A DNA stretch of 64,000 bases, from assembly GCA_030650995.1 (NCBI GenBank), contig JAUSCY010000086.1:1-64000 (forward strand). Reading direction: 5' to 3'. Of the stretch, positions 1 through 64,000 are shown piece by piece. Under the pieces are notes generated by a model. The model ran no database searches, was not told the DNA's origin, and saw only the letters and a list, made by a program, of their open reading frames with translations. The stretch is from Sheuella sp. (GTDB lineage: Bacteria; Pseudomonadota; Gammaproteobacteria; Burkholderiales; Burkholderiaceae_B). The first letter of the stretch is position 1. Each line of letters starts with the position of its first letter. Position numbers and translations under genes: made by a program.

Positions 1-170
1 TCAGAGACGATTTGTTCTCACCCACTCTCGGTGTTTCCTTGCAGGCACTATATCCGCTCTTTCTCGCAAGAATTTACGATCATTTCTCAAACGTTAAACA
101 GTTAAGTTATGCCGAATCAGAATCCCTATTATTCGATCAGGCATCACTCCTGAAAGAAAAGTACCATTAA
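1..170 (+). CDS. 3' end of an unidentified protein (partial)
   Basis: An open frame enters from the left edge and ends at a TAA at 168-170. It gives about 55 residues, beginning RDDLFSPTLGVSLQALYP and ending in SLLKEKYH. No start is visible because the gene begins outside the window. The tail is mixed hydrophobic and charged, with no motif I recognise, so no function is offered. It runs toward the acyltransferase on the opposite strand, whose stop is only about 60 bases away, so the two are convergent. Reading-frame length alone supports it; the frame could be fortuitous, although 55 codons without a stop in AT-rich DNA argues against chance. Confidence 0.5.
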   Translation, partial: RDDLFSPTLGVSLQALYPLFLARIYDHFSNVKQLSYAESESLLFDQASLLKEKYH

Positions 171-232
171 CAAAAAACGCGTTGCGAGTAAGTTTTTAAC
201 AATCACGCGGTGTAGGTGTTCAGTGTAGATGA

Positions 233-2119
233 TCACTTATCCAATATGGCATTCACCAAATTCTCAGATCCGGCTCTGGTTAGGTGACTCCTGTCAAAGG
301 CGGTGAGGCGCGGCCCATGGTCTGTCACTGCGATAGCCAGGCATCCCTGCTGTTTGCATACGAGGTCAAGCGCAGAGACAAAATCAATGCCCTGCTCGCG
401 GGCAAATTCTGCAAGCCGCTTGTCTGAATCCTTCAAAATAGAAAGCATTGGCATCGGAATAGGAGCATATAGCTCCTGATCAAAAGTGTGCATCGACTGC
501 AAGACCTCTCGTGGCAGACCTCGGGGCCAATTCGGCACATTACCGATCATCACAAACCGTACACCAGGAATCCACTCACGTATCTGCTTGATTGCTTTTG
601 CCGCTGAAAGCGGATCGCCAGCATATCCGAACCAGTTCGCTTCCAGATAAATAACACCCGGTTTGATACGTTGAATTTCTTCCATCACATTCTGATTCAG
701 AGAGATACAACCAGGACGTTCTTTCACACTCCAAAAAAGTGGTGGGCAGGATCCAGCAGTGTATTGATGGACAGCACCAAGGCGCTTCTTGAACCCCGTA
801 TACAGCGCCGCCGCATGTGAGTCACCCCACAGCATGACGGGTGCCTCCAAAGGTGAGGAGACTGCGCATTCACTGGCGTACTTATATGAAGAACTCTGTA
901 GTTGAATAAAACATCTGTCTCCACGGATGTCTTGCATAAAGGTTTTCATACTGTATGTGAATACCGGCTGATCTTTTGAAGATATGCGATACAGAAAACC
1001 GTCTCTGAGGTAGCCAGTTAATCCTATTGAAACAAAAAATACCATGCAAGCCAGCGCACAGATAAAGATCTGTTTTGTTGTGAATCTGTTTTTATCGCGA
1101 AACGGTGTTTCAATAAATTTCCAGCTCAGCCAGCCCAGCCCAAGCGCAACCATCAGCAGCACCGTCCTGGACAGCAATGTCAAATCATCAAACTGATATC
1201 TTGCAAAAGCAAATAACGGCTGGTGCCAAAGATATGCGCTGTAGCTGATCAGTCCAATACCAACCAAAGGTGTGACGCTCAATAGCCGGCCTGCGAAGGT
1301 AAGGCTTGAGGAAAACAATAAAATTAATACCGTCCCGGCAACAGGAATGATTGTCCATACACTCGGCCATAACATTTGCTCATTCATCAGAAATATGGAT
1401 GAAATGATCAGCACAAGCCCAAGTAGGCCCATGCATTCTGAAACGCCTCTGGATGATGGAAAACTTGAACTGGTATTTTTAAATGCTGCCCGTGAGACAG
1501 GGATCATTGCTCCAGCGAGTAACTCCCACGCACGAGAGGGTAACCAGTAAAAATTAAATACAGGCTGGTGAGTGCTGCCCCATTGAGCAAAAATAAGGCT
1601 CAGCACAGCAAGGCTGATCGTCAGCAACCACGCTAGTTTTGCATGAGCTTTCCATACCGCAAGCAAATACAAAGGAAAGAACAAGTAATACTGCTCTTCG
1701 ACTGCCAGGCTCCACGTGTGCAGAAAAGGTTTTAGATTCGCACTGATATCAAAATAATCACTTTCTCTCCAAAATAATACGTTAGAGACAAACAGTGGAA
1801 TCGCAAAGACCGATTTACAAAAGTCTTTGAAATCTGCGGGATTGATCATGATCAGCCATGCTAGTGGCAGGCAGATAAATATCAATGCAAAAAGAGCCGG
1901 CAAAATTCTTCTCGCCCGCCGGTCATAAAACTGGACCAGTGAAAATCTGCCAGCTTGCATCTGAGTCAGTATGATCTGGGTGATCAGATATCCACTGATC
2001 ACGAAAAACACATCAACACCGATAAAACCACCATAAAAAAGCGGTATTTTGGCGTGAAACAGCATGACGGCCAACACTGAGATAGCTCTGAGGCCATCAA
2101 TTTCTTTTCTGTACAACAT
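233..2119 (-). CDS. Acyltransferase-3/SGNH O-acetyltransferase (OafA/YrhL type)
   Basis: This is an inner-membrane O-acyltransferase of the OafA type, which moves acyl groups onto surface glycans such as O-antigen, capsule or peptidoglycan-linked sugars. The N-terminal ~350 residues carry the acyltransferase-3 signature (YRKEIDGLRAISVLAV at the start, then FFVISGYLI, RRARRILPA and HTWSLAVEEQYYLFFP) with about ten hydrophobic segments. The C-terminal ~230 residues are an SGNH hydrolase-like periplasmic domain with WGDSHA (Ser434) and a DRSH motif (Asp609, His612) forming the expected catalytic set. The length of 628 residues is normal for the fused family. The ATG at 2119 lies directly before the conserved YRKEIDGLRA. 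It is divergent from a second protein of the same architecture. The acceptor glycan cannot be told from sequence. Confidence 0.93.
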   Translation of the reverse strand: MLYRKEIDGLRAISVLAVMLFHAKIPLFYGGFIGVDVFFVISGYLITQIILTQMQAGRFSLVQFYDRRARRILPALFALIFICLPLAWLIMINPADFKDFCKSVFAIPLFVSNVLFWRESDYFDISANLKPFLHTWSLAVEEQYYLFFPLYLLAVWKAHAKLAWLLTISLAVLSLIFAQWGSTHQPVFNFYWLPSRAWELLAGAMIPVSRAAFKNTSSSFPSSRGVSECMGLLGLVLIISSIFLMNEQMLWPSVWTIIPVAGTVLILLFSSSLTFAGRLLSVTPLVGIGLISYSAYLWHQPLFAFARYQFDDLTLLSRTVLLMVALGLGWLSWKFIETPFRDKNRFTTKQIFICALACMVFFVSIGLTGYLRDGFLYRISSKDQPVFTYSMKTFMQDIRGDRCFIQLQSSSYKYASECAVSSPLEAPVMLWGDSHAAALYTGFKKRLGAVHQYTAGSCPPLFWSVKERPGCISLNQNVMEEIQRIKPGVIYLEANWFGYAGDPLSAAKAIKQIREWIPGVRFVMIGNVPNWPRGLPREVLQSMHTFDQELYAPIPMPMLSILKDSDKRLAEFAREQGIDFVSALDLVCKQQGCLAIAVTDHGPRLTAFDRSHLTRAGSENLVNAILDK

Positions 2120-2361
2120 TTAAGCCTTACGCTGCAATTCTGGGCAAATCAGGCATACGGCTGAATTTTGATGAATGCTTGATGGTGATGGCGTTAATTT
2201 TTACTTAATATCCAGTCACCTGATTAATTTTAGCTTGATAAATTATCAATATGACAATATTTTGACTATCAACAATAAATATAGAAAAGCTTCGCACATC
2301 AGATCGGACAAACAGATCAGCCTACAATCTGGAATTTGCTGATTTTTACAGAGTCGACACC
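2120..2361. promoter_or_regulatory. AT-rich divergent intergenic region with a 15-bp palindrome
   Basis: This spacer separates the two divergent acyltransferase genes and must hold both promoters. It contains a perfect palindrome, TTGATAA-A-TTATCAA, at 2235-2249, followed by TTGACT at 2262-2267. No well-spaced -10 element could be matched with confidence. The palindrome could be a repressor site or simply AT-rich promoter DNA. No open frame of note lies here apart from the upstream extension of the rightward acyltransferase. Confidence 0.35.
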
Positions 2362-4338
2362 ATTAGCACCTCACACATCCCCGATCACTACCGACCAGAT
2401 ATCGATGGTCTTCGTGCGCTCGCAATTCTCTTAGTCGTCGTGTATCACTACTTTGGCGTACTCGGTGGTTATATAGGGGTCGATATCTTTTTTGTGATCT
2501 CAGGCTATCTGATCTCTTTACAGATCATGACAGCCCTGGGCAAACAATCCTTCAGCCTGATCGAGTTCTACGCGAAACGCATCAGAAGGATCTTACCGGC
2601 ACTGGCTGTTGTAATTTGTTCCTGCTTACTTTTTGCATGGTTTTTTCTCTTTCCCACAGACTTTGTTTTACTTGGGAAACACAGTGCAGCGGGCATTCTT
2701 AATATTTCTAATTTAGTTCTTTGGTCTGAGTCTGGCTACTTTGACACGGCCTCTTCGCGCAAGCCTTTTTTACATTTCTGGTCACTAGGCATCGAAGAGC
2801 AGTTTTATCTCGTCTGGCCACTACTACTTATTTTGTTTTTTAAGATCAGACGGCACCTGCTGGCTTGTCTGGTGATACTGACGGCGACTTCATTCATGTT
2901 GAATATCATCGCGACATTTTCAGACCGTTCTTTTGCTTTTTACATGCCGTTCACCAGATTCTGGGAATTATCGTCCGGGGGCATACTCGCCTACTTTGTT
3001 GTGCAACGAACGGCCCAAACTAACAAGGGTACGCTGCGTACGCAGCGCTTCTGGTCTGACGATCATAAACTGTTGCCGATAATCGGTTTTGGCTTGATCA
3101 CACTAGCAACCGCAGTTCTTAATCATCAGTCGGCTTTTCCAGGTTACTGGGCCTTACTGCCCGTCGCAGGAACATGCCTGTTGATTGCACCTGCCACCGC
3201 ACACCCCAAAGCACTTAAGTTTCTATGTACAAAACCTGCACTTTTTATTGGCAGGATCAGCTTTAGCCTTTATCTCTGGCACTGGCCAATCCTGTTGTTG
3301 TCACAGTCCGCCGATCTCAAATCCCGTGCTGCCAAATTTATTGCTTTGGCAGCATGTTTTGTTCTTGCCTGGCTAACCTATCGTTATATCGAACAACCTT
3401 TCAGAGCAATCAAAATCACCAAAACAAATGCCAAAAAATTCATATGGCTTGGTGCGCTCGTCACAATAGCGATTGCAGTAGTAGGTGCTTTGATTACAAC
3501 GCGCTCTATTAAAAGAAGCTGGGATGAAACGCTCATCTCTAAAACCTATGATGTACCGATCATTGGTTGCGGCGTATTTGCTGATCTGGGGCGATCATTT
3601 AATCCAGAGCTCTTTGATCGCTGCGATAAAATTATTTATCCTGAAAATGCTACGGTCATGATGCTGGGAGACTCGCACTCTCAGGCGCTGTATCAGGGAC
3701 TTAAGCCTTTTCTGGATGCTCAGCACATCAATCTCATTGCCTATCCTGTTCTGGAATGCACTCCGCTATCACTGAATGACAAACGTCCACGTTGCGTTGA
3801 CTACAACAAATGGATTTACGGACAAATCCAGACAATAAAACCCGTTCTGGTCATTTTATTTGCTCACCACTTATTCAGAGCTAAAGATCCCTACTTCGGA
3901 GAATCTCTGGACTACCCTGGGCATCTGTGGAAAAAGGCTGGCGAACTGAAAGCCCAAGGCGTTAAAAACGTCTGGATCATAGGAGACATACCCAATTGGC
4001 AGGAGTCATTGCCACATGCAATGAATTTCAATTTCCTGAGACACGATCAAGCCGTTCCGCAACGGACGTATACCTACGTTGTAAAAGAATCGCTGGATAT
4101 GGATACGCGGATGCGATCCAAAGATAATAAAACAGGGGTTAAATATATTTCACTTAAAGATGCACTGTGCAACGAGCAAGGTTGCATGACGAACGTCGGA
4201 TCGCATTTCCCAGAGGACCTAATGGTAATGGATTACGGGCATCTGACCAAAAACGGTGCTACTTACATTTCTGAGCGTGTGCTCGGTGAAAACATCACAT
4301 CCCTACTGAAGAAAGCAAACACTCCGGAAAATGAATAA
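2362..4338 (+). CDS. Second acyltransferase-3/SGNH O-acetyltransferase; start codon non-canonical
   Basis: It has the same architecture as its divergent neighbour: an acyltransferase-3 membrane domain (RPDIDGLRALAILLVVVYHYF, FFVISGYLI, RIRRILPAL, HFWSLGIEEQFYLVWP) followed by an SGNH domain with GDSHS (Ser438 counted from 2362) and DYGH (Asp624, His627). The first in-frame GTG, at 2440, falls inside the first membrane helix and would delete the conserved RPDIDGLRA segment. The frame is open back to a stop at 2263, but holds no upstream ATG, GTG or TTG. ATT at 2362 gives an N-terminus of the usual length; CTG at 2329 is an alternative. The stop overlaps the start of the permease gene by 8 bases. 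Product identity is firm; the start is uncertain. Confidence 0.85.
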   Translation: MSTSHIPDHYRPDIDGLRALAILLVVVYHYFGVLGGYIGVDIFFVISGYLISLQIMTALGKQSFSLIEFYAKRIRRILPALAVVICSCLLFAWFFLFPTDFVLLGKHSAAGILNISNLVLWSESGYFDTASSRKPFLHFWSLGIEEQFYLVWPLLLILFFKIRRHLLACLVILTATSFMLNIIATFSDRSFAFYMPFTRFWELSSGGILAYFVVQRTAQTNKGTLRTQRFWSDDHKLLPIIGFGLITLATAVLNHQSAFPGYWALLPVAGTCLLIAPATAHPKALKFLCTKPALFIGRISFSLYLWHWPILLLSQSADLKSRAAKFIALAACFVLAWLTYRYIEQPFRAIKITKTNAKKFIWLGALVTIAIAVVGALITTRSIKRSWDETLISKTYDVPIIGCGVFADLGRSFNPELFDRCDKIIYPENATVMMLGDSHSQALYQGLKPFLDAQHINLIAYPVLECTPLSLNDKRPRCVDYNKWIYGQIQTIKPVLVILFAHHLFRAKDPYFGESLDYPGHLWKKAGELKAQGVKNVWIIGDIPNWQESLPHAMNFNFLRHDQAVPQRTYTYVVKESLDMDTRMRSKDNKTGVKYISLKDALCNEQGCMTNVGSHFPEDLMVMDYGHLTKNGATYISERVLGENITSLLKKANTPENE

Positions 4339-5797
4339 AAATTTAATCAGTCCACAGAAAGCAGAACAAACACTTCACAGAGGCCTTGGTCAGCGACAAA
4401 TCGAAATGATCGCCATTGGCGGCTGCATTGGAACCGGCCTTTTCATGGGGTCAGGTAAAACAATCTCCCTGGCGGGACCGGCGGTTATAGCAATTTATGC
4501 CCTGACAGGCATCATGCTTTATTTTGTGATGCGGGCAATGGGTGAATTGCTCTTGCACAATCTGGACTACAAATCATTTGTCGATTTTTCGCAGGACATA
4601 CTAGGTCCGTGGGCGGGGTTTTTTATTGGCTGGTCATACTGGCTTGCCTGGCTTGTTGCAGCTATCGCAGAAATCATCGCCATTACCAGCTACATGAACT
4701 TTTGGTGGCCTGAACTCTCACCGATCATCACCGCATTATGTACGATTGCATTATTACTGTTTATCAATTTAGTCAGCATCAAGGCTTTTGGCGAACTGGA
4801 GTTCTGGCTCGCGATCGTCAAGGTCATTGCGATTATTGGTTTGATTGCTATTGGTCTGTGGTTAGTGCTGTCTGGGTTTGTATCGCCAGAAGGTAACAAA
4901 GCCTCCGTTTCAAACCTATGGGAATATGGCGGAATACTTCCACACGGAACAGCAGGTGTGCTCGCAGGCTTACAGTCTACGATATTCGCTTTCGCGGGTA
5001 TGGAGATCATCGGAACAATGATGGCCGAGGCCAAACATCCAGAAAAAATGATCCCGGATGCAATTAAAAAAATTCCTTTCCGTATCCTCCTGTTTTATAT
5101 CGGCACTGTCACCGTACTGATGATGGTGACACCCTGGATTCATATCTCTGCTTCAAGTAGCCCCTTTGTTGGTATGTTTTCTCTGGTTGGCTTTGTCAGC
5201 GCAGCATCTATTGTGAATATGGTCGTCTTGAGCTCTGCGCTTTCATCCAGTAATAGCGGGATGTTCGCTACGTCAAGAATGATCTTTGGCCTGGCAAAGA
5301 TCAATAGCGCTCCAGCTTTTTTCGGAAAACTCTCCTCCAAGAGCATCCCAATCAATGCTGTTCTGCTCTCTACATTATTAATGCTGACCGTTGTTATCAT
5401 CCTGATGACGACGGACTCCCTGATGGAAGCTTTTGAGATAGTAGGTTCTGTTACAGCCCTGCTCTTTATCTTTGTATGGTCGATGATTTTGATAGCGTAT
5501 GTAGTGCATTGTCACCGGCGCCCTCAGGCACACCACGAATCAGCATTCAAAATGCCATTGAGCAATGTCATGCCCTATGTTGTATTTGTCTTTTTTATTA
5601 TTTCAATTTATGCCCTGTCGCTCGTGCGCACAACACGCATTGCCTTGTACATACTGCCCTTGTGGTTTGCAATATTAGGCCTGATGTTTTTCCTGATCAC
5701 CTATAAAAACTCCGGTTATAAACGGGCAAAAGTACTATTCAGAGAAAAAGTTGCAAATGAAAGAGTGCTTGCTGAGGACTACAAACGAGGAAAATAG
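4331..5797 (+). CDS. cycA: APC-family amino-acid permease, CycA-like (D-serine/D-alanine/glycine)
   Basis: A 488-residue secondary transporter of the amino-acid transporter (AAT) branch of the APC superfamily, with about twelve membrane helices. The signature IAIGGCIGTGLFMGSGKTIS near residue 30 is followed by MRAMGELLL, YKSF and GPWAGFF, and later by SANSG-like SSSNSGMFATSR. The pattern closely follows E. coli CycA, which imports D-serine, D-alanine and glycine by proton symport. The substrate is inferred from that resemblance; other small neutral amino acids are possible. The ATG overlaps the upstream acyltransferase by 8 bases, so the two are probably co-transcribed and translationally coupled, an unusual partnership. 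Confidence 0.85.
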   Translation: MNKNLISPQKAEQTLHRGLGQRQIEMIAIGGCIGTGLFMGSGKTISLAGPAVIAIYALTGIMLYFVMRAMGELLLHNLDYKSFVDFSQDILGPWAGFFIGWSYWLAWLVAAIAEIIAITSYMNFWWPELSPIITALCTIALLLFINLVSIKAFGELEFWLAIVKVIAIIGLIAIGLWLVLSGFVSPEGNKASVSNLWEYGGILPHGTAGVLAGLQSTIFAFAGMEIIGTMMAEAKHPEKMIPDAIKKIPFRILLFYIGTVTVLMMVTPWIHISASSSPFVGMFSLVGFVSAASIVNMVVLSSALSSSNSGMFATSRMIFGLAKINSAPAFFGKLSSKSIPINAVLLSTLLMLTVVIILMTTDSLMEAFEIVGSVTALLFIFVWSMILIAYVVHCHRRPQAHHESAFKMPLSNVMPYVVFVFFIISIYALSLVRTTRIALYILPLWFAILGLMFFLITYKNSGYKRAKVLFREKVANERVLAEDYKRGK

Positions 5798-5877
5798 TCA
5801 TTTATGTTTGCTATCCTCCTTTAGAATCAACAGATCATTGACCTGTATCAGTTCTATTTCCGCCTCTGGGGTATTTA

Positions 5878-6702
5878 ATGCTTTATTTGAAAAAAATATT
5901 AACAACTACTGTTGTTCTTGCAACATTAGGCTTGGTCCAGGGGTGCGCTCAGCCTGTTAAAACAAGTCAGCCGAAACCAGATTTCGGTTTGAAAGTGGAA
6001 CTCGAACCCGCAGCCCTGTCTATCGTCAAAGAAATGGGAAATCGCCTGGCTCGAGCCAAGTCACTCTCCTTTACAGCAACAGCCACCTATGAGAGCACTG
6101 CCAGGACGGGTCAGCCCCTGGCTTATATCAGCCAGATGGACGTATCCATGGTGCGGCCCAATCAGCTGAGCGTCATCACTCTGGGTGATGGACCTCGTTC
6201 AGAATTCTATTTCAACGGCCAAAACATGGTTGCCTATTCACCAGGCACCAATAACGTAGCAATTGCGAAAGCTCCTGATTCGATTAATGAAATGCTTAAA
6301 TTCGCGTTTCAAAAAGCCGATATCTATTTCCCATTCACAGATATGATTGTCTCAGATCCCTATGCAGGCATCACCAATAAACTAAAAATAGCTTTTGTAG
6401 TCGGTCAGTCCGTCATCATTGGAAATACAACAACTGACGTTGTGGCACTGGTCAACGACGACATGCAGGCACAGATCTGGATTGGCAGGGACGACAAACT
6501 ACCCCGATTACTGCGGGTAACGTTTTTTAATGAACCTGGAAATTTCCGCCATGTCGTGAGTTTTTCCAACTGGAAACTCAATCAGACTATCCCAGCTAAA
6601 ACCTTTACAAACCCTGCCATTGAAAAAGCGATCAAAATTGAGTTTGCCTCACCTAGTGCGCTGAGCCAGGCTGTCAACAACCAAGCAGGAAAAAAGCCAT
6701 GA
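5878..6702 (+). CDS. DUF2092-type envelope lipoprotein
   Basis: A 274-residue predicted lipoprotein. The N-terminus MLYLKKILTTTVVLATLGLV is a signal peptide ending at a lipobox-like VQGC, with Cys23 as the probable acylated residue. The mature part contains a LolA-like fold pattern typical of DUF2092: repeated amphipathic strands, MSMV-like MVRPNQLSV, GDGPRSEFYFNGQNMVAYSPG, then DDKLPRLLRVTF and FSNWKLN. DUF2092 proteins have no established biochemical role; a lipid- or lipoprotein-carrier fold is an inference. Its TGA overlaps the ATG of the glycine-rich gene by 4 bases, showing translational coupling with that secreted protein. Confidence 0.78.
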   Translation: MLYLKKILTTTVVLATLGLVQGCAQPVKTSQPKPDFGLKVELEPAALSIVKEMGNRLARAKSLSFTATATYESTARTGQPLAYISQMDVSMVRPNQLSVITLGDGPRSEFYFNGQNMVAYSPGTNNVAIAKAPDSINEMLKFAFQKADIYFPFTDMIVSDPYAGITNKLKIAFVVGQSVIIGNTTTDVVALVNDDMQAQIWIGRDDKLPRLLRVTFFNEPGNFRHVVSFSNWKLNQTIPAKTFTNPAIEKAIKIEFASPSALSQAVNNQAGKKP

Positions 6703-7340
6703 ACCAAAATAGAACGCTGAAACTATCCGGACTGATTACTAGCTTACTTATGCTCCTGTCGACAGGGCAGGCCTCTGCCTACATGCACTCAAATTCCTTT
6801 GGTGGTCATACTGTCAGCAATGGTAACGGCAGCTGGGCGCATGAAGGTGCGCGCGGAGGCACTGCGTCCGGAAGTGACGGATCCTGGAGTGCGCATGGCG
6901 CAAATGGCGGTTCTGCTTATGGATATCATGGTGCGGATGGTGGCGCATGGCACGCTACGGGTGCAAACGGCGCAACAGCTTACGGAGCTTCATACAATGG
7001 TTACCATCCACCAACGGTAGTAAACACCTACGGGGCTGGCTGCTATAACTGCGGTGGCTGGAATGCCGGGGCAGCCGCAGTCACAGGGATGGCAGTAGGC
7101 GTTGCTGTCGGTGCCAGCGCAGCGAATGCCCAGGCTGCCAATGCCTACGCCGCCGGTGTCGCGACGGGAGCAAGTATGGCGCCTGTTTATATGGTCAACA
7201 GCGTCTATCCCGTATTGCCAGGCAGCTGTGCCTACACACCCGTTAATGGCGTGACACTTTACCAGTGTGGCGCGGTCTGGTTTACGCCTTTTTATGGTGC
7301 CAATGGCGTGAACTATCGTGTGGTCAACTCGCCCTATTAA
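6699..7340 (+). CDS. Secreted glycine/alanine-rich repeat protein
   Basis: A 213-residue protein with a Sec signal peptide (MNQNRTLKLSGLITSLLMLL, cleavage probably after ASA near residue 27). Residues ~38-100 contain three degenerate units of about 18 residues built as G-S/G-x-W-x-x-x-G-A-x-G-G/A-x-A-x-G (GSWAHEGARGGTASG, GSWSAHGANGGSAYG, GAWHATGANGATAYG). A hydrophobic Gly/Ala stretch follows (MAVGVAVGASAANAQAAN), reminiscent of glycine-zipper membrane segments. The C-terminal module has paired cysteines (GSCAYTPVNGVTLYQCG) and ends YGANGVNYRVVNSPY. No enzymatic motif is present. The 4-base overlap with the DUF2092 lipoprotein suggests the two form a functional pair in the periplasm or outer membrane. 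The exact role is unknown. Confidence 0.72.
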   Translation: MNQNRTLKLSGLITSLLMLLSTGQASAYMHSNSFGGHTVSNGNGSWAHEGARGGTASGSDGSWSAHGANGGSAYGYHGADGGAWHATGANGATAYGASYNGYHPPTVVNTYGAGCYNCGGWNAGAAAVTGMAVGVAVGASAANAQAANAYAAGVATGASMAPVYMVNSVYPVLPGSCAYTPVNGVTLYQCGAVWFTPFYGANGVNYRVVNSPY

Positions 7341-7367
7341 CTCAAACTTCCTATCGGAAAAGTGCCA

Positions 7368-8396
7368 ATGATTCCTTACCCTGAAGGTATCCTGCAAACT
7401 TCACTCATGGCGATCTTGTTGATCGCCGCCGTGATCAATGCCGTATATCAGGCCGAAATCATTGCGCACAAAACTGGTGAACCTTTTGGCACATTGATTC
7501 TGGCAGTCTCCGTCACCATTATTGAAGTAGCACTGATTGTATCGATCATGCTGTCAGCCAAAAGCGGGGGGGAACTGATTGCCAGAGACTCAGTCTTTGC
7601 AGCCATCATGATCATTATGAATGGCATTATTGGACTGTCCATCTTTCTGGGAGGCCTTAAACACCGGGAACTCTCTTTCAGGATTGAGGGGACGAATTCT
7701 GGTCTTGCCGTACTGATTGCGCTCGCGATACTGACCCTGGTGATGCCCAATTTCACATCTACGCCTGGCCCGACCTTTACCAACAGCCAATTGATTCTAG
7801 CTGGAGTGTTGTCTTTAATTTTGTATGGAACATTTGTTTTTATACAGACCATACGCCATAGAAGTTATTTTCTACCGCACACGTCTGAGGACCACTCCGA
7901 CTCGAATAGCACAGTCAATACTGATGCCGCTCTGCCGTCTAATCTGAAAACATTTTTCAGCTTGGTCCTTCTGCTTGTTTCACTCGTTGCAGTGGTATTA
8001 CTCGCTAAAGCCCTAAGCCCCTCCATCGAGGCAGCGATAGAAAGTGCAGGTGCTCCCAGAGCAGTAGTGGGCATAGTGATCGCCTTGCTGGTACTCTTGC
8101 CCGAGGGTGTCTCAGCGGTCAAAGCGGCCTTGAATAACCGCTTGCAAACTAGTTTGAACCTGTCTATTGGTTCGGCCCTGGCAAGCATTAGTCTGACAAT
8201 TCCAGCTGTAGCGATCGTTGCAATTGTTTTCGACTTACCAATCAGCTTAGGTGTGAACGCGCTCGGGATGACGTTTTTATGTCTGACGTTCTTTTTAAGT
8301 ATTCTGACCATTGCAATTGGCAGAACAACAGTCCTGCAAGGCGCCGTGCATCTTGTCGTCTTTGCCGCATACCTTTTCTTAAGCCTTGTTCCGTGA
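7368..8396 (+). CDS. CaCA-type Ca2+(K+/Na+)/H+ antiporter, ChaA-like
   Basis: A 342-residue membrane protein with two homologous halves. The first carries GEPFGTLILAVSVTIIEVALI and the second VIALLVLLPEGVSAVKAALNNR; each contains the acidic alpha-repeat residue (Glu) that binds the cation in the CaCA superfamily. About ten helices are visible, with a polar loop (HTSEDHSDSNSTVNTD) joining the halves. ChaA-family members exchange Ca2+, Na+ or K+ for protons; the ion here is not determined by sequence. ATG at 7368 is preferred over the GTG at 7362, because the GGAAAA at 7356 is correctly spaced only from the ATG. It lies downstream of the lipoprotein/repeat-protein pair on the same strand. Confidence 0.85.
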   Translation: MIPYPEGILQTSLMAILLIAAVINAVYQAEIIAHKTGEPFGTLILAVSVTIIEVALIVSIMLSAKSGGELIARDSVFAAIMIIMNGIIGLSIFLGGLKHRELSFRIEGTNSGLAVLIALAILTLVMPNFTSTPGPTFTNSQLILAGVLSLILYGTFVFIQTIRHRSYFLPHTSEDHSDSNSTVNTDAALPSNLKTFFSLVLLLVSLVAVVLLAKALSPSIEAAIESAGAPRAVVGIVIALLVLLPEGVSAVKAALNNRLQTSLNLSIGSALASISLTIPAVAIVAIVFDLPISLGVNALGMTFLCLTFFLSILTIAIGRTTVLQGAVHLVVFAAYLFLSLVP

Positions 8397-8429
8397 ACAC
8401 GGCCGTCGACTGACAAGGCATTCTAAAAA

Positions 8430-9803
8430 ATGAGCAGCCTCAAAGAAGAGATCATTGAACAAAGCAATGCGCTATACGAAACAGTTCTAGAGGAGGTCCG
8501 GAGGTGGATTCAGTACATTCGTGAAACGTGGCCACTTCTTCTGCTATTACTCGCCTTGATTTCTGTCGCCTTGTGGTTCGCCAAACCAGCGCCACCTGAC
8601 AGCGTACTAATGGGGACTGGCTCAAAGGGCGGATCTTATGAAATGATCACCGCCGAATATGTGAAGTTCTTCGCCAAGAACGGTGTCAGACTCGAGCTGA
8701 CAGAAACGCCGGGAGCTGAGGAGAATATCGCACGCCTGAGCAATCCAAAAGATCCATTACAAGCTGCCTTTGTACAAGGTGGTTTGGTTACAAATGAAAA
8801 TAGTAATAACCTCCTTTCTCTGGGTAGTATTGGTTTTGAACCGGTCTGGTTTTTTTATCGTAATGACAAATTCAATTTTAAAAATCTACAGACCAAAGAG
8901 TTTCTGCAGCAACCTATCGCGATAGGTGAAGTTGGCAGTGGTACGCATCGTCAGGCTCTGCACATACTTGAATTAAATGGCTACGCGATGAACGACAACT
9001 TCAAAGCGATACCATCAAACGAAGGGGTACAGGCATTCATCAAAGGTGAGGTCAGCTCTATTTTCATCGTGGATGGTATTGAGTCTGAAAATGTCCAGCG
9101 CTTGCTGAAACTGACGAATGTTTCAATTGGAGATTTTGAACGAGCGCCTGCCTACACGCGTCTGATGCCTTATTTTCATGAAATTTCAATCCCGCAAGGC
9201 GCGTTAAACCTTCAGCAAAACTTCCCCCCCAATGATACAAAAATGATTGCCCCGACTACGCATTTGCTGATTGATAAGAACATGCATCCGGCCATTCAAC
9301 TGCTTTTTCTGCAAGCCGCACAAAAAATTAATGGTGGACGCACGTTTTTTTCTAAATATGGCCAGTTTCCTGCATTCATGGAATCGACTGTTCCAGAAAG
9401 TACCGTTGCTAAAGAGTTTTATGAAAAAGGTACGCCTTTCCTGATGAATTACCTGCCCTTCTGGCTGGCTGAATTCATCGACAGATTGTTTATTTTGATC
9501 TTGCCTCTGTTTGCCTTTGCTTATCCGTTACTCAAGACGATGCCTGGCTATAGACTGACCCGGGCGCGCACCCGCATCAACGAGGTCTATGGTTCGTTAA
9601 AGTTTTTTGAAGAAGAATTGACTTCAAACTACGACCCCAGCAAAAATAAAACCTACATTGAAACAATCGATCAGATAGACCTGCAAGCAAAATCCTTACG
9701 GGTGCCTAAAGCCCTAAGTTCAGAGTATTACAGCCTGCGAACAAATATTGACTTTGTGCGTAACATGATCGTACGCTTAGACACCGGCAGAGAGGGCCTT
9801 TAA
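8430..9803 (+). CDS. Membrane-anchored TAXI-family solute-binding protein
   Basis: A 457-residue protein of the TAXI group (TRAP-associated extracytoplasmic immunogenic protein). An N-terminal cytoplasmic stretch rich in Glu leads to a membrane helix at about residues 33-52 (WPLLLLLLALISVALWF), then a periplasmic-binding domain with MGTGSKGGSYEMITAEYVKFF and IAIGEVGSGTHRQALHILELNGY. A second helix at ~350-370 (FILILPLFAFAYPLLKTMPGY) is followed by a ~90-residue charged tail. Free TAXI proteins feed solutes to TRAP permeases, but no DctQ/DctM gene is adjacent, and the two anchors make a diffusible receptor unlikely. A sensor or scaffold role is therefore possible. The ligand is unknown. Confidence 0.82.
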   Translation: MSSLKEEIIEQSNALYETVLEEVRRWIQYIRETWPLLLLLLALISVALWFAKPAPPDSVLMGTGSKGGSYEMITAEYVKFFAKNGVRLELTETPGAEENIARLSNPKDPLQAAFVQGGLVTNENSNNLLSLGSIGFEPVWFFYRNDKFNFKNLQTKEFLQQPIAIGEVGSGTHRQALHILELNGYAMNDNFKAIPSNEGVQAFIKGEVSSIFIVDGIESENVQRLLKLTNVSIGDFERAPAYTRLMPYFHEISIPQGALNLQQNFPPNDTKMIAPTTHLLIDKNMHPAIQLLFLQAAQKINGGRTFFSKYGQFPAFMESTVPESTVAKEFYEKGTPFLMNYLPFWLAEFIDRLFILILPLFAFAYPLLKTMPGYRLTRARTRINEVYGSLKFFEEELTSNYDPSKNKTYIETIDQIDLQAKSLRVPKALSSEYYSLRTNIDFVRNMIVRLDTGREGL

Positions 9804-9818
9804 CTAGTCCTTCAGGAT

Positions 9819-10769
9819 ATGGGAAATAAAAAATATAATCTGTGCGCACTTGGCGAGGCGATGGTTGAATTCAACCAGACAGACCCGGGCAAACCTCTTT
9901 ATCTGCAAGGATTTGGAGGAGATACGAGTAATGCAGCGATTGCGGCTGCACGCGCAGGAGCGAGCTGCGCCTATCTGACCAGATTAGGTGACGACACCTT
10001 TGCAGACTCTTTACGCAACTTATGGGAAAAGGAATGCGTATATACCGGAGGCATTGAGGCTGACCCAACGGCGCCCACCGGTATTTATTTCGTTACGCAC
10101 ACACCAAGTGGTCACGCTTTTACTTATCGACGCGCGGGTTCAGCGGCGAGCATGATGACGCCTTCCTGGCTGGATGGCAAACCTCGGCAAATCATCGAAC
10201 AGTCCTTATGGCTGCACCTCTCCGGGATCTCTCTGGCCATTTCACAATCTGCCTGCGAAACGGCCTTTGCAGCCATGGGTATTGCTAAAGCCGCTGGAAC
10301 CATGATTTCACTGGATTCAAACCTGCGGCTCAAACTTTGGTCAATTGAACACGCGAGGCAGCACATCATTTCAGCGATGAAAGAATGTGATTTGTTTTTA
10401 CCCAGCCTGGACGATATGTCACTACTGACGGGTTTATCTGATCCTGATGCAGTACTTGACTGGTCCCATGCACAGGGCGCCAGGCGTATTGTGCTCAAAC
10501 TTGGAGCGCAGGGTGCATACATCAGTGATCCAGAGGCAGGTATGCGCAAACGCGTACCGGGCTATCGGGTCGAGGCAGTCGATGCGACAGGTGCGGGAGA
10601 CTGTTTCTGTGGGAACTTGCTAGCAAGATTAGCGGCGAACGATGAGCTGCTGTCTGCGGTGCATTATGCAAATGCTGCGGCTTCAATTGCTGTGCAAGAC
10701 TGGGGAGCAGTTTCTTGCCTGCCCTCACCCGGCGCTGTCAGACAACGACTACAAAACGTGACGTCTTAA
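9819..10769 (+). CDS. kdgK: PfkB-family sugar kinase, probable 2-keto-3-deoxygluconate kinase
   Basis: A 316-residue ribokinase/PfkB-family kinase. The N-terminal signature GGDTSNAAIAAARAGA and the C-terminal catalytic signature DATGAGDCFCGNLLARLA (catalytic Asp in GAGD) are intact. Members with this spacing phosphorylate 2-keto-3-deoxy-D-gluconate to KDPG in the cytoplasm. That assignment is supported by the tail-to-tail KDPG aldolase gene, which would cleave the product to pyruvate and glyceraldehyde 3-phosphate. Convergent orientation means the two are not one operon. The 3' end overlaps the aldolase coding region by 21 bases. Fructokinase or another sugar kinase remains an alternative. 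Confidence 0.82.
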   Translation: MGNKKYNLCALGEAMVEFNQTDPGKPLYLQGFGGDTSNAAIAAARAGASCAYLTRLGDDTFADSLRNLWEKECVYTGGIEADPTAPTGIYFVTHTPSGHAFTYRRAGSAASMMTPSWLDGKPRQIIEQSLWLHLSGISLAISQSACETAFAAMGIAKAAGTMISLDSNLRLKLWSIEHARQHIISAMKECDLFLPSLDDMSLLTGLSDPDAVLDWSHAQGARRIVLKLGAQGAYISDPEAGMRKRVPGYRVEAVDATGAGDCFCGNLLARLAANDELLSAVHYANAAASIAVQDWGAVSCLPSPGAVRQRLQNVTS

Positions 10770-11390
10770 GGCTTTAGCCTCTCGTGCGAAAGCTGTAATC
10801 TGGGTGAAATGCCCTGAGACCATTAAGTCACTGGGGGCCAACCAGGAACCTCCGACACAAACCACGTTTTGCAGTGCGAGAAACTCCCCAGCATTATGAG
10901 AGGAAATCCCCCCCGTTGGGCAAAATCTGATTTGTTCAAAGGGTCCACTGAAGGCTTTGAGCATTGCTACACCGCCTGACTGCATTGCTGGGAAAAACTT
11001 TAATTCACTATAACCATCTTCCATGGCCATCATAATTTCGCTCGGGGTACTCACGCCAGGAAGGAGAGGCAAACCGATCTGGCGACAATATCTGCCAAGC
11101 ACTGCGGTGTAGCCTGGGCTGACTACGAACCTCGCCCCCGCGCGCAAGGCTGCGTCAGCATCGGCCTGGTTACACACAGTCCCGGCCCCTACGATAGCCT
11201 CGGGCACTTCGTTTGAGATTCGCTCAATAGCACCTAACGAAGCGGCGGTTCTTAGCGTGACTTCAAGCATGCGAATGCCACCAGATACCAGCGCACTCGC
11301 AAGTGGGATCGCATGCTTCTCGTCGTTAATAACAATCACTGGGATAACAGGCGCATCCTGCAAGATTTGCAAGGTTGTGAGTGATTTCAA
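10749..11390 (-). CDS. eda: KDPG/KHG aldolase
   Basis: A 213-residue class I aldolase cleaving 2-keto-3-deoxy-6-phosphogluconate (and often 4-hydroxy-2-oxoglutarate) to pyruvate and an aldehyde; it is the last step of the Entner-Doudoroff and uronate routes. The Schiff-base lysine is Lys131 in ELKFFPA, and the general acid/base Glu43 is in MLEVTLRT. The phosphate-binding PTGGIS and VGGSW motifs are present. The start is a TTG at 11390, preceded at good spacing by GGGGAG; no ATG lies before the conserved N-terminus. Two 13-bp direct repeats stand immediately upstream of the ribosome site. Its 3' end overlaps the sugar-kinase gene. Confidence 0.92.
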   Translation of the reverse strand: MKSLTTLQILQDAPVIPVIVINDEKHAIPLASALVSGGIRMLEVTLRTAASLGAIERISNEVPEAIVGAGTVCNQADADAALRAGARFVVSPGYTAVLGRYCRQIGLPLLPGVSTPSEIMMAMEDGYSELKFFPAMQSGGVAMLKAFSGPFEQIRFCPTGGISSHNAGEFLALQNVVCVGGSWLAPSDLMVSGHFTQITAFAREAKALRRHVL

Positions 11391-11399
11391 AGATCTCCC

Positions 11400-11431
11400 C
11401 TGATCGAATATTTCACGTCTGATCGAATATT
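11400..11431. repeat. Two 13-bp direct repeats upstream of the KDPG aldolase
   Basis: CTGATCGAATATT occurs at 11400-11412 and again at 11419-11431, 19 bp start to start. The repeats sit between the aldolase ribosome site and the end of ispH, an 80-base gap. Tandem, same-face-of-helix spacing (nearly two turns) is compatible with a regulator binding site for the aldolase gene, or with a leader RNA element. The regulator is not identifiable. Confidence 0.5.
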
Positions 11432-11471
11432 CAACTTTTCTGAACCATCGCTCAACACCTTATTTTTCTGG

Positions 11472-12449
11472 CTACTTTTCCAGTGCTTTGCGTGACAGTT
11501 CTTTTGGCAAGGGAAAAGAAACATGCTCTTCCAGACCATCCATATTTCGCACGGACACAGCACCCAGCTCTTTGAGACGCTTGATGACTTGCTGCACCAG
11601 GACCTCGGGCGCTGAAGCACCAGCCGAAATACCGATCCTTGTACGATCTATTAGCCATGTTGGCTCAATCGCATCCGGTCCGTCAATCAGGTAGGACTCA
11701 ATGCCTTTGCGCTCAGCGACTTCGCGTAGCCGATTAGAATTCGAACTGTTTGCACTGCCAACAACCAGAACCAGATCACATTGCGGCGCCATAATTTTCA
11801 CCGCATCCTGACGGTTTTGTGTGGCGTAACAAATATCGCTTTTCTTTGGTTCTGTGATTGTTGGAAAACGTTTCTTGAGTGCAGCAGCCACGGCAGCCGC
11901 ATCGTCAACCGAAAGCGTTGTTTGAGTCACAAACGACAGATTATCCGGATCGCTCACCCGCAGAGCCGCCACATCTTCAAGCGTCTCTACCAGATACATC
12001 CCGTCCTTGGACTGACCGAGCGTGCCTTCCACCTCAGGATGGCCCTTATGACCAATCATGATAATTTCACGTCCGGCTGCACGCATCTTGGCGACTTCGA
12101 TGTGAACTTTTGTGACAAGCGGACAGGTCGCATCAAAAACCTGCAAACCACGACTCTCTGCCTCTTCACGCACCAGTTTTGCTACACCATGTGCAGAAAA
12201 AATCACGATGCCACCGCTTGGCACCTCGTCAAGTTCGTCAATAAATACAGCGCCCTTATTGCGCAGGTCTTCGACAACAAAACGGTTATGAACGATTTCG
12301 TGACGCACATAAATCGGCGCACCGTGTAACTCGATCGCACGCTCAACAATATCAATCGCCCGGTCAACGCCCGCACAAAATCCGCGTGGCTGGGCCAACA
12401 GAATTTCTGCACCTGAGCCCTCCTGGTCAGTAGAGGATGCTGTCATCAC
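11472..12449 (-). CDS. ispH: 4-hydroxy-3-methylbut-2-enyl diphosphate reductase
   Basis: This is the last enzyme of the MEP isoprenoid pathway, a [4Fe-4S] reductase converting HMBPP to IPP and DMAPP. All three cluster cysteines are visible: Cys25 in PRGFCAGV, one in [11 protein letters not shown] and one in [11 protein letters not shown]. Substrate-binding histidines are in [10 protein letters not shown] and [12 protein letters not shown], and the family motif [13 protein letters not shown] is present. The length of 325 residues is typical. Its ATG overlaps the stop of the upstream FKBP-type gene by 4 bases, a fkpB-ispH arrangement that is common in proteobacteria. Confidence 0.97.
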
Positions 12450-12922
12450 AATACCCCGAGTAAATCAATATCCACACGCAGTGTTAATCCAGCCAGTGGA
12501 TGGTTGAAATCAAATAGTGCGGTCTCGTCGTTAATCTCTTTAAGCACACCCGAGTAGCGCCCGCCATTCGGTGCGGAAAACTCAACCATATCCCCGGGGG
12601 TAAAGACCGTATCGGGTTCGGTATATTCGTTGAGCATGTTGCGGGTGACTCTCTGGATCAGTTCTGGATTACGGTCACCGTAAGCCTGGTCAGGGCTCAG
12701 CGTATAGCTGAAGCAGTCGCCTTCGGGATGACCGATCAAGGGACTTTCCATTGTGGGTGACCACTGGCCGCTTGCGAGCTGCAAGGTGGCAGGACGCCCT
12801 TCAAACGTATCAATAAAAGCCGAGCCCGCTGCAGGACCGCTTTCAATCACGATGCGGTAATGCAAAGTGAGGTAGGAGTCCGCACGGACAACGGGGAGAT
12901 CGGAGGGGGATTGCGCTGTCAA
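12446..12922 (-). CDS. fkpB: FKBP-type peptidyl-prolyl isomerase, SlpA/FkpB-like
   Basis: A 158-residue cytoplasmic FKBP with the short SlpA architecture: an FKBP half ([47 protein letters not shown] split across two stretches) with an inserted-flap chaperone segment, then [19 protein letters not shown], the hallmark FNHPLAG motif of SlyD/SlpA. The proteins catalyse proline isomerisation and act as folding helpers. It is translationally coupled to ispH (4-base overlap), as in E. coli. The start used here is TTG at 12922; a GTG nine bases further upstream is out of this frame. Confidence 0.9.
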
Positions 12923-12972
12923 AATCTGTCACCGTAGATATCTTGGTCAACCTATATTCTAGAGCCTTAAAG

Positions 12973-13650
12973 ATGACACTGCGCGATGCCCTCCCCCCAG
13001 ATCAACGCCCCAGAGAGCGTATGTTGCGCCTGGGCCCCTCAGCACTCACAAATTCTGAGTTACTCGCGCTCATGCTCGGAACTGGAACACGGGGTCAGAA
13101 CGCCTTGGCATTGGCACAAAACCTGCTCAATCATTTCGGCGGTGTCCGGTCGTTACTGTCGGCACAATTCATTGATTTAAAAGACTTTCATGGCTTGGGG
13201 AAAGCAAAAATCTGTCAACTTACGGCTATTTTGGCGCTCGGCAGACGTGCGTTGGAGGAAGAGCTCAGACGCGAATGTACACTTCACGTCCCAGATCAGG
13301 TAAAAGCCTACTGTGCAGCGCTGCTTGGGCACGAGACCATTGAGTATTGCATTGCTCTGTTTCTGGATAATCAGCATCGATTAATTTGTGCTGAAGAAAT
13401 ATCCAGGGGCACGCTGACGCAGACGTCCATTTATCCCCGTGAGGTTGTCAAGGCAGGTTTGGCCCGGCATGCCGCCGCGATTATTCTTGCCCATAACCAT
13501 CCCTCGGGGCTGGCTGAACCAAGTGCAGCGGATATACAGTTAACCCGTCAGCTGAAACGATCACTTGAAGTAGTTGATATTGTTTTGCTGGACCATTTGA
13601 TCGTTGCAGCCAACAAAGTGGTGTCCTTAGCCGAACTCGGACATATTTAA
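12973..13650 (+). CDS. radC: RadC/JAMM-domain protein
   Basis: A 225-residue RadC-family protein (older name DUF2466). The N-terminal helix-hairpin-helix-like part has PRERMLRLGPSALTNSELLALMLGTGTRGQN and GLGKAKICQL. The C-terminal JAB1/MPN metalloprotease-like domain shows HNHPSGLAEPSAADIQLTRQL, the metal-binding HxH...D signature. Despite the name, a DNA-repair role is not established for the family. The ATG at 12973 is preferred because it starts at the conserved MTLRDALPPDQRPRE; a TTG at 12943 would add ten unconserved residues. It is followed by a strong terminator. Confidence 0.93.
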   Translation: MTLRDALPPDQRPRERMLRLGPSALTNSELLALMLGTGTRGQNALALAQNLLNHFGGVRSLLSAQFIDLKDFHGLGKAKICQLTAILALGRRALEEELRRECTLHVPDQVKAYCAALLGHETIEYCIALFLDNQHRLICAEEISRGTLTQTSIYPREVVKAGLARHAAAIILAHNHPSGLAEPSAADIQLTRQLKRSLEVVDIVLLDHLIVAANKVVSLAELGHI

Positions 13651-13671
13651 ACAAACGATTATTCAATACGT

Positions 13672-13700
13672 AAAAAAGACGGCGCGAAGCCGTCTTTTTT
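13672..13700. terminator. Bidirectional rho-independent terminator
   Basis: AAAAAAGACGGC and GCCGTCTTTTTT form a 12-bp perfect stem around a GCGAA loop, with an A-run on the left and a T-run on the right, so it works on both strands. It lies between the convergent radC and thiolase genes and is the cleanest terminator in the window's first half. Confidence 0.95.
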
Positions 13701-13760
13701 ACTGATACGCCCTGAAAAGAAAAGTGTTTCAGACTATGCCATCAAACATACCGGACTCAA

Positions 13761-14942
13761 TCAGGCACGTTCAAAGATCGCAGCGATACCCTGTCCGCCC
13801 CCGATACACATCGTAACCAGTGCATAGCGGCCACCTGTGCGGTGCAATTCATATATCGCTTTGGTTGTGACGATTGCACCTGTTGCGCCAATCGGATGAC
13901 CCAGTGAAATACCGCTACCATTCGGATTTAAACGAGCAGAATCTAGTTTGAGTTCCTTGGCCACAGCACATGCCTGCGCTGCAAATGCTTCGTTTGCCTC
14001 GATCACATCCATCTGGTCAACAGTCAGGCCGGCACGCTTGAGTACGGCTTGCGTAGCGGGTACGGGACCGATACCCATGATTTTCGGATCAACACCGGCA
14101 TGCGCATAGGCAACCAGACGAGCCATCGGTTTTGCACCACTGGATTTAACCGCATCAGCACTCATCAACATGACGGCAGCTGCGCCATCATTGATACCCG
14201 AGGCGTTACCCGCAGTCACAGTACCGTTTTCTTTAATGAATACCGCACGCAAGCCAGCGAGATTCTCAGCGGTCACATCACGGCGCGGATGCTCGTCGAC
14301 CTTGAACTCGACTTCACCTTTACGCGTCTTGATCACAACAGGGACGATCTGGTCGTTAAAATAACCATTGTCCTGAGCAAAGGCAGCGCGACGATGCGAT
14401 TCAAGTGCGAGCGCGTCCTGGTCGGCACGTGAGATACCAAACTGACTGGCTACGTTTTCAGCAGTGACGCCCATATGCATGCGGCCAAACGGATCGGTCA
14501 ACGCGCCAACCATCATATCTGACATGGTGCTGTCACCCATGCGCGAACCAAAGCGCTGGGTCTGCGACAGATAACCGCCGCGGCTCATACACTCCGCACC
14601 ACCACCGATCGCCATCTCGGTGTCGCCGAGCATAATCGATTGGGCGCTGGAGATAATTGCCTGTAAACCTGAGCCGCACAAACGGTTAACGTTGAATGCA
14701 GCGGAGGATTGCGGCAGGCCACCATTGAGCGCAACCACGCGTGACAGATACATGTCGCGTGGCTCGGTATGTACAACATGACCAAATGCTAAATGCCCTA
14801 CTTGCTGACCATCCACACCTGAGCGCTGAAGTACGGCTTTTACAACCGTCGCACCCAAATCTATCGGGCAAACATCTTTCAAGCCACCACCGAAATCACC
14901 GATTGCGGTTCTTGCTGCTGCCGTTATGAATACTTCACGCAT
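13761..14942 (-). CDS. bktB: Acetyl-CoA acetyltransferase / beta-ketothiolase, BktB-like
   Basis: A 393-residue biosynthetic-type thiolase that condenses or cleaves acyl-CoAs (acetyl-CoA plus acyl-CoA to 3-ketoacyl-CoA). Catalytic residues are intact: Cys89 in NRLCGSGLQAI, His349 in SLGHPIGATGA and Cys379 in MCIGGGQG. The sequence follows Cupriavidus BktB closely, including TEPRDMYLSRVVALNGG and HMGVTAENVA. BktB accepts longer chains than PhaA and serves PHA precursor supply or beta-oxidation; which applies here is unknown, as no phaB or phaC is adjacent. AAGGAG precedes the ATG. It ends just after the bidirectional terminator. Confidence 0.93.
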   Translation of the reverse strand: MREVFITAAARTAIGDFGGGLKDVCPIDLGATVVKAVLQRSGVDGQQVGHLAFGHVVHTEPRDMYLSRVVALNGGLPQSSAAFNVNRLCGSGLQAIISSAQSIMLGDTEMAIGGGAECMSRGGYLSQTQRFGSRMGDSTMSDMMVGALTDPFGRMHMGVTAENVASQFGISRADQDALALESHRRAAFAQDNGYFNDQIVPVVIKTRKGEVEFKVDEHPRRDVTAENLAGLRAVFIKENGTVTAGNASGINDGAAAVMLMSADAVKSSGAKPMARLVAYAHAGVDPKIMGIGPVPATQAVLKRAGLTVDQMDVIEANEAFAAQACAVAKELKLDSARLNPNGSGISLGHPIGATGAIVTTKAIYELHRTGGRYALVTMCIGGGQGIAAIFERA

Positions 14943-15039
14943 CGCGCGCTCCTTAAAAAATGAGTTATTTCGCTACTAATGTGATTTTTTTGGCACAATC
15001 TACTAAACAGCATAACCCGCCCGAGGCAAATCGCACATC

Positions 15040-16059
15040 ATGAGCATCCCTTATTCGATTCTGGATCTGTCACCCATCCCCCAGGGGTTTACTGCAGCCG
15101 ACGCTTTGCGTAACTCACGCGATGTTGCCCAGCATGCTGAAAAACTGGGTTACAGCCGCTACTGGATGGCCGAACACCACAATATGACTGGCAATGCCAG
15201 TTCAGCCACAGCTGTCGCGCTGGGCTACATTGCGGCGGGCACCCAAACGATCCGGCTCGGTTCCGGGGGCATTATGTTACCTAATCATGCCCCTCTGGTG
15301 ATTGCTGAACAGTTTGGAACCCTGGCCTCGCTCTACCCGGGCCGTATTGAGCTAGGTCTCGGCCGTGCACCCGGAACCGATCAACTGACTGCACGCGCCT
15401 TGCGAAGGGATATGCAAGGCAATTCAGATCAGTTCCCTCAGGATGTTCAAGAGCTGCAACACTATTTTGGACCTGTCCAGCCTGGTCAGGCGGTCAAAGC
15501 CATCCCCGGTGCCGGCCTTGAGGTTCCCATCTGGATTCTGGGTTCGAGCACCTATGGTGCCCAACTCGCTGCACACTTTGGACTTCCTTACGCCTTCGCT
15601 TCGCATTTTGCGCCTGACTACCTGATGGAGGCGATGCAAGCCTACAAAGGTTTATTCAAACCCTCTGCTCAGTTAAGTCACTCACACGCAATGGTGGGCG
15701 TGAATGTGATTGCGGCAGAGACGGATGCAGAGGCGCAATATTTATTCACGACACTCCAACAGCATTTCACCAGGATGCGTCGCAATACGCGCGGCCAGTT
15801 GCCCCCCCCGATCGACGATATCGAATCGTTCTGGAGTCCCCACGAAAAGGCCTCTGTCGCAGAGTCGCTGGCCTGCTCAGTAGTCGGTTCGCCGGAAACA
15901 GTGCGCAGGGGATTACAAGAGATTGTTGATAAAACCGGAGCCAATGAACTGATTTTCTCAGGCCAGATTTTCGACCATCAGGCGCGCCTGCGATCCTTTG
16001 AAATCGCAGCAAATGCTGCGCGTCTTGTGGTTGCGGCCAGTGATTACGCAATCGCCTGA
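15040..16059 (+). CDS. LLM-class flavin-dependent oxidoreductase
   Basis: A 339-residue luciferase-like monooxygenase-fold protein (TIM barrel) using FMNH2 or F420-type cofactors; in betaproteobacteria FMN is expected. Characteristic stretches are [52 protein letters not shown] and, near the C-terminus, [15 protein letters not shown]. It belongs to the MsnO8/YhbW-like subgroup. The substrate is not predictable. It is divergent from the thiolase gene, with a ~100-base spacer. Its stop directly abuts the stop of the CFA-synthase gene (zero-base gap), leaving no room for a terminator outside coding DNA. Confidence 0.9.
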
Positions 16060-17319
16060 TCAGGATTTCGCATACATATAATCCCGCCTCCAGGGATAAG
16101 AAAGATCGGCTGGATAATCCAGCTCGTCTGTGCGACCTGAAGGGCTGTGTTGCGCCAGGATTTGATGCAACGCGACCCATCCGTTTTCAAACCCTAGCGC
16201 GCAGCCCGCGAGATAGAGTCTGTATGCGCGAAGTGCACGTGCGCCCCGCTCTCCACTCAATATGGAAGTCGCTGCTACAAGTTTATTTTCAAGCGCATCA
16301 CTCCAGGCCCATAAAGTACGCGCGTAATGTGGCCGGAGGTTTTCAATATCGAGAGCCTCCAGTCCACCATTGGCCATATGCGTCAGGACATGGCCAATAT
16401 GACTGAGTTCTCCGCCTGGGAAAATATATTTCTCGATGAAGTTTCCCAGGCCATGTCCAAGCTGCGGGTTATAGACACCACCTGCAGTGATCCCGTGATT
16501 CAGGATCAAGCCTCCGGGACGTAACAAACTGCGCAAGCGCGAAAAATAATCTTCCATTTGTGTACGTCCGACATGCTCAAACATACCGACCGAGGCGATC
16601 TTGTCAAAAGGTATTGAGGCATCGAGTTGTCGATAATCCAGCAAATGCACCCTCACGCGTGAGGAGAGTCCCTTTTGTTCAATCAGCTTCGACACATAGG
16701 CATGCTGATTGCGTGATAGCGTAATACCTGTTGCATCAACGCCATAGTTTTCAGCAGCCCAAAGTAACAATCCGCCCCAGCCAGCACCAATATCGAGGAA
16801 ACGCTCACCAGGTTGAAGCCTTAGTTTGCGACAGATGAGATCGAGCTTTGCTTCCTGCGCCTGATCGATATGCATCCCGGGAGCACTGAAATAGGCACAT
16901 GAATAGACCCTGCGCGGATCAAGCCACAAACCATAGAACTCATCAGACAGATCGTAATGAAACTCGATTTGTCTGGCGTCGCGCTCAATGGAATGCCGCC
17001 AGACTGAGACCAGGCGTCCAACCAGCGTCGTGAGCCAGCCACTTCTCGCAGCGTCAACCGGGGAACCTGGCAAAATCGTCGAAGCCACAGTCATCAACTG
17101 TCGCATAGAACCCAGGATGTCGCAGCGGCCCTCAACATAATCCTCACCCAACAGACCCACATCTCCCATTGCGAGGTGAGCAAGCACTTTGCTTTGCCGG
17201 GCGACAAATGTCACCTCTGCGCCGGGGTGTCCGACTTTGGTCCCATCCGGCAGTACGACGCAAACAGTGACCGGCAAGGTCGATAGTTTTTTTTCAACAG
17301 TCGTGATCAACAGGTTCAT
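16060..17319 (-). CDS. cfa: Cyclopropane-fatty-acyl-phospholipid synthase-family methyltransferase
   Basis: A 419-residue SAM-dependent methyltransferase of the CFA synthase family, which adds a methylene bridge to unsaturated acyl chains of membrane phospholipids. The SAM site is FLDIGAGWGGLLLWAAENYG with GITLSRNQ. The family motifs ASVGMFEHVG and FIEKYIFPGGELSHI (acyl-chain/bicarbonate region) are present, as is DLSDEFYGLWLDPRRVYSCAYF. The start at 17319 is chosen because GGAG lies six bases upstream of that ATG; the longer TTG-initiated frame at 17361 has no ribosome site. A role in membrane stress adaptation is inferred from the family. Confidence 0.9.
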   Translation of the reverse strand: MNLLITTVEKKLSTLPVTVCVVLPDGTKVGHPGAEVTFVARQSKVLAHLAMGDVGLLGEDYVEGRCDILGSMRQLMTVASTILPGSPVDAARSGWLTTLVGRLVSVWRHSIERDARQIEFHYDLSDEFYGLWLDPRRVYSCAYFSAPGMHIDQAQEAKLDLICRKLRLQPGERFLDIGAGWGGLLLWAAENYGVDATGITLSRNQHAYVSKLIEQKGLSSRVRVHLLDYRQLDASIPFDKIASVGMFEHVGRTQMEDYFSRLRSLLRPGGLILNHGITAGGVYNPQLGHGLGNFIEKYIFPGGELSHIGHVLTHMANGGLEALDIENLRPHYARTLWAWSDALENKLVAATSILSGERGARALRAYRLYLAGCALGFENGWVALHQILAQHSPSGRTDELDYPADLSYPWRRDYMYAKS

Positions 17320-17485
17320 TAAGTGCTCCATGCGAGTCAGGCTAAGGTCAACTTTATGCAAGTTCTACTCTATCGAATTTTTCTGCAAATGAAAATACCC
17401 CGGAACGATTAGTAAGGGGCCTATGGAACCTGCGTGATACATTTATTGACGTTATTTGAAGGTTTAACTGTTTATCTGGAAATTC

Positions 17486-18676
17486 ATGGCTTCGAAGCTC
17501 AATGCGATGGGTCTGCCCGGCTGGCTCATTCTGATGGGTGCACTGACTGCGATTGGCCCCGTTTCTATCGACATGTATTTGCCTGCATTTCCTGCCATTG
17601 CAGAAGGCCTGCATGCCACCAGCAGTCAGGTTGAGCGTACCCTTGCCATTTATCTGATGGGAATGGCTGTCGCACAGCTTTTTTACGGTCCGCTGGCCGA
17701 CAGATATGGCCGCAAGCCACCTCTTTACGGTGCGATGACTCTTTACATCATCGCCTCAGCGGGATGCGCCCTCGCGCCAAACATTGAGGTGCTGACCATC
17801 TGCCGCCTCGCGCAGGCGATGGGCGGAGCGGCCGGCATGGTCATCTCGCGTGCCGTCGTGCGCGATCACTATGAAACCCAGGACGCGGCTCGCGCATTGT
17901 CCATGCTGATGCTCATCATGGGGGTTGCCCCCATCCTGGCGCCACTGATCGGCGGTCAGATCCTTACACTGACGGGGTGGCGCGGGATATTCATCTCAAT
18001 TACTCTGGCCGCGATTGTGTTGCTTGTCACGCTATCGCGCGTGATGGTTGAGTCGCTCAAACCAGAGCGTGTGATTATGCTGAGCTGGGGCAATATTCTC
18101 AGGACGTATTGGGACTTGTTCACGCATCGTAAATTTACAGCCTATGCAATTTCCGGGGGAATGGGGTCGGCCACAATGTTTGGCTATATAGCGGCCTCCC
18201 CACGTTTGTTTATCGAATATTTCCAGATCTCACCGCAACACTATGGTTTTTTGTTCGGCACCAACGCATTGAGTCTGATTCTGGGCTCCCAAATCAGTGC
18301 CAGACTCCTCAAAACCCACCGACCTGACAAGCTGCTGCCCTGGGCGCTACGCGCCATGATGGCAGCAGGCCTGTCTGCACTCGCACTGACCATTACTGGG
18401 CTGATCACCCTGCCACTATTGATGGTGTGCATGGTCATTTTCATGTTCTGCCAGGGCTTCGTCGGACCGAATTCTGCCGCCATGGCACTCTCAGATCAAG
18501 GTCACAGACTAGGCTCTGCCTCGGCGATGCTGGGTACTTTCACGATTTCCTGCGGGGCATTGGCTGGATTTCTGGTCAGCCTCTCTTCCGAGCCTGGTCC
18601 CCTGCCTCTGGCACTCATCATGGGCGGATGTACCTCAATGGCCTGGCTGATTGGCAGCATGGCCCGGCGCCCCTGA
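17486..18676 (+). CDS. Bcr/CflA-family multidrug efflux MFS transporter
   Basis: A 396-residue major facilitator with twelve predicted membrane helices. The DHA1 subgroup signature is clear: TAIGPVSIDMYLPAFPAIAEGL at the N-terminus, QLFYGPLADRYGRKPPLYG (motif A), then MGGAAGMVISRAVVRDHYE and ILAPLIGGQILTLTGWRGIF (motif C region). Bcr/CflA proteins expel bicyclomycin, sulfonamides, chloramphenicol or dipeptides such as L-cysteine; the actual substrate is unknown. It stands alone between the CFA gene (divergent) and the ribosomal protein pair. Confidence 0.92.
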   Translation: MASKLNAMGLPGWLILMGALTAIGPVSIDMYLPAFPAIAEGLHATSSQVERTLAIYLMGMAVAQLFYGPLADRYGRKPPLYGAMTLYIIASAGCALAPNIEVLTICRLAQAMGGAAGMVISRAVVRDHYETQDAARALSMLMLIMGVAPILAPLIGGQILTLTGWRGIFISITLAAIVLLVTLSRVMVESLKPERVIMLSWGNILRTYWDLFTHRKFTAYAISGGMGSATMFGYIAASPRLFIEYFQISPQHYGFLFGTNALSLILGSQISARLLKTHRPDKLLPWALRAMMAAGLSALALTITGLITLPLLMVCMVIFMFCQGFVGPNSAAMALSDQGHRLGSASAMLGTFTISCGALAGFLVSLSSEPGPLPLALIMGGCTSMAWLIGSMARRP

Positions 18677-18760
18677 GTCGGGACGAACCTCCCGTTCGGA
18701 CTTAATTTGGCTGGTCACCAACACAATTTGCCCTGATTGACGGGGATTTACATCGGCGAC

Positions 18761-18790
18761 TTGATTAAACAGGGGGTTTCGTATTAGAAT
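18761..18790 (+). promoter_or_regulatory. Probable sigma-70 promoter of rpmB-rpmG
   Basis: TTGATT at 18761-18766 and TAGAAT at 18785-18790 are separated by 18 bases and stand about 65 bases upstream of rpmB. The match to the -35/-10 consensus is good, and no other comparable element lies between the MFS gene and rpmB. Confidence 0.55.
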
Positions 18791-18857
18791 TGCAGGCTTA
18801 CCCGAGTCAGGTCATACCCCTCTCGATACCCGATTCTGAATATTTAAAGGTGCAGCT

Positions 18858-19094
18858 ATGGCACGCGTATGCCAAGTTACTGGAAAAGGCCCCATGGTGG
18901 GCAACAACGTTTCACACGCTAACAACAAAACAAAGCGTCGTTTTCTGCCTAACCTGCAGTCACGCCGTTTCTGGGTTGAGAGCGAAAACCGTTGGGTGCG
19001 TCTGCGCGTATCCACCAATGCTATCCGCACAATTGACAAGCTCGGCATCGATGTCATTTTGGCTGACCTGCGTGCGCGCGGCGTAGTCGCTTAA
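18858..19094 (+). CDS. rpmB: 50S ribosomal protein L28
   Basis: A 78-residue ribosomal protein with the full L28 pattern: [20 protein letters not shown], then [18 protein letters not shown] and [10 protein letters not shown]. The length is exactly that of betaproteobacterial L28. It is the first gene of the conserved rpmB-rpmG pair, with 13 bases between the genes. Confidence 0.98.
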
Positions 19095-19107
19095 TTAGGA
19101 GCCCATC

Positions 19108-19275
19108 ATGGCAAAAGGTGCACGCGAAAAGATCAAGCTCGAGTCCAGCGCTGGAACGGGTCATTTCTATACAACGACAAAAAACAAGCGCAATATGCCC
19201 GAGAAAATGCTGATCAAGAAATTTGATCCAGTAGCTCGCAAGCACGTTGACTACAAAGAAACAAAACTGAAGTAA
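19108..19275 (+). CDS. rpmG: 50S ribosomal protein L33
   Basis: A 55-residue ribosomal protein beginning [20 protein letters not shown] and ending VDYKETKLK. It lacks the CxxC pairs of zinc-binding L33, so it is the cysteine-free form. TAGGAG precedes the ATG at correct spacing. It follows rpmB in the usual two-gene operon. Confidence 0.97.
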
Positions 19276-19303
19276 TTCAGACCGTTCTCTTTTGTAGAAT
19301 TGC

Positions 19304-19337
19304 TGCATACAGCCCCGCCATCGCGGGGCTGTATGCA
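19304..19337 (+). terminator. 15-bp perfect hairpin after rpmG
   Basis: TGCATACAGCCCCGC pairs perfectly with GCGGGGCTGTATGCA around a CATC loop. The stem is very strong but no T-run follows, so it may act as an mRNA 3'-end stabiliser or as a terminator that needs help. It separates rpmG from the leuS promoter. Confidence 0.7.
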
Positions 19338-19350
19338 TTGAGCGCTAGCC

Positions 19351-19398
19351 TATAATGACAGGCTTGCCAGGCTGATATCAGCCCCCACCTTTTTTTAT
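19351..19398 (+). promoter_or_regulatory. leuS promoter -10 element and hairpin/T-run leader
   Basis: A consensus TATAAT lies at 19351-19356; the -35 position falls inside the preceding hairpin and is poor. Downstream, a palindrome GGCTGATATCAGCC at 19370-19383 is followed within six bases by a run of seven T and then ATTT, just before the leuS start. The layout resembles a short terminator-like leader, which could attenuate leuS, but no leader peptide or competing structure was found. Confidence 0.4.
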
Positions 19399-19422
19399 TT
19401 GGCCGTATTTATGCCGCACCCC

Positions 19423-22089
19423 ATGCAGGAACGTTATCAGCCCACCGCCGTTGAGGCAGCCGCCCACTCAAACTGGGACGCTCGCGATGCCTATCGCGTG
19501 ACGGAGTACGCACTGGATGCCAAAGGCAATCCAAAGCCGAAGTTCTATGCATGCTCCATGCTGCCCTACCCTAGCGGAAAACTCCATATGGGTCACGTCC
19601 GTAACTACACCATCAACGATATGATGAGTCGTCAGTTACGCATGCGCGGCTTTAATGTGCTGATGCCGATGGGCTGGGACGCCTTTGGAATGCCCGCTGA
19701 AAATGCCGCGATCAAATCAAAGGTACCGCCTGCGCAGTGGACCTACGACAACATCGCCTACATGAAAAAGCAAATGAAGGCGATGGGCCTGGCTATCGAC
19801 TGGTCACGTGAGATGTGCGCGTGTGACCCGAGCTATTACAAGTGGAATCAATGGCTTTTCCTCAAAATGCTTGAGAAAGGTATTGCTTACCGCAAAACAC
19901 AGGTTGTGAACTGGGATCCCGTCGACAACACTGTGCTCGCAAATGAACAAGTGATCGATGGTCGTGGCTGGCGTTCAGGCGCCCCAGTCGAAAAACGTGA
20001 AATCCCCGGCTACTACCTGCGCATTACCGAATATGCACCTGAGTTACTTGAGCAAGTACAGCACGGACTGGACGGCTGGCCCGACCGTGTGCGTGCGATG
20101 CAGGAAAACTGGATCGGCAAGAGTGAGGGACTTCGCTTTGCTTTTCCCCACTCCATCAAAGATGCTTCTGGACAGCTGATCCAAGACGGCAAAATGTTTG
20201 TCTTTACGACGCGCGCCGATACCATTATGGGCGTGACATTTTGTGCTGTCGCACCTGAACACCCTCTTGCAACACATGCCGCGCAAACAAATCCTGCCCT
20301 GGCTGCTTTCATCGAGCAATGCAAACAAGGCGGCACCACTGAGGCCGAACTCGCCACGCGCGAGAAGGAAGGACTCGATACTGGGCTCACCGTCACACAC
20401 CCTATTACGGGTATGCAGGTTCCCCTTTGGGTCGGTAACTACGTATTGATGAGCTACGGTGACGGTGCTGTCATGGGCGTACCCGCCCATGACGAGCGCG
20501 ACTTTGCCTTTGCCAATAAATATGGCCTGGCCATCAAACAGGTTGTTCAAATTGGTGACAAGCCATTTGATGACAAAGTATGGAATGAGTCCTACGGCGA
20601 CAAGCAATCTGGAGTTCTGGTGAACTCAACCGAATACAACGGTTTGAATTTTGTACAGGCGATCGATGCGATCGCGAGCAAACTTGAATCTCTTGGATTA
20701 GGCACACGTCAGACTACATGGCGCCTGCGCGACTGGGGGATTTCACGCCAGCGCTACTGGGGCACGCCAATCCCGATCATTCACTGTGCAGACTGTGGCG
20801 CCGTTCCCGTTCCAGAAAAGGATTTACCTGTCATTCTGCCGGCGGATCTGATCCCGGACGGAAGCGGCAACCCTCTGGCCAAGCACGAAGCCTTCTTATC
20901 CTGCGCATGCCCTTCCTGCGGCAAGCCCGCACGCCGCGAAACAGATACGATGGATACATTCATCGATTCATCCTGGTATTTCATGCGCTACACCTCCCCT
21001 GGCAATGATCAGGAGATGGTTGATGCACGCAATGACTACTGGATGCCGATGGATCAGTACATCGGCGGCATTGAGCATGCCGTGCTTCATTTGCTTTACG
21101 CCAGATTCTGGACCAAGGTCATGCGTGATCTGGGTCTGGTTAAATTCGACGAACCTTTCACCCGGCTACTCTGTCAGGGAATGGTTCTTAATCATATCTA
21201 CTCCGCTAAAAACGAAAAAGGCGGTGTTGAATATTTCTGGCCCGAAGAAGTAGAGAATATTTTTGACCAAAAAGGTGCAATTACTGGCGCACAACTCAAA
21301 AGTGATGGCCGTGCCATTACTTATGGTGGCGTGGGCACGATGTCCAAATCCAAAAACAACGGCGTCGATCCGCAATCACTGATCGATACGCAGGGTGCGG
21401 ATACCGCGCGTCTGTTTGTCATGTTTACTGCGCCCCCCGAGCAAACGCTCGAATGGTCTGACTCCGGTGTCGAGGGCTCTAATCGCTTCCTGCGCCGCCT
21501 ATGGTCACTGGGTCACAGTAAACAGTCTGTGATCTCCCGTGGTCTGAAAGCAACCGGTGATGCAAAAGACTGGTCAAGTGCCTCTCAGGACATCAAAAAA
21601 CTGCGTTTTGAGATCTACACACTGCTCAAACAGGCCGATTACGATTACCAGCGTATCCAGTACAACACGGTGGTGTCTGCCTGCATGAAAATGCTCAATG
21701 CGATCGATGACGCAAAGCTTGGTGAATCCGCTCAGGCCGATGCAGCAATAACGGAGCTGATGGGCGTGCTGTTGCGCGTGCTCTACCCCGTAGTGCCGCA
21801 TATCACCTGGAAGCTCTGGGAAGAGCTCGGCTACGCTGCAGTTCATGGAGATTTGCTAGACGCTCCATGGCCTGTGGTTGATGAGTCTGCGCTCGTGACA
21901 GATCAGCTTGAGCTGGTTTTGCAGGTCAATGGCAAACTTCGGGGTAACCTGACGGTTGCACGCGAAGCTTCGAAAGAACAAATCGAGCAAATGGCATGCG
22001 CACATGAGGCAGTCGTACGTAACCTTGAGGGGCGTGCGCCTAAGCGTGTGATTGTTGTGCCCGGTAAACTCGTCAACGTAGTTGGTTAA
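19423..22089 (+). CDS. leuS: Leucyl-tRNA synthetase
   Basis: Class Ia aminoacyl-tRNA synthetase charging tRNA-Leu. HIGH appears as HMGH in [18 protein letters not shown], and KMSKS as [12 protein letters not shown]. The CP1 editing domain, with [13 protein letters not shown] and a [16 protein letters not shown] stretch, lies between them. A zinc-knuckle-like region ([34 protein letters not shown]) and the C-terminal anticodon and tail domains are complete. ATG at 19423 (MQERYQP) matches the usual betaproteobacterial N-terminus and gives 888 residues; ATG at 19411 and TTG at 19399 are in-frame alternatives. It heads the leuS-lptE-holA operon. Confidence 0.98.
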
Positions 22090-22105
22090 ACAGGATCAGG
22101 GCTTG

Positions 22106-22879
22106 ATGAATCGTCTGACAGCATTTAACAGAAATTTTGCGCAAAACTCTACAAGGGTTGCATGCCGACTCTTTTTGGGTCTCGCTGTATTGATGCTGAC
22201 AGCTTGCGGCTTCAGGATGCAAGGTGAGACACCCATGCCTTTTGATTCGCTCTACATCACGATTCCACAAAACTCCCAGTTTGGTGCGGATATTCGTCGT
22301 GCAATTCGCGCCGCCTCTCCCAACACCAAGATTATCGAAACCTCTGATATGGTTGTCAGAGCAACAGATTTTGATGTGGACGACAATGCCGATAGTCCTG
22401 GAGCACTGAATGCGCTCAAGCTAAAAAAGGCGCAAAAACTTGCTCAAGCCAAGCTTGAACAGGTTGCTGAATTCCGAAATACACGTCAAGTGTCCCTGAA
22501 CTCACAGGGTAAGGTTGAAGAGCTGGAGCTGTCTCTGCGCTATACCTATCGACTCGTTGATGCAAAAGACCGGATCATTATCCCTGATACAACCCTGTAC
22601 TCGGTTCGTAACATGCCGTTTGATGACCGTGTCGTTCAAGCTAAGGAAGGCGAAGCTGCGACACTGTTCAAAGACATGCAAAAAAGTCTTGTGACGCGGA
22701 TCATGCGCCGGATTACCGCCCCAGATGTTAAAGAGCGCTGGGATGTCGTACAGGCTGAACGTAACGAAGACGATCCGGAGCACGAAGTTGTCACGCCAGC
22801 GCGTCTGCCAAGCGTGATTCCAGGGCCATGGCAGAACCCATCGCTCACACCGAATCCGATTCCGATCAGTCCAAATTGA
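22106..22879 (+). CDS. lptE: LPS-assembly lipoprotein LptE
   Basis: An outer-membrane lipoprotein that plugs and supports LptD during lipopolysaccharide insertion. The signal peptide ends in the lipobox LTAC, followed by the LptE-typical GFRMQGE and PFDSLYITIPQNSQFGADIRRAI. A long middle helix, LKLKKAQKLAQAKLEQVAEF, and the strand RYTYRLVDAKDRIIIPDTTLY follow, with VTRIMRRI near the end. The ATG at 22106 is chosen; a TTG at 22082 would overlap leuS. The 257-residue length includes a Pro/Asn-rich C-terminal tail beyond the core fold. Position between leuS and holA is the conserved one. Confidence 0.93.
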   Translation: MNRLTAFNRNFAQNSTRVACRLFLGLAVLMLTACGFRMQGETPMPFDSLYITIPQNSQFGADIRRAIRAASPNTKIIETSDMVVRATDFDVDDNADSPGALNALKLKKAQKLAQAKLEQVAEFRNTRQVSLNSQGKVEELELSLRYTYRLVDAKDRIIIPDTTLYSVRNMPFDDRVVQAKEGEAATLFKDMQKSLVTRIMRRITAPDVKERWDVVQAERNEDDPEHEVVTPARLPSVIPGPWQNPSLTPNPIPISPN

Positions 22880-22890
22880 TAGGTATCTGA

Positions 22891-23922
22891 GTGGATACCG
22901 ACAGACTGCTTCAATCTCTTGCTAAACCAGGCGCGAGCCTGGCCGCCCTGTTTGTGGTGACTGGAGACGATCCTTTACTAACCATTGAGGCAGCGGATGC
23001 TCTGAGGGCGATTGCGCGTGCTGCAGGCTTTCTGGAACGTATGTCTTTCGTCATGGATGCTCGCAGCGACTGGAGCACTCTTGGCATTGCCTCGGGTAGT
23101 GGCTCATTGTTTGGTGACAAACAATTAATGGAAATATCCATCCCGACGGGCAAACCAGGCAAACAAGGTGCGGATGCACTCGTTGCGCTAGCCTCCCGGT
23201 GTCAGGGACAGGCAGATGAAGTCTTGACAATTGTCTCGCTGCCCAAGCTCGACAGAGCAGCCCGTGAAGGCAAATGGGCGAGCGCGCTGTTCAATGCAGG
23301 CACCGTACTCGAAATGGCCAACATTGAGCGCCATCAGTTACCAGAATGGATTTCACTCAGACTCGCACGCCAGTCTCAACAGGCTGATACAGCAACGCTG
23401 CAATGGCTCGCGGATAAAGTCGAGGGCAATCTTCTTGCCGCTCATCAGGAAATCCTCAAACTCGGATTGCTGTTTGAACCCGGGCTGCTCGCGCATGATG
23501 ACGTTGAACAAGCCGTCATGAATGTAGCGCGCTATGACGTGTTTGGACTGCGTGATGCGATGCTGGTGGGAGATGTCCCACGGATGGTCAGAGTGATGGC
23601 AGGTCTGAAAGCAGAAGGTGAGGCGCTGCCTTTGGTGTTGTGGGCAATTGGTGAGGAAATCCGCATCCTCGCACGCATTGCAGCAGGCACCTCTTCGGGA
23701 CAAGATATGTCTGCCATGCTACGCTCACAGCGTGTGTTCGGTCAGCATGAGCGTTTGGCAAGACAAGCACTCAGCCGTGTACCCGCCCGCAATTGGGTGG
23801 CGGCGGTCCAGCATGCTCACGAAGTTGATCGCCTGATCAAGGGATTGCAGGTAAGTGGGCGACTGCAGGATCCGTGGGAAGAAATGACGCGTCTGGCCAT
23901 GAGGGTAGCAGTTGCCCGATAA
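22891..23922 (+). CDS. holA: DNA polymerase III subunit delta
   Basis: A 343-residue clamp-loader subunit that opens the beta sliding clamp. The N-terminal AAA-like domain begins DRLLQSLAKPGASLAALFVVTGDDPLLTIEAADALRAIA; the beta-binding region follows in SGSLFGDKQLMEISIPTGKPG. The middle carries ADKVEGNLLAAHQEILKLGLL and the C-terminal collar has LVLWAIGEEIRIL and EVDRLIKGLQ. The start is GTG. It lies 11 bases after lptE, in the conserved operon. Confidence 0.95.
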   Translation: MDTDRLLQSLAKPGASLAALFVVTGDDPLLTIEAADALRAIARAAGFLERMSFVMDARSDWSTLGIASGSGSLFGDKQLMEISIPTGKPGKQGADALVALASRCQGQADEVLTIVSLPKLDRAAREGKWASALFNAGTVLEMANIERHQLPEWISLRLARQSQQADTATLQWLADKVEGNLLAAHQEILKLGLLFEPGLLAHDDVEQAVMNVARYDVFGLRDAMLVGDVPRMVRVMAGLKAEGEALPLVLWAIGEEIRILARIAAGTSSGQDMSAMLRSQRVFGQHERLARQALSRVPARNWVAAVQHAHEVDRLIKGLQVSGRLQDPWEEMTRLAMRVAVAR

Positions 23923-23973
23923 TAGAAAATCATTCACTTATTCCTTTCCATCGCTGCTTAACCCGGTATTTCT

Positions 23974-25233
23974 ATGACTTCATTACAGGACTCGATGCTG
24001 AGCATTGGACAGCTCGCCAGACAGGCGTCGCGAGAGATGCTGCGTGCAACGGGTGCCCAAAAGGCAAAGGCTTTGCTCGCTATGGCAGATACACTCAGTG
24101 AGCAACGCGCTGCACTGCAGTCTGCCAACATGCTTGACCTTGATGCCGCACGCGCCCGCAATATCGAACCCGCATTGCTTGACCGTCTGACACTTTCAGA
24201 TCGCAGCATCGACACCATGATCGAGGGCCTGCGCCAGATTGCCGCCATGCCAGATCCTGTCGGGGGTTTGACCGCCTCGTCAGTACGTCCCAACGGCATG
24301 CAAGTCGCACAGATGCGTGTACCTCTCGGTGTGATTGGTATCATCTATGAGTCACGCCCAAACGTCACCATCGACGCAGCCGCTTTATGTCTGAAGTCAG
24401 GCAATGCTGCCATCTTGCGAGGAGGCAGTGAAGCACTGCATTCCAACCTTGCCCTGGGCAAAGTCGTCCAGCAAGGCCTGGCCGCAGCAGGTCTGCCAGC
24501 CCAGGCAGTGCAGGTGATCGACACGCCAGACCGGGCTGCCGTCGGCATGCTCATCACCATGACAGAGCATATCGATGTGATCATCCCGCGAGGTGGCAAG
24601 AGTCTAATCAAACGACTGGCGGAAGAAGCACGCGTGCCGATGATCAAGCATCTGGATGGCAACTGTCACGTGTATATCGATGCGCACGCGGATCTTCAAA
24701 AAGCCTCGGACATCGCATTTAATGCAAAGACATACCGGTATGGCGTCTGCGGTGCAATGGAAACATTACTGGTGCACACTGCAGTCGCGCAAGCTGTGTT
24801 GCCTGAATTAGCGGATAGATTTATCGCACATGGTGTTGAACTGCGTGGCTGTCCAATCGTACAAAAAATTATTCCTGCTGCGCTGAGTGCGACACAGGAA
24901 GACTGGGGCACCGAGTATCTTGCTCCCATCCTCGCAGTCAAAGTAGTCGAATCCATTGAAGAGGCGATTGCGCACATTGAACGATGGGGTTCAGGCCATA
25001 CCGACTCAATCGTGACCAAAGACATTTCCAGCGCACAGCAGTTTCAACGCGAAGTCGATTCGAGCTCTGTGTATGTCAATCTGCCGACCTGTTTTGCAGA
25101 CGGCTTTGAATATGGTCTGGGCGCAGAAATAGGCATTTCCACTAATCGATTGCATGCACGCGGCCCGGTCGGGCTTGAAGGACTCACAACGCTAAAGTGG
25201 GTGTTGCAGGGAAATGGCCAAATCAGGGGCTGA
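23974..25233 (+). CDS. proA: Gamma-glutamyl phosphate reductase
   Basis: Second step of proline synthesis: NADPH-dependent reduction of gamma-glutamyl phosphate to glutamate semialdehyde. The 419-residue ALDH-fold protein has [30 protein letters not shown] and [13 protein letters not shown], with the active cysteine in [15 protein letters not shown]. The signature ending [36 protein letters not shown] is complete. The adjacent proB is absent from the window. It lies 51 bases after holA. Confidence 0.97.
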
Positions 25234-25311
25234 ATATAACGCTGTATAGCGCCGAATAATATTTTGCGCCTTGCAATGTTAAACAACGGATTTTTAACGG
25301 GTGATTGAAGC

Positions 25312-25734
25312 ATGCTCTGGATTAAAGCCTTCCATATCGTTTTTGTAGCCTCCTGGTTTGCAGGACTGTTTTACTTGCCCCGCATCTATGTAAATATGGC
25401 GCAAGAGTCTGATCCTGCCGTCCTGAAAACGCTCGCAGGTATGGCCAGGCGGCTATACAGATTCATGACAATCCTTGCAATACCTGCTGTCTTGCTTGGC
25501 CTGTGGCTTTACATACAATATGGTATCGGTCGTGGTCCAGGTAACGGCTGGATGCATGCGAAATTATTTTTTGTTGTGCTCATTATTGGCTATCACCATG
25601 CCTGTGGTGTGTTGCTGCGCAAATTCGAACAAGGCGCTAATAAGCGCTCTCATGTTTTTTACCGCTGGTTCAACGAGATTCCCGTGTTGATGCTGGTAGC
25701 TGTGACGGTGCTGGTTGTCGTCAAGCCTTTCTGA
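25312..25734 (+). CDS. hemJ: HemJ-type protoporphyrinogen oxidase
   Basis: A 140-residue, four-helix membrane protein of the HemJ (UPF0093) family, which oxidises protoporphyrinogen IX to protoporphyrin IX in haem synthesis. The N-terminal signature MLWIKAFHIVFVASWFAGLFYLPRIYV contains the haem-ligand histidine. The family motifs GNGWMHAKLFFVVLI, HHACG and YRWFNEIPVLMLV are present. It is distinct from the CopD-like protein near 60 kb, which lacks the WFNEIP motif. It starts 78 bases after proA and 9 bases before the rRNA methyltransferase gene. Confidence 0.88.
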   Translation: MLWIKAFHIVFVASWFAGLFYLPRIYVNMAQESDPAVLKTLAGMARRLYRFMTILAIPAVLLGLWLYIQYGIGRGPGNGWMHAKLFFVVLIIGYHHACGVLLRKFEQGANKRSHVFYRWFNEIPVLMLVAVTVLVVVKPF

Positions 25735-25743
25735 TAGGTTTAT

Positions 25744-27582
25744 ATGTCTGAGCAGGATTCCAGTCGCAAGACTCTGTCGATCAAACCGCGCGCCAAAAAG
25801 GCTGCGGATCCATCGCCTCAAGAAAAACCCCGTACACGTATTGGTGCCCGGGCCCGTAAAGTCGCGCAGATCACCCACGAAAAAGTAAAAGTCGCGCGTC
25901 AAGCTGAAATTGACCAGCCGGAAGTCGCTGCGCCCCAACAGCCTGGTCATTACGATCAGGCCAGACGTGGCAGTAGCCGTGCGGGCAATCTGGGCGATTC
26001 CGGCGAGGGTCGACGTTCAATAGATGACCGGCGCCCTGCCAGCCCGAGAACGGGCAGCGATGATCCGCGCCGCACGACACGCCAACCCAGTGCGCGCGTA
26101 CCGTCATCAAAAGGTGTGCAATCCAAAAGCGCACGTCCATCCAGTGACGAGCGACGCGAGCACCGTGCACCCCGTCATGATCAGGCAAACTACGATCGTG
26201 CCCCGTATCAAGAGCAGCCCGCTCGCGAATTGCCCCGCCAGGAGCGCTCCAAGTTGCCGCCAGCGCCCCAGATGACGTCTTACGATGATGAGATCCCTGC
26301 TGCCAGCTGGGATGACATGTTCGAGGATGACGATAATGTGCAGAGTGCAGCGCCGGAGGCGACAGATTATTCGCAACAGCACGATGTATCGCCCAGTCCT
26401 CGTTCAAACTATTCAGGTGCACCACGGATCATTCACGATGCGGAAATCTTTGCGATTTTTGCACCCTGCCCGGTCGGTCTTGAGGAGGTTCTGGCTGCGG
26501 AACTCACTGCACTCGGTTATGACAGTGTCCAGCCTACCCGGGCAGGTTGCCATTTCGAAGCAGACTGGTGGGGCGTACAACGTGCAAACCTCTACTCCCG
26601 ATTAGCAACACGCATTCTGGTGCGACTCGGCCAGGCTCCTGTCCAGCGTGAAGACGACATCCTTGAGCTTGCTCAGTCCATCTCCTGGGAGCGGTGGTTC
26701 GGTCCGGAGCACACCCTACGTGTCGATACCTCTGCCGTGCGTAGCCCGATGCAGAGTTTGCAGTATTGCAATCTGCGCGCCAAAGATGGCATTTGTGACA
26801 GGCTGCGTGAGCTAGAGGGCGCGCGACCATCGATTGATACCGTGCGTCCCGATGCACGCGTGCATTTATTTCTGTCCGCTGACACGGCGACGCTTTACCT
26901 CGACACCTCCGGTGAGTCACTGTTTAAACGTGGCTGGCGTTTGGACAAAGGTGATGCGCCTTTGCGCGAAAACCTCGCGGCAGGCATCCTGGCACTGTCT
27001 GGCTGGGACCCTGCTGGCGCACTGATTGATCCTTTCTGTGGCAGCGGCACCATTCTGATCGAAGCCGCCTGGATTGCACTGGGTGTACCCCCAGGCATTA
27101 CCCGGCCCTTTGGATTTGAGAGGCTGCGTGACCATCAACCGCGTCGCTGGGAAGATCTCAAAGCAGAGGCTTCCTCGCGCATACTGCCTGGTCTGGAGGC
27201 GCCACTAGTCGGCATTGATGCGGACCCGCTGGCAATTGAAGCCGCGCAACGTAATGCAGAACGGGCATTCCTGACCGAAGACACGATTCATTTCGAACTT
27301 GGTGATGCACGCGATGCCGTCGCCCCTGCTCCAACTGGCTGGCTGGTCACTAACCCACCCTACGGCGAGAGACTGGAGGAGGAAGATCTGGAGTTCTGGC
27401 GGGAATGGTCTTCGAACCTTAAAAAGGAATTTGCAGGCTGGCAGGTAAACATCATTACCTCAGATCTGGATTTACCCAAGCATCTTCGCCTGAAAGCCAA
27501 TCGCCGCACGCCGATCTTTAACGGCGCACTGGATTGCCGACTTTTTAATTTTGAGCTTGTGGCGGACAGTTACCGTAGTTAA
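25744..27582 (+). CDS. THUMP-domain class I rRNA methyltransferase (RlmL-like) with a long disordered N-terminus
   Basis: A 612-residue SAM-dependent RNA methyltransferase related to the N-terminal m2G2445 half of RlmL. Residues ~1-225 are charged and low-complexity (Arg, Ser, Pro, Asp, Gln rich), with no folded-domain pattern. A THUMP domain begins at IFAIFAPCPVGLEEVLAAEL, followed by the Rossmann methyltransferase with LIDPFCGSGTILIEAAW, GIDADPLAIEAAQRNAER and the catalytic NPPYGERL. The C-terminal RlmK half found in E. coli is absent. An RNA-binding role for the extension is inference. It is probably co-transcribed with hemJ. Confidence 0.9.
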   Translation: MSEQDSSRKTLSIKPRAKKAADPSPQEKPRTRIGARARKVAQITHEKVKVARQAEIDQPEVAAPQQPGHYDQARRGSSRAGNLGDSGEGRRSIDDRRPASPRTGSDDPRRTTRQPSARVPSSKGVQSKSARPSSDERREHRAPRHDQANYDRAPYQEQPARELPRQERSKLPPAPQMTSYDDEIPAASWDDMFEDDDNVQSAAPEATDYSQQHDVSPSPRSNYSGAPRIIHDAEIFAIFAPCPVGLEEVLAAELTALGYDSVQPTRAGCHFEADWWGVQRANLYSRLATRILVRLGQAPVQREDDILELAQSISWERWFGPEHTLRVDTSAVRSPMQSLQYCNLRAKDGICDRLRELEGARPSIDTVRPDARVHLFLSADTATLYLDTSGESLFKRGWRLDKGDAPLRENLAAGILALSGWDPAGALIDPFCGSGTILIEAAWIALGVPPGITRPFGFERLRDHQPRRWEDLKAEASSRILPGLEAPLVGIDADPLAIEAAQRNAERAFLTEDTIHFELGDARDAVAPAPTGWLVTNPPYGERLEEEDLEFWREWSSNLKKEFAGWQVNIITSDLDLPKHLRLKANRRTPIFNGALDCRLFNFELVADSYRS

Positions 27583-27636
27583 GTGTGTTGCCGCAACGCA
27601 ACATTTGAACGATTTGATGATAATTTCTAACTTATT

Positions 27637-27700
27637 TAGGGTTATCCCTATGTTTGACTTGCGCGATAAAGGGTTTTCCCTAATAATAGGGTTATCCCTA
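27637..27700. promoter_or_regulatory. Array of three AGGGTTWTCCCT palindromes
   Basis: TAGGGTTATCCCTA occurs at 27637-27650 and again at 27687-27700, and the close variant AGGGTTTTCCCT lies at 27670-27681. Centres are 32 and 18 bp apart. All are near-perfect inverted repeats of GGG and CCC separated by four A/T bases. They occupy the ~80 bases upstream of the small-protein gene, so they are probably binding sites of a dimeric regulator. The regulator cannot be named from sequence. Confidence 0.7.
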
Positions 27701-27719
27701 ACCCGCACAGGAAATTACC

Positions 27720-27896
27720 ATGCAAATCAACAACACCAGCCGTTTGACCGACACTCTTGAACGTGAACTTCTCGCCCACGCGATGGAAGAACAGTTCCGC
27801 CCACATCCGATTCGCGCAGTCGGAAAGCTCTTTAACGGACTTATATCTTTTACAGCAACAGCCCGTGCAAAGACTAAAATGGGTCAAATGATCTAA
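27720..27896 (+). CDS. Unrecognised small protein, 58 residues
   Basis: A short open frame starting MQINNTSRLTDTLERELL and ending TAKTKMGQMI-like (exact end ARAKTKMGQMI). AGGA stands eight bases upstream of the ATG, a good ribosome site. The protein is basic and predicted helical: an amphipathic first half (LTDTLERELLAHAMEEQF), then HPIRAVGKLFNGLISF and a basic tail. There is no signal peptide or metal motif. It belongs to no family I recognise. Support comes from the ribosome site, the operator-like array directly upstream and the non-overlapping position between two genes. It might be a stress-induced small protein. Confidence 0.6.
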   Translation: MQINNTSRLTDTLERELLAHAMEEQFRPHPIRAVGKLFNGLISFTATARAKTKMGQMI

Positions 27897-27943
27897 ATAG
27901 TCGAGACTGGCGAGTGGTAGGTAAAGTGCGGGATAATACTCGC

Positions 27944-28474
27944 ATGAAATCATCCTCTGTGCCCATGAGCCCTTCTCTCTCAAACGTGCCCGCTGCTCCG
28001 CGGGCACGTCGCTTTGCTTCGATGATGTATGAGGGAGTCCTGCTATTTGCTGTGGTTTTTCTTGCAGACTACCTGTTTGACACACTGACTCAAAGCAAAC
28101 ACGCCCTGATGCTGCGTCACACCAGACAGATCTGGTTGTTTATAGCAATTGGCCTGTACTTTATTGCCTGCTGGATCCGCAGTGGCCAGACACTTCCTAT
28201 GAAAGCCTGGAATATCAGACTCATTGGCAAGGACGGCAAGCAGCCACGCATGCCACAACTACTATTACGCTACACACTGATGTGGGTACTCCCGCTATGT
28301 GGTGCCCTGTTGGTCTGGGGACTTTCATTGTTAACGCACTGGCCCTCTACCTTGATGTTTATCGTTCTGGCCCCCTTTACGATCTTTATTCCTACCTGGT
28401 TCACCCCTGAGCAGCAGTTTTTACACGATTTATTGTCTAGGACGCGTCTTGTGAATACTGGTAAAAACCCTTAA
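27944..28474 (+). CDS. RDD-family integral membrane protein
   Basis: A 176-residue RDD-domain protein. The family motif is APRARRFASMMYEGVLLFAVVFLADYLF, here with Arg-Arg-Phe-Ala in place of the canonical R-x-x-A-x-x-x-D run, followed by a second helix WLFIAIGLYFIACWIRSGQTLPMKAWNIRLIGKDGKQP, typical of RDD proteins. A further two helices close the domain. Function is unknown for most members; transport has been suggested for some. The start at 27944 is used; ATG at 27962 and GTG at 27914 are in-frame alternatives. A -10-like GATAAT lies at 27931-27936, which fits a separate promoter. Confidence 0.8.
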   Translation: MKSSSVPMSPSLSNVPAAPRARRFASMMYEGVLLFAVVFLADYLFDTLTQSKHALMLRHTRQIWLFIAIGLYFIACWIRSGQTLPMKAWNIRLIGKDGKQPRMPQLLLRYTLMWVLPLCGALLVWGLSLLTHWPSTLMFIVLAPFTIFIPTWFTPEQQFLHDLLSRTRLVNTGKNP

Positions 28475-28567
28475 GTGTTGCTTACATACACAAGGGTATC
28501 TTGCGCTTAGTCTCAAGCTGCGCGATGCTAGGGAATTGTAAAAAAAGCGAAAGCCTCACCAACCGGT

Positions 28568-29977
28568 ATGGTTAACCAATATCAGTCTCTGTACGACTCT
28601 TTCCGTTGGCTTATCCCGACCCATTTCAATATTGGTCAGGAATGTTGTCATCGCTGGGCCAACAGCTCGGTCGATGCACGACGCATAGCGCTATTTTACG
28701 AAACACAGACTGGATTTCGCGAAATATGGACCTACGAGCGTCTGGCTGCTACGGCAAATCAGCTTGCTAACGGGTTGGTCCGCATGGGAGTCAGACAAGG
28801 TGACCGCGTCGCGCTCCTGATGGGGCAGCGACCTGAAGCAGTGGTTGCGCACATTGCGTGCTACAGCCTGGGTGCTGTTGTCGTGCCGTTTTCTCCGTCT
28901 AGCACGACTGCGTTTCTGGAACAGCGTCTGCGCGATGCAGAGGCGCGTGTGGCGATATTTGATAGTACGTCGGGTGGTTTGTTACTAAACAAGCTCTCCA
29001 GATATCCGACGCTCAAGCAACTAATAGGTATCGACGTGCAGGATGATCGTGTGCTGCACTGGCGCAATCTGATGCTGCGACAACCGAATACGTTTAAAGC
29101 GGTTGCGACTCGGGCATCAGATCCTGCTGTGTTGTTTTATGACGCGGATCGCGAGCCACACCCCTACAAGTCCGACGCCATCGCGACTAAAACATCACCA
29201 GAACAAAGTCAGACCAAATCAGCGGTCAGCCAGGTGTCGCCACCCGGGATCATCTTGTCGCATGCTGCGCTGCTGGGAAACTTACCGACCTTTGTTGCTT
29301 CTCATAACTGGTTTCCCCGTGGCGCTGAGATTATGTGGTCGGACTACGCGTGGCACCGGACAGAAAGCTTGATGCAAGCCCTACTCCCCACCCTTTATTT
29401 CGGTCAATCACTGATTGTCAGCGCTGAAAGCCACCCGAGTAAGCGTGTACTGGAACTCATACAACGCTATCGCGTGACGAGCGCGTGCATGCCCTCAGAA
29501 ACACTCGTATCCGTTCAACTCGCCAACCCTTCGCCTGATTCCCCGATTACACAGACGCTGCATAGTATTGTCACCACAGGAAATCAGCTCACTCAAGAAG
29601 TGATCGACTGGAGCAAACAGAATCTCAACGTCACACCCAATGAAACCTTTGGCTCAGCTGCAACAGGTCAGATCCTTGGAAATAGCCACTTGAAATGGCC
29701 CGTGCGTGCTGGAAGTATGGGCAAACCTTATCCCGGACATCAGGTCGCGCTACTGGATCAGACAGGCTTGCCGGTCAAACCAGGTGAAACCGGTGAAATA
29801 TGCTTGAATCGCTTTGATCTGAATGGTCACCCAGATCCAGCATTGTTTAGTGGACTCTGGCGTCAGGATGGCTTAACAGAAATGGTATTTTGTGGCGACT
29901 GGTATCGCAGCGGACTCTTTGCACATATGGATGAGGACGGCTACTACTGGTCAGACCCGAGTAAACTGCAAGCTTGA
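28568..29977 (+). CDS. AMP-binding-family protein, apparently inactive and C-terminally truncated
   Basis: The first 190 residues clearly match acyl-CoA/acetyl-CoA synthetases: NIGQECCHRWANSSVDARRIALFYE, TYERLAATANQLANGLVRMGVRQGDRVALLMGQRPEAVVAHIACYSLGAVVVP split across two parts. The catalytic motifs are then degraded. The phosphate-binding loop SGTTGxPKG is replaced by a polar insert (about residues 190-226). The YGQTE motif reads FGSAATG at 361-367. The ribose-binding YRTGD reads YRSGL at 446-450, losing the Asp. The protein stops at 469 right after DEDGYYW, so the C-terminal lid domain of about 100 residues with its catalytic lysine is absent. The frame is intact, so a pseudoenzyme is more likely than a decaying gene; either is possible. 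Confidence 0.8.
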   Translation: MVNQYQSLYDSFRWLIPTHFNIGQECCHRWANSSVDARRIALFYETQTGFREIWTYERLAATANQLANGLVRMGVRQGDRVALLMGQRPEAVVAHIACYSLGAVVVPFSPSSTTAFLEQRLRDAEARVAIFDSTSGGLLLNKLSRYPTLKQLIGIDVQDDRVLHWRNLMLRQPNTFKAVATRASDPAVLFYDADREPHPYKSDAIATKTSPEQSQTKSAVSQVSPPGIILSHAALLGNLPTFVASHNWFPRGAEIMWSDYAWHRTESLMQALLPTLYFGQSLIVSAESHPSKRVLELIQRYRVTSACMPSETLVSVQLANPSPDSPITQTLHSIVTTGNQLTQEVIDWSKQNLNVTPNETFGSAATGQILGNSHLKWPVRAGSMGKPYPGHQVALLDQTGLPVKPGETGEICLNRFDLNGHPDPALFSGLWRQDGLTEMVFCGDWYRSGLFAHMDEDGYYWSDPSKLQA

Positions 29978-30005
29978 CTAACAGTTTATTTGAGCACAAC
30001 GCACC

Positions 30006-30530
30006 ATGGCGATTTATCAACTTGGCGATCTCACACCACGGATCGACCCGACCGCTTTTATTTTTGACTCTGCAGACATCATTGGCGATGTACTGATCGA
30101 GGCGCATGCGAGCATTTGGGCGAATGTCAGCATCCGTGGCGATAACACACTGATTCACGTTGGTCATCATTCGAACATTCAGGAAGGCAGCGTGCTGCAC
30201 TCTGATGCAGGCGGCTGCCTGGTGATCGATCACCACGTGACCATCGGCCACCAAGCCATGCTGCACGGGTGCACGATTGGCACGGGCTCACTGATTGGCA
30301 TGCAGGCAATTATTTTGAACAACGCAAAAATCGGCAAAAACTGTCTGATCGGCGCAGGGGCGATCATTCCTGAAGGACGGGAAATTCCTGACGGAAGTCT
30401 GGTGATTGGTGTGGGCAAAATCATGCGCACACTTTCAGAAGAAGAAATCAAAGGTATGCATCACAATATCGCCAACTACGCAGAACGTGGTCAGATGTAC
30501 CGTCAGAAACTGAAACGGATCGATCGATAA
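30006..30530 (+). CDS. Gamma-carbonic-anhydrase-like left-handed beta-helix protein
   Basis: A 174-residue trimeric left-handed beta-helix protein of the YrdA/PaaY group. Hexapeptide repeats run from FIFDSADIIGDVLIEAHASIWANVSIRGD onward. The three zinc-ligand histidines are visible: one in HVGHHSNIQEGSVLH and a pair in HHVTIGHQAMLHGC. Members may have carbonic anhydrase or thioesterase activity, or act as assembly factors; activity cannot be assigned. It is followed after 6 bases by hslO, suggesting one transcript. Confidence 0.92.
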   Translation: MAIYQLGDLTPRIDPTAFIFDSADIIGDVLIEAHASIWANVSIRGDNTLIHVGHHSNIQEGSVLHSDAGGCLVIDHHVTIGHQAMLHGCTIGTGSLIGMQAIILNNAKIGKNCLIGAGAIIPEGREIPDGSLVIGVGKIMRTLSEEEIKGMHHNIANYAERGQMYRQKLKRIDR

Positions 30531-30536
30531 GTACTC

Positions 30537-31448
30537 ATGCAAGATTATCTGAAAAAGTTTTTACTCGAAGACCGCAGCGTCCGCATTGAATCTGTCCACG
30601 TGAGAGACGCCTGGCACAGCGCCCAGTCGCATCAAAACTATCCACCTGTGATCGCTGCCCTGCTCGGTGAACTCCTCGCTGCCTGCGCCCTGCTTGCCGC
30701 CAACCTGAAATTCGATGGCTCCTTGTTGCTGCAGTTACAGGGGGATGGCCCGATTGCGCTGATGGTCGCGGAGTGTCGTGCGGACATGAGCTTGAGAGCG
30801 ACGGTCAAACTGCGCGATCGTCCTGTTGATCCGGATGGCGATCTGCAGTCGCTCCTTAATCCTGGTGGCACAGCTAAATTCATCGTAGTACTTGACCCGC
30901 CAAAGGACACACCCGGACGCCAGGCCTACCAGGGTATTGTGCCACTTGAAGGCGATACGATCGCTGAGGCGCTCGAGCAATACATGCTGCGCTCAGAGCA
31001 GTTGCACACGCGCATATGGCTTGCGGCCAACACCGATTGCTGCACCGGTCTGCTGTTGCAGCGCCTGCCACTGCAAGGTGGCACACAGCAAACAGAAAAT
31101 GATGCGGCCCTGGAGTCCTGGAGCAGAGCAGTGCTCCTGGCAGAGACCCTCAAACCGGATGAGATGCTTACGACCGAGCAGGATGTTTTGCTGCATCGAT
31201 TGTTTTGGGAGGAAACGCTGCTGACCTTTGAGCCTCGTTTAATCATCTGGAAATGTTCGTGCACACGTGAACGTGTCGCAGACATGCTCAAGATGCTTGG
31301 TCAGCCAGAAGTAGAAAGCATATTGGTCGAGCAAGGCAAAGTAGAGGTTGACTGCGAGTTTTGTGGCAAACCATACCTGTTTGATGCGATCGATACAGAT
31401 GGTTTGTTCCAGGGAATCACCGCCAGCGGCAGCAAATCTTTACATTGA
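30537..31448 (+). CDS. hslO: Redox-regulated chaperone Hsp33
   Basis: A 303-residue holdase chaperone activated by oxidation and unfolding. The C-terminal zinc switch is intact: CSC in IIWKCSCTRERV and CEFC in VDCEFCGKPYLFD, the four conserved cysteines. The N-terminal domain includes GELLAACALLAANLKFDGSLLLQLQGDGPI, as in the family. The ATG matches a standard Hsp33 start (MQDYLKKFLLEDRSVR). It is co-directional with the gamma carbonic anhydrase gene, 6 bases upstream. Confidence 0.97.
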   Translation: MQDYLKKFLLEDRSVRIESVHVRDAWHSAQSHQNYPPVIAALLGELLAACALLAANLKFDGSLLLQLQGDGPIALMVAECRADMSLRATVKLRDRPVDPDGDLQSLLNPGGTAKFIVVLDPPKDTPGRQAYQGIVPLEGDTIAEALEQYMLRSEQLHTRIWLAANTDCCTGLLLQRLPLQGGTQQTENDAALESWSRAVLLAETLKPDEMLTTEQDVLLHRLFWEETLLTFEPRLIIWKCSCTRERVADMLKMLGQPEVESILVEQGKVEVDCEFCGKPYLFDAIDTDGLFQGITASGSKSLH

Positions 31449-31481
31449 AAGGACTTGCTAGCACACTGGACAGTTCTGGAT

Positions 31482-32687
31482 TTATTTCGAACGATCAGCC
31501 AGATACTGAACGGCGCGACGCACGCCCTGACCTCCCGTTGCAACACCGACAGACTCCATCGCTGCCTCGACGCCAGCCAGAGCCCCCAGAATCATGGCTG
31601 CATTCAGGCTGCCCAGATGACCAATACGGAAAACGCGCCCGGCAAACTGACCCAGGCCGCCAGCAATCAGCACCTGAAACTGCTCTCGTGCGACTTTACG
31701 GATTTTTTCCGGATCTACCCCGGGGGCGACCAGTATCGTTGTCACGCTGACTGAACGGGCATCGGGGACTTTGCACAGAAACTGCATTTGTCCTTCAGCC
31801 GACCACGCCTCAACCGCAGCATGAACTGCACCGGCGAGCATTTGATGCCGCGCAAAAACATTATCCGCGCCTTCCTTGGCGATCAGCCCCATGGCAGCCT
31901 CCATACCCATCAGCAGATTTTGTGGCGGCGTACCGCAAAATTTACGATAAGAAAGCTCACTCTTACGCAATCTCCAGTCCCAGTAAAAACGCGGGGCCGG
32001 ATTCTTGTTGCAAACCTCCATCGCGCGCTCGTCTGCGGCACAGAAACCGAGACCGGGAGGTGTCATGAGACCCTTTTGTGAAGCACCGATGACAGCATTG
32101 ACGCCCCAGGCATCCATTTCAAACTTCGTCGCTCCAAGTGATGCCACGACATCGACTACAAACAAAGCTGGGTGACCGGTCGCATCAATCGCCCGACGCA
32201 GCGCAGGGATATCTGTTGTCGTGCTGCTGGCTGTATCCGTATGAACGGCAAAAACAGCAACGATTTCGTTTTTAGTATCAGCACGCAATACTGTTTCAAC
32301 AGCATCAACATCAATTGGATAACCTTCGTTGTAAGGCGTGCGAATCACATGCGCACCAATAGCCTCGGACAAGACGGCCCAGGAGTCGGAGAAGTGTCCC
32401 GTTCCTGCAATCAATACCTTTTGTCCTGGTGCGATCAGGTTAATGGTCATGGCTTCCCATGCGCCGTGTCCATTTGCTGCGTACATAAACACGTCCGCAG
32501 ACTTGGTATTTAACAAGCCGCGTAAACCTTGCTCGCACGCAGCGATAAACCCGTCAACGCGAGGATCACCCATATCCATAGGCTGATTCGTCATCGCATC
32601 CTGTACGGCTTTAGGCACATGCGACGGACCAGGCGAATGTAATGAACGAACACCAGGGAAAAATGGGAAATCGGCAGCAGAAGTCAT
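31482..32687 (-). CDS. Class V PLP-dependent aminotransferase (alanine/serine-glyoxylate type)
   Basis: A 401-residue fold-type I aminotransferase of the AGT/SGAT group. The PLP-lysine is in VIGASQKGLMTPPGLGF, preceded by the Asp-containing FVVDVVASLGATKFEMDAWGV. The N-terminal FFPGVRSLHSPGPSHVPKAVQDAM is typical. Such enzymes transaminate serine or alanine with glyoxylate, or act in purine or taurine routes; the amino donor cannot be settled. It runs convergent to hslO with a 33-base gap. The upstream 116 bases hold its promoter and that of the TadE-like gene. Confidence 0.88.
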   Translation of the reverse strand: MTSAADFPFFPGVRSLHSPGPSHVPKAVQDAMTNQPMDMGDPRVDGFIAACEQGLRGLLNTKSADVFMYAANGHGAWEAMTINLIAPGQKVLIAGTGHFSDSWAVLSEAIGAHVIRTPYNEGYPIDVDAVETVLRADTKNEIVAVFAVHTDTASSTTTDIPALRRAIDATGHPALFVVDVVASLGATKFEMDAWGVNAVIGASQKGLMTPPGLGFCAADERAMEVCNKNPAPRFYWDWRLRKSELSYRKFCGTPPQNLLMGMEAAMGLIAKEGADNVFARHQMLAGAVHAAVEAWSAEGQMQFLCKVPDARSVSVTTILVAPGVDPEKIRKVAREQFQVLIAGGLGQFAGRVFRIGHLGSLNAAMILGALAGVEAAMESVGVATGGQGVRRAVQYLADRSK

Positions 32688-32803
32688 TGTGATCCAGCAG
32701 TGTTGATGGGAACAGTGTATTTTTATTCAGTGAATCTTCATTCTAACCTTTACACGTAACTCTGCGAATCGACAGGAGCAAGTTCAGCGCTCAGACTCAG
32801 CCT

Positions 32804-33787
32804 ATGAGGATTAAACTTTCGGCTTGCCGGCAACACGGCGCGGCCATTATTGAAACCTGTCTCGTTTTAATGCCGCTTTTGCTTTTTGCAGGATTGATCT
32901 TCGAATTCACGCATAGCCACAAGGTCAGGCAAATCGCACAGCTGGCGCTCTACGAAGCGGCACGCGCAGGCAGTGTCTCGGCGGTTCGACCAGAGCGTAT
33001 TGACCAGGCCTTTAGAAATGCGATTTTGCCGCTTTTTGTACCGCTCGGGCGTCACCCGAGTGCTGAATCTAGGCTTGATGCTGCCTCCCGGACAATATTG
33101 AAAGATACTGGTTTGAAGCACTGGCAGATTGAAGTCCTGAACCCAGGTCCTTTCACATTTATGGATTACGCGCATCCTGCGCTATCCGGACAGAATCGCC
33201 GCCCGACTCTGCGCAATGAATATCTGAAAGAACAGCACCAGGCTAATGTGACAAAAGGATGGTCCGAAGGACGTGGTCCCGCATCAGGACTGGATGTCTT
33301 TGAAGCGAATACACTGCGGCTTCGCTTGAGCATGCTTTACAGACCACTCGTCCCCGGGGTCGGACTCGTTCTTAAAGCATTAGGTGCCTGGCGGACGGAT
33401 CGAACAGGTCAGGCCTGGATAAACGGCTATCTGGTCGCGGACTTATTGACTGAAGTCATGATGCAGAGCCATGCTCAGCAATGGCAATCAACACAGCAGG
33501 CTGAGTCAACACTGCAGGCTGAATTTGCCTTGCCTGACAACGTCAAACCAAAACCATTTCCACTTGAAACAGAAAGGATGTCGCGTGCACTCGCGCCATA
33601 CTCAACGCCCGCGCCTAGCCAACTCGTGACGAACACAAGCACACCTATAAAGAATGCTCATCATGAAGCAGGCACAGTCAATCCGGACGCAGCGGTCACA
33701 GCGGTCACAGCAACAGGACAATCTATTGAGGACGACTCAGCCGAAGATGACAACAGGATGTGTGATGGCTTGCTTTGCTGTCAGTGA
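32804..33787 (+). CDS. TadE-like single-helix pilus-assembly protein (orphan)
   Basis: A 327-residue protein with the TadE signature at the N-terminus: QHGAAIIETCLVLMPLLLFAGLIFEFTHSHKVRQIAQLALYEAARAG, that is a short basic leader, one membrane helix and the following AlaArgAlaGly turn. The rest is a soluble domain without recognisable motif, ending in a Thr/Ala/Asp-rich tail and a CDGLLCC motif. TadE proteins are minor pseudopilins of Flp/Tad pili, but no tad genes flank this one. Length is above that of classical TadE (~150-200). It may be a stand-alone envelope protein. Confidence 0.75.
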   Translation: MRIKLSACRQHGAAIIETCLVLMPLLLFAGLIFEFTHSHKVRQIAQLALYEAARAGSVSAVRPERIDQAFRNAILPLFVPLGRHPSAESRLDAASRTILKDTGLKHWQIEVLNPGPFTFMDYAHPALSGQNRRPTLRNEYLKEQHQANVTKGWSEGRGPASGLDVFEANTLRLRLSMLYRPLVPGVGLVLKALGAWRTDRTGQAWINGYLVADLLTEVMMQSHAQQWQSTQQAESTLQAEFALPDNVKPKPFPLETERMSRALAPYSTPAPSQLVTNTSTPIKNAHHEAGTVNPDAAVTAVTATGQSIEDDSAEDDNRMCDGLLCCQ

Positions 33788-33816
33788 GCATCAGCCGTGC
33801 AAACAGAGTCTGTCGT

Positions 33817-34254
33817 CTAGCGCTGTGAAGCCTGCGGCTTGACAGGCGGCGTAGCTGGTTTTGACGAGGTATCTGATTTTGCAGGTGTAACCGGTTTGGT
33901 TAAACTCGTCGCAGGCGCAGGCGCTGTGACAGCACCTTTTGCACCAGGTTTTGTATTGAGCTTAACCTCAGGCGCTTTGACGTCCGGAGGCAAGATCTGC
34001 ACAAACAGTTCCCCCTGACGCATCATGCTGAGCTCAGCGCGGGCACGCTCCTCGGCAGCCTCGGTGCCCGTACGCAAATCTTCAACTTCAGCGCTCAGTG
34101 CCTGATTACGTGCCCGGAGTCCCTCATTAATGCTGCGTTGCGATGCCACCTGTTCCTGCATATCCCAGACAGACAGCCAACCGCCCCGACCCACCCACAA
34201 GGGATATTGGATCAGGCCAGCCAGTATCAGCAAAAGCAGCAGCAGTAAACGCAT
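33817..34254 (-). CDS. ftsB: Cell-division protein FtsB with an extended C-terminal tail
   Basis: A bitopic septal protein that forms the FtsQ-FtsB-FtsL complex. One membrane helix at residues 2-20 is followed by LWVGRGGWLSVWDMQEQV, then the heptad-patterned coiled coil (NEGLRARNQALSAEVEDLR) and the conserved EERARAELSMMRQGELFVQIL. The core ends near residue 95; a ~50-residue Thr/Pro/Lys/Ala tail follows, making it longer than typical (~100 aa). It lies directly downstream of eno, the usual order in betaproteobacteria. Confidence 0.93.
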   Translation of the reverse strand: MRLLLLLLLILAGLIQYPLWVGRGGWLSVWDMQEQVASQRSINEGLRARNQALSAEVEDLRTGTEAAEERARAELSMMRQGELFVQILPPDVKAPEVKLNTKPGAKGAVTAPAPATSLTKPVTPAKSDTSSKPATPPVKPQASQR

Positions 34255-34271
34255 ACCGTCTCAATCAAGTC

Positions 34272-34292
34272 GGTGTGGCGCAGCGCCACACC
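34272..34292 (-). terminator. Hairpin between eno and ftsB
   Basis: GGTGTGGCG pairs perfectly with CGCCACACC around a CAG loop. It lies in the 49-base gap after eno. No T-run follows on the coding strand, so it is more likely a 3'-end stabiliser or a partial terminator than a full stop. Confidence 0.55.
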
Positions 34293-34303
34293 TGATTAGC
34301 ACT

Positions 34304-35620
<1,317 letters not shown>

Positions 35621-35629
35621 TTAAGATCG

Positions 35630-36477
35630 TTAAAAGCTAGATTCAAGAAAACCATGTCGCTTGACTACGCGATCGAGATCCGCCAGAACAGCGAGTAATT
35701 CTTTCATGCGACCCAGCGGAACAGCGTTCGGTCCGTCCGACATGGCTTTGGATGGATCTGGATGCGTTTCCATGAATAGTCCGGATACACCTGCGGCAAC
35801 AGCAGCGCGCGCCAGTACCGGTACGAATTCTCGCTGACCGCCAGAGGAAGTGCCCTGGCCACCAGGCAACTGTACGGAATGCGTTGCGTCAAACACCACA
35901 GGGCAATCGGTCTCACGCATGATCGCAAGCGAACGCATATCTGACACCAGATTGTTATACCCAAACGACACGCCGCGCTCACACACCATGATGTCAGGCG
36001 CCACACCGGCATCAGACGCTGCCTGACGAGCCTTGTTGACGACCTGCATCATATCGTGCGGCGCCAGGAACTGGCCTTTCTTGATATTGACGGGTTTACC
36101 GCTCGCTGCGCAGGCCTGAATGAAATCGGTCTGACGGCAAAGGAAAGCCGGTGTCTGGAGTACATCGACGACGGCTGCCACGGCTGCGACCTGATCCTTA
36201 TCATGCACATCAGTCAGAATCGGCACATGTAACTCGGCACGCACATCTGCAAGAATCTGCAGGCCTTCTTCCATACCGGGCCCCCGAAAAGAGATGCCTG
36301 AACTGCGGTTGGCCTTGTCAAAAGAGCTTTTGTAGATGAAAGGAATGCCCAGCGCAGAAGTGATCTCGCGCAACTCTCCCGCCGTATCGAAAGCCATCTG
36401 GCGTGACTCAATCACACAGGGGCCTGCGATCAGAAAAAAGGGTTGCGTCAGACCAATATCAAAGCCGCATAACTTCA

Positions 36478-36478
<1 letters not shown>
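35630..36478 (-). CDS. kdsA: 3-deoxy-8-phosphooctulonate synthase
   Basis: A 282-residue enzyme joining arabinose 5-phosphate and PEP to KDO-8-phosphate for lipopolysaccharide. The family stretches [43 protein letters not shown] and [46 protein letters not shown] (split here across two segments) are complete. The metal-ligand Cys of metal-dependent forms is at GPCVIES. The ATG overlaps the pyrG stop by one base (TGATG). Confidence 0.96.
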
Positions 36479-38169
<1,691 letters not shown>

Positions 38170-38293
38170 TTATAGCCGCCCCGCTCGATTTTGCGGAAAT
38201 TCCGCATAGACTTTTAACGACTTTCAGCTATAGCTGGCTCTGCACCTGCACGCTGAGTGGTAATTCAGAAAAATAACGCATTTAACTCAGCAA

Positions 38294-40117
38294 TTAACTG
38301 AGTGTTTCAGTGCGTTCCAACAACCATTTCAACGCGTTTCCAGTGACGCGGGGCTGAAGTCTGAGCCGAACTTCAGAATGGTAAGCATTGAGCCAGTCGA
38401 TTTCATCGGTACGCAACTGCTTGAGCTGGATGCACCGTGTGTCTATCGGGCATAACGTGAGCGTCTCAAACTCCAGGAATTCGCCAAACTCGGACATTCC
38501 GGCACTTTTGTTGCACACCAGATTCTCAATCCGGATGCCCCAGCGACCCGGACGATAAAGGCCAGGTTCATTTGAGGTGATCATTCCAGGCTGCATGGCA
38601 GTATGCGGCGCAGGTGCAGCGCGATAGGAAATGACCTGAGGACCTTCGTGGACATTCAAGTAATACCCGACCCCATGCCCCGTACCGTGACCGTATTCGG
38701 CCAGACGCTCCCAGAGCGGGGCACGGGCGACCGCATCAATCATGGGCGATGCAATGCCGCGAGGGAATCTAAGTCTGGACAGTGCGATCATTGCGCGCAG
38801 CACCGCCGTATAGTCGTCTTTCATCGCCTCTGTGGGCTGACCGACAGGAATCACCCGGGTAATGTCGGTTGTGCCCCCCAGATACTGTGCCCCGGAATCG
38901 ATCAGCAACAAGCCGTCGCCTGCAATACGTGCATACGCTGCAGGCGTAGGCCGGTAATGAGGCATCGCGCCGTTCGCATTAAAAGCAGAAATTGTTCCAA
39001 AACTGCGCGAGATAAAACCTTGCTGCTGTGCCCGAACCTCAATCAAGCGCTCATCGATCATCAGCTCATTCAAAGGCTGACTATCGCAACAGCCAATGAC
39101 ATCTTCAAGCCATGCAAAAAAAGCGCATAACGCTGCGCCATCCTGCTCCATGACCCGGCGAACATGCTTGAGCTCAAACTCTGTTTTTTGCGACTTAAAA
39201 ATCGTGCTGGGATTGATGGCACGGACTGTCCGGACACGTGCCTGGTCTATTAGTGCGCACGTCGTGCGAACAGGATCAAACAACAGAACATCTGTCTCAC
39301 CGAGCTCGGATATGATCTGTGGCGCAGATTCGTAAGGACGCACCTCCACACCATCACTGGCCAGCGTGCGTGCCAGGGCACAATCTACCTTACCTGGTAG
39401 TACAAAAAGCGTAGCAGTCTCCAGGCCAATCAACGCATGAGACAAAAATACCGGGTTGTAGGACACGTCACTGCCACGCAGATTAAATAACCACGCGATA
39501 TCATCGAGCGTGGAAATGAGATGCCACTGAGCACCCTGCTCGCGCAACACTTCGCGCACACGCTCCAGCTTTTCTGAACGACTCTGTCCGGCAAACTCCA
39601 GGGGCAAGTCTCTGACCGGCGCAGCGGGCAGACCCGGTCGATCCGTCCAGCACTGACCTGGGATATCCAGATTCAGCTCGATATGAATGCCACGCGGCGC
39701 AAACAAGCTCTGCATGGCTTCACGCGCTGACAGGCCAAGCGCCCGACCGTCGACCGCAACGATACCTTTAACTGGAACATGATCCGCTAACCATTGAAAG
39801 TGCGTCTGATCAGCAGCAGTACCAATTTTCATCAGCTGGAAGGCGCAACCCGTCAATTCATTTTCGGCTTGCACCCAGTAACGGCTATCCACCCAGACCC
39901 CAGCGAAATCCTGCGTCACCACGACCGTGCCCACGGACCCTGTAAAGGTGGTCAGCCAGGCACGGATCTGCCAGTAATCCGGAAGATATTCCGACAGATG
40001 CGGATCAGCCGAGGGGATCAGCAGCGCATCAACACCCGCATTTTTCATTGCCTCGCGAATGCAGGCGAGTCGTGCGTCTTTCTGGCAAGCAGGCGTAGTC
40101 TGGTTATTTAATTTCAT
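38294..40117 (-). CDS. pepP: M24-family Xaa-Pro aminopeptidase
   Basis: A 607-residue, creatinase-fold aminopeptidase removing N-terminal residues before proline. It has the long three-domain architecture (two creatinase-like N domains, then the pita-bread domain). Metal ligands appear as LLIDSGAQYLGGTTDITR (two Asp), GHGTGHGVGYYLNVHEGPQ (His), NEPGLYRP (Glu) and IENLV (Glu). A C-terminal extension present in the large eukaryote-like forms follows. The start ATG at 40117 is used; the longer TTG frame at 40156 would run 35 bases into the dedA gene. It lies four bases after dedA. Confidence 0.93.
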   Translation of the reverse strand: MKLNNQTTPACQKDARLACIREAMKNAGVDALLIPSADPHLSEYLPDYWQIRAWLTTFTGSVGTVVVTQDFAGVWVDSRYWVQAENELTGCAFQLMKIGTAADQTHFQWLADHVPVKGIVAVDGRALGLSAREAMQSLFAPRGIHIELNLDIPGQCWTDRPGLPAAPVRDLPLEFAGQSRSEKLERVREVLREQGAQWHLISTLDDIAWLFNLRGSDVSYNPVFLSHALIGLETATLFVLPGKVDCALARTLASDGVEVRPYESAPQIISELGETDVLLFDPVRTTCALIDQARVRTVRAINPSTIFKSQKTEFELKHVRRVMEQDGAALCAFFAWLEDVIGCCDSQPLNELMIDERLIEVRAQQQGFISRSFGTISAFNANGAMPHYRPTPAAYARIAGDGLLLIDSGAQYLGGTTDITRVIPVGQPTEAMKDDYTAVLRAMIALSRLRFPRGIASPMIDAVARAPLWERLAEYGHGTGHGVGYYLNVHEGPQVISYRAAPAPHTAMQPGMITSNEPGLYRPGRWGIRIENLVCNKSAGMSEFGEFLEFETLTLCPIDTRCIQLKQLRTDEIDWLNAYHSEVRLRLQPRVTGNALKWLLERTETLS

Positions 40118-40121
40118 TGAT

Positions 40122-40763
40122 TCAGGATTTTTTACCAGCAAACTTGGCGCGTGCAATTGCGATCAAGCCTGGCAACAGTGATACGAAAATAATGCCAAGA
40201 ATCACGGCGGTCAGGTTATCCCGGACAAAAGGCAAATTACCGAACAAGAAGCCCGCCAGCGTCAATGAGATCACCCAAAACAGACCACCGCTCACATTGA
40301 AGAAGAAAAATCTTTTTGGATCCATACGCGCCATGCCCGCGACAAACGGTGCCATCGTCCTGGCGATAGGTAAAAATCTTGCAATAACGATGGTTTGGCC
40401 ACCGTAACGATCAAAAAACCCCTGGGTATATGCCAGACGCGCTGGACTGACCAGACGCGTGCGGCGCATCAACCCCTCTCCAAACCAGCGCCCAATCGCG
40501 TAATTAACAGCATCACCGGCAATCGCAGCGGCGCTCAACAAGCCCATCAGCAAATACAAATCCATTTTTCCCATTGCGCAAATCGCACCGGCGACAAACA
40601 GCAATGAATCACCGGGAAGGAAGTTAGCAAAGACCAGTCCCGTTTCAGAAAAAATAATGAGTACCAGCAACACATATATCCATGCGCCATAGGTATCGAT
40701 GAACTGCAACATTGTTTTATCGATATGCAGCAGCAAATCAAATATATATGACACGAATTCCAT
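40122..40763 (-). CDS. DedA-family membrane protein
   Basis: A 213-residue, multi-helix inner-membrane protein of the DedA/SNARE-associated family, linked to undecaprenyl-phosphate or lipid scrambling. The signature ETGLVFANFLPGDSLLFVAGAICAMG is present, as are GDAVNYAIGRWFGE and the arginine motif GGQTIVIARFLPIARTMAPFVAGMARMD. The specific lipid is unknown. Its stop is four bases before the pepP start, suggesting one transcript. Confidence 0.93.
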   Translation of the reverse strand: MEFVSYIFDLLLHIDKTMLQFIDTYGAWIYVLLVLIIFSETGLVFANFLPGDSLLFVAGAICAMGKMDLYLLMGLLSAAAIAGDAVNYAIGRWFGEGLMRRTRLVSPARLAYTQGFFDRYGGQTIVIARFLPIARTMAPFVAGMARMDPKRFFFFNVSGGLFWVISLTLAGFLFGNLPFVRDNLTAVILGIIFVSLLPGLIAIARAKFAGKKS

Positions 40764-40780
40764 TCTTACATCCCTTGATA

Positions 40781-40828
40781 AATCAGCATGACCTCACCCA
40801 CAGCACTGAGGTGAGAGGCACGCTGATT
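40781..40828 (-). terminator. Imperfect hairpin after the CoA-transferase operon
   Basis: AATCAGC pairs with GCTGATT, and inside these CTCACC pairs with GGTGAG around a short loop. The structure falls in the 82-base gap between the CoA-transferase beta gene and dedA. A strong T-run is missing, so it may be a partial terminator or 3'-end stabiliser. Confidence 0.45.
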
Positions 40829-40845
40829 CGATTTACTTGAGTCAA

Positions 40846-41499
40846 TTACTGAACTGCGGATACATCCATCCTGGCGTCTGTATTGGCCTGGATTTCTTCC
40901 AGACTGACGCCTGGTGCCAGCTCGAGGAGCTTCAAGCCATTCGGTGTGACTTCCATCACACCCATATCAGTAATCACCATGTCGATGACGCCCACACCTG
41001 TCAGAGGCAACGTGCACGTTGGCAGAAGTTTCTTATCAATCGAACCGTCCTTTTTACGGGCAACATGTTCCATCAGAACAATCACCCGTCCGACACCAGC
41101 GACCAGATCCATCGCGCCGCCCATGCCCTTGACCATTTTTCCAGGGATCATCCAGTTGGCCAGATCACCGGTTTCGGACACCTGCATTGCACCCAGAATC
41201 GCCAGGTTGATTTTGCCGCCACGAATCATTGCGAATGAATCAGCCGAAGAAAAAATCGACGATCCAGGCAATGTGGTGACGGTTTGTTTGCCTGCATTAA
41301 TCAAATCAGGATCGACTTCACTTTCGAGTGGAAACTGACCAATCCCGAGCAAGCCATTTTCTGACTGCAACCAGACTTCCATGCCTGCAGGCACATGGTT
41401 TGCAACCAGTGTGGGCAACCCGATCCCCAGATTGACATAAAAACCATCTTTTAATTCGCGGGCCGCGCGGGCGGCCATTTCGTCACGAGTCCATGCCAT
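40846..41499 (-). CDS. scoB: 3-oxoacid CoA-transferase subunit B
   Basis: A 217-residue beta subunit of a succinyl-CoA:3-ketoacid (or acetate:acetoacetyl-CoA) CoA-transferase. The catalytic glutamate is in [14 protein letters not shown]. The family stretches [42 protein letters not shown] and [20 protein letters not shown] are present. It transfers CoA between succinyl-CoA and acetoacetate in ketone-body use. It lies 12 bases downstream of subunit A. GGAGA precedes the ATG. Confidence 0.95.
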
Positions 41500-41511
41500 G
41501 TCGATGTCTCC

Positions 41512-42213
41512 TTATTTCGCTGCACGAACAGTGCGCTGTTCAATGCGTTTTTCAGGGTTTGCGTTGATCACGATGCGGTGCACATAAATACCCGGCAGAT
41601 GAATCTGATCGGGATCAAGTGCGCCTGTTTCGACAATTTTTTCAACTTCGACCACTGTTATTTTGCCTGCTTGTGCGACAGGAGGATTAAAGTTTCGTGC
41701 GGTCTTGTGGAAAATCAAATTACCGCTGCGGTCAGCGATGTAGGCTTTGACCAGAGAAATCTCGGGCACCAGCGCACGCTCCATCACATATTGTTTACCG
41801 TCGAACTCACGGATTTCTTTTCCATCGGCCACAATCGTACCCACACCGGTACGGGTAAAAAATGCAGGAATTCCTGCGCCACCTGCCCGCAGGCGCTCCG
41901 CAAGCGTCCCCTGCGGGGTGAACTCGAGCTCAAGCTCGCCGGACAGGTATTGACGCTCGAACTCCTTGTTTTCACCGACATAGGACGCAATCATTTTGCG
42001 TACCTGACGGGTTTGCAACAAGATTCCAAGACCAAAATCATCTACGCCTGCGTTATTGCTGATGCAGGTCAGATCTTTCGTACCCATGTCTCGCACTGCT
42101 GCGATTAATGCCTCCGGAATCCCGCAGAGTCCGAACCCGCCAACCGCAATGGTCTGACCGTCTTTCAAAATACCTGTCAGCGCTTCTATGGCGCCTGGAT
42201 AAAGCTTGTCCAT
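41512..42213 (-). CDS. scoA: 3-oxoacid CoA-transferase subunit A
   Basis: A 233-residue alpha subunit with the glycine-rich CoA-binding motif TIAVGGFGLCGIPEALI and family segments CISNNAGVDDFGLGILL, ELSGELELEFTPQGTLAERLRAGGAG-type (split) and FDGKQYVMERAL. Together with the adjacent subunit B it makes the heterodimeric transferase. The upstream thioesterase gene is on the same strand, with a 36-base gap, so the three may be one transcript. Confidence 0.95.
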   Translation of the reverse strand: MDKLYPGAIEALTGILKDGQTIAVGGFGLCGIPEALIAAVRDMGTKDLTCISNNAGVDDFGLGILLQTRQVRKMIASYVGENKEFERQYLSGELELEFTPQGTLAERLRAGGAGIPAFFTRTGVGTIVADGKEIREFDGKQYVMERALVPEISLVKAYIADRSGNLIFHKTARNFNPPVAQAGKITVVEVEKIVETGALDPDQIHLPGIYVHRIVINANPEKRIEQRTVRAAK

Positions 42214-42249
42214 TCGTCCAGCTCCTGTCTATATTGAATTCAAATGAGA

Positions 42250-42732
42250 TTATGAACGATTTACGGTTGTTGCCAACGCTTCGAGCACTTCAGGTGGCCA
42301 GGGATGTGATTTTTCTTGCTCAAAGTCCATCCAGACCATAATAGAACGCCCTTGTGCGCGTAGATCCAACTGTTGATCGGGCTGCACTACAAATAAGTCG
42401 ACTTCATGCTCCATACTGGAGCGACCTAGCCTGACCAGCCTGTGCCTCACCCTAATCGTAGCCGGATAGGTTATTTGTTTTTTAAAGTCGCATGCGCAAT
42501 GCACTACGACGGGTCCATAGCGTGAAGACTCCTGGAGATGGCCCGCATAAAACATGCTGATTCGCCCTTCTTCCATAAAACGGAAATACACAGCGTTATT
42601 CAGATGCTGAAGACTATCGGCATCCGCCCAGCGCATATTGAGATCAATGTCGTAGGTATCGCCAATCTTCAGGGTGACTCGGTCCGTATCCGCACTGGGT
42701 ACTGCTTGACTCGCTGAAGCGTGCTTAGGCAC
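42250..42732 (-). CDS. 4HBT-type acyl-CoA thioesterase
   Basis: A 160-residue hotdog-fold thioesterase of the 4-hydroxybenzoyl-CoA group. The active-site segment is MRWADADSLQHLNNAVYFRFMEEGR, with the catalytic acidic residue in RWADAD; the helix and strands that follow (VVVHCACDFKKQI, RLGRSSMEHEVDL) match the fold. The acyl-CoA substrate is not predictable; placement next to the CoA-transferase genes suggests acyl-CoA metabolism. The start is GTG, preceded by CGGAGA. Confidence 0.88.
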   Translation of the reverse strand: MPKHASASQAVPSADTDRVTLKIGDTYDIDLNMRWADADSLQHLNNAVYFRFMEEGRISMFYAGHLQESSRYGPVVVHCACDFKKQITYPATIRVRHRLVRLGRSSMEHEVDLFVVQPDQQLDLRAQGRSIMVWMDFEQEKSHPWPPEVLEALATTVNRS

Positions 42733-42860
42733 AAATTTCTCCGAAAGATTTGCAAAAGGGACAGTTCACTGATTTGCAAGGCGTAAGCACCCACCGTCCC
42801 GGGCGCAGTGCAATACAATCCGTTTCAACAATCATCATACTTTGAAGCTGGGAGAGTCTC

Positions 42861-44510
42861 ATGTCACAACGTGAATCGATGGAATATGACGTAGTCGTCG
42901 TAGGTGGAGGCCCCGGAGGTCTCGCAACCGCCATCCGCCTCAAACAGCTCGCTGCTGAGCGCAATCACGAAATTTCAGTCTGTGTCCTTGAGAAAGGCAG
43001 TGAGATTGGTGCGCATATTCTGTCTGGTGCCGTCATGGACCCCCAGGCGCTTACCGAACTGCTCCCAGAGTGGAAAACAACAGGTGCTCCGCTCGACACG
43101 CCAGTGACTGAGGATGAGTTTTTGTTTCTGACAGAAACAGGTTCGCGTAAAACACCTGAATGGCTGCTGCCAGAGTGCTTTCACAACAAAGGTAACTACG
43201 TCATCAGCCTGGGCAATGTGGCTCGCTGGATGGGCGAGCAGGCCGAGGCACTGGGCGTGGAAATTTTCCCAGGCTTTGCCGCCGCCGAAGTTCTGTATGA
43301 CGCTAAAGGCGCGGTACGCGGCGTAGCAACTGGCGACATGGGCGTTGGACGTGATGGTCAGCCTACTGAGCATTACCAGCAAGGAATGGAGCTGTTAGCC
43401 AAATACACAATCTTTGCCGAAGGTGCCCGCGGTCAGCTCGGCAAACAACTCATCGAACATTTCAAACTAGATCAGGGACGTGATCCACAAAGCTACGGTA
43501 TCGGTATCAAAGAACTCTGGGAAATCGACCCGTCCAAATCACGTCCGGGACTGGTTGTGCATACTGCAGGCTGGCCACTGGATTCAGACACCTATGGTGG
43601 TTCGTTCCTGTATCACCTGAATAACAACCAGGTTGCGGTCGGCATGGTGGTGGGTCTGGATTATGCAAATCCGTGGATTTCACCCTTCGAAGAATTTCAG
43701 CGCTACAAGAATCACCCAGCGATTCGTGGCTACTTTGAAGGTGCGAAGCGCATTGCTTACGGTGCTCGCGCGATTACTGCTGGCGGCTTATTGTCTCTGC
43801 CAAAACTTGTATTCCCGGGCGGCGCACTGGTCGGGTGTGAGGCTGGCTTTCTGAATGCTTCACGCATCAAGGGCAGCCACGCAGCAATCAAATCAGGCAT
43901 GATGGCTGCAGAAGCAGCTTTCGATGCCCTGGTCGCTGAGCGCAGCAGTGATGAGCTGTCTGCCTACCCTGCAGCCTTTGAAACATCCTGGTTACATACC
44001 GAGCTCAATAAGGCACGTAATTTCAAGCAGTGGTTCAAGAAAGGCCGCACAGTTGGCACGCTCATGACAGGTATCGAGCAATGGTTGCTCAAAGGCAATA
44101 TGCCCTGGACCATCCATCGCACCAAGCCCGATCATGCCTGTTTGCAACCCGCAAATCTCTGCACAAAAATCGACTACCCAAAACCCGATGGTGTATTGAC
44201 CTTTGACCGTCTGAGCTCAGTCTTTATCTCAAACACAAATCACGAAGAAAACCAGCCGGTGCATCTCACGCTAAAAGACGCCTCTGTTCCTGTCTCGGTC
44301 AACCTTGCAATCTATGGCGGTCCCGAGCAGCGTTACTGTCCTGCAGGCGTCTATGAGTTTGTGAAAGACGAGACAAGCGGTTCTGACCGCTTGCAGATCA
44401 ATGCACAGAACTGTGTGCACTGCAAAACCTGTGACATTAAGGATCCTACTCAGAATATCGTCTGGGTCACACCACAAGGTGGTGAGGGACCTGTATATAG
44501 CAGTATGTAA
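42861..44510 (+). CDS. etfD: Electron-transfer flavoprotein-ubiquinone oxidoreductase
   Basis: A 549-residue membrane-associated flavoprotein passing electrons from ETF to ubiquinone, thus linking acyl-CoA and amine dehydrogenases to respiration. The FAD site begins YDVVVVGGGPGGLATAIRL. The C-terminal [4Fe-4S] ferredoxin-like motif is CPAGVYEFV, then NAQNCVHCKTCDIKDPTQNI, four cysteines in all. The quinone-binding region HTAGWPLDSDTYGGSFLYH is present. GGGAGAG precedes the ATG. It is divergent from the thioesterase/CoA-transferase operon, a fitting neighbour. Confidence 0.96.
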   Translation: MSQRESMEYDVVVVGGGPGGLATAIRLKQLAAERNHEISVCVLEKGSEIGAHILSGAVMDPQALTELLPEWKTTGAPLDTPVTEDEFLFLTETGSRKTPEWLLPECFHNKGNYVISLGNVARWMGEQAEALGVEIFPGFAAAEVLYDAKGAVRGVATGDMGVGRDGQPTEHYQQGMELLAKYTIFAEGARGQLGKQLIEHFKLDQGRDPQSYGIGIKELWEIDPSKSRPGLVVHTAGWPLDSDTYGGSFLYHLNNNQVAVGMVVGLDYANPWISPFEEFQRYKNHPAIRGYFEGAKRIAYGARAITAGGLLSLPKLVFPGGALVGCEAGFLNASRIKGSHAAIKSGMMAAEAAFDALVAERSSDELSAYPAAFETSWLHTELNKARNFKQWFKKGRTVGTLMTGIEQWLLKGNMPWTIHRTKPDHACLQPANLCTKIDYPKPDGVLTFDRLSSVFISNTNHEENQPVHLTLKDASVPVSVNLAIYGGPEQRYCPAGVYEFVKDETSGSDRLQINAQNCVHCKTCDIKDPTQNIVWVTPQGGEGPVYSSM

Positions 44511-44525
44511 GCTACGCATACTGAT

Positions 44526-44557
44526 CGGCCTCACGTCAGCGTGAGGCCGTTTTTTTT
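44526..44557 (+). terminator. Rho-independent terminator after the ETF-QO gene
   Basis: CGGCCTCACG pairs perfectly with CGTGAGGCCG around a TCAG loop, followed by eight T. It lies 15 bases after the ETF-QO stop. Confidence 0.95.
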
Positions 44558-44587
44558 GTGTCATAGAAACAGTGATGAAAAGTAAAA

Positions 44588-45460
44588 ATGAAAACAGAAA
44601 CAAAAGGCATGCTGTTAGGCCTGATCGCCGTTGCGCTCTTTAGCCTGACACTGCCTGCAACTCGCATGGCTCTGCAATCATTTCATCCCCTGTTTATCGG
44701 AACAGGGAGAGGATTACTGGCCGCCATCCTCGCCGGCATTTACCTGTTCGTTTGCAAATCCCGTCGTCCGACGTTTCTGGAATTCAAATATCTACTCCTG
44801 GTGGTCATGGGGGTAGGATTTGGTTTTCCCATTTTTACCGCCCTGGCAATGGGGCACGTCGATGCATCGCATGGCGGGGTCATGCTGGGCATCATGCCAC
44901 TGACAACCGCAGCAGTTGGGGCACTGTTGTTTAAAGAGCGCCCCTCGCTTGGCTTCTGGATCATGGCGCTGATTGGCAGCGCGCTCGTAATCGTATTCTC
45001 TCTGATCCGAGGCAATGGCTCCTTACACTGGGCGGATATGGCTTTGCTGATCGCGGTCGTGACGGGTTCAACTTCCTATGCTGTAGGCGGATATCTTTCT
45101 AAATCATTAGGTGGTCTGCAAGTGATCTCCTGGGCACTGGTGATTGCCCTGCCTTTCTATATCGTCCCGGCAATCTGGTTTGCACCAGTATTTACAGATG
45201 TCAGCGCAACAGCGTGGACAGGTTTTTTATATGCCGCACTGGTCAGTCAGTTTCTGGGCTTCCTGCCATGGTTTCGCGGACTCGCGCTGGGTGGTATTGC
45301 GCGAGTCGGACAGACCCAGCTGATCCAACCATTCATCACCATTCTTTTCTCAGCCCTCCTACTGGGTGAAACGATCGATGCGATGACCATTGGCTTCGCT
45401 CTGGCAGTGTTTGGGGTCGTAGCAACAGGTCGTGCTTTTAATATTAAGCGATCGACATAA
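44588..45460 (+). CDS. EamA/DMT-family transporter
   Basis: A 290-residue drug/metabolite transporter with ten helices in two EamA repeats. The first repeat begins MLLGLIAVALFSLTLPATRMALQSFHPLFIGTGR; the second begins GSTSYAVGGYLSKSLGGLQVISWAL and ends with QLIQPFITILFSALLLGETID. Substrates in the family include amino acids, purines and quaternary compounds; none can be specified. It is followed by a cupin and an esterase gene on the same strand. Confidence 0.88.
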   Translation: MKTETKGMLLGLIAVALFSLTLPATRMALQSFHPLFIGTGRGLLAAILAGIYLFVCKSRRPTFLEFKYLLLVVMGVGFGFPIFTALAMGHVDASHGGVMLGIMPLTTAAVGALLFKERPSLGFWIMALIGSALVIVFSLIRGNGSLHWADMALLIAVVTGSTSYAVGGYLSKSLGGLQVISWALVIALPFYIVPAIWFAPVFTDVSATAWTGFLYAALVSQFLGFLPWFRGLALGGIARVGQTQLIQPFITILFSALLLGETIDAMTIGFALAVFGVVATGRAFNIKRST

Positions 45461-45544
45461 TCAAGTTTTCCTGCGGTATGCTTTGATGGTGATTAATGAA
45501 CGCTCGCCTGGGGCGAACCAGGCAATTCTCAACAAAGAATATTC

Positions 45545-45832
45545 ATGACAACTCGCATTCAGGCCATCCCTACTACGCAAATAAATAACGACCGTGCAAT
45601 CGTTACCGAATGGCGCTTTGCTCCCGGCACTGAAACCGGCTGGCATACGCATGGACATGATTACATTGTGGTCCCCATGACACATGGAATGCTGCATCTC
45701 GAGACGCCGGAAGGTTTAAAAGAATTCGAGCTTGTTGCGGGTCAGTCCTACACCCGAGAAGCGGGTGTGCATCACAATGTAATCAATGCCAGTCAGCATG
45801 AAGTCATTTTTGTTGAAATAGAAATTCGTTAA
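45545..45832 (+). CDS. Small cupin-domain protein
   Basis: A 95-residue single-domain cupin. The metal-binding motif is HTHGHDYIVVPMTHGMLHLETPEG, with the two histidines plus Glu of motif 1 substituted in part (HTHGHD), and the second motif AGVHHNVINASQHEVIFVEIEI. Small cupins bind a metal and act as isomerases, dioxygenases or sensors; the role here is unknown. It is 12 bases upstream of the esterase gene and probably in the same transcript. Confidence 0.82.
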   Translation: MTTRIQAIPTTQINNDRAIVTEWRFAPGTETGWHTHGHDYIVVPMTHGMLHLETPEGLKEFELVAGQSYTREAGVHHNVINASQHEVIFVEIEIR

Positions 45833-45844
45833 GGGGTGATGTAT

Positions 45845-46780
45845 ATGTTGGATCCACAAGCCAAAGCGCTGATTGATCTTGTTGCAGAGAAAGGCATTCC
45901 TCCTACGCACACACTGTCACCTAAAGACGCCCGTGAATACTACCTCCAGCGACGATTTTTCAGTCAGCCCGACGCGCCCGAAGTTGCAGAATCAAAAGAT
46001 GTGCAGATACCCGGACCAGCCGGGCAGATTACGCTGCGCTGCTATCGTCCGGCCGGTAGTCAGGCAGGAGATATTTTGCCAGCCCTTGTCTACTACCATG
46101 GGGGCGGACACGTCATCGGTGATCTGGACACACATGACACGCTTTGTCGCACACTTGCCAATCTGGCAGGTTGCGCGGTATTTGCAGTCCACTATCGTCT
46201 GGCACCCGAGCATATTTTCCCGGCCGCCTCGGATGACTGCGTCGCGGCGACCAAATGGGTACACGAGAACGCAGCTTCGTTAAATATTGACCCTGAACGA
46301 ATCGCCGTCGGTGGAGACAGCGCGGGCGGGCACCTGGCCGCTGTCGTATCACTCACATTGAAACAGGACAAAAGTTTTAAACCTGTCCTGCAGCTATTGA
46401 TCTATCCCGTCGCAAATGCCAGTGAGGTCAGCGCCTCAATGATCAGCAACGCTCAAGGTTATCTGTTAACCAGAGACTCCATGGATTATTTCTATGGTCA
46501 CTACATGCCAGAGACCTGGATGCGCAAAGACTGGCGTGGCTCACCCATGCTGGCGACGGATCACACCGAGCTGCCTCCTGCGCTGGTCATCACTGCGGGC
46601 TACGATCCCCTGCGCGACGAAGGCCGCGCCTATGCAGACAAACTCTCGTCGGCGGGCGTACCTACCCAATATATCTGTTTCGAGCGCCAGATTCACGGTT
46701 TTGTACCAATGGGCCGGATTCTGCGAGAGGCCAACACAGCGGTCAGACTCTGCGCAGAGGTATTACGCGATTACTTTTAG
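45845..46780 (+). CDS. HSL-family alpha/beta hydrolase (esterase)
   Basis: A 311-residue hormone-sensitive-lipase-type hydrolase. The oxyanion motif HGGG is in VYYHGGGHVIGD, the nucleophile in GDSAGGHLAAV, the acid in GYDPLRDEG and the histidine in QIHGFVPM, so the triad is complete. The ATG at 45845 is chosen because AAGGGG is eight bases upstream; upstream GTG and ATG codons are too close to that site. Such enzymes cleave short-chain esters. The stop overlaps the convergent dehydratase gene by four bases. Confidence 0.92.
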   Translation: MLDPQAKALIDLVAEKGIPPTHTLSPKDAREYYLQRRFFSQPDAPEVAESKDVQIPGPAGQITLRCYRPAGSQAGDILPALVYYHGGGHVIGDLDTHDTLCRTLANLAGCAVFAVHYRLAPEHIFPAASDDCVAATKWVHENAASLNIDPERIAVGGDSAGGHLAAVVSLTLKQDKSFKPVLQLLIYPVANASEVSASMISNAQGYLLTRDSMDYFYGHYMPETWMRKDWRGSPMLATDHTELPPALVITAGYDPLRDEGRAYADKLSSAGVPTQYICFERQIHGFVPMGRILREANTAVRLCAEVLRDYF

Positions 46781-48519
46781 TGATTGTCGCGCGGCACAGC
46801 GCTGCCGCTGCAACCGACCAGAAAATCAAAGTCGACGCCGTCGTTGGCTTGATTCACATGCTCGACATAGAGTTTGTAGTAGCCGCGATCGAGGGGTGGC
46901 TTAGGTGCTTTCCATTTAAGTTTTCGCTTGGCCAGTATTTCATCACTCACATCAAGATGCAGACGACGCTTGGCGACATCGAGCTCAATCATGTCACCGT
47001 TTTCAACCAGTGCCAGCGTACCGCCCGCAGCGGCTTCAGGTGCCACATGCAGCACGACAGTGCCATAAGCAGTCCCGCTCATGCGCGCATCTGAAATCCG
47101 GATCATGTCAGTGATTCCTTTTTTCAGAATTTTGGGTGGAAGCGGCATATTCCCAACCTCTGCCATGCCCGGATAACCCTTGGGGCCGCAGTTCTTAAGA
47201 ACCATGATGCAGTTTTCATCGATATCGAGCTTGGGACTATCGATACGTTTATGAAAATCCTCGATATCCTCAAACACCACAGCACGGCCACGATGCTTGA
47301 GTAATTTAGGTGTTGCAGCAGACGGCTTGATAATCGCACCGTCAGGACAAAGATTGCCTCGCAACACCGCAATACCAGTATTTTTCTTGAAAGGTTTTTC
47401 CCAGGAGGTAATCACATCCCGGTTCCAGCAATCAGCTTTTTTATTGTTATCCCAGATGCTCTTTCCTGTAACGGTCAAAGCCTTTTTATTCAAAAGCCCT
47501 TGCTCACCCAGCGTGCGCAAAATGACGGGCAAACCGCCGGCATAGCAGAAATCTTCCATCAGATATTTACCGCTCGGCATGATGTTTAACAGTGTATGCA
47601 CATCACGACCGAATTTATCCCAGTCATCAATACCCAGTTTCACACCAATACGACGGGCAATCGCAATCAGGTGAATCACGGCATTGGTCGAACCGCCAAT
47701 TGCAGCGTTGGTGCGGATCGCATTCTCAAAAGCCTGACGTGTCAGGATCTTATCGAGGGTGACGTTATCTTTAACCATTTGAACAATGCGACGACCTGAT
47801 TCGCGCGCCAGAACATTGCGTCGCGCATCAACAGCCGGGAATGCGGCATTGCCCGGTAAAGCCACGCCAAGCGACTCGACCATGCTGGCCATCGTGGAAG
47901 CGGTCCCCATCACCATGCAGCTCCCGTGCGAACGGTGCATGCAAGACTCCGCTTCATGAAATTCTTCAACTGTCATTTTCCCGGCACGTACGTCCTCGGA
48001 CATAGACCAGGTATTGGTGCCGGAGCCGATATCCTGACCGCGGTATTTACCATTGAGCATCGGCCCGCCTGACACACCGATAGTCGGAATATTGACGCTG
48101 GCCGCGCCCATCAACAAAGACGGGGTGGTTTTATCGCAACCAAATAACAGCACCACACCATCGAGCGGATTCGCACGAATGGTTTCCTCAACATCCATAC
48201 TGGCCAGATTGCGCAACAGCATCGCCGTCGGGCGAACCAGCGTTTCACCCAGAGAAGTGACAGGGAATTCAAGCGGAAAACCGCCAGCCTCCAGCACCCC
48301 TTGACGCACCTGATCGGCCAGCAGTCTGAAGTGCGTATTACAGGGAGTCAGCTCTGACCAGGTATTACAGATACCGATGACCGGACGGCCATCAAACTGA
48401 TCGTGCGGAATGCCACGATTTTTAGTCCAGCTGCGATAGATAAATCCGTAAATATCGTTGCGGGCAAACCATTGGCTCGAGCGACTAGCCGGAGCATTTT
48501 TCTTGTTCGACTTGGCCAC
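46777..48519 (-). CDS. IlvD/Edd-family sugar-acid dehydratase, L-arabinonate dehydratase-like
   Basis: A 580-residue [Fe-S]-dependent dehydratase. Cluster cysteines are in CNTWSELTPCN (first), FGCDKTTPSLLMGAASVN (second) and SCMHRSHGSCMVMGTAST (third). The NAAIGGSTNAVIHLIA stretch and DARMSGTAYGTVVLHVAPEAA are family marks. The pattern fits the sugar-acid branch (L-arabinonate, D-fuconate or D-xylonate) rather than branched-chain amino-acid DHAD. It would turn an aldonate into a 2-keto-3-deoxy acid. AAGGAGG precedes the GTG start. It follows the FAH and SDR genes on the same strand, consistent with one pathway. Confidence 0.9.
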   Translation of the reverse strand: MAKSNKKNAPASRSSQWFARNDIYGFIYRSWTKNRGIPHDQFDGRPVIGICNTWSELTPCNTHFRLLADQVRQGVLEAGGFPLEFPVTSLGETLVRPTAMLLRNLASMDVEETIRANPLDGVVLLFGCDKTTPSLLMGAASVNIPTIGVSGGPMLNGKYRGQDIGSGTNTWSMSEDVRAGKMTVEEFHEAESCMHRSHGSCMVMGTASTMASMVESLGVALPGNAAFPAVDARRNVLARESGRRIVQMVKDNVTLDKILTRQAFENAIRTNAAIGGSTNAVIHLIAIARRIGVKLGIDDWDKFGRDVHTLLNIMPSGKYLMEDFCYAGGLPVILRTLGEQGLLNKKALTVTGKSIWDNNKKADCWNRDVITSWEKPFKKNTGIAVLRGNLCPDGAIIKPSAATPKLLKHRGRAVVFEDIEDFHKRIDSPKLDIDENCIMVLKNCGPKGYPGMAEVGNMPLPPKILKKGITDMIRISDARMSGTAYGTVVLHVAPEAAAGGTLALVENGDMIELDVAKRRLHLDVSDEILAKRKLKWKAPKPPLDRGYYKLYVEHVNQANDGVDFDFLVGCSGSAVPRDNH

Positions 48520-48534
48520 TCGAGCCTCCTTATT

Positions 48535-49386
48535 TTATTTTTTAAATGCAACAACTTCCTGACGCTGTTCGCCAAGACCTTGAATACCGAGTGTCATGAC
48601 GTCACCCGCTTTCAAGAAGCGTGGCTTAGGCTTAACTCCCATACCAACACCTGGTGGCGTACCCGTTGTGATGATGTCACCTGGCATCAGCGTCATGAAT
48701 TCACTCACATAGCTGACAATGGTTGCCGCATCAAAAATCATGGTTTTAGTATTGCCTGACTGAAAACGTTTGCCGTTGACATCGAGCCACATGTCCAGAT
48801 TCTGGGGATCTTTGATTTCATCTCGGGTAACTAGCCATGGGCCAACAGGACCAAAGGTATCGCAGCCTTTGCCCTTATCCCATGTGCCGCCACGCTCGAG
48901 CTGGTATTCACGCTCAGACACATCGTTGATCACGCAGTAACCTGCAACGTGCTTGAGTGCGTCTTTTTTGGTGACATAGCGTGCTTTCTTGCCAATCACA
49001 ATACCGAGCTCGACTTCCCAGTCAGACTTCTTGGAGCCTTGTGGCAACATGACTTTATCGTTCGGGCCCGACAGGCTGGTATCGGCCTTAAAGAAAATAA
49101 TCGGTTCTTTAGGGATAGGCATTCCTGCTTCCTCAGCATGGTCTGAGTAATTCAAGCCAATCGCCAGGAATTTGCCGACACCTGAAAAAGGAACGCCAAA
49201 ACGAGGCTTGCCTTTAACCAGCGGTAATTTGCTGGTGTCGAGCTTGGACAGCTTAGCCATCGCAGCCGAAGTGAATTGTTCGGGGGTGATGTCTTTTACG
49301 ACCTTAGACAGATCACGCAGCTTGCCTTCTTTGTCAATCAGACCTGGCTTTTCTTTACCTTTAGCGCCGTAACGAACGAGTTTCAT
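48535..49386 (-). CDS. Fumarylacetoacetate-hydrolase-family protein
   Basis: A 283-residue FAH-fold hydrolase. The metal-binding site is WEVELGIVIGKKARYVTKKDA (acid residues in EVELGIVIG) with the earlier NYSDHAEEAGMPIPKEPIIFFK, and the C-terminal PGDIITTGTPPGVGMG is typical. FAH proteins cleave beta-diketo acids; in a sugar-acid pathway the expected substrate is a 2,4-diketo-3-deoxy acid, giving pyruvate and a hydroxy acid. That reaction is inferred from gene context. CCAGGAG precedes the ATG. It lies between SDR and dehydratase genes with short gaps. Confidence 0.88.
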   Translation of the reverse strand: MKLVRYGAKGKEKPGLIDKEGKLRDLSKVVKDITPEQFTSAAMAKLSKLDTSKLPLVKGKPRFGVPFSGVGKFLAIGLNYSDHAEEAGMPIPKEPIIFFKADTSLSGPNDKVMLPQGSKKSDWEVELGIVIGKKARYVTKKDALKHVAGYCVINDVSEREYQLERGGTWDKGKGCDTFGPVGPWLVTRDEIKDPQNLDMWLDVNGKRFQSGNTKTMIFDAATIVSYVSEFMTLMPGDIITTGTPPGVGMGVKPKPRFLKAGDVMTLGIQGLGEQRQEVVAFKK

Positions 49387-49435
49387 GCATGCTCCTGGAG
49401 TGAATATTCGGAATATTTATTTATTAAATGAACAA

Positions 49436-50185
49436 TCAAAGCGACCAGCCGCCATCAATGATCTGTGAGGTACCCGTTGTAAAGGCAGACTCATCCGAGG
49501 CGAGATAAATCGCAAGATAGGCGATTTCCTCGGCCTTGCCGAGCCGGCCGATAGGCTGACGCGCGACAAACTGCTCGCGTGCCTCATCGATCGTTTTACC
49601 GCTTTGATTCGATACAGCCTGAATGCGCTCACCCAGCGACGGAGATTCGATCGTGCCTGGGCAAATCGCATTAAAGCGCACACCACGCGAAACATAATCG
49701 GCAGCCAACGCTCGCGTCAAACCAATGACTGCAGCTTTAGATGCGCTGTAAATCACGCGATTGGGAGCACCTTTGATATTTGAGGCGGCAGACGCCATAT
49801 TGATCACACTGCCGTGACCTTGCGCGAGCATGCCGGGGACAAACGCGCGGATCGTGCGATACATGGATTTAACGTTTAAATCCATACTGAAATCCCAGTC
49901 CGCTTCGCTCAGATTCAGGATATCGCCCTGATGAACAAAACCGGCGCAATTAAACAACACATCAATATTGCCAACCTTCGCGGCGAAGGCCTCGACATCA
50001 GCGGTTTTAAGGACATTGAGGACCGAGGTCTTAATGTTGGCAATGCCTGCGTATGACTTGAGCAACTCCGGATTAATATCCGTTGCCCAGACCGTCGCGC
50101 CTTCCCGAGCCATCGCAAGCACAGTCGCCCGGCCGATACCCTGACCTGCCGCAGTAACAACAATCGTTTTTCCTTGCAGACGCAT
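49436..50185 (-). CDS. SDR oxidoreductase, probable 2-keto-3-deoxy-sugar-acid 4-dehydrogenase
   Basis: A 249-residue classical short-chain dehydrogenase. NAD(P) binding is seen in TAAGQGIGRATVLAMAREGA and the catalytic Ser-Tyr-Lys in NMASAASN and YSASKAAVIGLTRALA. The sequence resembles the Xanthomonas 2-keto-3-deoxy-L-fuconate dehydrogenase (NVKSMYRTIRAFVPGML, FNAICPGTIESPSLGERI). It would oxidise a 2-keto-3-deoxy acid at C4, feeding the FAH hydrolase downstream. The start at 50185 is chosen because GGGAG is at proper spacing; ATG at 50203 lies too close to the operator. The resemblance is from memory. Confidence 0.88.
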   Translation of the reverse strand: MRLQGKTIVVTAAGQGIGRATVLAMAREGATVWATDINPELLKSYAGIANIKTSVLNVLKTADVEAFAAKVGNIDVLFNCAGFVHQGDILNLSEADWDFSMDLNVKSMYRTIRAFVPGMLAQGHGSVINMASAASNIKGAPNRVIYSASKAAVIGLTRALAADYVSRGVRFNAICPGTIESPSLGERIQAVSNQSGKTIDEAREQFVARQPIGRLGKAEEIAYLAIYLASDESAFTTGTSQIIDGGWSL

Positions 50186-50204
50186 GCTGGAATTCTCCCT
50201 CATA

Positions 50205-50223
50205 AAATTGGCTTTACCAATTT
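50205..50223. promoter_or_regulatory. Candidate GntR/FadR operator 1
   Basis: AAATTGG-CTTTA-CCAATTT, a perfect 7-bp inverted repeat with 5-base spacer, lies in the divergent region between the regulator gene and the SDR-FAH-dehydratase operon. Its core TGGCTTTACCA fits the TGGTNNNACCA pattern known for FadR-subfamily GntR regulators. A second copy occurs at 52949-52965. Confidence 0.75.
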
Positions 50224-50292
50224 ACCAGTTATTGTGCCAAAATCCAATTTACAGCTTCGTTCTTTTTGACTCAACACGCAACATATATTTCC

Positions 50293-51084
50293 ATGCCTAT
50301 CCAATCGATCGATACTCGTCGGGTTTACCAGCAAATTGCCGATCAACTTTTACATCTGATTGATAAAGGCGAATTCCCGGTCGAAAGCAGACTGCCATCC
50401 GAACGCGACCTTGCTGAAAAATTCAAAGTCTCACGTCCGTCCGTACGCGAAGCCCTGATTGCGCTGGAGGTCGTGGGTGTTGTGCAGATCAAGATGGGTT
50501 CGGGTGTGTATGTTTGCAAACCTGAACAGGTTCGACAAAAGGGCCGGCGAGAGAGCAAAGTCGAAGCGAAAGAGTTTGCACCCTTTGAGTTGATTCAAGC
50601 CAGGCTCTTGATCGAATCCGAGATCGCCTCTCAAGCCGCACTATGCAGAACAGACCAGGATGTCGAATTACTCGATGCATTGTTAGCGCAAATGACGGAG
50701 CGATCAGAACACAATCAGAATCCGCTCGAGTCGGATCGCGAGTTCCATGCCGTGCTCGCCCGCGCCTCAGGCAATCAGGTGCTAGCCAGTATGGTCGAGC
50801 AGATGTTCGATGCGCGGATGGGCGTATTGTTCTCCAGACTATCGAATTATTTTGATACCCGTGCCACGTGGGATCAGGCGATCAAGGAACATCGCGCCAT
50901 TTTGCGTGCAGTCAAAGCCCGCAATCCGGAAAAGGCGCGCCTGGCCATGCGTCATCACATGGAGCGTGCCTACAAACGGTTTTCAGCCAGCTGGGTGAAA
51001 TCAAACAGCGATCACAAACTTGCAGGTAAAGGCACTTTGAACGCTTCGGCAAAAGGCATCAAGCCTGGCAAAATTCCTGGATGA
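50293..51084 (+). CDS. GntR-family (FadR/FCD) transcriptional regulator
   Basis: A 263-residue regulator with an N-terminal winged helix-turn-helix (QIADQLLHLIDKGEFPVESRLPSERDLAEKFKVSRPSVREAL split across its helices) and a C-terminal FCD ligand-binding domain whose metal-binding histidines appear in EFHAVLARAS, KEHRAILRAV and RHHMERA. Such proteins respond to sugar acids or carboxylates and usually repress. It is flanked by the sugar-acid genes and by two matching palindromes. The start at 50293 is preferred over a TTG at 50266. Its 3' end overlaps the convergent dehydrogenase gene by 73 bases. Confidence 0.92.
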   Translation: MPIQSIDTRRVYQQIADQLLHLIDKGEFPVESRLPSERDLAEKFKVSRPSVREALIALEVVGVVQIKMGSGVYVCKPEQVRQKGRRESKVEAKEFAPFELIQARLLIESEIASQAALCRTDQDVELLDALLAQMTERSEHNQNPLESDREFHAVLARASGNQVLASMVEQMFDARMGVLFSRLSNYFDTRATWDQAIKEHRAILRAVKARNPEKARLAMRHHMERAYKRFSASWVKSNSDHKLAGKGTLNASAKGIKPGKIPG

Positions 51085-52073
51085 AGATTCACTCCGTGCT
51101 TTAACTGTTGCGTGCGCAAGGCCAAACCAGCCTGCCCCGGCAAACGAACTTTAGTTCCCGCTACACGCGGCACATTATGGATACATGAGCCAGCAAGATG
51201 ATCCATCTGACGCAGAAAATCCGCTTGACCACCAAAGGCATCGGGATCGTATAAGGTCACATGTACCGTCGCGCCCCAGCCTTCTTTCGGATCGGCCCTG
51301 CCCCAGCCCGCCAGGCCACCTGTCAATGCTTCAACCATCAGACCCAGGCCGTAACCTTTGTGTCCATAGGAAAGTCCACCAATCGGCAGAATCGTACCGG
51401 GAGGATTTTGCGAGAAGACAGCCGGGTCATTGGTGGGATTGCCTTGTGCATCCATCAGCCATTCTTCAGCAAATTTTTCACCCGCTGCAGCACGGCGGTT
51501 ACACATGCCATTGGTCGTGATGGAAGCTGAAATATCAATCAGCACATCACCACGCGAACACGGGAAACCCATCGCAATCGGATTGGGCGTCATCACAGGC
51601 TGTGTGCCACCAAACGGGGCCACGCTCGCCGCAGCGGGATCAGAGCTCGCGAGCACCATCAGCATGCCTTCTTTCGCAGCACGCATCAGATAGACTGCCA
51701 GGCATGCGATATGATGGCTGCGCTTGATCGCAAGCGACGCCACGCCCAGCTCGCGCGCCCGCGGGATCAGCATATCCAGCCCTTTTTCGATCAGCCACGG
51801 CCCCGGCAAACGTTCTCCGTCCCAAAGCTGAACAGCAGGCTTGTCGCGCAATACGCGATAGTTGCCTTGAGTCGTCATGCCACCAGCCACGATGTCTTTT
51901 AAGTAACCAGGCAATAAGGCCAAACCATGGGTAGTGTGGCCGAGCAAATCACCCTCGACCAAAGTGCGTGCAACAACAGTGGCTTTATCGCGATCAAGTC
52001 CTGATTGTGCAAGCAAATTTGTTGCGAATTCTTGTAGCACGTCACTGCGGTAAAGAGATGAAGTCTGCGTCAT
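51012..52073 (-). CDS. Ldh2/YlbC-family NAD(P)-dependent 2-hydroxyacid dehydrogenase
   Basis: A 353-residue member of the malate/L-lactate/ureidoglycolate dehydrogenase family. Characteristic parts are RTLVEGDLLGHTTHGLALLPGYL with the catalytic His-Gly, SHHIACLAVYLMRAAKEGM, and PIAMGFPC with DISASITTNG, followed by IGGLSYGHKGYGLGLMVEALTGGL. These enzymes oxidise or reduce 2-hydroxyacids, with no relation to ordinary L-LDH. A role in handling a hydroxy-acid product (such as lactate or glycolate) fits the context. It is downstream of the second SDR gene. Confidence 0.88.
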   Translation of the reverse strand: MTQTSSLYRSDVLQEFATNLLAQSGLDRDKATVVARTLVEGDLLGHTTHGLALLPGYLKDIVAGGMTTQGNYRVLRDKPAVQLWDGERLPGPWLIEKGLDMLIPRARELGVASLAIKRSHHIACLAVYLMRAAKEGMLMVLASSDPAAASVAPFGGTQPVMTPNPIAMGFPCSRGDVLIDISASITTNGMCNRRAAAGEKFAEEWLMDAQGNPTNDPAVFSQNPPGTILPIGGLSYGHKGYGLGLMVEALTGGLAGWGRADPKEGWGATVHVTLYDPDAFGGQADFLRQMDHLAGSCIHNVPRVAGTKVRLPGQAGLALRTQQLKHGVNLHPGILPGLMPFAEAFKVPLPASL

Positions 52074-52133
52074 GGTAAATATTTGCTAATGATGAAATTA
52101 AAACGGCGTCCCGAGGTGCCTGAAGACTCACTA

Positions 52134-52901
52134 TTAATACGTTGCGCGCCCACCGGAAATATCAAACACGGCACCCGTTGAGAAGCTGCATTCATCCGAG
52201 GACAACCAGGCAACGAGATTAGCAATTTCAGTGACCTCACCAAAACGGTTCATCGGAATTTTTGAAAGCATGAAATCGATATGCTGCTGCGTCATTTGAT
52301 CAAACATACCCGTCTTGACGGCTGCAGGCGTGATGCAGTTAACCTTGATTTCAGTCAGCGCTAATTCCTTGCCCAATGACTTTGTCAACCCGATCACAGC
52401 TGCTTTGGATGCGCTATAGGCTGAAGCGTTTGGATTGCCTTCTTTACCTGCAACAGATGCGATGTTGACGATTCGTCCATAACCTTTGCCACCACTGGCT
52501 AGTTTCATGACAGGTGCAATATTTTTACAAGTCAGAAACGTTCCGCGAACGTTGATATCAAACACCCGATTCCATTCTTCAACGGGATACTCAATCACAG
52601 TCGTATTGGGTCCTGTAATGCCCGCACTGTTTACGAGAATATCGATCTGGGGACTGAAGGATAGTGTTGACTTGACGGCGGCAATCACTGACTGCTCGTC
52701 GGAGACGTCGACTTGAACGCCTTGCGCCTGCGCACCAAATTTATCCCGCACTGCAGCAAGCGCTTGCGCGTCACGATCCCAGATCGAAACTTTGGCACCA
52801 CCCGCCAGCAAACGACGCGCACATGCCTCACCGATTCCGGCCGCACCACCCGTAATCACAGCGTGTTTACCTGAAAAATCATAAATTGCTGCTGCAGCCA
52901 T
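52134..52901 (-). CDS. SDR-family oxidoreductase
   Basis: A 255-residue classical SDR of the FabG-like branch. It has TGGAAGIGEACARRLLAGGA for cofactor binding, NSAGITGP, and the catalytic set NIASVAGKEGNPNASAYSASKAAVIGLTKSLG. It may be the aldose or hydroxy-acid dehydrogenase that starts the pathway, but the substrate is unknown. The ATG at 52901 has GAGG eight bases upstream; the GTG at 52910 is less well placed. It is divergent from the transporter operon across operator 2. Confidence 0.88.
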   Translation of the reverse strand: MAAAAIYDFSGKHAVITGGAAGIGEACARRLLAGGAKVSIWDRDAQALAAVRDKFGAQAQGVQVDVSDEQSVIAAVKSTLSFSPQIDILVNSAGITGPNTTVIEYPVEEWNRVFDINVRGTFLTCKNIAPVMKLASGGKGYGRIVNIASVAGKEGNPNASAYSASKAAVIGLTKSLGKELALTEIKVNCITPAAVKTGMFDQMTQQHIDFMLSKIPMNRFGEVTEIANLVAWLSSDECSFSTGAVFDISGGRATY

Positions 52902-52948
52902 CGTATTCACCTCAAAAAAATTAGGGGTTTTCCCGTTATTTTGCTAAA

Positions 52949-52965
52949 AATTGGTCAGACCAATT
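52949..52965. promoter_or_regulatory. Candidate GntR/FadR operator 2
   Basis: AATTGGT-CAG-ACCAATT, a perfect inverted repeat, sits in the 147-base divergent region between the SDR-Ldh2 pair and the dehydrogenase-ABC-UxaA operon. Its TGGTCAGACCA core is the same type as at 50205-50223, near the regulator gene. Confidence 0.78.
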
Positions 52966-53048
52966 GCTCTGATGACGCAACCATAATATCCTTCAGTCAC
53001 CAAGTCAAACATTAAAGCCAAATCAAGTGGCTGGAGACACAGGCGTTC

Positions 53049-54002
53049 ATGAACGTTTTAATTACGGACTTCGACTTTCCTAATGTCGATCTGGAACTCG
53101 ATCTTTTTAAACAGGCCGGGTTGTCAGTGACTACTGCTCAATGCAAGACAGAAGACGAGTTGATTAAAGCAGGCAAAAATGCGGATGCCTTTTTGCTGCA
53201 ATACGCCCCCGCGAATCGCAAAGTGTTTGAGGCGCTGCCACAACTGAAAATCGTCAGTCGTTATGGGGCAGGATTTGACACCATCAACACCGACGATGCC
53301 CAGGCCTGTGGCGTGTGGGTTGGTAACTCTCCCGACTACGGTGTCCACGAAGTTGCCAGTCACGCCTTTGCCATGGCCTTGAATCTGACACGTCACCTGT
53401 CTTTTTACGATCGGGACGTCCGGGCCGGTAAATGGCATTACCTCAGCCCCGGCGTACTGAAACGCCCGCTCAATATGACTGTCGGCGTGCTCGGTCTGGG
53501 GCGTATCGGCAAACGTTTCGCACACATTGCGCGTGAAACTTACGGCAAAGTGATTGCCTGCGATCCACACATCATGGCCTATGACTTCCCCCCTTATGTC
53601 GAACGTGTTGACATGGAAAAATTGTTTGCCACCGCAGACATTATTTCCGTGCATACGCCGCTTAACGATGAGACACGCAACATCATTAACCGGGACATGC
53701 TCAAACTGATGAAACCAGGCAGTTTTATTGTCAACACAGCCCGTGGCGGCCTTGTCAATGTGGACGATGCGCTCGCCGCGCTTGACGCGGGAATTCTTGG
53801 CGGCCTCGCGCTCGATGTTCTGCCTACAGAGCCGCCAGGCGATCATCCGCTGGTCCGCCACCCACGCACCATCTTGACGCCTCACGCAGCTTTCTTCTCA
53901 AAGGAAGCTGAAATCGAGTTACGCAGTAAAGCAGCACAAAACATCATTACCTTTGCCAAGACTGGCAAGCCAGATTACGTTGTTATTCAAGGATCTCGAT
54001 AA
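53049..54002 (+). CDS. D-isomer-specific 2-hydroxyacid dehydrogenase (CtBP/SerA-like)
   Basis: A 317-residue NAD-dependent dehydrogenase. Cofactor binding is shown by VGVLGLGRIGKRFAHIA, the substrate Arg by NTARGGLVNVDDAL, Glu in LPTEPP and the His in TPHAAFFS, so the catalytic Arg-Glu-His set is complete. Members reduce hydroxypyruvate or other 2-keto acids, or oxidise phosphoglycerate; the choice is unclear. Its TAA overlaps the ABC ATPase ATG by one base (TAATG), so it leads the transport operon. Confidence 0.9.
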   Translation: MNVLITDFDFPNVDLELDLFKQAGLSVTTAQCKTEDELIKAGKNADAFLLQYAPANRKVFEALPQLKIVSRYGAGFDTINTDDAQACGVWVGNSPDYGVHEVASHAFAMALNLTRHLSFYDRDVRAGKWHYLSPGVLKRPLNMTVGVLGLGRIGKRFAHIARETYGKVIACDPHIMAYDFPPYVERVDMEKLFATADIISVHTPLNDETRNIINRDMLKLMKPGSFIVNTARGGLVNVDDALAALDAGILGGLALDVLPTEPPGDHPLVRHPRTILTPHAAFFSKEAEIELRSKAAQNIITFAKTGKPDYVVIQGSR

Positions 54003-55069
54003 TGGCTAGTGTCACCCTACGCGGCGTCAAGAAATCGTTTCAAGACACCGAGATTCTCCACGGTGTGGACATCACAATCCCCGAGGGTTCTTTCACGGTT
54101 CTAGTCGGGCCATCGGGCTGCGGCAAATCTACGCTGTTGCGTATGCTGGCCGGGCTCGAAGAAGTCTCAGGTGGTGAAATATTCATTGGCGACAAATGCG
54201 TCAACAATATGCAGCCTAAAGAGCGTGATATCGCGATGGTGTTCCAGAATTACGCGCTCTACCCTCACATGTCCGTTCGCGACAACATGGCGTTCTCGCT
54301 CATGCTGGCCAAAGCGGACAAAAAAGATAGGGAAGCCCGGGTACAACGCGCGGCAGAAATTCTGGGACTGACAGAGTTGCTCGAGCGCTTTCCTCGTCAG
54401 CTCTCTGGCGGACAACGCCAGCGCGTCGCAATGGGACGCGCAATTGTGCGCGATCCACAGGTATTCCTGTTTGACGAACCACTCTCGAATCTTGATGCAA
54501 AACTGCGCGTCCAGATGCGTACAGAGATCAAAGCACTCCATCAACGTCTAAAAACAACTTCCGTCTATGTCACACACGATCAGATCGAAGCCATGACGAT
54601 GGGTGACCAGATTGTCGTGATGCGCGATGGCATCGTAGAGCAGGTTGGCGGGCCGCTAGAGCTATACGAGAACCCCACGAATACTTTTGTAGCTGGATTT
54701 ATTGGTTCACCAGCGATGAATATGCTGCCTGGAAAACTACGGCATCTCAACGGTTCGACTGCGATCGAACTGCGTGATGGCATCGTGATTACCGTAAAAA
54801 ATTACCTCGTCGGCAATGAAGGGCAGGACGCCTTGTTTGGCACGCGTCCGGAGCACTTGATCATTGACCCAGCAGGTCAGATCACAGTCATCGCCAATGT
54901 GATCGAGCCTACAGGTGCTGATACCTTTGTCAGCTGCGAGCTCGCCTCAACGCCCATGACGATCGTCTTTCATGAGCGCATGGATATTGTTCCCGGTCAG
55001 ACCCTGAAACTCAGGCCTGACGTATCAAAATGCCACTTATTTGATTCTGCAAGTGGTGTCGTACTTTAG
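54002..55069 (+). CDS. ABC transporter ATPase, MalK/UgpC-like
   Basis: A 355-residue ATPase of the carbohydrate uptake (CUT1) type. Walker A is GPSGCGKST at 36-44, the Q-loop is VFQNYALYPHMSVRDN, the signature is LSGGQRQRVAMGRAIVRDP, Walker B is VFLFDEPLSNLDAKLR and the H-loop is YVTHDQIEAMTMGD. The C-terminal TOBE domain (about 240-350) is present, as in MalK/UgpC. It powers the importer made by the downstream binding protein and two permeases. Confidence 0.96.
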   Translation: MASVTLRGVKKSFQDTEILHGVDITIPEGSFTVLVGPSGCGKSTLLRMLAGLEEVSGGEIFIGDKCVNNMQPKERDIAMVFQNYALYPHMSVRDNMAFSLMLAKADKKDREARVQRAAEILGLTELLERFPRQLSGGQRQRVAMGRAIVRDPQVFLFDEPLSNLDAKLRVQMRTEIKALHQRLKTTSVYVTHDQIEAMTMGDQIVVMRDGIVEQVGGPLELYENPTNTFVAGFIGSPAMNMLPGKLRHLNGSTAIELRDGIVITVKNYLVGNEGQDALFGTRPEHLIIDPAGQITVIANVIEPTGADTFVSCELASTPMTIVFHERMDIVPGQTLKLRPDVSKCHLFDSASGVVL

Positions 55070-55138
55070 TTCCTCAATGATTCGATTGCAGTCTTTTTAA
55101 AACAAAGCAGTCCACTGCTGTACCCAAGGAGATCAAGC

Positions 55139-56461
55139 ATGAAAAACGTATCACGTCGTGAATTTATCGGAACCGGTGCCGCTGTTGCAGGAGCCTCAGC
55201 CATTGGCAGTTACAGCCCCCTCACCATGGCTCAGACCCCGACCCTGTCATACAAGCCCGAACCCGGCGCAAAACTCCGTGTCCTGCGCTGGAAGCGCTTT
55301 GTTCAAGGCGACGAGGACCAGTTCATGGCTAACGTTGCTGCATTTAGCAAAGCCACGGGTGTTGAGGTACGTGTCGATAACGAAGGCTGGGAGGACGTGC
55401 GCCCCAAAGCCGCTGTAACCGCTAACGTAGGAAGTGGCCCTGACATGATTATGGGCTGGTTCGATGATCCGTTCCAGTACCCAACCAAGTTACTCGATGT
55501 CACCGAGCTTTGCACCTATCTGGGCAATAAATACGGCGGCTGGTATGACGTATCCAAACAATACGGCACCCTGAACAACAAGTGGATTTCTGTTCCGTGG
55601 GCAATCATCGCGAACGCCATGGTTTATCGCGAAAGCCACATGAAAGCGGCAGGCTTTGACGCGATGCCTAAAGATACTGCAGGCTTTCTGAAGCTTTGCC
55701 AGGCAATGAAAGCCAAGGGCACGCCTGCTGGCTTCGCACTGGGCAAAGCCGTCGGTGATGGAAACAACTGGGTGCATTGGCTACTCTGGTCACACGGTGG
55801 AAGACTGGTGGATGAGAAAGGTAATGTAGTTGTGAATTCGCCAGAGACAATCGCCGCACTCGAATACGCTGCCCAGCTCTACAAGACCTTTGTTCCTGGA
55901 ACGCTTTCCTGGCAAGATCCGAACAATAACAAGGCATTTCTGGATGGTCAGATCAGTCTAACGGCCAACGGTATTTCTGTTTACTACGCGGCAAAGACCT
56001 CGCAAGATCCGAAAATGCTGGAAATGGCCAAAGACATCCAGCATGCACACTTCCCTATTGGCCCGGTTGGTAAACCTATGGAACTGATGCAGATCACGCA
56101 GATGATGCTGTTCTCGCATACCAAGTTCCCGAACGCTACCAAAGAACTCGCCCGCTGGCTGATGGAAGCAGAGCAATACAACCCATGGCTGGAAAAATCG
56201 ATTGGTTACGGTGCTCAAACGCTCAAAGCCTACGACAAAAATCCAGTCTGGACTACAGATCCTAAAGCTAAAGTCTACGGCGAAGGCCCTGCAATGATGA
56301 CCTATCATGGCTACTCAGGTCCTCTGGGCTCGGCCTCTGCTGCGTGCCTGGCAGATTACATTGTGCTGGACATGGTGGCTGAAGCCTCTAGCGGCAACAA
56401 GACACCAAAAGAAGCCGCAGCACGAGCGGCAGATCGTGCCAAGCGTTATTACAAGAGCTGA
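55139..56461 (+). CDS. Extracellular solute-binding protein, family 1 (Tat signal)
   Basis: A 440-residue periplasmic binding protein. The N-terminus carries a Tat motif, SRREFIGTGAAVAGASAIG, followed by an AxA-like cleavage site near MAQ. Mature-domain features of family 1 carbohydrate binders include PDMIMGWFDDPFQYPTKLLDVTELC, VPWAIIANAMVYRES and ANGISVYY. The Tat signal means it is exported folded. The ligand is unknown, but sugar acid or related compounds fit the context. AAGGAG precedes the ATG. A hairpin follows before the permease genes. Confidence 0.93.
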   Translation: MKNVSRREFIGTGAAVAGASAIGSYSPLTMAQTPTLSYKPEPGAKLRVLRWKRFVQGDEDQFMANVAAFSKATGVEVRVDNEGWEDVRPKAAVTANVGSGPDMIMGWFDDPFQYPTKLLDVTELCTYLGNKYGGWYDVSKQYGTLNNKWISVPWAIIANAMVYRESHMKAAGFDAMPKDTAGFLKLCQAMKAKGTPAGFALGKAVGDGNNWVHWLLWSHGGRLVDEKGNVVVNSPETIAALEYAAQLYKTFVPGTLSWQDPNNNKAFLDGQISLTANGISVYYAAKTSQDPKMLEMAKDIQHAHFPIGPVGKPMELMQITQMMLFSHTKFPNATKELARWLMEAEQYNPWLEKSIGYGAQTLKAYDKNPVWTTDPKAKVYGEGPAMMTYHGYSGPLGSASAACLADYIVLDMVAEASSGNKTPKEAAARAADRAKRYYKS

Positions 56462-56476
56462 TCAAGGCTTGAAAAT

Positions 56477-56520
56477 CGTTCGCGTGCCCGCGTATCAGCG
56501 TCAAACACGCGAACGTTTTT
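56477..56520 (+). terminator. Intraoperon hairpin with T-run between binding protein and permeases
   Basis: CGTTCGCGTG pairs perfectly with CACGCGAACG around a 19-base loop and is followed by five T. It lies in the 147-base gap after the binding-protein gene. Partial termination here would make more binding protein than permease, a known strategy in ABC import operons. Confidence 0.65.
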
Positions 56521-56608
56521 CTGCAGCTTTCTACCTTATTAACGTCACGCTCAAGTTTTTAGTATCCGTATCGTTTGCCGAACCACTACATAAAAAAAGC
56601 TTACACAC

Positions 56609-57523
56609 ATGAGAAACCTCTCTCTGCTGGAAAGATTTCAGTCCAACCGCCATGCGCTAGGTTATGCCTTCATGGTGCCAGCCGCACTGTTGCTCATCGG
56701 ATTGCTCGCTTATCCACTCGGCTTAGGGACTTGGCTAGGTTTTACCGATGCGAAAATCGGACGTGCTGGCGAATGGATCGGACTTGAAAATTTTTCTTAT
56801 TTACTGACCGACAGTGTGTTTCTGCTCTCTGTATTCAACACGCTGTTTTATACGATTGTCGCCAGTATTTTCAAATTCCTGCTGGGATTATGGCTGGCAC
56901 TATTACTCAATAAAAACTTACCTTTCCAGTCGTTTTTCAGAGCTGTTGTATTACTTCCCTGGATTGTGCCGACTGCATTATCAGCAATCGCCTTCTGGTG
57001 GCTCTACGACTCACAGTTTTCCGTCATCAGCTGGACGTTAGTGAAATTCGGCTTGATCGATACCTATATTGATTTTCTTGGCGAACCATGGCTCGCGCGC
57101 ATGTCAGTGATCATTGCAAACGTATGGCGCGGCATCCCGTTTGTAGCGATTTCGCTGTTGGCGGGTCTGCAGACTATTTCGCCCTCCTATTACGAGGCGG
57201 CGTCCATTGATGGTGCGACACCGTGGCAACAATTCCGCTATATCACCATGCCGTTACTGACTCCAATCATTGCGGTCGTGATGACATTCTCTGTGCTGTT
57301 TACCTTTACAGACTTCCAGTTGATCTATGTGCTGACACGCGGGGGTCCGCTCAACGCCACACACTTGATGGCCACACTCGCCTTTCAGCGTGCGATCCCA
57401 GGTGGCTCGATGGGTGAAGGCGCAGCAATCGCGACCATGATGGTGCCGTTGTTACTAGCGGCAATCATGTTTAGTTACTTTGGCTTGCAACGTCGTGCGT
57501 GGCAGCAAGGCGCCGACAAATAA
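56609..57523 (+). CDS. ABC transporter permease, MalF-like
   Basis: A 304-residue inner-membrane permease with six helices. The EAA loop is present as YYEAASIDGATPWQQFRYITMPLLTPII, which contacts the ATPase. It forms the transport channel with the next gene. It belongs to the CUT1 sugar permease group. N-terminal NRHALGYAFMVPAALLLIGLLAYPLGLG is typical of the MalF/UgpA class. Confidence 0.94.
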   Translation: MRNLSLLERFQSNRHALGYAFMVPAALLLIGLLAYPLGLGTWLGFTDAKIGRAGEWIGLENFSYLLTDSVFLLSVFNTLFYTIVASIFKFLLGLWLALLLNKNLPFQSFFRAVVLLPWIVPTALSAIAFWWLYDSQFSVISWTLVKFGLIDTYIDFLGEPWLARMSVIIANVWRGIPFVAISLLAGLQTISPSYYEAASIDGATPWQQFRYITMPLLTPIIAVVMTFSVLFTFTDFQLIYVLTRGGPLNATHLMATLAFQRAIPGGSMGEGAAIATMMVPLLLAAIMFSYFGLQRRAWQQGADK

Positions 57524-57541
57524 TTTCAGGAACATAACGCA

Positions 57542-58408
57542 ATGTCCAAACAAAACAATAATGGCATGGAATTTTTAACATCATTGCCACGTCGCTGGGT
57601 GACGATTTATATCCCATTGATACTGATGCTGGTCATTTTGCTCTTCCCTTTCTACTGGATGGGGATGACAGCATTCAAGCCAAACGAAGAACTGCTGTCC
57701 AAAGCTGGCAATCCTTTCTGGCTCATCAATCCGACACTGGCTCACTTTAAAAAACTACTGTTCAACACCTCTTATCCTGCCTGGCTGCTCAACACGGTCA
57801 TCGTATCGGTATGCTCTACTTTCATTTCGCTTTTCACTTCAGTACTCGCTGCCTATGCGATTGAAAGATTAAGATTTAAAGGTGCAAAAGTTGCCGGCAT
57901 GGTGATTTTCTTTGCGTACCTGGTTCCACCATCCATCATCTTTATCCCGCTTGCCAGTATCGTGTATCAGTATGGTTTGTTTGATACGCGGATGGCATTA
58001 ATCCTGACCTACCCAACCTTTCTTGTTCCTTTTTGCACCTGGTTATTGATGGGGTATTTCAGAACGATTCCTTTCGAGCTCGAAGAGTGCGCGATGATCG
58101 ACGGCGCCAGCCGCTGGCAAATACTGACCCGCATTATTTTGCCTCTCGCAGTCCCTGGCCTCATCTCGGCAGGCATATTTGCCTTCACACTGTCCTGGAA
58201 TGAATTCATCTACGCACTGACTTTTGTCTCGTCCTCCGAGATCAAAACAGTGCCCGTAGGCGTCATTACCGAACTGGTCGAAGGTGATGTCTATCACTGG
58301 GGTGCCCTGATGGCCGGAGCATTGCTAGGCTCCTTGCCAGTGGCATTTGTATACTCATTTTTCGTTGAATACTATGTATCTGGCATGACCGGATCCGTTA
58401 AAGAATAA
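57542..58408 (+). CDS. ABC transporter permease, MalG-like
   Basis: A 288-residue permease, partner of the preceding MalF-like subunit, 18 bases downstream. The EAA loop is ELEECAMIDGASRWQILTRIILPLAVPGLIS. The N-terminal LPRRWVTIYIPLILMLVILLFPFYWMGMTAFKPNEELL is typical of MalG/UgpE. Six helices are visible. CAGGAAC precedes the ATG. Confidence 0.94.
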   Translation: MSKQNNNGMEFLTSLPRRWVTIYIPLILMLVILLFPFYWMGMTAFKPNEELLSKAGNPFWLINPTLAHFKKLLFNTSYPAWLLNTVIVSVCSTFISLFTSVLAAYAIERLRFKGAKVAGMVIFFAYLVPPSIIFIPLASIVYQYGLFDTRMALILTYPTFLVPFCTWLLMGYFRTIPFELEECAMIDGASRWQILTRIILPLAVPGLISAGIFAFTLSWNEFIYALTFVSSSEIKTVPVGVITELVEGDVYHWGALMAGALLGSLPVAFVYSFFVEYYVSGMTGSVKE

Positions 58409-58422
58409 ACACAGGAATCACC

Positions 58423-59958
58423 ATGGAACCGATTATTCGCCTGCATCCCCAGGATGATGTGGTCATTGCGCGTCAACAACTCATCTCAGGTACGACCGTC
58501 GCCTCAGAGAATCTGACGATCCGCGGTCTGATCCCTCCCGGACACAAAGTCGCTACAAAGAAAATTGCTAAAGGTGCGCCTGTTCGTCGCTATAACCAGA
58601 TCATCGGATTTGCGACTGCGGACATTGAGCAAGGCTCTCACGTGCACGTCCACAACCTGGGGATGGGTTCAGAGGCTGGTGCGTTTGCACGTGACTACGC
58701 AATCGGCGTTGATGCCAAACCAACCGAATACGCGAAATCACCGCGCACGTTCAAAGGTATCGTGCGCGCAGATGGTCGCGTGGCCACACGTAACTATCTT
58801 GGTATTCTGACTAGCGTGAACTGCTCTGCTACGGCTGCACGTGCGATCGCGGGCCACTTCGATCGTGATACGCATCCAGAAGCCCTGGCTGCTTTCCCAA
58901 ATGTCGATGGAGTCATTGCTCTGACCATGGGCAGTGGCTGTGGCATGGGCTCAACCGGTGAAGGCATGGATGTATTGCGCCGCACACTTTCAGGCTATAC
59001 GCGGCATGTAAATTTCTGTGGCGTACTGATGGTGGGCCTCGGTTGCGAAACCAACCAGATCGCTGATTTGCTTACCGCAGAAAAGCTTTCTGAAAACCCC
59101 TTGTTTCAGACCTTCAATATCCAGGATACTGGTGGCACAAAAAAAACCGTTCAAAAAGGCATCGCCTTGATTCAGGCCATGCTGCCTCACGCGAATCAGG
59201 TTATACGTACCGATGTGCCAGTCAGTCATCTGACGCTCGGACTGCAATGCGGTGGTTCAGATGGCTACTCTGGCATTTCCGCAAATCCTGCTCTTGGCGT
59301 TGCGGTCGACATGCTGGTGCAGAATGGTGGCACAGCTATCCTGTCAGAAACACCAGAAATCTATGGTGCTGAGCATTTATTGACCCGTCGGGCGGCCAGC
59401 GCTGCCGTGGCTGAAAAACTCATCAAGCGTATTCACTGGTGGGAAGACTACTGCGCGCGCAATCAGGGCGAGATGAATAACAACCCCTCGGCTGGTAACA
59501 AGGCTGGCGGCTTGACCACCATCCTGGAGAAATCTCTTGGTGCAGTTGCCAAGGGCGGCACCATGCGTCTGGAAGCCGTCTACGAGTACTCGGAACCTGT
59601 GGCCGCAAAAGGTTTTGTTTACATGGACACGCCTGGCTACGATCCGGTTTCAGCAACCGGTCAGGTGGCAGGAGGTGCCAATCTGATTTGTTTTACAACC
59701 GGTCGCGGATCGGCCTATGGCTGTGCACCCTCACCCTCGATCAAACTCTCAACGAATAACGCGTTATGGCAGCGTCAGAGCGAAGACATCGACATCAACT
59801 GCGGCGAGATCGTCGACGATGGCATGTCGATTCAGGAAAAAGGCGCACAGATATTTGAACTCATCATCAAAGTCGCCTCCGGCGAGCGCACAAAGAGCGA
59901 GGTTCATGGCTATGGACAGAACGAATTTGTGCCCTGGCAGATTGGCGCAGTCATGTAA
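58423..59958 (+). CDS. uxaA: UxaA-family altronate/galactarate dehydratase
   Basis: A 511-residue full-length UxaA-type dehydratase with the N-terminal SAF-like domain (EPIIRLHPQDDVVIARQQLISGT, LIPPGHKVATKKI) and the larger C-terminal catalytic domain. Family features are FKGIVRADGRVATRNYLGILTSVNCSATAA, LTMGSGCGMGSTGEGMDVLRRTL, LGLQCGGSDGYSGISANPALG and FTTGRGSAYGCAPSPSIKLSTN. Cysteine-containing motifs suggest iron binding. UxaA dehydrates D-altronate to 2-keto-3-deoxygluconate. The substrate here may be another hexonate. It ends the transport operon, 14 bases after the permease gene, and overlaps the convergent CopD-like gene by 8. Confidence 0.92.
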   Translation: MEPIIRLHPQDDVVIARQQLISGTTVASENLTIRGLIPPGHKVATKKIAKGAPVRRYNQIIGFATADIEQGSHVHVHNLGMGSEAGAFARDYAIGVDAKPTEYAKSPRTFKGIVRADGRVATRNYLGILTSVNCSATAARAIAGHFDRDTHPEALAAFPNVDGVIALTMGSGCGMGSTGEGMDVLRRTLSGYTRHVNFCGVLMVGLGCETNQIADLLTAEKLSENPLFQTFNIQDTGGTKKTVQKGIALIQAMLPHANQVIRTDVPVSHLTLGLQCGGSDGYSGISANPALGVAVDMLVQNGGTAILSETPEIYGAEHLLTRRAASAAVAEKLIKRIHWWEDYCARNQGEMNNNPSAGNKAGGLTTILEKSLGAVAKGGTMRLEAVYEYSEPVAAKGFVYMDTPGYDPVSATGQVAGGANLICFTTGRGSAYGCAPSPSIKLSTNNALWQRQSEDIDINCGEIVDDGMSIQEKGAQIFELIIKVASGERTKSEVHGYGQNEFVPWQIGAVM

Positions 59959-60415
59959 CTAAAAATCGCCCGCTCACTCCGATCACCATGACAAACAGTC
60001 CAAGGATCAAGTTAATTCCAACCAGCATACGAAGTTTTGCCATGGCAGCACCACCCGCAGGCCACTGCTTGGCCGCCACAGCGGCCTTGAGTGCCTTGAA
60101 TGGCACGGCATAAATCACACCGAAAATAATCGTCATCACGACGGCAATCAAAAACATCAGATGCACATGCCAGCCTGCTTTGGCAAAACTGCCGTGGATA
60201 TGGATCAGCCATAGACCGGACACAAAAAGCAGCACGATCGAGATCTTGACCCAGATAAAGAAACGGGTAAAGACGCCTGCTAACAGCAGTAGGCGCTCGG
60301 GAGGCTGCAAAACGGTTGCTGCAGTCGGGCGCAAAGCCATATGGGCGAAAAACATCCCGCCAATCCAGACCATCACCCCAAAAATATGCAGGGAATAAAG
60401 CGTTGCCATTAGCAT
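59951..60415 (-). CDS. CopD-like four-helix membrane protein
   Basis: A 154-residue integral membrane protein of the CopD domain family: TLYSLHIFGVMVWIGGMFFAHMALRPTA, RFFIWVKISIVLLFVSGLWLIHIHGS, HVHLMFLIAVVMTIIFGVIYA and a last helix LVGINLILGLFVMVIGVSGRF. Histidines in the first two helices could bind haem or copper; the role is unknown, and it is unlike hemJ. The ATG at 60415 is favoured because AAAGAG lies six bases upstream; ATG at 60421 directly abuts that site. It overlaps the uxaA end by 8 bases. Confidence 0.82.
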   Translation of the reverse strand: MLMATLYSLHIFGVMVWIGGMFFAHMALRPTAATVLQPPERLLLLAGVFTRFFIWVKISIVLLFVSGLWLIHIHGSFAKAGWHVHLMFLIAVVMTIIFGVIYAVPFKALKAAVAAKQWPAGGAAMAKLRMLVGINLILGLFVMVIGVSGRFLVT

Positions 60416-60479
60416 AATCATCTCTTTGATTGAGTCATCCGTGCGTGCAAGAGTACCATCGCACGCTAGAATTCACCCT

Positions 60480-61925
60480 ATGTCTGAAAAAAATATTCCT
60501 GTCTCCATACAAGCTGGCCTGGCGCATCATCAGGCCGGGCGTCTGAGCGAAGCCGCATCGATCTATGCCGCGATCCCTGAGACCTCCCAAAGCTTCGCCC
60601 AAGCCACCTACCTGCTAGGCATGATTGCCCAGGATCAGGCTGAGCATGCGCGTGCAATCACGTTATTCGAGCGCGCTGGCAAGCTCAGTCCTCGCGAACC
60701 TGCCATTGCATTCCAGAAAGCTGTTTCACTGAATCAAGCTGGCTTGACCGAACAGGCAATTGAAAGTTATCAAGCAGCGCTTGCACTTAATCCAAACTAT
60801 GTCGAAGCACATTGCAATCTTGGCAATCTGCTTAAACGCGCAGGTGACAAGTCAGGGGCGATCGCATGCTATGAGCGCGCCCTTAAAATTGCCCCACAGG
60901 CTGCTCAGATTCACTACAACCTGGGCGTCTGTCATCAGGACCATTTTCAGCCTGAACGCGCGATTGAATATTTTCGCAATGCGGTGCGGCTAAGCCCCAC
61001 ATACGCTGCAGCCTACAACAATCTGGGCGTCTCTCTAAGCGAAGCCGGTCGTGCAGGCGAGGCAATCTCCTGCTACCGCAAGGCACAAAAACTCGAGCCG
61101 GATTTTGCTGAGGCGTTCTACAACCTGCACGCGTTGGTACTCAATGCCGAAGACCTCAGTGAGGCCATCGCGTGCCTTGAAAAAGCCTACAAAATTCAAC
61201 CACAGAATCACAGTTATCGATTCTTTTTAGGCATGCTGCATGATTACGCAGGCCACACAGACAAAGCGCAGGCACTCTTTTCAGTGTCAGAGGGTGATGC
61301 GTTATTCAAAGCGGATCTGGATGCCTGGAATTATTTAAAATCTGCGGCAGACCACTGCGCGACGCGGTCATTACCGATGATCTTTGGCATTGCGGCCCGG
61401 ACCTTCAGTTATGCAATGGCTCAAACAAACCCCGACGGACTGGTGATGGAGTTTGGAGTATTCAACGGGAAGTCCATACGCCAGATTGCGGCTCTCACGC
61501 ACAGCACGGTGCATGGTTTTGACAGTTTTGAGGGCATCCCCGAGAACTGGAATCACGAAACTTCTGGCAGCTATTCCACCGAGGGTATCATCCCTGAAGT
61601 CCCTTCCAACGTCACGCTGCACGCAGGATGGTTTGAAAATTCGATCCCGAAATTCATTCAACAAGAAAGCGGTCCGATCCGTTTCATGAACATCGATTGT
61701 GATTTGTATAGCTCAACGAAAACCGTACTGGACGGGCTAGCCAAACAAGTCGTACCAGGCACGGTGATGGTCTTCGATGAATATATCGGTAATATTTCGT
61801 GGCGTGAAGACGAACACAAGGCCTTTGTCGAAGCTGCGCAAACGTATGGCTGGCAATACGAAATACTAAGTTTCAGTTTCGTCACCAAGCAAGTTACGAT
61901 ACGGATTACAAGTATCAGTCCATGA
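60480..61925 (+). CDS. TPR protein fused to a TylF-like methyltransferase domain
   Basis: A 481-residue two-part protein. Residues ~5-270 contain TPR-type helices with repeated FAQATYLLGMIAQDQ, YVEAHCNLGNLLKRAGDKSGAIACYERALKI-type units (split), AAAYNNLGVSLSEAGRAGEAI and YNLHALVLNAEDL. Residues ~310-481 form a class I SAM methyltransferase of the TylF/macrocin type: VMEFGVFNGKSIRQIAALT, VHGFDSFEGIPENW, FMNIDCDLYSSTKTVLDGLA and MVFDEYIGNISW. A sugar or glycan O-methylation role is inferred. The ATG at 60480 is chosen; the longer TTG frame at 60426 would cover the opposite gene's promoter. It overlaps the convergent LysR gene by 11 bases. Confidence 0.85.
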   Translation: MSEKNIPVSIQAGLAHHQAGRLSEAASIYAAIPETSQSFAQATYLLGMIAQDQAEHARAITLFERAGKLSPREPAIAFQKAVSLNQAGLTEQAIESYQAALALNPNYVEAHCNLGNLLKRAGDKSGAIACYERALKIAPQAAQIHYNLGVCHQDHFQPERAIEYFRNAVRLSPTYAAAYNNLGVSLSEAGRAGEAISCYRKAQKLEPDFAEAFYNLHALVLNAEDLSEAIACLEKAYKIQPQNHSYRFFLGMLHDYAGHTDKAQALFSVSEGDALFKADLDAWNYLKSAADHCATRSLPMIFGIAARTFSYAMAQTNPDGLVMEFGVFNGKSIRQIAALTHSTVHGFDSFEGIPENWNHETSGSYSTEGIIPEVPSNVTLHAGWFENSIPKFIQQESGPIRFMNIDCDLYSSTKTVLDGLAKQVVPGTVMVFDEYIGNISWREDEHKAFVEAAQTYGWQYEILSFSFVTKQVTIRITSISP

Positions 61926-62910
61926 CCTGGATTTCTTGAGCCAGCTTTGGGATTCTGGCATAAAGTTCTGGCAGATATTTTTCCCGCAGTAGTTTTTTGG
62001 CTTCAAGACCAAGCGTGGCTGCAATCTCTTCGAACTCACCATGTCGCGTAATGATCGTGACAACACGCTCGGGCGAACTGTCCGGGAGGGTCACTACAGC
62101 AACCCCTTTCATTCGCTGAAAACCTTGCAAAATATGCAGGGGCGTCGTGATCGCCCACCCAACGCCCTGAGCAACAAGCGTACACATCATATCGGCGTTA
62201 TCGACCTCAATCCTGCGCACGCCGGGCACGCCCAGTTTGCGAAGATATTTTTCAATCATTGCGCCTGTTGTTGAACGACTGCTGTAGCGAATGAAGGGCA
62301 AATTTGCAGCTAGCTCAACAAGCGATATATTAGGGCTGAATTTCGTACTGCGATCGGGTAAAAGTAAAACAAATTTCTCAGACATAATTGGTAATCTGAA
62401 TAGCCCATCATGCTCATCGAACGAATCAGCCGAAACAACAATATCAAGCCTTCTTTCAAGCAAATCGTTCACATGCGCAGGGGACAAGCCTTGAGAGACA
62501 AATAAATCCCCACCTCTTACCGCAGTCAGACGAATCAGATCAGCACCCAGCGTATCTGCGACTGAGTCGATCATAGCGATTCTTAAGGAACTGGCTTGAT
62601 TACGCTCAGCCATTCTCTGAGGTAATGCATCTAAATCTACCAAAATTCGGGATGCATGCCGGATCAGATCGCTACCCGCTGGTGTAGTTAAGAATGGTCT
62701 GCGAGAACGGTCAAACAGTGCGCAACCAAAAATCTCCTCGGCGTGCGATACGAGCTGAGAGACGGCAGACTGGGTGCGGCCTAGCCTTTGCGCAGCTCCG
62801 GACATGGTTCCTGCCATCGCAACAGCAGTAACTGCCTCAAGACTTGCAATAGAAATTGAAGGTAGTTGGGGTGTCAGTCTCGAAGCATGATGTTTGGTAT
62901 TTAAAGTCAT
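61915..62910 (-). CDS. LysR-family transcriptional regulator
   Basis: A 331-residue LTTR. The N-terminal winged HTH is at about residues 18-76 (SLEAVTAVAMAGTMSGAAQRLGRTQSAVSQLVSHAEEIFGCALFDRSRRPFLTTPAG split over its helices), followed by the effector-binding domain with SLRIAMIDSV, RRLDIVVSADSF and VALVAQGVGWAI-like VAQGVGWAITTPLHIL. The extended N-terminus of ~18 residues is unusual. It is divergent from the sarcosine-oxidase-like gene, with a LysR-type palindrome between them, so it is the probable regulator of that gene. Confidence 0.92.
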   Translation of the reverse strand: MTLNTKHHASRLTPQLPSISIASLEAVTAVAMAGTMSGAAQRLGRTQSAVSQLVSHAEEIFGCALFDRSRRPFLTTPAGSDLIRHASRILVDLDALPQRMAERNQASSLRIAMIDSVADTLGADLIRLTAVRGGDLFVSQGLSPAHVNDLLERRLDIVVSADSFDEHDGLFRLPIMSEKFVLLLPDRSTKFSPNISLVELAANLPFIRYSSRSTTGAMIEKYLRKLGVPGVRRIEVDNADMMCTLVAQGVGWAITTPLHILQGFQRMKGVAVVTLPDSSPERVVTIITRHGEFEEIAATLGLEAKKLLREKYLPELYARIPKLAQEIQVMD

Positions 62911-62965
62911 GATTTCCGCTCATATTTAATTCGCAAAAAAAAGAGCAAATTACAAAGTCCTTAAC

Positions 62966-62986
62966 AGTATTATTTTTTATAATACT
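62966..62986. promoter_or_regulatory. LysR-type operator in the divergent intergenic region
   Basis: AGTATTAT-N5-ATAATACT is a perfect 8-bp inverted repeat, with a T-N11-A core, in the 136-base AT-rich gap between the LysR regulator and the sarcosine-oxidase-like gene. This is the expected place and form of an LTTR recognition site. Confidence 0.72.
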
Positions 62987-63046
62987 TCTTAATTAAAAAA
63001 ATAAATATCGTTGACATGAATATAGTTAAAGGTGCAAAGTGATGAA

Positions 63047-64000
63047 ATGAAATATTCCATCTTTTCACTCATCAAACAATCCATGTCCAGCCACTCGGGC
63101 TGGCCCATGGCATGGCGAAACCCCGAGCCTAAAAAACATTACGATGTTGTAATCGTAGGCGGAGGTGGCCACGGACTCGCTACAGCTTTTTATCTTGCTA
63201 AAAACCACGGTATTAAAAATATAGCGGTGCTCGAAAAAGGCTGGGTAGGGGGTGGCAATACGGGACGAAACACGACAATCGTGCGCTCGAATTACATGCC
63301 CGAAGAAAATGCTCATTTTTATGAATGGTCACTCAAACTCTGGCACCAGCTTTCTCAAGAGCTCAATTACAACGTCATGTTCAGCCCGCGGGGCGTAATT
63401 AACCTTGCACACACAGAAAGTCAGCGCGACCAGCTTTTCAGGCGAGGTAACAGAATGCGGCTCAACGGTATCGACGCTGAATGGATGACGCGGGCTGAAA
63501 TCCAGAAATTCGTCCCGCTGCTCGACGGTTCTGACAATCCGAGATTTCCAATTATCGGCGGTCTGATGCAGCGCAGAGGCGGTACAGCCAGGCATGATGC
63601 TGTCGCGTGGGGTTTTGCCCGTGGTGCATCGGCTCTCGGGGTCGACATCATTCAGAATTGCGAAGTGCAAGGATTTATTCGTGAAAATAATCGAATTACC
63701 GCAATCGAAACTTCTCGCGGCCGTATTGGCGCAGGACAAGTTGGGCTGGCTGTTGCAGGAAATAGCGGTCGTGTCGCAAACATGGCGGGACTCAAGCTGC
63801 CGATCGAAACACATGTACTGCAAGCATTCGTATCCGAACCTCTCAAACCTATTTTAGACACCGTAATATCTTATGGTGCAGGACACTTTTATATCAGCCA
63901 GTCCGATAAAGGTGAACTGGTGATGGGGGGAGATCTGGATTTTTATCCAAGCTATGGCCAAAAAGGCAATCTTCCAATAGTAGAAGAAGCAATCTCCATT
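63047..64000 (+). CDS. soxB: Sarcosine oxidase beta-subunit-like FAD oxidoreductase (partial, 5' part)
   Basis: An open frame of 318 codons reaching the right window edge, without stop. The FAD-binding motif is YDVVIVGGGGHGLATAFYLA, followed by LEKGWVGGGNTGRNTTIVRSNY, in which the heterotetrameric sarcosine oxidase family covalently binds FMN at a His; the family stretch MFSPRGVINLAHTESQRDQ and GGTARHDAVAWGFARGAS also match. The protein oxidises sarcosine or another N-methylated amine. The remaining subunits (soxD, soxA, soxG) would lie beyond the edge. ATG at 63047 is chosen; the ATG at 63042 meets a stop after two codons. The LysR gene is divergent. Confidence 0.9.
   Translation, partial: MKYSIFSLIKQSMSSHSGWPMAWRNPEPKKHYDVVIVGGGGHGLATAFYLAKNHGIKNIAVLEKGWVGGGNTGRNTTIVRSNYMPEENAHFYEWSLKLWHQLSQELNYNVMFSPRGVINLAHTESQRDQLFRRGNRMRLNGIDAEWMTRAEIQKFVPLLDGSDNPRFPIIGGLMQRRGGTARHDAVAWGFARGASALGVDIIQNCEVQGFIRENNRITAIETSRGRIGAGQVGLAVAGNSGRVANMAGLKLPIETHVLQAFVSEPLKPILDTVISYGAGHFYISQSDKGELVMGGDLDFYPSYGQKGNLPIVEEAISI

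Follow-up and report, generated by a model that had tools for sequence, protein, structure and literature searches.

A gene of 58 codons in the window (the whole 64,000-nucleotide stretch that was analysed) probably forms a transcription unit of its own, at which a dimeric repressor bound to TAGGGTTWWCCCTA-type palindromes would occlude RNA polymerase, and sister genes would be under the same control. The three AGGG-N4-CCCT palindromes that lie ahead of this gene, between positions 27637 and 27700, had been noticed in a preliminary description of this DNA, and both their coordinates and the count of exact copies against shuffled sequence agree with it. The symmetry of the sites likewise supports its proposal of a dimeric regulator. 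That description contained neither the overlap of the sites with the promoter, which suggests repression, nor the design that the sister genes share.

The gene occupies positions 27720 to 27896 of the forward strand and starts with an ATG, from which a ribosome-binding site, AGGAA (27709 to 27713, forward strand), is well spaced. We call the proteins that share its motif, RLTDxLERxLxxxAxxxQFRxxP, family A. Of 268 genomes of the bacterial family, 170, from 29 of 43 genera, gave a relative in a protein search (E ≤ 0.01); the other 98 gave no match. When 300 genomes drawn from the order were searched with a profile, all 6 matches fell within the same bacterial family. By record title, carriers of the small genes include Zwartia, Pigmentiphaga and an assembly labelled Bordetella. 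Changes between the closest relatives are almost all silent, with 29.5 silent and 2.5 non-silent changes against L034, where dS is saturated. The ratio of non-silent to silent substitution (dN/dS) of the window gene, compared with eight relatives, ranged from 0.014 (against L035) to 0.28 in the six cases where it was computable, and the median was 0.156 over 114 pairs of the same genus whose dS lay between 0.05 and 1.5. The gene is genuine and under strong purifying selection. The preliminary description had held that a lack of conservation in relatives, or a dN/dS near neutral, would speak against a real gene, and on both counts its view was borne out.

The protein matches no known family, as had been supposed: for the window protein there was no match in Pfam, NCBIfam or PHROGs. 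Other single members gave weak profile matches only (best E 0.014), and one member matched NCBIfam RSP_7527 weakly (E 0.047). A PDB profile search returned only chance-level matches (E 0.19 and 0.31), and one family-A protein, searched against plasmids, had no match. The small-protein family is new, and none of the libraries searched holds a curated profile for it. Residues D11, L13, E14, R15 and P30 are invariant in 16 diverse members. AlphaFold predicts two helices, in a weak, low-confidence model (pLDDT 61.5, pTM 0.24). "Basic", the term used in the preliminary description, is too strong for a net charge of only +3, and the response to stress or to a signal that it also proposed is conjectural; amphipathicity is only moderate. 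The neighbours in the ORF list are one long ORF that we take to be methyltransferase-like and one RDD-family ORF, and no partner gene such as a type II toxin-antitoxin module would have was seen there. A strong, terminator-like hairpin (27984 to 28009, forward strand) lies 3' of the small gene, whose transcript may end there. It falls in the 5' portion of the ORF listed next, that of the RDD family, the true start of which may be later, at the ATG at 28023.

Comparison of the window with 72 other loci gave the anatomy of the promoter. A predicted -35 hexamer, TTGCGC, at 27659 to 27664, was placed from the sequence and by comparison with relatives, and a predicted -10 hexamer, AATAAT, 17 bp further on at 27682 to 27687, by comparison with relatives; both are on the forward strand. 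A strict sigma-70 consensus scan of the window did not call this promoter, because TTGCGC agrees with TTGACA over only half of its length. Where the window has AATAAT, the relatives have TATAAT or TAATAT, which makes the placement credible. Around these promoter-like hexamers the operators hold fixed places across the compared loci. The promoter looks strongly controlled, in keeping with the preliminary description. Operator 1, TAGGGTTATCCCTA (27637 to 27650), lies upstream of the -35 and ends 8 bp before it; operator 2, AAGGGTTTTCCCTA (AGGGTTTTCCCT; 27669 to 27682), fills the spacer and touches the -10; and operator 3, again TAGGGTTATCCCTA (27687 to 27700), is centred on the predicted transcription start at about 27694 (no strand is assigned to any of the three). 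Three such palindromes lie upstream in 26 of 29 same-genus loci, and a site at the place of operator 2 is also present in the promoters of family A and of family B, described below. As placed, the palindromes overlap the predicted core promoter upstream of the -35, in the spacer as far as the -10, and on the presumed +1, and the sites in the spacer and on +1 suggest repression through occlusion.

Exact AGGGTTWTCCCT has three copies in the window, all of them at this cluster, and none in any of 100 dinucleotide shuffles. With two mismatches allowed, TAGGGNNNNCCCTA is not enriched in the window (10 found against 11.3 expected), and the genome to which the window belongs has no excess of TAGGGTTWTCCCTA at two mismatches or fewer (16 forward matches where the control has 15, and 10 reverse where it has 20); five of its sites have at most one mismatch, and three of these are the cluster itself. 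Since loose matches are at chance level, the signal lies only in the near-perfect cluster. The genome-wide scatter of the loosely matched palindrome was dropped, its two-mismatch count not being above control, and later counts used only near-perfect or promoter-joined copies. The bias towards gene starts that the preliminary description expected of the palindrome is found when it is joined to a -10 box, but not when it is loosely matched.

Twin GGGTWWNCCC palindromes 5 to 24 bp apart were found in 190 of 268 genomes, and the reversed-pattern control was above zero in 10 of 268. The palindrome joined to a -10 (GGGTWWNCCCTATAAT) is present in 154 of the 268 family genomes and in 33 of 43 genera, against a single match for the reversed control. 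Its strict form is rare in the window's genus (3 of 32 genomes), and the window's own genome lacks this 16-mer because its -10 is AATAAT. Among 104 distinct GGGTWWNCCCTATAAT contexts, 88 have a TTG 16 to 18 bp before the TATAAT and 16 have none so placed; the -35/-10 spacer measures 17 or 18 bp in 86, and the -10 is near perfect. This TTG spacing is normal for sigma-70, and the operators therefore overlap the promoter.

Twenty GGGTWWNCCCTATAAT loci, the majority representing genera or sites new to the analysis, were fetched blind to what lies downstream. A short ORF of DxLER type, a motif defined post hoc once the ORFs behind these loci had been seen, follows in 15 of them; three of the other five have short ORFs that lack it, and the remaining two (L353, L355) look like chance. 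Of 4000 random positions, taken in 40 other loci, none has such an ORF behind it; it is present in 29 of 29 contexts of automatically fetched loci, all from one genus, and in 90 of 107 contexts over all loci, a set biased by the manner of its gathering. The products are of family A (58 to 64 residues, rarely shorter or longer), of family B (69 to 81 residues, with a C-terminus that is often SGSQW) or of a third, more divergent kind that begins MAN. Some genomes combine the three kinds under one design, for example G209 (L076, L154, L160) and G074 (L078, L105, L106). At the window locus, too, a spacer operator touches the -10 and a DxLER-type short ORF stands behind it, and by these features the window gene belongs to a set of small genes that extends through the bacterial family.

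A PhaR-like dyad, TTGCCGCAACGCAACAT, lies further upstream (27588 to 27604, forward strand). This putative binding site has two mismatches to the PhaR consensus published as YTKNTGCRNYGCANMAR (PMC12849132) and so falls within the limit of three that was set for PhaR sites. On a position weight matrix (PWM) trained on 24 phasin-promoter sites it scored 14.8 (p = 0.005 against shuffles), below all 24 of those sites (18.3 to 25.8). The main phasin promoters of 12 out of 12 family genomes carry two dyads each, with at most two mismatches to YTKNTGCRNYGCANMAR, one upstream of the -35 and the other 55 to 57 bp on; three secondary phasin-like genes have no PhaR dyads. Allowing up to two mismatches on either strand, TGTTGCNNYGCAACA was found in 29 of 67 family-A promoters, which are related rather than independent and in which the matches are not all at one place, against 9 of 1340 shuffles. 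By the PWM, 21 of 31 representatives, hand-chosen and including 8 from the window's genus, have a dyad at p < 0.05, and 16 of 31 at p < 0.01. The dyad ends 16 to 19 bp before the spacer operator in genera g6, g17, g30, g34, g35, g36 and Pigmentiphaga, and in the window's genus it is farther from the -35 than in most other dyad-bearing genera. The p value was 0.05 or more in all representatives of g9 (one), g33 (two) and g28 (one), in 4 of 5 of g8, and in 1 of 2 each of g2 and g10; G024 of g2 reached p 0.045, but with a 4-mismatch site, and G081 of g8 reached p 0.010, but with a site far upstream. PhaR itself (PF07879) is present in the window's own genome and in 245 of the 268 family genomes, so its co-occurrence with family A says little, and at least six family-A genomes, some of them incomplete, have no PhaR match (G034, G164, G174, G248, G259, G260). 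A PhaR input is likely in part of the bacterial family, and polyhydroxybutyrate status may be a second input to the small-gene promoters; the PhaR-like site offers a concrete first condition.

In the mechanism that we favour, the single gene of the transcription unit would encode a conserved small protein, and a dimeric repressor on the palindromes would keep the promoter down. One dimer would occupy the -35/-10 spacer as far as the -10 and another the start point, and RNA polymerase would be unable to bind or to leave. The third, upstream site found in the window's genus could add cooperativity. The same repressor would act on family A, family B and the divergent third kind, which would be switched on jointly, and where a PhaR-like site lies upstream of the -35, in part of the bacterial family, it would bring in polyhydroxybutyrate or carbon storage. 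The proposed regulon is defined from sequence alone, by one operator and one promoter geometry. The recurrence of this site-plus-promoter design across much of the bacterial family points to one control protein, and an operator of such specificity makes fishing for the regulator straightforward.

A response-regulator activator of the NarL/LuxR type, binding the palindromes to turn the genes on, is quite unlikely. The TAGGGTT/AACCCTA layout of 7+7 resembles the boxes of such regulators and is compatible with them, and operator 1, upstream of the -35 in the window's genus, stands at a place for activation. The common element, however, is the spacer site touching the -10, often accompanied by another on +1, and promoters with a near-perfect -10 and 17 to 18 bp spacing in 86 of 104 contexts would need little help. 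A palindrome in the spacer could also suit a MerR-type regulator that twists the promoter, but MerR promoters have spacers of 19 to 20 bp, against the 17 or 18 bp of those same 86 contexts, and there is often a further copy on +1. Both kinds of binding were ranked low on site position and spacing, the MerR type as extremely improbable. RNA hairpins acting in attenuation or processing, instead of DNA operators, might be considered, as TAGGGTTATCCCTA is able to form a short stem and the palindrome also occurs within the rRNA leaders described below. Yet a transcript from this promoter would contain neither operator 1 nor operator 2, since both precede the predicted start, and there was no Rfam match at 27400 to 28100; we regard this reading as very unlikely.

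It is rather doubtful that the small protein is itself a phasin-like or granule-associated polyhydroxybutyrate helper controlled by PhaR, with the palindromes as a second condition. Such a role would fit the dyad that lies upstream of the -35 in several genera, as it does in phasin promoters, and, weakly given its near ubiquity, the presence of PhaR in most family-A genomes. On the other hand, the small protein has no sequence match to phasins (no profile match to PF09361), its amphipathicity is only moderate, several genera lack the dyad, and the six or more family-A genomes without a PhaR match, incomplete as some are, also speak against it.

Several features of the small genes and of the mechanism that we prefer have parallels elsewhere. 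PhaR-controlled phasin promoters (phaP1 of Ralstonia eutropha and phaP of the bacterial family) have a repressor dyad just upstream of the -35, which they have in common with part of the small-gene family, and a further dyad at the transcription start, like the small-gene layout. They differ in that the spacer and +1 dyads of the small genes are GGG-N4-CCC, whereas the PhaR dyads are TGCRNYGCA; the 260 bp ahead of each of 15 phasin-like genes contain no GGG-N4-CCC dyad, and the small-gene product, unlike theirs, is not a phasin. Palindromes overlap the -35, -10 and +1 in promoters of the lac and tet type, and the window locus shares with these occluded promoters the overlap of palindromes with promoter elements. 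Very short proteins with several paralogs are also characteristic of DUF1127 of the alpha-proteobacteria, whose members are described as regulators (PMC12501420, PMC12218461). Unlike DUF1127, the small genes have another conserved motif and another promoter, and none of the proteins scanned gave a DUF1127 profile match. We know of no regulator to which the operator sequence corresponds. A full-text search with the operator core strings gave no bacterial regulator paper, by title, among the matches listed, and no paper on a GGG-N4-CCC operator or on the small-protein family was recognised in the literature, as judged from titles and the starts of abstracts. The promoter logic is known, then, the protein family is new, and for the operator we found no description.

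Single copies of AGGGTWWNCCCT number 8 to 22 per genome over both strands, against 1 to 6 for the control, in 12 genomes. From the matches listed, 40 stretches around single palindromes were fetched, and these also contain genes quite different from the small-gene set. In 9 of the 40 the palindrome stands at an rRNA-type promoter, 25 to 27 bp after TATAGT in G005, G088, G118 and G186. The 16S rRNA then follows in seven of the nine loci (L275, L287, L288, L290, L293, L295, L271), and the two of G186 (L283, L284) stop at contig ends. The rRNA-promoter palindrome occurs in three genera, probably four, and may serve as an operator or form a hairpin in the leader.

Looking at single operators near regulator genes did not reveal the regulator gene. 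LysR-type ORFs, recognised by reading and of uncertain orthology, stand beside a site in three genomes (L267, L272, L286); an FNR-like ORF stands beside a site in one genome (L282). In L275, L284, L290 and L295, from four genomes of as many genera, the rRNA operon that bears the palindrome has an Lrp/AsnC-type ORF upstream, and Pfam confirmed the identity of this ORF in three of the four loci. In the stretches examined, the five other palindrome-bearing rRNA loci have no such ORF, and the start regions of three of the Lrp/AsnC-type genes have no AT-centred GGG-N4-CCC site. This ORF may be a lead to the regulator, or may reflect mere conserved gene order. A global repressor that senses growth or carbon status, and acts at once on the small-protein paralogs, on porins, on a transporter of tricarboxylates and on the rRNA operons, is a tentative idea to which we give little credence; in at least three genera the leaders of these operons carry the palindrome 25 to 27 bp behind the -10 box of P1.

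Among the other single sites, the palindrome lies about 200 bp upstream of porin-like genes, which we take to be porins, in L281, L285 and L008 (the last on contig C36 of the window's own genome), from three genera. In two genera it lies upstream of genes that we assume to encode a TctB-like transporter, beside a presumed ZapA-like neighbour (L303, and L003 on contig C44 of the own genome). On the reverse strand of L278 and L280, from two genera, it stands between the -10 and the ribosome site of genes for similar 63-residue membrane-like proteins. Operator-bearing promoters also occur as close pairs in G227 (L177, L178) and G226 (L176), and the ORF beside one small gene of G227 is presumably Dps-like. 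A second palindrome pair, GGGTATTCCC-N7-GGGTATTCCC with no TATAAT between the copies, was seen in four genomes of the window's genus (L158, L159, G244, G245).
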